Of a stretch of 32,844 bases of DNA, positions 1-32,844 are shown piece after piece. Under the pieces are notes generated by a model. It saw only the letters and a list, made by a program, of their open reading frames with translations. It did not search any database and was not told where the DNA came from. This stretch comes from Saccoglossus kowalevskii. Taxonomy: Eukaryota; Hemichordata; Enteropneusta; Harrimaniidae. Location of the stretch: contig NW_003109109.1 in NCBI RefSeq assembly GCF_000003605.2, positions 95,222 through 128,065 of the forward strand. The letters run 5' to 3'. The position numbers and the translations under genes were made by a program. How positions within the stretch are numbered: the stretch's first letter is position 1; every line of letters starts with the position of its first letter.

Positions 1-2
1 AG

Positions 3-1003
3 GTGCACTGTAGTTGAAATGAGTGGCTTGAGTACAGATAGTGCTTACGTCTCTCTACAACTACAGTGTATGTATAGCTATGGAGTGCACTGTAGTTAAA
101 ATGAGTGCTCAAGTGTGGATAGTGCTTACGTCTCTACGACTACAGTGTACGTATAACTATAGGTGCACTGTAGTTAAAATGAGTGGCTTCAGTGCGGATA
201 GTGCTTACGTCTCTCTACAACTACAGTGTACGTATGGCTATGGAGTGCATTGTAGTTGAAATGAGTGGCTTCAGTGCGGATAGTGCTTACGTCTCTCTAC
301 GACTACAGTGTACGTATGGCTATGGAGTGCATTGTAGTTGAAATGAGTGGCTTCAGTGCGGATAGTGCTTACGTCTCTCTACAACTACAGTGTACGTATG
401 GCTATGGAGTGCATTGTAGTTGAAATGAGTGGCTTCAGTGCGGATAGTGCTTGCGTCTCTCTACGACTACAGTGTACGTATGGCTATAGGGTGCACTGTA
501 GTTAAAATGAGTGCTCGAGTGCGGATAGTGCTTACGTCTCTCTACAACTACAGTGTATGTATAGCTATGGAGTGCACTGTAGTTGAAATGAGTGGCTTCA
601 GTGCAGATAGTTCTTGCGTCTCTCTACGACTACAGTGTATGTATGGCTATGGAGTGCATTGTAGTTGAAATGAGTGGCTTCAGTGCGGATAGTGCTTACG
701 TCTCTCTACGACTACAGTGTACGTATGGCTATAGGGTGCACTGTAGTTAAAATGAGTGCTCGAGTGCGGATAGTGCTTACGTCTCTCTACAACTACAGTG
801 TATGTATAGCTATGGAGTGCACTGTAGTTGAAATGAGTGGCTTCAGTGCAGATAGTTCTTGCGTCTCTCTACGACTACAGTGTACGTATAGCTATAGGTG
901 CACTGTAGTTGAAATGAGTGGCTTCAGTGCGGATAGTTCTTACGTCTCTCTACAACTACAGTGTATGTATAGCTATAGGTGCACTGTAGTTGGAATGAAT
1001 TAC
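3..1003. repeat. 82-bp minisatellite with 245-bp higher-order period
   Basis: About twelve tandem units of 81-82 bp (one of 78) begin with GTGCACTGTAGTT near positions 3, 85, 163, 245, 327, 409, 491, 572, 654, 736, 817, 898 and 979. The window starts inside the array, so its left end is not seen. From about 409 the units alternate in a three-unit pattern, so 409-653 and 654-897 are near-identical 245-bp blocks. Every unit carries CAACTACAGTG followed about 20 bases later by CACTGTAGTTG, an inverted pair that could form a hairpin. It lies upstream of the first visible SoxD exon and is therefore probably intronic. Short open frames through it arise from repetition and are not genes. Confidence 0.95.
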
Positions 1004-1385
1004 TGATACATATGTTAGGCCAGTCTTAGTCTTACACATACTATGACCCTGTATTCAGTTGATTATACTAAATTCTAGTTACATGTTTTACGGTATACCA
1101 CCAAGTCAGACATGCATACTTCTCTATCATTAACTGCTACTTTGTCTGGTTTCAAGACTCTGTTTTACATTCAGAGAAATGATCTTTATTCATGTCTTAT
1201 ACCATGGTTTGACTCAATCATCTTGGGACCTAGTTAAATTGCTAACCATGTTGTCTGAGCAACGTACAATCCTGTCATATATCATACAGTCAATGCCAGA
1301 CGGCTCTGTCTATTGTGATAGCTTATTACCAATTAACTGGCTGTCAATCCATTCTCACTGGCATGTACGTTTGTTATTTACATAG
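1004..1385 (+). other. Intron sequence upstream of first visible SoxD exon
   Basis: This AT-rich stretch lies between the minisatellite and the exon at 1386. It ends in a pyrimidine-rich tract and an acceptor (TTATTTACATAG) immediately before the exon. A 68-codon open frame at 1179-1385 stops exactly at the acceptor TAG and has no recognisable protein character. Nothing else is seen. Confidence 0.6.
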
Positions 1386-1452
1386 GGAATGAAGGATGGC
1401 AGGATGGTGATTGACTTGACTGACGAAGAAGAACGAAATAAACTAGAGCAAA
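1386..1452 (+). CDS. soxD: SoxD exon preceding the HMG-box exon
   Basis: Acceptor CATAG precedes GGAATGAAG and donor GTAAGT follows CAAA. It encodes 22 residues ([20 protein letters not shown], then EQ) plus one base; that base A joins TG of the next exon to make ATG (Met). The acidic VIDLTDEEE is an acidic linker just before the HMG box and resembles a SUMO-interacting motif, though this is only a pattern match. The frame is supported by the continuous join; the exact 5' boundary rests on the acceptor alone. Confidence 0.75.
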
Positions 1453-2748
1453 GTAAGTACCACTGTAAAATGTAGATGTAAATCAATAGTGATTTGTGGG
1501 GCTTAAAGGTCAACTGTGGGGATGGGTGGTCCCCAAAAGTGGATCATTAGGTCAAATATGAATCATTAAGGTCATTTCTAGACCTTTTCTCCTCTGTCTG
1601 TTGGTTATGAAAAACCGGTGAATTGATATAAATGTATTTATATTAACCGGTCTGTATAGTACACACTGTACTCATGTGACCCGGGAGGTATTTTTGGTTC
1701 AGTAGAATAAATCTGTTTTCAACTTAATATACAATATACCTAAATTATTTTTGTATCTTTGCACCATTTCAGTGTCTCCTAACTCTGCTACCATAGCTCG
1801 CATGTACCGTGACGGACGTCGTTACCAACCAAATGAGCCTCACATCAAGAGACCAATGAATGCATTCATGGTGTGGGCCAAGGAAGAACGCAAGAAGATT
1901 CTGTCCATGCATCCCGATATGCACAATTCAAATATTAGTAAAATACTTGGTGAGTTGTTGTCTTTTTGATTTAATTCATAATCATGCATCTCTTATGATG
2001 TGGTATGTGTAAAGGGAATGTACTAACTGAAAATGGTAATCCAGCTTGTGTGGCTATCCCAATTAATGTGTTAAATGTCTGTCTTTTCTGACCAAACAAG
2101 ATATAATTTCCACCACTCAGAAGTTTTTGAGCCCATCAGCATCCAACTCAACATGTAAAAAACGTAATTCATTCGTTACTGGTGCAGCCTGACTCCAAAT
2201 TTACAGTCAGTATGGTGACAATGTTTCTAATTTTAACTGCTATGCGACTAGCACAGATAGAATAAACAAAAATCTTTAGTTTTTGTTTAAATATTGATTT
2301 CTTTTAGAGCATATGTTTTTAATAAATTTAAAGCACTGAAGAATAATAAAGTTTATTTTTTTATTCATTTATTTTTAAAGGTGCCAAATGGAAAGCAATG
2401 TCTAACGCTGACAAGCAGCCATACTATGAAGAGCAGGCAAGACTAAGCAAGGCACACCTAGAGAAGTACCCTGATTATAAGTACAAACCGCGACCAAAAC
2501 GTACATGTATTGTCGATGGCAAGAAACTGCGGATCAGTGAGTACAAAGCACTGATGAGAGCGAAACGACAAGAGGTACGACATGTTCTTTACACCAGTGA
2601 AGCGCAACGATTGGCTGTTCAACATGCCATTACATCATTAAATGACCAACCTGGCGCCATAATGACCACGGCCAACTCTCCACTGATGGAAAATCCGTAT
2701 ATGCGTTCGCCGGAGTACATCGAGATGAACCGGGATAATAAAGATTAG
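1386..2748 (+). CDS. soxD: SoxD-family HMG-box transcription factor, 3' part (3 exons)
   Basis: Joining 1386-1452, 1773-1949 and 2381-2748 gives 612 bases: 203 residues plus the TAG stop. Both introns are phase 1 with GT/AG ends. Residues about 46-117 are an HMG box that bends DNA at AACAAT-like sites. It contains the Sox signature RPMNAFMVW (49-57) and the SoxD-type stretches [10 protein letters not shown] (73-82) and [13 protein letters not shown] (93-105). After the box, [20 protein letters not shown] continues the SoxD-specific extension shared with SOX5, SOX6, SOX13 and fly Sox102F. SoxD proteins act in the nucleus, dimerise through an N-terminal coiled coil and lack a strong activation domain. 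That N-terminal part lies left of this window, so the gene is partial here. The tail after the extension is short (about 45 residues) and ends EMNRDNKD. Confidence 0.93.
1614..1651. repeat. Near-palindrome in SoxD intron
   Basis: ACCGGTGAATTGATATAAAT is followed closely by ATTTATATTAACCGGT, its near reverse complement. The 3' edge (AACCGGTCTGTATAGTACAC) has a near copy at about 4910-4930 (AACTGGTTTGTATAGTACAC), which suggests a small dispersed inverted-repeat element. Confidence 0.6.
1773..1949 (+). CDS. soxD: SoxD exon with first half of HMG box
   Basis: The acceptor CACCATTTCAG and donor GTGAGT are strong. The exon encodes the linker [16 protein letters not shown] and the HMG box from [12 protein letters not shown] to SKIL. 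The final G plus GT of the next exon makes the Gly of SKILG. The box is therefore interrupted by an intron after helix 1 and part of helix 2. Helix 1 reads [28 protein letters not shown] is a small departure from the vertebrate residues. Confidence 0.93.
2381..2748 (+). CDS. soxD: SoxD terminal coding exon: second half of HMG box and C-terminus
   Basis: The acceptor TTTTTAAAG precedes GTGCCAAATGG. The exon completes the box ([20 protein letters not shown], then [20 protein letters not shown]), followed by the SoxD extension [20 protein letters not shown], a short Ser/Pro/Met-containing tail and TAG at 2746-2748. [13 protein letters not shown] matches the arthropod-type reading at this position rather than the vertebrate [13 protein letters not shown], as I recall those sequences. 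Confidence 0.94.
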
Positions 2749-3205
2749 TGACACACTGGTGGAAAGGTGGGGGATTCACCCTCATGACAGAGAACAAGTT
2801 TCTATAGTATTGTAGGTAACAGTAGTAACTCTAGAACTTGTAGATGAGAATTGTAAAATGCTGTAGAATGAAACAAAATTTGTACTGATATTGTACGTAG
2901 GTGTTGACTCACTGTATGAAAGTAATATGTAAAGTTGACAAGTACCCTGTATAAGAAATTGTGTATAATTGAATGCTCTGTAGGTAATAATAATTAATTG
3001 TACAAACTGACACGTACGTGTCACTCGTAGTTTTAGATTGTATAGCCATGAAAAAAGATTTCACTAAACCTAATGAGTACATAACAAATTACTACTTTTT
3101 TTTTTAAAACAACAATTTCTTTTCAAATTCTTTAACACGTTAAAACTGACCAAAATAACAAAACGAAATACTAAAGGAAAAGTCCTTTCCTTATTGTTGA
3201 ATAAT

Positions 3206-3228
3206 GTATGTATGTATGTATGTATGTA
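3206..3228. repeat. ATGT tetranucleotide microsatellite
   Basis: A run of about six ATGT units lies within the probable SoxD 3' UTR. Confidence 0.95.
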
Positions 3229-5209
3229 GATGTGAAATTGTATGGGCATGACTCGTGTTTCAGTGATGACGAATGTTCTCTCATCCACGAAACAATAGAA
3301 GAAAAACAGCAAAAAAAAAAAAGAAACATAGTATTTCTTGTCGTTTATAGCAACTTGATATTCCAATTATGTTGCTTGATTTTGCTACTTATCTTTGGGG
3401 GCAATACATCTAATGTTATTGTCGTTTTACTGATGCAGAGTAGGCAAAGATTAGCTGTTTAGAGGTCACATGACAACCTCTAGAGGGCGTGAAACTACAT
3501 TGATCAAGATCACTGTAGTTGTAAAACAATTATCTGTAGTCGCCGTTCAGCGATGTGAATACGATAACACATCGTACTAAGTTCATCATTTGCTATGATG
3601 TACTACTTTATTACTTAATAGAGTATTGTTGGCATGGTCGTCAATTCAATGAAACAGAAGAGCGTGTTGAAGTAATGATAGTTTGTGCTTTGTGGATCCA
3701 ACAGAGGAAATTTGCATTGTTAAATCTAATTTTGACATTTGTCTGTCAATAACATGTGATATCGAAAGTTTGTAATCTTGTAAGGGGCACCAAACATGAC
3801 AGTAAACGTTTGCCTGTGACGAGTGCTCCACCTCCAGCTGTTCTATATATTTGCGAAAGGAACATTTATGAGTGGCATCAAGATGGCTGCTCGTATCTAG
3901 GAATCAGTCTTTGAAAAACATGCAAAGGATCTGTTGCTGTCAAAATTAAACAAACTGCTCATCCTGAAATTATGTAATGTTATTAACTACATGTTTATAA
4001 CTGTGAGGAAAGAGTGTTGATTAATTAAGTAAATATCCTCTGTTGTATTTTATGATCCTATAATACCATGTGCGGTCAATATAGCAAGCTGGATTAGATT
4101 ATAATCCCTTTTCATAATCATAAACTTTATGTAAAGTAGGGTCATCTGGCGAAACTGTCGTTCATGAGTGAAAAAAAAGCCTGGCTTCTGTTAACTGCAT
4201 AATCAATGATCAGAGAAAATGAAAAATGCATCGTATTCTTCGATTTTTAAAATGCTGCACAACACGTTTTCGTGTAGATAAACAAAACTTAGAAGGAAAA
4301 AAATGCTCGAGTCTGCCAACTATTTTTAGTTTTATCATATTAAAGATATATTATCTGAGAACAATTTAGAAGAGAAAAAATTCTAGGAACTTTTAAGTTT
4401 CATATAAACAAAGTCTTTATTCAGTAGAGAGTAAATTTCAAATATACATTTTTTTTTTAAAAAAGAGGAAAAAAAAAGTAACTGCCAAATACTGTTCTGA
4501 TTAAATGGTTTTGATTTTGTGTTTAGAGACGTCAACATTTAATTGTTTATTACTGCCATGGCTCTTTGTTTGTTGAGCTTGGATGTTGTGTTTGTTGTTA
4601 TTTCATATATTTTTTAATTTAAACTCTGACAATCAAGAGGACAGTTGAGTGCACAAAATACTTATGTGCATGCTAATGTTCCAAATTTTAAAATTATTGA
4701 TTTTTTGTGAATTTACACAAAAAATTTAAAGTTCTTCCCAGATTACTGTGTTAAGAGACTTAATATATTTTAATTTTAAACCTTGAGACCAGTTATCACC
4801 ACCACTCACTACCAGTTTTTTAATGATATTTGTTTCTTAATTTAAAATTTGTATTTAGGTGGATGGGTAAATGTATTGCTTTGGATAATTTGCTATGAAT
4901 AACTGGTTTGAACTGGTTTGTATAGTACACTAAAAAAAGCAGCACCCGAATTTGTGGCCCCCTTTTTTTCCCCAATTCAATTTTGACACCGCTAAATTGG
5001 TCTCGATTATGGAAGTGAATGGTGGTTAGCCACTTGTGGTGTGGTGTAGCTGAATCGTATCTTTTTTTTTTTTAAATGAAGTAAACCGCAATGGTTACTT
5101 AAGCCCCTGCAATTCAATACTGCCAGAAAAAAGCCAGTACAAATTTATAATTTTTGTCTAGAAATACACCAATATTTCTCCAGTCTTCCGTTTCAGCTAG
5201 ATCGCACTG

Positions 5210-5375
5210 GTGATGATTGTATCACATGACTAATTCAACCAATCACAAGATTCTATTTCAACCACAAGCCAATGAGAATTCAGATTACTGTGATGATTGT
5301 ATCACATGATTAATTCATCCAATCACAAGCTTTTATTCAACGACCAATCAATGAGGATTCAGGTTATTGTGGTGA
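5210..5375. repeat. 80-bp direct tandem duplication rich in CCAAT motifs
   Basis: GTGATGATTGTATCACATGA recurs at 5210 and 5290, an 80-bp period, and the remainder of each unit matches with a few substitutions. Each copy contains two CCAAT-type boxes (CCAATCAC and CCAATGAG in the first; CCAATCAC and CCAATCAATGAG in the second). Confidence 0.9.
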
Positions 5376-6121
5376 AGCATTTAAAAAACTGATCATCTGA
5401 TGAATTCATTATTTCATTACATAAGATCAGCTTCATCAGTTTGAATTCTATGAAACAGAATTTTAATTGAATGAAGAGGGGGGTGAAACAAAAACTGATA
5501 CTAATTTTGAATACTGGTCAAGGAGTCAATCTATTGTAGACAACACTGTACATTTTTTTTTGTAGCTAGGTCTACAAAATTGAGATTTTTTTTATTTTTC
5601 TAGATATGTTTGATTCTGAAATTATTAAAATTGTACAATCCTTATCGAAACATAGGTGCCAAACATAGTCTGTACACATGATTTATTTAATCAATGTCCT
5701 TGGCTTGTATGGGTAGTGTTTTTCCTGCGATGTCATGTTGTTGAGTTTCTTGTTTTGGGGTTCTTTGTAGTGTTGTTGTATTTTTCAAATTATTATAATA
5801 CAGATGCATTACTATGATAATTGCATACTGAACAACTCTCTAATGCATCGAAAATAAGAAATTTAACAAATGATATTTTTTTTTTTATCCTGAAATGTAC
5901 TTGAGTCTGTACGTCTTTTAAAAAAACATTCTAATGTAGCTACCAGTACACTAGGTTTTGTTGTGAGATGGCATGTTTTACTCTTTTTGGTGGTTGTGGT
6001 GCTCATGAAACTGCATTTAAGCTATGTGTGTATGCTGTTAGTTACTGCAATTTCGTAGGATGATAGTAAGCTCATCCTCAGACCAACCTACTGCAAGTAT
6101 AAAAGCATTTTTCATATCTCT

Positions 6122-6318
6122 AACCCTTTGAGCAGCTAAGTCAAACTTTCACAGTGACCTTTCACAGTTCAAACTACGTAATTTTTTTAAAAAACGTTTG
6201 CTTAAGATCTGCAGTCAGTGAGAAATTATGTCTATTGAGTTCAGAATTAAGGAAGAAATTTAGAAAAATACATGAAACTGAAGCAACCATAATGTATTGA
6301 AATGGCACTCAAAGGGTT
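6122..6318. mobile_element. MITE-like element with 11-bp terminal inverted repeats
   Basis: AACCCTTTGAG at 6122-6132 is exactly inverted as CTCAAAGGGTT at 6308-6318, bounding about 197 bp of non-coding DNA. It has the size and structure of a non-autonomous DNA transposon. No clear target-site duplication was seen, so the superfamily is unassigned. Confidence 0.55.
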
Positions 6319-6570
6319 CACAAGTCATCTGATTAAAAAATGGAGAAAGATAAAAAAAATCATTTTGACATCAATAAAATAAAGTCAACAATAAAATGGA
6401 AATATTTAGTATTCCACTGCTGAGTCTCCATTCCATTTGAATTTAATTTGGAAACAACATTTGATTGTTTATTATTCACCAGTAACAGGTGTGAGGATTG
6501 AGCTATTGTGTGAAAGTAGAAAATTAATATTGTTTGCAACAACCTGTAATTACTAATAATTCCATTAATC

Positions 6571-6655
6571 CTAGGGGGTTCTTTCAGCCTGTTAACCAAT
6601 CATACTGTGGGATTACTATCACCTACTCCCCTAGGCATACTGAAAGAAACCCCTA
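6571..6655. repeat. Imperfect hairpin, 16-bp arms
   Basis: TAGGGGGTTCTTTCAG near 6572-6587 is inverted as CTGAAAGAAACCCCTA at 6640-6655 with one mismatch. A second CCCCTAGG lies inside the right half. This may be a short MITE or a stem-loop in the 3' UTR. Confidence 0.6.
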
Positions 6656-7549
6656 TGCTTCTGCATCTTAAAGTAGAACAATCATTTACCTAGAAATTCT
6701 CAGGAATCAAAACTAGCAATTTCAATTTTAGACAATCTCTCTGTTTCTTCACTGTAATATTTTTTAAGAAAAAAAAAAACTTAAGGTTTTGGAAATTATG
6801 TCCTGTAAATTACTGTCATGTATTCACTTTTTTGTTGTTGTTGAAAATCTATGCCACATTGAAGGCAATGTAAAAGTGTTATGGAGCAAGGTATGAGGCG
6901 AGGACAGGGACTGTGTATTTTATCTGAACCACCTAATTAGCATATACATGCTGTGTAATGTTGTCAAGCTGTGTTATCAGTAGTGCATTTATATCAGTCC
7001 ACCTATGTATATAACAAAAAAAAAAAAGTATACAGCGCCTCCAATTTTGCTCAGAGAGTGAAAAACAGTTGATGCTGTAAATTACAAATCCACTTGTAAA
7101 GTCATCTCTTTTTTTTTTTCCCTTGTCACTTTGATTTGTACAAAGACATATTATCTGTGTGGCGCAACTCTACTTAACTGTGGTGATATCGCATGAATTT
7201 TTTCTTGTTGCACTGTAATGTGGTGGACTTTATTCATCTTTAGTGGCATTAGATACCCACCTTATCTTCCTCAGAGTAGTGCATGTATCAGCATGCAACA
7301 GATTACATCGTCTTTCTAGGTGTGAAATACCAGATTAGCATAGTAGTACATTTTACTTGTAGCGTCAACTGGAATATTCTTTTTGTTTTTCTGTTTTCCT
7401 TTTTAGATAGAACTTTTATTTTTGTAGATATTATATTTAAGTTACAAAGGTAACAAATTTCACTGCCAATGTTTCTGTTTTCCTTGGGAAACGTAGTGTG
7501 GTTTATGTAGATTTCCTGCCATGCTGTGGAAATCTTTTTAAAGGTATAC

Positions 7550-7555
7550 AATAAA
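7550..7555 (+). terminator. Candidate poly(A) signal for SoxD
   Basis: AATAAA at 7550-7555 is followed within 25-50 bases by a T/G-rich stretch (TTTGGTTGTC, then TTTCGTCTTTATTT), the usual layout of a metazoan cleavage site. Other AATAAA copies exist between 2300 and 7600, so alternative ends are possible. Confidence 0.45.
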
Positions 7556-7575
7556 GTGCGCCACCTATAGTTACT

Positions 7576-8039
7576 GCCATCACATTTGGTTGTCTTTCGT
7601 CTTTATTTTACCTTCCTGTCATGAATAAATTTCACATCATGAATGCAGCAATGGAAATTCATATTACTGGATAATAGCTGTTATGAACCACGTAATTTGG
7701 ATCTACATGTGGACATGCATCAGGGGATGGTGGTTGATCGATATAGAGGCTAGAAGAAAGGTACATTCTGTTAAGAATTCTATTTGCCTGAAACTAAACT
7801 GGATATGTCCTACTTTGATGCCTTGATTTCGGTGATATATTGTAGAGAGTCTAAATGAAAAAAAAATATATACTTTCTCCCACCCTAGATTTCCTATTGG
7901 TCAATACTTTTTAATTGTATTTGAAAAATTATAGGATGAAAATTCAATTCAGATTTTGCAAAGGTCCAGATTGCAGGTTCAATCACTAAACAAAAAAAAA
8001 AAAATCGTCAGTATTTAATAAACGATGAACACTAAAATA
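7576..8039. other. Intergenic DNA, no feature recognised
   Basis: AT-rich sequence lies between the candidate SoxD poly(A) site and the inverted-repeat element at 8040. No open frame or motif here is convincing. Confidence 0.5.
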
Positions 8040-8270
8040 ATACCCTCAGCACAACGAAGACATTCCCCTCATCTTTATAAATATTTATAAATTTCAAAGG
8101 GAGTTGAATCTAATCAGCCAATCAACAAGCACAGTGAGCTACGTCTACGTCATTTGAAATTGTTCAGCCAAAAAGTTCGACCAATTGAAACTCATTGTTT
8201 CAGTTTTAGTTGTGAAATTTATTAACATTTATAAAGATAAACAAAATTTTCTTTGTTGCGCTGAGAGTAT
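8040..8270. mobile_element. MITE-like element with long imperfect inverted ends
   Basis: The left end ATACCCTCAGCACAACGAAG (8040-8059) pairs with the right end CTTTGTTGCGCTGAGAGTAT (8251-8270) with three mismatches. Further in, ATCTTTATAAATATTTATAA pairs with its near complement around 8213-8238, so the inverted ends extend to about 55-60 bp with a gap. The element sits just left of the 42-bp satellite. It has no coding capacity. Confidence 0.7.
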
Positions 8271-8377
8271 TTCCCGTGACGGGTAACTAGTTTCGTTAAG
8301 CAATCGTAAATATTGTAATATTTATTAATATGAACAAAACATTTTGGTTTTACGGAAATTTACTTTTTGCTGGTTCC

Positions 8378-10108
8378 GAGATACTAACTAGTAATAACGA
8401 GATTCTAAATCATTGTGATCAGATACTAACTCGTAATAACATGATTCTAAATCATTATGGTCAGATACTAACTTGTAATAACGAGATAATAAATCATTAT
8501 GATCAGATACTAACTCGTAATAACGAGATATTAAATCATTAAAATCAGATACAAACTCGTAATGATCAGATAGTAACTCGTAATAACGAGATACTAAATC
8601 ATTAATATCAGATACTAACTCGTAATGACGAGATTCTTAATCATTATGATCAGATACTAACACGTAATAACGAGATACTAAATCATTAAGATCAGACACT
8701 AACTCGTAATAACGAGATTCTTAATCATTAAGATAAGATACTAACTCATAATAACGAGATACTAAATCATTAAGATCAGATATTAACTCGTAATAACGAG
8801 ATTCTAAATGATTGTGATCAGATACTAACACGTAATAACGAAATTCTAAATCATTATAACAAGATAAAAACTCGTAATAACAAGATTCTAAATCATTATG
8901 GTCAGATACTAACTCGTAATAGCAAGAAGTTAAATCATTAAGATAAGATAATAACGAGTTACTAAATCATTAAGATCAGATACTAACTCGTAATAACAAG
9001 ATACTATATCATTAAGATCAGATACAAACTCGTAATAAGGAGATACTAAATCATTAAGATCAGATACTAACTCGTAATAACAAGATACTAAAGAATTATG
9101 ATCAGATACTAACTCGTAATAACGAGATTCTAAATCATGATCAGATACTAACTTGTAATAGTGCGATATTAAACCATTATGATCAGATACAAACTCGTAA
9201 TAAGATTCTAAATCATTATGATCAGATACTAACTCGCAATAACGAGATTCGAAATCATTATAACCAGATACAAACTCGTAATAACAAGATTCTAAATCAT
9301 TATGATCAGATACTAACTCGTGATAACGAGATTCTAAATCATTATGATCAGATACTAACTTGTAATAATGCGATACTAAATCACTATGATCAGATACAAA
9401 CTCGTAAGAACAAGATTCCAAATCATTATGATCAGATACTAACTCGTAATAACGAGATTCTAAATCATTATAACCAGATACAAACTCGTAATAACAAACT
9501 ACTAAATCATTATGATCAGATACAAACTCGTAGTAACGAGATTCTAAATCATTATGATCAGATAGTAACTCGTAATAACGAGCTTCGAAATCTTTATAAC
9601 AAGATACAAACTAGTAATAACGAGATACTAAATCATAATGATCAGATACAAACTCGTAATAACGAGATACCAAATCATTGCTATCAGATACTAACTCGCA
9701 ATAACGAGATTCTAAATCATTATAACAAGATACAAACTCCTAATAACAATATTCTAAATTATTATGATCAGATACAACTCGTAATAACGATATTCTAAAT
9801 CATTATGATCAGATACTAACTCGTAATAACGAGATATTAAATCATTAAGAACAGATGCAAACTAGTAATAACGAGATTCTAAATCAATATGATCAGATAC
9901 TAACACGTAATAATGTGATTCTAAATCATTATGATCAGATACAAACTCGTAATAACGAGATACTAAATCATTGTGATCAGATACAAACTGGTAATAACGA
10001 GATTCTAAATCATTTCGATCAGATACAAACTCGTAATAACGAGACACTAAATCATTATGATCAGATACAAACTCGTAATAACAAGATTCTAAATCATTAT
10101 GATCAGAT
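8378..10108. repeat. 42-bp satellite array, about 41 copies
   Basis: The unit is close to TAATAACGAGATTCTAAATC, then ATTATGATCAGATACTAACTCG. Copies differ by substitutions (TACTAACTCG versus TACAAACTCG; AACGAG versus AACAAG) and a few indels. Each unit contains two dyads: CTCGTAATAACGAG and ATCATTATGAT. Because 42 is a multiple of three, long frames stay open on both strands: a 14-residue repeat such as SDHNDLESRYYELV on - (about 8930-9421 and 9862-10194) and NEILNHYDQIQTRN on +. Indels break these frames and no start, splice or stop context supports a gene, so I treat it as a satellite. Confidence 0.96.
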
Positions 10109-10910
10109 AATAAGAGACTTGAAGTGGGATATCGTCTGTCCATCTGTCTTTGGGTTGCATATACATGCATGCGTGAGTTGATTTTTGCAAACAAATAATA
10201 CTTGAAGGGTTACGTATGTACACATACACACACGTGTTGTAATAAGACGGGGACGAGAGCGTAAACAGATTAAATTATTTGGTATTAAATCAGTGGACAT
10301 GGAACTCTAAAACATATCCCAAAATATTACAACATTTAATCTAGTTGCATCAAATCATTCGTTGACTGTCCCGACTTTGTAGCAAATTGTACAAATTTTA
10401 AAAAATTACCATTGAATTCAAAATAAATTAAAGCTGTATATATATATGCGTGTGTATTTTGGTTTATTTTTTGAATATTTCAGGGTGATTACGCCCTCAG
10501 CGTTGACAAACAGACAGTGCAAAAGTAAATAAAATGGTTGTTTGCTGCCTTAAACAGATATTAATATTAAACTAAAATTATTTCTGATGATGATGTTGTG
10601 GTGGTACTATTTTAGAATTGTACGTTCGCTGGTTTATTATATATGTTAAGTTGTTAACGCCCTCGTCGTTAAAAGGAAGAAAGTACGAGAATGGAGATAT
10701 TGCTGTTCGTTGGCCCGAAAATCTACTGAAAATATGCTGTTTACGCCCTCAATGTCGAAGAAAGAAAAATCTTAATGTGAATAAAATGCCGGGGTGCTGC
10801 GTGAAACGGACATTCAGAATAATTTTTTTTATGAATTCTTAATTAAGTGAAAATGAAATTGTTTTTGTGTTTAGACTGGACTTCTTCAATCGTCAGTATT
10901 TTTTTCAAAC
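10109..10910. other. Intergenic spacer with three diverged direct repeats
   Basis: No gene is seen. TTACGCCCTCAGCGTTGACA near 10489, TTAACGCCCTCGTCGTTAAA near 10655 and TTACGCCCTCAATGTCGAAG near 10740 begin related segments. The first and third continue to match through AATAAAATG and TGCTGC. A 74-codon open frame at 10618-10842 covers the second and third copies and has no protein character. Confidence 0.6.
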
Positions 10911-11105
10911 GAATTTTACTAACTAGATTTAGCACTAACACGTACTAACGATAGAGACGCCAATCATTATAACGATACTATTTTGTTAAAACGAGATACT
11001 GACACGCGCTAAAAATATAACCCGTTATAACGAAATACTAAATGATAATAATGATACTAATTCGTTATAACCAGTTGCCATTTCATTATAACGAGACACT
11101 CACAC
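10911..11105. repeat. Degenerate outlier of the 42-bp satellite
   Basis: The segments AACACGTACTAACGATAGAG, AAAACGAGATACTGACACG, CGTTATAACGAAATACTAAA and CATTATAACGAGACACTCAC are recognisable but diverged relatives of the satellite unit, displaced about 800 bp from the main array. Confidence 0.6.
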
Positions 11106-11285
11106 ATATGTGGTTTAACAGCCGGATTATTAGTTTTACAATCAGACATATGTCTTGATCATACATATACTTGTATAGAGGACCGAAAAACAAAACTAAA
11201 GTTCTTCTCAACTGATAATATATGTTGCTATACTTAAGTATGAAATACTCAAAATGACACACTTCTCATAGGCAAGTATTCCAAG

Positions 11286-11830
11286 TTAAGGTAGAAGCCT
11301 ACTCATAATTTTTGACAAAATTGGTTATAAATCGCATGACAAAGTTCATTACCTTATTATGTACAATTATGAAGTAATGTCTCATGGTATAATGAAATAG
11401 CATTATTTTGTGTGTTACAGTTATGCTTTTTGAGAAACGTGTCCTAATATTTCTTGAAAATTGCTATTTTTAGAACAATTCCATAGAACACAATGTTAAA
11501 GAAAAATTGAATTTTTTGACACTTTTTAAATAATTCAGAACAACAAAAAGTACTCCATCATTAACAATATATGATTTTTTCAGCCCATATCACCAGGCTA
11601 GATTTTGAGATTTTGCATAATATCTCTGCCATAGGAACATGTGGTAAAGGTGTTATAATAGTGTCAAAATGGCGACTTTCCAATAAAATACAACCATCAA
11701 TTTCTCGAAAAAAAGGCTGGTGACCCCCAACTTTTTTTAGGTCAATATCCTTATATTACCTTGGAGTACATTTTATTGCAAAATGAATAAATTCTGGGTT
11801 TTTAAATTTATGAGTAGGCTTCTACCTTAA
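11286..11830. mobile_element. TTAA-flanked MITE, family A, complete copy
   Basis: A perfect 19-bp inverted repeat, GGTAGAAGCCTACTCATAA at 11290-11308 and its complement at 11808-11826, is bounded on both sides by TTAA (11286-11289, 11827-11830). The 545-bp element has no open frame. TTAA target duplication is typical of piggyBac-type transposases, so this is probably a non-autonomous derivative mobilised by one; no transposase lies in the window. Relatives are at 13283-13545 and 22648-23037. Confidence 0.85.
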
Positions 11831-13177
11831 ACCACAATCGTTACATCGCACTATTGCGGTAATTATCCGGAAGAATATCCACGAACTAACGTAGGAACAC
11901 TCGGGGGAGTTCTTCTGGGCTTTCAGGTCGATTTTGTACATCTTTTACGACATCTGTTTTTGACCTAAAAGTTTGAGTGTAATTTCCACCTCAACTTTAA
12001 GGAAAGTTTATTTTTAGTGGCAAGACCCGAGATATTTTTAACGTTAACACGTAATTTATCCAACTGTTTCGCAACCCGATCACATATCTACTAAAAATAA
12101 ATAAATTTTCGACATAACGCAAATAAGGTAACGTTAGCTTTCCTACACACCCTTTCGTTCGTTTCCAGTATATATTACCTATAACATTAATTAACATTGA
12201 TTGTATAACTTCTAAAACTTTGCTATTCGTATTTATATCGGGAGTTTATAGAACATCGCACTGTGGGCAATCCTACCGAGGGCTTTTTTCGAAATCAGTA
12301 AAGGCACAAAACTGGATTTGTACTTTGATACTTCCATATTACAGTGTCCAAACAATGTTGTCAAGTGTACCAGTTTTTTTTTTTTTTTGAAGTCCGACTA
12401 AATGGATTGTATTTGCCCTGGGATTTAACGCTAAGCGTTACTGGTGCTATACCAGTAGTACAACATACAAATAATATATAACGCGCGCTCACGCCTTCAC
12501 CTAACCTATGCTGTAACATACTTTATTTTAGCTGGAATCAATTTTCACTGAAAAGACATTTTGAAATTCATTGATTTTTGATGAGTTGAATGTAAAATAC
12601 AAGAAAAAGATATTTTCACTGGATTTTATTCTAACTGATTTACTCCTTCGACGATAATAGCGAAAATAAATTCCAAGTGAAAATAAAGTACGTTGCAGCA
12701 CAGTCTCTCTATATAGAGGGACCGTGGTTGCAGTATTCAAAACATGGCGATTGCTGATTGGATAATTTTGAACTATCTCATTAATATTAAAAAGAACCAA
12801 CGTTGATGTCATGATACGGAATTCTAACATCCAATTTGACTTTTTTGCACCCATTGAGACTAAATTTGAAAAATTGCCTTTCAAAATTTTGCAATGAATG
12901 CACCGTTTGTCATAATATCGTTTCATTGGTTTCTAAAAAAAACAATTCAAATAATCCAAACGTCATCAAACATTCAGTCGAACAGCGCTGTAATGGGACT
13001 AATACACCATAATTAATTTATTGTTCACTATTGAATTGCAACATCGTGCAGTACCAATAATCCCAATACCAATAACATTACCTTGTGAGAGACTGTGTTA
13101 AACAACGTCCAGTCATGCATGACGTAGTGAGGCCTCGGAGTGTTCTAGTTTCCTAGTTGCATAGTCCAGCTCCATCG
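11831..13177. other. Intergenic DNA, no gene recognised
   Basis: This is mostly unique sequence. It contains the short dyad CTCTATATAGAG near 12709 and a 132-codon frame on - at 12528-12926 rich in Lys, Arg, Phe and Ile without recognisable domains. I do not call it a gene. Confidence 0.5.
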
Positions 13178-13282
13178 TTAAAGGGCAGTGATCGTCACTC
13201 CGTGTCCGAGTGTAAAATACATTGTTTGTTTAGCAATACATGAAATTTGAACATGCGATGTGCGACGACCACTGCCCTTTAA
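13178..13282. mobile_element. TTAA-flanked MITE, family B
   Basis: TTAA at 13178-13181 and 13279-13282 bounds inverted ends AGGGCAGTGATCGTCAC and its near complement GTGCGACGACCACTGCCCT. The interior (TGTAAAATACATTGTTTGTT, then ATGAAATTTGAAC) recurs in opposite orientation in the copy at 19139-19272. It is about 105 bp with no coding capacity. Its right TTAA is also the left edge of a family A copy, so the two are nested or abutted. Confidence 0.8.
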
Positions 13283-13545
13283 GAAGCCTACTCATAACTT
13301 GGTCATAAATTTCATGACAGTGTTCAAAGGTTTATTACTTACAATCACGGAGCTATTGTCCCATAGGACCATGAAATTCCATTCTTTTGTATGTTACAGT
13401 GACGTATAATAGCGTTATAATATTATAATACTATATAATAATAATAAACTGGCCACTATCCACCAAAATAGAACCGCTATTTACTCGAAAATTAGGATGG
13501 TGACCCCCTAACTTTTTAAGTCAATGTTCTTATATTGCCTTGGCA
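13283..13545. mobile_element. Truncated copy of MITE family A
   Basis: GAAGCCTACTCATAA at the left matches the family A end with GGTA missing. Internal blocks ATGACA…GTTCA…TTATTACTTACAAT, CCACCAAAATAGAACC and GGTGACCCCCTAACTTTTTA parallel 11335-11755, with a large internal deletion. The right inverted end is absent. Confidence 0.75.
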
Positions 13546-14463
13546 CGAGCATGGTGAGTACGCATGTCGTCATTTGCGCTGAGCGCTACGTGCCGCACAT
13601 GCTCCGTCACCCAGCGTCCTTTGCAACAGCAATTTATTTTGTTGTGGTGATTATTCTCCTATACTGGTTGCGTTCAAGCATTGTTACATTATATATCTTG
13701 AGTATTTATTTTTTCGACAACAAATAATACTAAAACACGATAAATCAAAATATATTCATCAACTGAATAAATGTGAAATATTAATGCAGTATGACAAATT
13801 TAACATTTTTGTTTAGTACACAGGTTGTACCTATACGAATATATTAAATGAAAAGAAAAGAGTTGTTTTGGCAAAATACAAACCATGAAGTAATCAACTG
13901 GAGGATGGGAGGATCTACAACATGAGATGCAATAACACAAATTAAAACCCGCCCAATGCTTCTCGACCAATCATATTGCTCAGTTGTAGGACAATATATA
14001 CATTAAAATATCCTGTTTGCGTTTGCTCACGTCAAATTTATTTGCTCTCATAAATTGTCTTAGAATCTTTATTTATTTGTTCGTATTAATTGTCATACAA
14101 CTTTCATGCAGATCACTTAACATCAAAGATGAAACACTGACCAAGTTTTTTTTGCTAAGAAGGAGCCATGCCTACCCATGATTTTCTTTTCAGATGCGCG
14201 CCTGGCCCAACTCAAAAATATGACGAGTTATCACAAGTCACATGTGAGTGTTTCCCGGGCACGTATACCCCTACAGTGACAGACTTATAAAGCCGTATAA
14301 AGATAAAGGGAATGCCTTTGTTGCGTAAACAGTATAGCTTGGGCATAGTGATATGTCTTTCACATCACCCATGTGATCGCCGTACAGGGGAGCTATATTT
14401 CTAATCTTGTCGGAAAGAAACAACCCTTTTAACACAGAAGTCCTGTTGTTAACAGTGCTCACA
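13546..14463. other. Intergenic DNA, no gene recognised
   Basis: Open frames at 13524-13727 (+) and 14271-14462 (-) are short, lack domain features and have no splice support. Nothing else is identified. Confidence 0.5.
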
Positions 14464-14525
14464 GGTTAATCCCGGGTCAAGGGTTATATACTAGGCGAAC
14501 TGTTAAAATCAGACACCTGTCGCTG
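14464..14525. repeat. Dispersed repeat, copy 1
   Basis: GGTTAATCCCGGGTCAAGGG and TTATATA (14464-14490) recur at 19008-19034 with one mismatch in 27 bases and in the same orientation. Weaker similarity continues for about 30 bases (ACTGTTAAAATCAGACACCT versus ACTTGTCAAGTCATACACTC). The function is unknown. Confidence 0.75.
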
Positions 14526-14599
14526 CACTATTTATTGTCATCGGATTCATATTATTATACCTTAGAGTGTATGTGTAAACTGTCGTAGCCTGGCAACAA

Positions 14600-16258
14600 C
14601 TAAATAGTAAGTTCAATTGCGCGCGCTTTCGTGGACGGCGATACTATAACTATGACGAGGAGACTCAACGCGGGCCTCTCTATTTAACGTATCAAGAAAA
14701 ACGTACATACGTGTAGTGTTGTCATGACAACCATTTGTAATTATTCATCACAGCGAACGGCAATGAGATAGAATCTACCATGCTACATCATTACATCATT
14801 GTATCGTTGTAGGTGATCATCCTGCTATCATTAAAGCGCCAATCGTCCCCTGCGTGCGGCCAAAGTGTGTCGTTATTTGCAAACAAGCGTCTACCTATCA
14901 GAATTTGCGCTTAATATAATAAGCCAGTATAATGTATCAGAGACGGCGACACGAAATTTTGCATGGAGGGGTCGAGATCTGCTCACCATCCCTCGCGCCG
15001 AATGCGTAGACTGTACGTACCCATTAGTACGTACCAGCTTTTCAATACGCATGCGCATTTACATAGTTCGTGACTTTGTCTATCGAATGCATTTTAAGCG
15101 TCCGAAATATTTTTTTTTATTTCAACTTCAGTGTATGTACATCAAGATTTAATGTCAAGGAAAAAAATCAAGCATTTCTGAATGATTCGAACAAACAAAC
15201 ACACAAACCATCTACCATAATATATTAATTAATTAATAGGTTGAAGAGTTCCAGATCTACGGCTTGATAATTATTTATAAAACTATGTGTAACATTAAAC
15301 CAGACATTTGTTACGTGGCGATATACATATTACATGATAAAAAAAACAGTAGACAATTGAACAATTCACAGGTCAACTTTTTGGTAATACATATAGCTAC
15401 CCGCCATTTTGGCTTAAGTCTAGAAACTAGAAAAGATTAATCATTAGAAAAAAATACAGATAAGGCTATGTGTGTCCAGGGTTTGTATTTCTCCCATTCA
15501 AATTTATTGTTTAGCATTTTCCTTTTAGACTGCGTTCAGCCCAGTGTTATACTTTTACTGTGAGAAAGAGTATGTATTAACACCCTCTTTGAAAATCTTA
15601 ATGTAACTTAACGTTAAATTAATAATACATATAACCTCGTAAACTACTACTTTATGTTGTGCCTTATATCCGTCCTGATGAACTTTCTATAAATAAATCG
15701 ACAGTTCAGCCAAATTGACGCCTGTTTCCGTTGCCATTGAGAATGACCAACGGCGTAAAAATAATGTTAATACGTTGCGCATGTCGAACTATTTAGGCGA
15801 GCTTTTTACAATATGGCGTCTGCGGCGAACAACCAATAAAATTCACGGTTCGTCCAACCTGAAGATATGCAAATACCGAGGTTAATCAGACTCACAACTG
15901 CACAGTGTTATCACATGGGATTTATTCAGACACAGCACCGTGCAAAATCCGCAATTGTATCGTTAGTTACTCTTTCATGTCGGTATTTACTTTTCAGACC
16001 CAGTACGTCTACCGCTACTTTGTCGTACCGGTGCATGTTATTCACGCCTGCGTAGCACCAATTATTGTTTTACCCTGTGAGTCATTTGTATCGAATTCTA
16101 TGTCACAGTAAATGGGCACCGTAAAACTTTAATGCTCACATAGGCGACTCTAAAGAACGATTAAATCGCAGTAGTCCTTCAATTGTACGAAGACCACTTC
16201 GCGTCTAAAGTTACGAGGGAAATATAGCATCGACCAGTACAGTGTAACCCCCTACGAC
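14600..16258. other. CpG-richer block upstream of candidate exon
   Basis: CG dinucleotides are visibly denser here (for example GCGCGCGCTTTCGTGGACGG near 14620) than in the gene bodies at either end. CAATATGGCG and CCAAT occur near 15810-15835. The block could hold promoter activity for a transcript starting near 16259, but no TATA box or defined start is seen. Open frames at 14865-15152 and 15867-16111 are not convincing. Confidence 0.35.
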
Positions 16259-16394
16259 ATGTCCGCGTACACAACACCTACCCAGTCTAGAGCGACTTCG
16301 GGATATTCCCATGTTAGTCATGTTGCTGCCCCAGTGGCCGAATCTCGGTTACCGGTTGAACTAGATGCGACAAGAGATATAAAATTATTTTCAG
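16259..16394 (+). CDS. Candidate first coding exon, unidentified
   Basis: ATG at 16259, in CGACATGTCC context, opens 45 codons plus one base and ends in a strong donor (TTTTCAG followed by GTAAGG). The frame is open from 16175, after a stop at 16172-16174. The peptide begins MSAYTTPTQSRATSGYSHVS and ends LPVELDATRDIKLFS, with normal-looking composition. It lies at the edge of a CpG-richer block. I do not recognise the family and cannot place the next exon; an acceptor at about 20247 on + would be phase-compatible, but that proves little. It could also be a chance frame in a long non-coding RNA. Confidence 0.35.
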
Positions 16395-19007
16395 GTAAGG
16401 ACACATAACAGCCACGTTAACCATGGACCGTCTTATTTAGATTCTATGGTTAAACCGCTGTGGTTAAACTTTGTAAAGTCACTTTGAAGTTTACTCCGAT
16501 CTTCCAAGGTACCGTGTTGCTGTCGTTCGCTATTAGATATTTTGCAATATAACCAATTTTAATAATAGTTAGTTAGGTTTATTATAGCGTGAATTTGAGT
16601 TAAAAACGTTAAAAACGTTATTCGATATGAAAACCATATTGTCGATTTTATTTAACCAGGGATATTTTTTGATAATTTGAACAAATTATGACTCCAGCCC
16701 ACTGTTTGATTTCTAACGCATTCTAGACAAATAATTATACTGCATATAAACATACATTGAGGCACCATGCATTGCTTATCCTCGGGACAAAAACTAGTGG
16801 AAAAATGTTACTCTTGGCTGATGTTGTATGTACACAAAGGTTAATCTTGTACAAGATTAAAAAATCGTTGTCATGTTGCTGGCAGTTATTCTAAACTAAG
16901 GGTAAATCAATCGCTGGTTGAGCTTTAAATCGGGATAACGTAACGCCAGTATCCATGGTTGCGTCGATTTTGTGCCTGGATTGTGGCCACTGTATACCGT
17001 AACGCGAGTAGTGTAAACAGTAAAAGGAAACACAAATGACCAACGTCGTCTGGATCGATTTTACATTATTAATTAGAACATGGCCCAGCCATAATGGTGG
17101 CATGATGGACACTGGTTCATAGCGGTGATCAGATAGACCATGGTTTAAAGCATCTTATTTTTCTACGATAATATTTCTATGATAATGCAATGTTGAGTTA
17201 ATGGCGGCAGTGAATGGTGTACCAGTGCAGCGTTGATAATCGCGTACACAGCGTGTTCTGTTGCACTGTGATATTTGGCTATAGTTACTCGGTTCATGGA
17301 GCTAGAGCTCGGTTGTAATATATACATACTTATTTCTATTATGGTGTTCACAATGTATTAATCTTCACGAAATCGCGAATGTGGTTTTATTCACTTTACT
17401 ATTTAAATTTGCTTATATTCGTAAGAACCTACGGAAATACTCCTTAAATCCATTCTAGACACAATTTGTTTTTAGCTAAAGATAACGCCGGGTTTTCGTT
17501 AAGAATATCCCATTCATGAGGCTTGTTTTTGTTGATGAATTTACCTTTGTATGTTATAAAAAAATTAGTGTATCCCAGTGCTACAAGAAATGCTACAAAA
17601 TACGTCATTTTATCTTTGAAAGTTAAGAAAACAATTTCCACAATTCACCTTATTTATCTAGGATCGTAAAGGCTGCGTGACAATCGGCGCCGGTTTAAAG
17701 TGTTACATTTTTGTTGTAACCTTGTCGGAGTCAATTTCACGAGTGTTGTTGACACATAGATTAACCTAAAGAATATCATTTACATATTAACAATGCTTAT
17801 TTTTCGCTAAATTAAAAAAACTCGTCGTGCGGTGTTTAACCGGATAATCTCCGTGGTCCAAATTAAATGCAGAGCCGTCACTCACGAAAATATGTTTTTA
17901 CAAATATATCCAGCATTTACTTGGTTTCTTTATATACTGTCATGGCAACCACGCAGGTAACATAATCGTTGTTTTGTGTTCCGATATGCTTCGGTATATC
18001 GATGTGACGATGTGTTCTTTGGCTGGCTGTATGAGGGGGGCTACACGAATACAGTAAACGTCGCATATTATCGTCGGAACAAGTTTCCATATATATCCCA
18101 ATTTATATCAATCTTAAATTAAGAATATTTGTCACCGTAATTGAATGATGACACTTCCCTCTCCGTCATTGTGCTAGCCGTGAATATCCGCCAGCCAACC
18201 CTGTGCTCAAATAGCGTGGAATGCACCTGTACAAACCGCTGCCAGACGTGGCCACCGCTGTGTGAACCGGTGACTGGAGGTTGACTTGGAGGTTGTTTTC
18301 GGTATCATCTTATAACGCCGTAAATTCAAGCAAATTACAATTAAAAGAGCCAATTTATGACGAACCCATTTTTGACAAAGTATTATTTGTCGTGTCAATG
18401 AAAAAATGCTGAAAATTACGAATGGGCCATTGAACTCCTTTTATATGAAAACTGCATCCGAAATCGTAAAAGCATAAATGACGGCCATTTTGAATTACAA
18501 AAATATGAATTAACATCCGTGTAGCCTAAACTTCAAAAAGACCGGTGAGCTTCAATATAGTGTTGTGAAACGAATGCATACAAATTTAATACTACTCTGA
18601 TATCTGCAATACACTAACGTAATGAATAAAAATACAAAAGCGTTTCTCCGTGGTTTTCATGTGATGTGAGTTTTTTGTACTGACATGCCGATTGGTCGTT
18701 TTCACAAAAATTAATGCCAGTAGAATAATAATATTGCGATATATAATATTTCCCTCCCAATCTTATTTTTGAAAAAATATGACTCGACGAGTGACCCTAA
18801 ATTGCACAATCATACAATTTTACAATCAAACCATTTGATTAATCTGGCGCTAAATTAAAATTTGCTTGGGTACACTATGTACGGGAGATATTTCACTGAA
18901 TCCACCCACTACGTGTTTTGCTCTGATTCATACAGACACCGATATCGACAAGTGGGTCCAAAAGTTATAGACATATTGAGTGAATTGTTTATCGATGTAC
19001 ACTAACG
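16395..19007. other. Intergenic or intronic DNA, no gene recognised
   Basis: Several short open frames exist on - (16891-17112, 17163-17351, 17444-17641, 18207-18398). None shows a domain, and none joins to a neighbour by clear splice sites. A perfect 20-bp palindrome lies at 16841-16860. Confidence 0.5.
16841..16860. repeat. Perfect 20-bp palindrome
   Basis: TTAATCTTGTACAAGATTAA equals its own reverse complement. It has no flanking copies and the function is unknown. Confidence 0.9.
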
Positions 19008-19065
19008 GGTTAATCCGGGGTCAAGGGTTATATATCAAACGACTTGTCAAGTCATACACTCCTAA
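19008..19065. repeat. Dispersed repeat, copy 2
   Basis: This is the partner of the 14464 copy: GGTTAATCCGGGGTCAAGGG and TTATATA with one difference, then diverging. Confidence 0.75.
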
Positions 19066-19138
19066 GGCATCTTTAAGTCAAACGATAACCGATCGGGTCG
19101 AACATTCTCAACTATTTGGCAGAATTGCCATTTGAGTT

Positions 19139-19272
19139 TTAAAGGTCGTCGCACAGTGCGTTTTCGAATTTCATATAAACAACAAAATGTATTTTACACG
19201 CGTTGTGTACGTCGCTATGAGTCTCATATTGCACAGGACGCGTAGCGACGATCATGTACCACCGCCCTTTAA
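19139..19272. mobile_element. TTAA-flanked MITE, family B, second copy (inverted)
   Basis: TTAA at 19139 and 19269 bounds AAAGGTCGTCGCAC on the left and CACCGCCCTTT on the right. The interior GAATTTCATATAAACAACAA followed by AATGTATTTTACAC is the reverse complement of the 13178 copy's interior. The left end lacks GCAGTG, so it is a decayed copy. Confidence 0.65.
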
Positions 19273-19882
19273 AACGTGTTAACTTGTCGATGAATCAACA
19301 GGTGGCCGCTGAGGGCGTTCACCTAAAAATGAGTAGACGGACTTTCATGTACACATGGTTTGACACAAATTAGCTGTATACCAACCGTGGTTACTAAAAA
19401 AAAACAAATAAGGTGAATTTTCTACCGTTTACTATACATCATGAAATGAACAATAAATGCCTCGTTGTCTGATGGCGCCATCCATTATGTTGTGCGAATG
19501 CTACTAACTGATTGAGTATTTTCACAGGCATTAGGGCTTATTTTGGGGGGTGGTGGTGTTCATGACGTTGTAGTTAGAGTTAGTGACATTTACATTCGGT
19601 CATCGGTTGTACGAATGCAAATATCACCGACACTCACAACGTCATGGAGACGGGGCTAGACAATGGTGACGTATTTGTATAAACATAATATACTTTGGGC
19701 AACTTGCGATGTCTGTATAAGAGGGCAAGGGGGGGGGGGTAGCTGGTACAGGTTACAGGAAAGTTTAAGTTTTTACAGGAAATAAAATGAAAGTTCAATT
19801 TACAGTAAAAAATAGGTTTTTACACTTTACAGATAAAGCAAATTCCTAATTACATTTTTATAATATATTCGATAATTTGTGT

Positions 19883-20045
19883 TTAAAGGGGAACCGCTCA
19901 ATCCCATGGATTGCACCAAAGAATCATGGGACACTATTGTTTATGTTGTTTACAATGTTAATCTACCTTTTGTTATCCATTGTTATTTTAATCCAGAAAG
20001 TAAATTTGTTGTGAGATTAGGCTTAACTGGAAGGTGCCCCTTTAA
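19883..20045. mobile_element. Possible TTAA-flanked MITE, family C
   Basis: TTTAAAGGGGAACC at the left and GGTGCCCCTTTAAG at the right form a short inverted repeat with one mismatch, each ending in TTAA (19883-19886, 20042-20045). It is about 163 bp. The ends resemble family B (AAAGGGC…) but the interior differs. Confidence 0.55.
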
Positions 20046-20264
20046 GAATCAAAATTGAAAATTGCATAGGAATTACGACATTTAATGTAGAAAATGCTTT
20101 ATATGCTTACAAAAAAATCAGATCTTTGTACAAAATACGGAGGAATAAAATAGCTGATTACATTTTACATCTTGCCTATGTCTACGAATTTACGTTTTCT
20201 ATTTATTTAAATTACATTATTACGAAAATAAAAACGATTGATTACAGTTTACGAAAATACCCCT

Positions 20265-20488
20265 TGCCGACCCTATAATAACATCCACGCCTGCATCGCT
20301 TCCACAGGTCCCTGTGGTATTGGCCAACATAAAATAAGTCATATCATCGACCACAACGTCTTTCTGGGTATCGGAGACGCCTCCAAAGAGAAAACCAGCG
20401 AATTGCGGTATATCTGCAGAGGGCCCACTGGAAGCAGTACCCATCTGTCCCCGCGGCACGAACGGGTTGGAGAAATTGGCTGGAATTA
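20265..20488 (-). CDS. Candidate internal exon on minus strand, unidentified
   Basis: Reading leftward, an acceptor (CTACTGTAATTCCAG) precedes a frame open for about 74 codons. It starts NFSNPFVPRGQMGTASSGPS and contains FAGFLFGGVSDTQKDVVVDD and MTYFMLANTTGTCGSDAGVD. Codons follow an RNY bias (GAC GTT GTG GTC GAT GAT). The donor is uncertain: GGTATT or GTAAAC near 20258-20268. It cannot belong to the RING gene, whose stop is upstream at 24464. The + strand also has an open frame here, so strand and reality are unsettled. I do not recognise the domain. Confidence 0.35.
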
Positions 20489-22484
20489 CAGTAGGTTTAA
20501 AGATTACACGAAAACAAAAAGAATGCCAGTTCGAAAGGTACGTTACCCGAGCCTTGTTCAGAAAGTCCTAATTCAGCAGATACCTACTAGCTACTGTTTA
20601 GCTATGTAATATTATATTACGTTTTTATTACGTTTGATATTGGAAGTCGATGATCAACTAAAAATATCCGTTGAAATTCTGATCCCCGCACACATGCCTC
20701 GAATTACATGGACGTTCTGTTACTCCAAATTGCATATGCGTTCCCGTTTCATAAAATGTATTTCATTCTGCGTTCAGACGAAAGCAGTCTGAATGGTAAA
20801 TCATTACACAATATCGAATTGAAATACTAAAAATGCAACCAGATTCACTCATATAATTTTTTCAACAGCATGATGGACGGCTCTATTTTTGGGTCACTAC
20901 CAACAATAGACTATTTGCTGGTTCTCGTTACCCGAGTATATCACGACTCGTTCTAAGTTAATTATATGAGTCATTAACCAAATGACTACATGATGACACG
21001 TTGTATACCAAGCAGTGAGGTGTGATAGAACGATTTTAATGATTACTGCAAGGCTGGCTGCGAACGAGGATGAACCAAAATGGCCTATTTGATGTCGTAC
21101 ACAAATATCACGCCACACTGAAAACAAATTGATTTTCGTAACGTGTAATGCATACGTAATGTATTTTTATGCAGGTTTACAACATCGGGATTAAAGACTG
21201 ATGTCCAAGCGATGTTAACCCTCTACAATGACTGCACCCAAAAATCTTGTCACAAGAAATGCATGTAAATTTCAGTGTATACAGAAATTAGTTTCATTTT
21301 GTTGAGCTTGCTGTTTCGTTGGGCAGTGATGATGTACCACAATGCAGAGTAATACCACACGACCATCACTGACGATGAAACATTATACAATACCTACTGT
21401 AGGGTCTATGATGACATTTTTGTTGTTGTATACAGGACGCGTTTTTCGCTTTTGTGAAAGTTGAAATTGTCATAATCACCGTCTATTTCATTTGAATTTG
21501 TAATGAACACCATATTATTCATCCGTTATGTGATACCCTGATGTATTACAGTTATGCTATTCCTATAAAATGAAAATGTATAATTATCACAACCAGACAC
21601 ACTTTACTGGGTACTGATCACATTTAAAATTGCATCGTGCATGGGTGTCAATTCTGTACGTGGTTGGTGCACTTTGCTTTGTAATAATTAAAATGCACAC
21701 TTATTCTCATTAGTATTTTAAATCTTTGCATTATTTATCGTATGAAATGGTGTGATTGTCATTATCAACCTCACCCTCACCACTGACATGCAGCACATCC
21801 CACCCTCCCTTGTGAAAGATTCTGAGACTGAACCGTGTGCTGCAAGCGTCATCAAATATACAATGCATATTCACTCCTGTTATTCACAGCTTTAAAATTT
21901 CAGTGATTTATGGTGCATGAATGTAGAGAAAAATTTCATGATTTAGTCATGTGACAGTTTTTATTACATATGCAAATTATAATAAAGTCATAAAATAGTT
22001 TGACAGTTTGATATTTTTATTGTAAAAGTTAGAAACTCCAACAGATTATATTTTCAAGACATGGCTCATGGAACTATGTATAGATATACTTCTAATACAT
22101 CGTTAACGTAATATTAGCTGAACTTTCAAGTTATATTTTGGCGACAAAATCATGGCATTATACAAAATTGGATAGTTCCAAAATCAATCAAAAAAGAATA
22201 TTAAGTTTTCATGAGATTTGACTTCTAGATTGCGCTAAACAATTTTCAAATAAATTTTTATCAATACTCTCTCTAGCAGTTCAATTGATTCCCATTGTCT
22301 ACTACTTTGTTTTTGCAAAATCAAGATGCCAATTTATCAGCTATTGAACCAAATTAGATGAAACATCACAAATTATGCAGTAATTACATACAATTGGTAG
22401 TTAATAACAGATAAGACACTCCACGCAGCAGTCTGTGAGTATGCTTGGGCAATAGAAGACAACAATGCATAAACAGTAAATAAA
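20489..22484. other. Intergenic DNA, no gene recognised
   Basis: Unique AT-rich sequence. A weak inverted pair (GGGCAGTGATGATGTACCAC at about 21321 and CGACCATCACTG at about 21361) may be a remnant of MITE family B. The open frame at 20897-21127 (-) has no recognisable feature. Confidence 0.45.
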
Positions 22485-22490
22485 TTTATT
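22485..22490 (-). terminator. Distal candidate poly(A) signal for RING gene
   Basis: AATAAA on - (TTTATT on +) is followed leftward by a T/G-rich stretch (GCATTGTTGTCTTCTATTG). If used, the 3' UTR would be about 2 kb and would include the family A MITE copy. Confidence 0.3.
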
Positions 22491-22647
22491 TAAGTATAAT
22501 AAAGTTTGAACAAGTAACACAAAAAAATAAGTAAATACTATATTATACTATACACTACGCTACAGCTTTGAACTACAACTTTGAACAATAAAAAACTTGT
22601 GAAAAAATCTTACTAGAAAAAGCAGCAAATCAGATAGTTCCCGTGAA

Positions 22648-23037
22648 TTAAGGTAGAAGCCTACTGATTAATAGCCCACTAGAATTATTTAGTTTGTGCA
22701 TTGTACTCCTGGGTAATATGAAGATGGCGACTTTTAAAAAAAAATGGGTTCACCAGCAATGTACCCTCTAAGGGGGCTGATTTTGTAGGGATCTACATGT
22801 AGAGTCAAAACAAAATCCCACAAACCAAGTTGGGTCAGCTTGTTCTATCAAGTCCATGACACAAAGCATCATTGACAGGTCATATTGGCTTAGAGGGCAT
22901 GCTGGTCACCAAACTTAACTATTTTCCGATATGGTGATGTACATGCTGCAAGCCAATTTTGTTCATCTGGAGTATTGCAAAAATGTTGGCTTTAAAAAAT
23001 GAAAACAAAAATAATTACGAGCAGGCTTCCATTTGAA
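22648..23037. mobile_element. Diverged copy of MITE family A
   Basis: It starts TTAAGGTAGAAGCCTACT, identical to the 11286 element end. The right end, TTACGAGCAGGCTTCCATTTGA, is a decayed version of the inverted end. The internal block AAGATGGCGACTTTTAAAAA matches AAAATGGCGACTTTCCAATA in the complete copy. Confidence 0.7.
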
Positions 23038-23451
23038 AGAGTAGCCTTTTTCTCTAAATAATTCCTCTGTAACAAACCAACTGAACTACGTGAAGGGTTA
23101 GAACATTGCTTCGATGACTGTACTGCAATCAGGGTTTAAGGTGCAATGTTTTAGTTTACATATGCATCTTTCAGATCTTGGCAAGTTATTTGAAAAATAC
23201 GTCAATAGCAGAAAGAGGAAAGATGGTTAAACAGCGAGTTAGCATTATTGTTTCTGTGCTTTTTCCCCACACTCTCCCCGTTGACATTCACAAAACTCAA
23301 ACACATGCTTGCATGTACCGTACATAGATCAATAAATCATAAAAAAGAAAGAAAAATAATCTAAATGAAGCATCGCATACATCAGTGTCCAAAGTGCCAG
23401 GTGTCAAGAGTGGGAGGCACCTCTCTCAAGTTCACAGAATCACACAACTGC

Positions 23452-23457
23452 TTTATT
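23452..23457 (-). terminator. Proximal candidate poly(A) signal for RING gene
   Basis: AATAAA on - in CTGAATAAAGCAG is followed leftward by the T/G-rich TTGTGTGATTCTGTGAAC within 30 bases, a good cleavage layout. The 3' UTR would be about 1 kb. Confidence 0.4.
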
Positions 23458-24463
23458 CAGAAGAAAGATTATTTCAGTCCATTTAAACTGCTGAACTTGA
23501 ATATAAACGAACCATTAACACAGCTAAAATTATTCAGAAATGTTCAGTTATAAACAACAACAATAATGTAACATATGAAAATCAACAAAATGAGAATTTT
23601 GGCGAAGCATTATTGCCTCCCTTTTTTACCAATCTAGTGACTTGCTAGTTAGTAAATTTGTATGTTGACGAGGCCAGACAGGACATGGTATTTATTATAT
23701 GCTTTAAACAGTGAAAATTTCAAAAAATCATTACCATACTCAAACAAAACAAAATAAAGGCAAGCAAAAATTTGAAAATAATGAGTAAGTTTGTTACTTG
23801 CAGCAACCTTATAATGTGCACCTGTGTAAATGTGGCAGTGCTAGAAAGTAGTAAATACTGAAGTGGTGCAGTAACATTAAAATTTTGTTAAACAAATTAA
23901 ATTAAATTTTAAACATCACAAGGGCACCATGTGAAATATGATGCGTCACAAAAACCAAAGCCCTTGATACATACGACTTTTAACATCAAATCTATCATTG
24001 TCACAAGACATCTCTTTGTCACTTAACACAGGTGAGAATGCAATTAGAAAAATCTGAAATTTACACTGTTCATCTTTAACAATTACCTCACTAATCATAC
24101 AGATGTCAAAGTAGGTTAGGTTCACATTGCTGTGGGGAAAATGTGAATCTACGAAAAAAAAGTCACATGCAAAAACAATACCATGGATATGAAATGCAGA
24201 ATGCATGCAAACTTAATTCATCAATGGCAGTTAAACACATGTTCCAATATTTCAGATTCAAATCTTTAGTCCATATACAGTAAAGTATGCATAAATAAGT
24301 TACAATAATGGCAGTTCAAACTTGGAGAAGAAAGGCCTTTTTTTCCCCCCAATATGTTCAAACATGGCAACAAGAGAACAAGAAATTGTAAAAGAAAACA
24401 AGATACAAAATTGTATTCTGTGAAAAGTAAAAGCACCCGATGAACCTTTGCTCAGATGACGTT
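23458..24463 (-). other. Probable 3' UTR of RING gene
   Basis: AT-rich sequence follows the TAA stop of the RING gene. Open frames here (for example 23946-24206 on -) show no protein character. Confidence 0.55.
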
Positions 24464-24508
24464 TTATACCTTCACTTCAACGCGACAAATTGGACATGTC
24501 CGGTTTTG
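24464..24508 (-). CDS. RING gene exon 8: last two zinc ligands and stop
   Basis: The acceptor GTTCCTTTCAG precedes codons for QNRTCPICRVEVKV and TAA at 24466-24464. It supplies the seventh and eighth zinc ligands (C792, C795). The protein ends only six residues after the last cysteine, so the RING is truly C-terminal. Confidence 0.93.
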   Translation of the reverse strand, partial: QNRTCPICRVEVKV

Positions 24509-27500
24509 CTGAAAGGAACAAGAAGTGAAAAAGAAATCAACATTATGCATGAATCATTTTTTAACTGGCACACTACATTATCAAATGCATAATCTTTACA
24601 ATGACACAACTATCCTGAATCTATATTGAATTTGTATTATCAGCAAAACTTTTTAAAGTTTTTAAGCAATTTTGAGTAACTAGGCTAAAAACCAAATCTG
24701 AGAGTAAGTGTTTGTGAGTTGTACTGGTAACTGACTGAAAGCTGACATTACGTTGTTTATTTGTTTTAACTACAATAAGTCCCCACATGTGGCGTTGTTG
24801 TTTCAAATTCTGCTTTATGTACATGCAAAACACAACTAGGTAACCTAGGAAGTATGAAATGAAGAAGCTTCCAAACCAAATACCGTAGCTGTTACATACA
24901 ACCGAACTTTAATTCAACGAATAAAGATGTGAATCGTACTGTCTAATTGATTGAAATGTTTCAAAACCATGTTAGAAAGATCAGTATTTGCCATTAACTT
25001 TAAAGGTGTGTAACATTCTTACTGACGTACAATAAATGTCACAACATCACCTATTGTTCTCCGCATAATGAGACGCTTGAAATCACATCTGACCATAATA
25101 TTGAGCAAATAACACAAAATATCCAGTCACAAGAAACAGGCATCTACACAAGACGTTCTCCAAACTCGCTATGAAAAAACACAGCTTACCTTAAGCCAGG
25201 GGTCTATACATTCAGTGTGATATCTGTGGAAGCAAGGTAACCTTCTCAACATTTCTGATTCCTGGTAGTCCACAAAACAGATGTTGCATGTATTGTCTTC
25301 TTTGGTATTGTCATGAGTGAATGCAAAAGTTGGAAGCTGATGCAACTGCGTTTTTGACAGACCACGAGCGACAGCTGGTCCCATTTGTTCTTCTAACAAC
25401 AGCAGCTCCTGAAATAGAATAAGGTTATTCATACTACTGTAAAATGACTAATTTTCACTGTGTTTAAATTTCACTGATTTACCATTTCAGGCATATTCAG
25501 TGGGTTTTAAATTCACGGTTTCGTCATTTAGATAATGTGTCCTATGCTAAATTTTACATATTCACTGTGTTTTAATTTAGCGCATTTTTCCAGTCAGCGA
25601 AATAAGCTAAATTAAAACCCAGTGAATAATTACCCCCTTTACAGTATCAGATGATACAGTGAAATAAACATTCAGAAAACGGTACAATTAGCACTGAATA
25701 ATTACATCAATCATGATTACCATGACCTTATCTAAAATATGACCCTGTGTGCCAATGTCTCCAATTATAACTGGTACATCATGTAATAGCACTTTTGTAA
25801 GTCACGTCAATAACACACAACTTTCAAATATAGTAGTCTGATTCAGATTCAAGTATGCAACTTTCAAACTTTTTCGGGGTCAATACATTTCATGTTATAC
25901 AATACAAAACGTTTGTAACTTGCTGAAATTGACATGGAAAGCAAGAAAGAAAAAACTCCACATGTTTCAGCCGAATTAGCATGAATTATATTTCCCAATT
26001 ATGATGCTAGTGTGTATTTATTTCCCTTTCCATAATGCATTACAGGAAACAGCGAAAACGTCTTGCACTCATTTATATTTAACTGAGAACTGAGTGCATT
26101 ACATTAGGTATTCACGACTCGTCATCATGGTAAACGCTGAAAATGCTTTTACAGGATTTTATGAGTAATACAGATGTGTTAGTTATGCTCTTTAGTCTTG
26201 ATTCAAATAGACTTACCTTTATTTTATTGTTACAAGTAATAAACAGTAAATTGACAAACAACAGAGTCATGTGATTCTTTCCATGCACATACCTCATAAT
26301 TACTGGCCCCAAATAAATCATCAAATGTGTGTTGAAATCTAATCCGAGTTCTACCACCACGTCCTCTACTTTGACTTCTCAACACAACAGACTGACAGAA
26401 GATATAAATAGTTTAGAAACATAGTGAAAAGGAAATATCACAAAAAAAATTACAATTAGTCATCAATCAGCACAGTACACATGAGTAACAACTACAGACT
26501 GTTAAGGGAATGGAAGACCTTCTGAAAAGATAACATTGTATAATACAACGATGCGACATAGTTATCACAAGAACACTGCAAAGTATTCACAAAGGCAGTA
26601 CAGTGATATCGACGGATGCGCAACACGTTCAATGTTAGTGACATAGTTTACACAAATTAAAGAAAATTTTAAATGTTGTAAGAGTGCAGATACGTTTTGA
26701 ATGAATACACATGCAGTTTCTTACAAACAAAAAGATAAATTTTATTGTTTTTGGTGCTAGATGTATAAATAATATGCGAGTACTGACCGGCCTCTGTTGT
26801 CTTGATTGTATTAATGTTTGTAACTGTCTATCCAGATTTTCTAGCTCACTTCTCAGTTCCGTAGACGGTTGCCGTGATCTAGATCTCCTCCTTCCCCTGC
26901 CTGGAGGGCTTAAAACTCTTCTTCTGGTCTGCACAAACACAAACATTGACCAATTCAAACATGGACAATACGAATTTACAAAAATGTTTTAACGAAGTGA
27001 CCAATGACTGGCTGATTTCTACTGGACAAAAACTTGTAGGCACAACATAGGAACAAGTCACTGTCAATGACAATCTTTTTTTAGTTTTTAGTGTAAATTG
27101 TGTATAGAGACCAGCCAAAGGACTTTATTGAAATGGTCTTCATAGACTGGTGGTCTTTATATCTTCTTGCCAACTCCAGAACTTACACCTTGACTAATGA
27201 TCTATTCATGGTGTGATTTACAAAAGCAGTGCTACATGTTACAATAGCTAAGACAATGCCAGTTTTATAAAATATGTACATGAAGTAAAATGTAGGTATA
27301 CAATTAGCATAAAGACAAAGAGACATGAGGATTTATAGGAAAAAATGTATGACCAGAAAAATTAATCACATGACCAAAATTATGTACATCAATCATTGAT
27401 ATAAGACAGGACCATTGTACTCATTTGGCAGTATTTTGAAGAAAGTGTTGAAGTTTATCAACAATACGAAAAAGCAAATACTTACCGAGTTTTGTTCAAT

Positions 27501-30500
27501 AAACTGTAGAGAGTTGTTCATTTGACCAATTCGCTCGTTCATTTGAGTTAAAATCTGCTGTGACTGCGCTACTAGATTTCGTACACGCTGTCGCCTATTT
27601 TCAGATCGCATGCGCATGTTTTGTGGGCTACCCACTGGCCATGCTGCAGCTGATATCTCATCTTCTACATAGTCATTCGGTAAAGGCACAGTAGAGCTAG
27701 CAGGTGTAGTAGCAGTGGCCGCTGCGGCCATCCCAGGACTTTCTGATGGAATCTGTTGGTTGAACTGTTCCTGTAAAAAAAAAAAAAATCTTGATTTCAG
27801 ATATGGCACTATCATTGGAAATAAAGTGAGATGCGCATGCATCCAAACAAATAAAAGATGCAAATTTCACAACAATTTGTATGCGATAACATTTAGCAGC
27901 GACACTAAGGCTGGTTTAATTTCGCTAGAGATGTTTTTGTGAGTAAGGAGGATATTTTGTAGCAATGAACACTATTTAAGACTACCAAGCTGAATACGAG
28001 TGACCTTAGAGAAATTCACTTCTCAATAACTCTTTGGAGGGGCATCTATTTCAGTGTTTCAGATACCACATGACCTACCGAAATATCAAGTTGATGTCCA
28101 AAATATTAAGTTGATCAGTTGAAGCACTCATGACAAACAAATACCCAAACTTTTGGTGATTTTTACTCATATGAAGCTATGGCCAGACATGTTATAAAAA
28201 CAATATCAAATAGATAGGTTGAAGCACATTTGAGAAACAAATACCCAAACTTTTGGTTATCTTTATCAGAGTTGGTGACCAAACCATGTGACTGATTAAA
28301 ACTATAATATTTTTAACACAACAAGCTATGGCCATAAATGTAAAATACAAAATATTCAGCTGATTTGTTGAAGTATTAAAGAGAAACAAATGCCCAAACT
28401 TTTGGTCATACATGTACCATATCATTTTACTTGTTGCTTCTGCAGAGGAAGATTTTCAAGCATTTTTTGTAGAAAAAAGGTCCCGTGACCACTTAAGTTT
28501 TTATTACTGATATTTATTACAGACGAGTTGTACTATATGCCATACAAATCTGATTGCCAAGACCCTCAGAAAGTGATCAAACAACCACTTCTGGTTTAAT
28601 TTTAATCCAATATGGCTGCCGAACCAATTGACCAATTAAAACTCTGAAAGTCTAATGCACCAGTTCACATTACGGACTATCAGTACATTCAGACCAATCT
28701 ACTCAGCGGTTTTCTCAACGACTTGATGAAAAAAACAGTTACAGGAGAAAGTAGAAGAAAAAAAAAAAGCTTTCGGGCTTCACTCCTCAATATTACCAAT
28801 AAGGAAACATGCTCATATCATTAACTTTACTAATGAAAAACAACACTGAAATCCAACTAATAACTGACAACTGTACAAAAGGAAAGGGTTGTTATTACCT
28901 GCAGTTCTCTGGCCAGTGCTTCATCCGCTGAAATCTGGTCAATTCTTTCAATATTTCTCATGGTAGCAGGCGATACTGTAGAAGTTTGCAAAACCTGGGG
29001 GCTTTCAGACTGGGGTAAGTTAAACAGGACAGGATTTATAGGTACTCTCTGCCGAGGGTTTGTTGGTGAAGGCGATACTTCTGTGACAGACGGGGAAGAG
29101 AATAATGCCGACATATTTGTATCAGTTAGGTCAAGACAGATTACTTCTTCATCAGTATCCATATTTGGTGGGGAAGAGTGTCTAACAACTCCTTCAAGTT
29201 CAACAGGATTTATTGCATGTGCTGAAGCAGCAGGTGTACTTGAGTAGAAAGGAAATACTCTTCTACGTGATCTAGTCAGAGGCGGAATAGACATGTTATC
29301 TAAAGATCTATTTGGAGGTGAAATAGAAATCTCATCTAAAGATCTATTTGGAGGTGAAATAGAAATGTCACCTAACGATGTATTTGGAGGTGAAATAGAA
29401 ATGTCACCTAACGATGTATTTGAAGGTGATATTGCTGCTGTAGAGGCACTTGACCGGTTTTGATGACTTATTTCCATATTCATCGAGTTTGATAGACTTG
29501 CACTTGCAACAGTGCTGGTTGCTAAACGTGGAAGAAGTGCTTGACGAAACCGGTCAAACGACAAATCTGGGCTGAATTGCAATGTAGATCTTCTGGTTGT
29601 AGTTTGTTCACCGGCAGGCCCATCACATTCATCTCTGCTTTTGTTCAACCTTGAGGCCCTTGAAGCAGCGCGACCATTGAAAAAACTCCAACCTGGTTGA
29701 GGTGGTTTTAAAGTCAGTCTACCTTGCAATGGTTTGCCGGCGGTCGAGAAGCTTGATGAAGGAGATATTTTTTTTTTCCTCCTAGCAGGCACAGGAATAA
29801 TTCCAACGTCTTCTTTAGTGTGCCCATGATTCTTAAAATTAGCCTTCTTTGTTGGATGTTTGCCTAGTGATTTCACTGTCGACATACCGAACACAAAACT
29901 ATGGTCATCCGAGTCATCCGAAAAATCAACCTCCACATCACCATTCTCGGATACACTGCTAAAGAAAGATGCAGGGTCTTGACCAGTTGGACTCTCAGAT
30001 ACAATAGTGATATCAGCATCAACATTTGGTTTACGTTTTGATTTCTGAGATGTTATGATTGAGGCAGAGGCTTCATTATCACCAACAACAGTTCTTGAAT
30101 ATGGAAACGAAATTATTTTTCTTTTCTTGGAAGTTTTAGATCTTATAACCGGGCTGGAATAGAATGAATTCTCATTATTTTAAGCTGTGTTATCTTTTAT
30201 ACGGTATTGAATAGGTGCAATAGGTATCAAAATATTCTTGCAAATATTGCCAAACTTCCAAAATAAGTTGTGATGATGCAAAAATAATTGTTCCATCAGG
30301 ACAAAATCCAATAACAAATAGCATAAATTGAGAATTTGGTTCATGGGCCATGAATGGAAAACAGCCCAAGTACATGTGTACGTGGTTATGAGAAAAAAGA
30401 AATTACCGGTAACACATATGTATCATGGCAAGATTGCACGTTAGAATTGCAAGATAGAAAGACATACTGTCGGAACTGGAAAGAACTAGTTTTATAGTAA

Positions 30501-31301
30501 ATAATAAACTAGGCACGAATTTCAAGATCCAAATTTTTAAAAACACCTTGGACTGATTAAAATTGTAATGAAAGTATTGAAGGGAATCACATTGCATTCA
30601 GGTGGGGCATTGAGGCAATTGCCTACATGAATTTCAAGCCCTTACAAAACAATGTACTGCACTTTGATAAGCAGCACTGGTACCGTAAAATTTCTAATTG
30701 ACACCGTGGCTTTAATTAAAATTCATTTTTTCAATGGGCGACTTCAGATGTGCGACTTAATTGGACCTATGATTTTTGATAGATAGTAGTAAATTTGATA
30801 AAAATTTAGAAAACATGGTTTCCTCCATGTAGCATACCTGGGTGTTCCAATGATAATGTCTTCAGTCATAGCTGCTTCTTCCAGTGGTTGGTCAGTATCA
30901 TCAAAAACTTTGCCAAAATCCTTGGCACTGAATTTCAGTTTACGCTTCTCTCTGATAGATAGCAGTAAATTTAAAAAAAGTTAGAAAAATATGTACACAT
31001 AAAAAGATAATTTGGAAAAACTTGGAAAGCATAGTTTCCTCCATGTAGCATACCTGGGTGTTCCAATGATAATGTCTTCAGTCACAGCTGCTTCTTCCAG
31101 TGGTTGGTCAGTATCATCAAAACCTTTGCCAAAATCCTTGGCACTGAATTTCACTTTACGTTTCTCTCTGGCTTTGACATACAATGCCAATGATCTTGGG
31201 TGCTTTGAAGACTCTGAGCAGCAATTACATGAATTACACGTCTCTTTGGATTTGCCCGACCTTGACCGGAGTTGATACTTTGTAGACTTGTTGCTTTCCA
31301 T
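24464..31301 (-). CDS. RING-H2 E3 ubiquitin ligase, 8 exons, 801 aa
   Basis: Joining 31301-31054, 30951-30838, 30153-28899, 27770-27486, 26928-26788, 26391-26293, 25408-25190 and 24508-24464 gives 2406 bases (801 residues plus TAA) with GT/AG ends at every intron. In order: a Lys/Ser/Cys-rich N-terminus; a duplicated 38-residue segment (about 46-120); candidate SUMO-interacting motifs DITIVSES (168-175) and VICLDLTD (458-465); four 12-residue repeats (363-410); an ADEALARELQEQF ubiquitin-interacting-like helix (530-542); a coiled-coil-prone region (about 590-630); a basic RS stretch (635-655); and a RING-H2 domain at 755-795 (C-x2-C-x14-C-x-H-x2-H-x2-C-x10-C-x2-C). The pre-RING YEELLLLEEQMG…RGLSKTQLHQLP resembles RNF38/RNF44 and RLIM, while RRLPC…CPICRVEV also recalls RNF111. 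It probably transfers ubiquitin to (possibly SUMO-modified) nuclear substrates. The exact orthologue is unsettled. Confidence 0.88.
24509..25189 (-). other. RING gene intron 7
   Basis: The intron is phase 0 with donor GTAAGC and acceptor TTTCAG. It is AT-rich; the open frame at 24621-24833 (-) has no protein features. Confidence 0.8.
25190..25408 (-). CDS. RING gene exon 7: pre-RING and RING-H2 core
   Basis: It encodes 73 residues, from ELLLLEEQMGPAVARGLSKT to HTECIDPWLK. It contains CNIC (755, 758), LPCFHRYH (C773, H775, H778) and C781. The cross-brace spacing is canonical for RING-H2. The acceptor is TCTATTTCAG and the donor AAG/GTAAGC. Confidence 0.95.
25435..25646. mobile_element. MITE-like inverted-repeat element in intron 6
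   Basis: TACTGTAAAA at the left edge and TTTACAGTA at the right edge are inverted and flanked by TA. Inner segments also pair (TTCACTGTGTTTAAATTT with AATTAAAACCCAGTGAA), giving a 212-bp element with extended inverted symmetry. The TA flanks fit a Tc1/mariner-type target, but this is weak evidence. Confidence 0.6.
26293..26391 (-). CDS. RING gene exon 6
   Basis: It encodes 33 residues starting SVVLRSQSRGRGGRTRIRFQ and ending HTFDDLFGASNYE. The acceptor is CTGTCAG, the donor GTATGT, with both introns in phase 0. It is basic Arg/Gly-rich, then acidic-aromatic, and joins the YEELLLL helix before the RING. Confidence 0.88.
26788..26928 (-). CDS. RING gene exon 5: basic RS stretch and coiled coil
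   Basis: It encodes 47 residues: TRRRVLSPPGRGRRRSRSRQ is a probable nuclear-localising basic stretch, and ELRSELENLDRQLQTLIQSR has heptad hydrophobics. The acceptor is TTTGTGCAG. The donor GTCAGT is slightly unusual (C at +3) but keeps frame. Confidence 0.85.
27486..27770 (-). CDS. RING gene exon 4
   Basis: It encodes 95 residues beginning EQFNQQIPSESPGMAAAATA, then an acidic patch (NDYVEDE) and a helical Gln/Asn/Arg-rich segment (RNLVAQSQQILTQMNERIGQ). The acceptor is preceded by an unbroken run of 14 T. The donor is GTAAGT, and both flanking introns are phase 0. Confidence 0.88.
27771..28898 (-). other. RING gene intron 3 with internal repeats
   Basis: The intron is phase 0 with donor GTAATA. 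It contains three diverged copies of a segment ending AACAAATACCCAAACTTTTGGT at about 28135-28157, 28236-28257 and 28384-28405, two of them followed or preceded by AGCTATGGCC. No exon is seen in it. Confidence 0.75.
28899..30153 (-). CDS. RING gene exon 3: large low-complexity exon with SIM-like motifs
   Basis: The largest exon (1255 bases; residues 121-539), and mostly disordered. It carries a basic KTSKKRK patch (127-133), DITIVSES, acidic DVEVDFSDDSDD (193-204), RRKKK, four 12-residue SPPNxSLxxISI repeats, DTDEEVICLDLTD, several SP/TP dipeptides and the terminal ADEALARELQ. The acceptor TTCTATTCCAG and donor CAG/GTAATA are good. The first base C joins AG from the previous exon to make Ser. 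Confidence 0.9.
29286..29429 (-). repeat. Four in-frame 36-bp coding repeats
   Basis: The four units SPSNTSLGDISI, SPPNTSLGDISI, SPPNRSLDEISI and SPPNRSLDNMSI lie within exon 3. Each holds Ser-Pro, and the ISISP joints resemble phosphorylation sites. Copy number may vary between alleles. Confidence 0.92.
30154..30837 (-). other. RING gene intron 2
   Basis: The intron is phase 2 with donor CAG/GTATGC and acceptor TTCCAG. Next to the donor it contains the intron side of the tandem duplication (about 30777-30837). TACCGTAAAATTTCTAATTG at 30681 resembles the edge of a small repeat, and GGACCTATGATTT (about 30763) recurs near 31961. Confidence 0.75.
30838..30951 (-). CDS. RING gene exon 2: duplicated exon, 114 bp, symmetric phase
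   Basis: It encodes R-EKRKLKFSAKDFGKVFDD, then TDQPLEEAAMTEDIIIGTP. It differs from the 3' part of exon 1 at four of 114 bases (three amino-acid changes, one silent). Both flanking introns are phase 2, so inclusion or skipping keeps frame. The acceptor CTGCTATCTATCAG is followed by AGAGAAGCG. This could be constitutive, alternative or unused; transcripts would decide. Confidence 0.75.
30952..31053 (-). other. Short duplication-derived intron 1
   Basis: The intron is 102 bp, with donor CAG/GTATGC and acceptor TATCAG. It resembles the 3' flank of exon 2, meaning it is the intron part of the tandem duplication. Confidence 0.7.
31054..31301 (-). CDS. RING gene exon 1: probable start and original copy of duplicated segment
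   Basis: The proposed start ATG at 31301-31299 is in GGCATGG context. It encodes MESNKSTKYQLRSRSGKSKE, a Cys-rich TCNSCNCCSESS patch, then AREKRKVKFSAKDFGKGFDD and TDQPLEEAAVTEDIIIGTP. The frame is open further upstream to 31403, but a possible acceptor (GTTCTTCAG) just before the ATG suggests a 5' UTR exon join. An upstream coding exon cannot be excluded. Confidence 0.75.
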
Positions 31302-31419
31302 GCCTGAAGAACTTATGCAACCACTACCTACATGTACATAAAAATAGATGCAAGTCATAATTTGCAAGATACCATAAAAGTCACCACCTCCAATCAAATC
31401 CAAGCATCGACTAAATCAA

Positions 31420-31768
31420 ATACGTGGTCACTGGTAACATAGTGGATGTCACATCAGACTCATGATCGGTAGACCCAAGTTCAAATCCTACCTCAGGCTG
31501 AACATCAAAAAGGTCGACCCCTACCCTGGGCGAGTGTGCCACAGACTCAATGGGAAGGCCAACTCCACTGGCCGGGATTCATTCACTAACGAATGCGTCT
31601 TTGGGGGATGGTCCGCAGGTGCTTGTGTTCGACCGAACCTGGTTGACGCCAGGATAGGAAGATGGCCGCACATCCCTGTCATGTAGTCCAAAACATGAAT
31701 ATGACTTCTGTGGCAAAGATGCACTATGTGTCAGCACCAGCACTTGCAATTTGCACATACAAAAAAAA
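31420..31768 (+). mobile_element. tRNA-derived SINE
   Basis: An A-box-like TGGTAACATAGTGG (31432-31445) and a B-box-like AGTTCAAATCC (31479-31489) are spaced as in a tRNA gene. They are followed by about 250 bp of unrelated, GC-richer body and an A-rich stretch at 31760-31768 (a longer A run lies at 31818-31842). The tRNA-like part lacks a clean acceptor stem, so it is a retroposon and not a tRNA gene. It lies upstream of the RING gene in opposite orientation. Its exact ends and target-site duplication were not resolved. Confidence 0.65.
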
Positions 31769-32606
31769 GTCAGGAGAGACAACAGTGACATTCAATGTCC
31801 GGAACTGTCGCCTGGCACAAAAAATTTAAAAAAAAAAAAAAATATGTGGCAGGTAGTTATTTGGTGGATTTTAGTAATTTATTGGCGGCTAAAATTATGA
31901 GTGATCACAGTGTTTCTTCTAGTTCCCCAAAATATCATCCACCTCCGATTTTTCTTCCTGGACCTATGATTTAAAAACTATCTCACCCATTGAGGAAAAG
32001 TGTTGGGATTGAAGAAACAAAAATAACATTTTATTGGTAAGAATTTTACAGGCGTTGCACATTGGACTCCCCAACCAGGGATCTCGCCACGCTGGTCGGC
32101 CCGGGCCAGTACTCAAAATTAGCGACCACCACGGAAATGCTTCCGACCAGGACTATTGTCCAATTGTTATTATAATTTATGTACCGACCGACACGCATCC
32201 TGCCAGTCATGGATTATAATTTGTAAACAATAGACCTAGTCACACGATACGTAGCGGCTTGTCAATTTTGTGAAATTAGCATCTCTTTGTTTGTAAGTAA
32301 ATACTCTTTGCGATAGACAGAGTCTTTAGATTGAGAACTAAAATTCTTTCAAAATCAATCCCACTTCAAAGCGGAGTTCACGATTAGTTAACGCTACTCA
32401 AGAACGAACGTGTTTATTACATGATTCGGTAAAATTCATTTGAACTGTTATCATCGTGAATCATGTAAAGACTCTTCTTTCAAGACCTATTTTACCTTTT
32501 AATCAAAGAAAGCTTAGAAAGAACTCCCGTGTGCTGAGAGTTTTGGAGACACATTAAAAATTAATTCAAAATTACTTATACTTGAGATATTGATGGAATA
32601 GCTGAA
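31769..32606. other. Upstream flank of RING gene, possible promoter region
   Basis: A 14-A run lies at 31829-31842. A short CpG-rich patch at about 32040-32200 (CTCGCCACGCTGGTCGGCCC) could be promoter or 5' UTR sequence of the leftward RING gene, but no core promoter element is clear. The open frame at 32034-32219 has no protein features. Confidence 0.3.
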
Positions 32607-32844
32607 AACTAATTATGCAAATAAGCTAACTAATATGAACAGATTTAAGTGTAAAACTAATAACCCCTGCACAATGTACCAAGTTTCATTGAAATGTGAT
32701 TAGAACCAAAAAAATATTAATTAATATTTAAATTAATTAATTAAATATTAAACTAATTATGCTAATTAGAGAATTAATATGAACAGATTTTAACCCAAAA
32801 TTAATCAGACTGTTTATTGTCCTAGAGCATTTATGTACCAAGTT
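32607..32844. repeat. AT-rich tandem repeat running off the window
   Basis: AACTAATTATGCAAATAAGC (about 32607) and AACTAATTATGCTAATTAGA (about 32751) begin segments that both continue with TAATATGAACAGATTT and later ATGTACCAAGTT. The period is about 145 bp. A TTAATTAA-rich palindromic spacer separates them. The second copy ends at the window edge. Confidence 0.8.

Follow-up and report, generated by a model that had tools for sequence, protein, structure and literature searches.

The 3' end of the ATG-bearing exon of a RING-H2 ubiquitin-ligase gene in Saccoglossus kowalevskii, together with the start of the following intron, is present twice, copied side by side on the minus strand of the analysed window, by which we mean the whole stretch of 32,844 nucleotides at positions 95,222-128,065 of contig NW_003109109.1. 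The letters show that the duplication left a single new seam, an in-frame copy of phase 2/2 and a gene model that is open either way, with the copy spliced in or left out. We consider it rather probable that the duplication also created a 114-base in-frame exon, which would be spliced via the AG at the seam. The proposed course of events would begin with a germline tandem duplication of approximately 216 bases, which copied the exon tail together with the beginning of the intron and was sealed at 2 bases of microhomology. The spliceosome would then pair the first copy's inherited donor with the seam AG as acceptor, the duplicated intron would provide a CTAAC branch-like site and a T-rich stretch, and the copied exon tail would become a new exon of 114 bases in some or all of the transcripts, by which the protein would gain 38 residues.

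The duplicated block and its seam

The repeat search of the window found positions 30800-30954 and 31016-31170 to be 95% alike over 155 bases at a spacing of 216, and the chance expectation for such a repeat pair in the window, calculated from base composition alone, is approximately 10^-63. A chance resemblance is excluded. The parent segment comprises the 3'-terminal 114 bases of the exon that carries the ATG (31167-31054, minus strand), and the putative new exon, again of 114 bases or 38 codons in phase 2/2, is located at 30951-30838 on the same strand. The coordinates and letters of the duplication given in a preliminary description of this DNA proved correct on re-reading, and the adjacent repeat with four differences in 114 bases (31167-31054 versus 30951-30838) was borne out, including the claim that three of these differences alter the amino acid. 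The codons that differ between the copies are AAA/AAG (both K), GTG/CTG (V-L), GGT/GTT (G-V) and GTG/ATG (V-M). To call the duplication recent is fair at this number of exonic differences, but the term carries no date.

The copied start of the old intron (30777-30837, minus strand) is 61 bases long, approximately 40 fewer than in the upstream copy; the earlier statement that about 60 bases of intron were repeated holds for the downstream copy but not for the upstream one, where 101 bases follow the exon copy. The two intron starts are separated by one indel of approximately 40 bases, and depending on where this indel is placed, the mismatches between them amount to 4/60 or 7/61. Since the longer intron copy contains two alike blocks, TTTCCAAGTTTTT and TTTCTAACTTTTT, which are identical at 11 of 13 positions, a slippage deletion in the second copy would be a simple cause of this indel.

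The seam itself is located at 30947-30958 (minus strand), where intronic TATCTATCA and exonic CCAGAGAG share a microhomology of 2 bases, CA. Because the CA is common to both parents, the break is placed within these 2 bases, and the seam is consistent with microhomology-mediated joining or replication slippage. It had been proposed that the breakpoint turned an exonic AG into an acceptor. An intron-flanked AG was indeed created at the seam; however, its A is of ambiguous origin and could derive from either parent, and only the G is surely exonic.

A tandem duplication yields two old boundaries and a single new one. Both old boundaries are still present, namely the exonic GTCAAAGCCAGAGAG and the intronic TATCTATCAAAAATC, and the new boundary TATCTATCAGAGAG is a hybrid of the two. 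Since the seam at 30958-30947 is the sole hybrid of the other two boundaries, the single-copy state is ancestral, and the direction of the event follows from the left and right ancestral flanks, which both still exist. Judged from these boundaries, the order of events is fixed, with one copy ancestral and two derived, and an AG preceded by intronic sequence has stood before 30951 only since the duplication. The reverse direction, in which an old separate exon would have been copied into exon 1, is ruled out, because only this seam is hybrid. Mutually exclusive exons are ruled out as well, as we infer from the position of the parent copy at the end of the ATG-bearing exon.

The downstream intron also contains a copy of a dispersed repeat (30681-30750), which matches 36 other places over approximately 42-55 bases. 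When strict scores are used (five copies), the firm part of this repeat spans 30681-30750 and ends 27 bases short of the duplicate's end, whereas looser scores (three copies) let the alignment cross a 13-base gap and reach 30804 with low similarity, beyond the end of the duplicate. A transposon as cause of the duplication is so far not supported.

Gene model and splice signals

The gene model, whose exon boundaries were inferred from open frames and GT/AG, comprises eight coding exons that encode 801 residues if the new exon is included and 763 if it is left out, and both versions are open. On the minus strand, the coding exon with the ATG occupies 31054-31301, and exon 3, the next coding exon after the putative new one, spans 28899-30153 and is in frame with either donor. 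The remaining exons are placed at 27770-27486, 26928-26788, 26391-26293, 25408-25190 and 24508-24464. Both introns flanking the putative new exon are of phase 2, and the claim that a new exon of 114 bases in phase 2/2 preserves the frame is correct in this model: the seam exon, combined with the gene's remaining six donors and six acceptors, gives the open 801-residue frame with a complete RING. The openness of the copy is no evidence of its use, because after four random changes it is expected to stay open in 87% of cases. The label exon 1 suits the ATG-bearing exon, but a 5' untranslated exon is possible upstream. Just before the ATG, a possible acceptor TTCTTCAG/GC (31303-31322, minus strand; here and below the slash marks the splice junction) scores 6.31 by the generic matrix described below and -4.34 by the six-site matrix, according to which half of the other AGs are as good, and it may or may not mark such a 5' untranslated exon.

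The RING-H2 domain is found at the C-terminal end of the protein (zf-RING_2, 4.8e-13, residues 753-796). The new 38-residue unit reads REKRKLKFSAKDFGKVFDDTDQPLEEAAMTEDIIIGTP, with a basic start and an acidic end. The N-terminal region that would receive it is probably disordered, and the new unit would represent a mild lengthening of this region. Exon 3 shows a second tandem expansion in this gene (29279-29429, minus strand), which consists of approximately 4.2 in-frame copies of a 36-base unit encoding SPPNTSLGDISI-like 12-residue repeats, and the intron after exon 3 carries two to three diverged copies of a unit of 64-100 bases (28102-28414). Elsewhere in the window, an open frame at 2350-2748 (plus strand) contains the second half of a SOX HMG box, with SOX-5 as nearest solved structure (2.8e-20), and minisatellites occur at 3-998 (82 bases, 12 times) and 8379-10113 (42 bases, 41 times), the latter with long open frames on both strands because its period is a multiple of three.

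The putative new intron (30952-31053, minus strand) would use the inherited donor and the AG at the seam as acceptor. With 102 bases it would be the shortest in the gene model, in which the other six introns measure 396 to 1128 bases. Its splice signals are present in the sequence: the GT donor in CAG/GTATGC is identical on both copies (exon 31301-31054 ends CCCAG/GTATGC), a CTAAC branch-like site occurs 30 bases upstream of the putative new exon and is followed by a T-rich stretch, and the seam AG is the first AG downstream of the CTAAC site, with no other AG in the 58 bases preceding it. In its old exonic setting, the AG has another AG only 4 bases upstream. Retention of the new intron would bring in one in-frame stop, the TAA within the CTAAC site.

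Splice sites were scored with a generic, approximate matrix and, for acceptors, with a second matrix derived from the gene's six other acceptors only; 3333 other AGs on both strands of the window and 4035 other GTs served as background. By the generic matrix, the inherited donor reaches 9.40, which only 12 of the 4035 other GTs equal or exceed. The seam acceptor reaches 4.06 bits, a value attained by 412 of the 3333 other AGs, and it is the second weakest of seven, given that the gene's other six acceptors score 3.79 to 13.21 and only that of exon 3 is lower (3.79). The same matrix assigns 1.45 to the AG in the old exonic setting versus 4.06 at the seam. By the six-site matrix, the seam AG (2.7, with 9.6% of the 3333 other AGs as high) is barely above the old exonic AG (1.9, with 12.2% as high), and the other acceptors, each left out in turn, score 1.38 to 10.56. 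The two matrices disagree on how far the seam AG stands apart. Taken from these scores, the seam acceptor appears adequate and usable, yet not strong, so that part-time inclusion of the exon would be the natural expectation. A stronger AG (8.37 by the generic matrix), the highest scorer in the downstream intron, is found before 30466, where it precedes a possible pseudo-exon at 30407-30466 (minus strand) of 60 open bases in phase 2/2, followed by CCG/GTAATT; this arrangement is probably due to chance.

Competing readings of the copy

The duplication could be real and the copy nevertheless skipped, with exon 1 joining 30153 as before and the copy persisting as an intronic fossil, which we regard as somewhat unlikely. 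Exon 1 joins exon 3 in frame to give the open 763-residue protein, the seam acceptor is modest, and no constraint is apparent between the copies (pN 0.033, pS 0.041), although selection on the copied exon is not judgeable from three non-synonymous and one synonymous change, which are too few. However, the strong inherited donor, the plausible branch site and the clean AG exclusion zone argue for splicing, and the exon divergence of 4/114 is not above the intron divergence of 4/60 or 7/61 (Fisher p 0.45 or 0.051, respectively). Moreover, weak sites alone are no argument against use, because novel Drosophila introns are reported with weaker splice sites (PMC2809761). We prefer the birth of a spliced exon. 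The earlier proposal that it arose by partial-exon duplication is supported by the sequence as to the copying event and its direction, the preserved frame and the AG at the seam, but the splicing itself is predicted.

A more extended version of this preferred reading, in which the seam made the acceptor of a new cassette exon in one step, the exon is spliced in, and the second charged 38-residue unit may bind partners such as SUMO, appears unlikely as a whole. The specific functional claim that, through the new exon, a SUMO-targeted ubiquitin ligase has acquired an additional SUMO-binding site is compatible with exon birth, and we consider it quite improbable. The protein has the RING-H2, the acidic TEDIIIGTP is found in both copies, and the cores ITIV and VICL in exon 3 fit the usual SIM core by pattern only and lie in acidic surroundings; the gene product also matches the pattern at VGII, IIPV and LLLL, in less fitting places. 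Its order of SIMs presumably resembles that of Arkadia. Nevertheless, the RING is nearer to the solved structures of RNF38 (2.7e-20) and RLIM (1.4e-19), with Arkadia further down (1.2e-14). The usual SIM core is given as hXhh or hhXh in PMC8616421, according to which some known SIMs deviate from it. In the duplicated exon this usual core is absent; both copies contain only III, as DIIIG, which fails hXhh as well as hhXh. Judged by its residues, the new segment makes a weak case for SUMO binding, and we neither class the gene among the SUMO-targeted ligases nor regard the new exon as an added SIM.

It is very unlikely that the repeat is an assembly artefact, in which the two alleles carried by a heterozygous animal were placed one after the other. 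The 3.5% exon difference and the indel of approximately 40 bases between the copies are within the range of alleles in certain highly variable invertebrates. However, the window contains 0 N, a 216-base repeat sealed at 2 bases would be shorter than usual contig overlaps, and the assembly of such a short repeat should require reads across the seam. Furthermore, a search of the 572-Mb assembly at the DNA level found no second full-length copy of the locus, which is present in one place only, and the 36 other matches represent the short dispersed repeat. At the protein level, with 56 of the 70 first-look candidates scored, the 13 matches comprise 7 of the gene's own places and 6 RING regions elsewhere (27 to 46 bits), and no paralog usable as an outgroup was found beyond RING regions.

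Known cases of gain by tandem duplication

Tandem duplication is a long-standing model for the source of introns, and the kind of event proposed here, a gain through tandem duplication of a block that spans an exon-intron boundary, is already known. For the putative new exon, the neighbouring source sequence is identified, with 95% likeness over 155 bases and with the seam and both flanks read. Evidence for intron gain by tandem duplication is reported from a multitude of eukaryotes by a source that calls such findings insufficient as proof of any proposed intron-gain mechanism (PMC3296678), and proven recent intron gains with an identifiable source are described as few (PMC4974935).

The nearest of the cases compared here is the potato RdRp gene PGSC0003DMG402000361, in which an intron arose when a block spanning an intron-exon boundary was duplicated in tandem (PMC4974935). 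As described there, the potato case resembles the hemichordate gene in that one splice boundary was spanned, most signals are parental, the copies show few differences, and one new site was recruited beside the seam. In potato, the intron 3' end and the exon start were copied, whereas in the hemichordate gene it was the exon end and the intron start, and the new potato site is a donor that the exon had contained before in cryptic form, whereas the hemichordate acceptor would have been completed at the seam. The hemichordate layout, as we read it, is the mirror image of the potato case. It must be mentioned that the potato case is backed by RNA-Seq, WGS reads and phylogeny, while the hemichordate case is read from assembled sequence.

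A single duplication leading to a new intron is also the content of the AGGT tandem-duplication model of Rogers with the example ATP2A1 (Hellsten 2011, as cited in PMC4974935). According to that account, however, both sites derive from an exonic AGGT that was duplicated, and the peptide stays as it was, whereas the hemichordate donor is real and old and the protein would gain 38 residues. The Drosophila introns that are traced to tandem duplication at proto-splice sites (PMC2891723) are similar in that duplicated coding sequence with latent sites is split by an intron. Unlike in the hemichordate gene, the proto-splice AG/GY is placed inside exons, and the proposed duplications are not backed by surviving sequence similarity, whereas both hemichordate copies are still plain. 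In the literature searched, no acceptor-side twin of the layout was recognised; Gao and Lynch 2009 may contain such cases.

At the hemichordate locus, all three junctions of the duplication are still readable. If the copied block extends from exon into intron, a single duplication could provide an in-frame exon together with its intron, because an AG is then all that needs to be made. If confirmed by RNA, the gene would cleanly mirror the potato case. If this reading is true and forms with and without the duplication still coexist in the species, exon birth could be followed in its first steps within one population.
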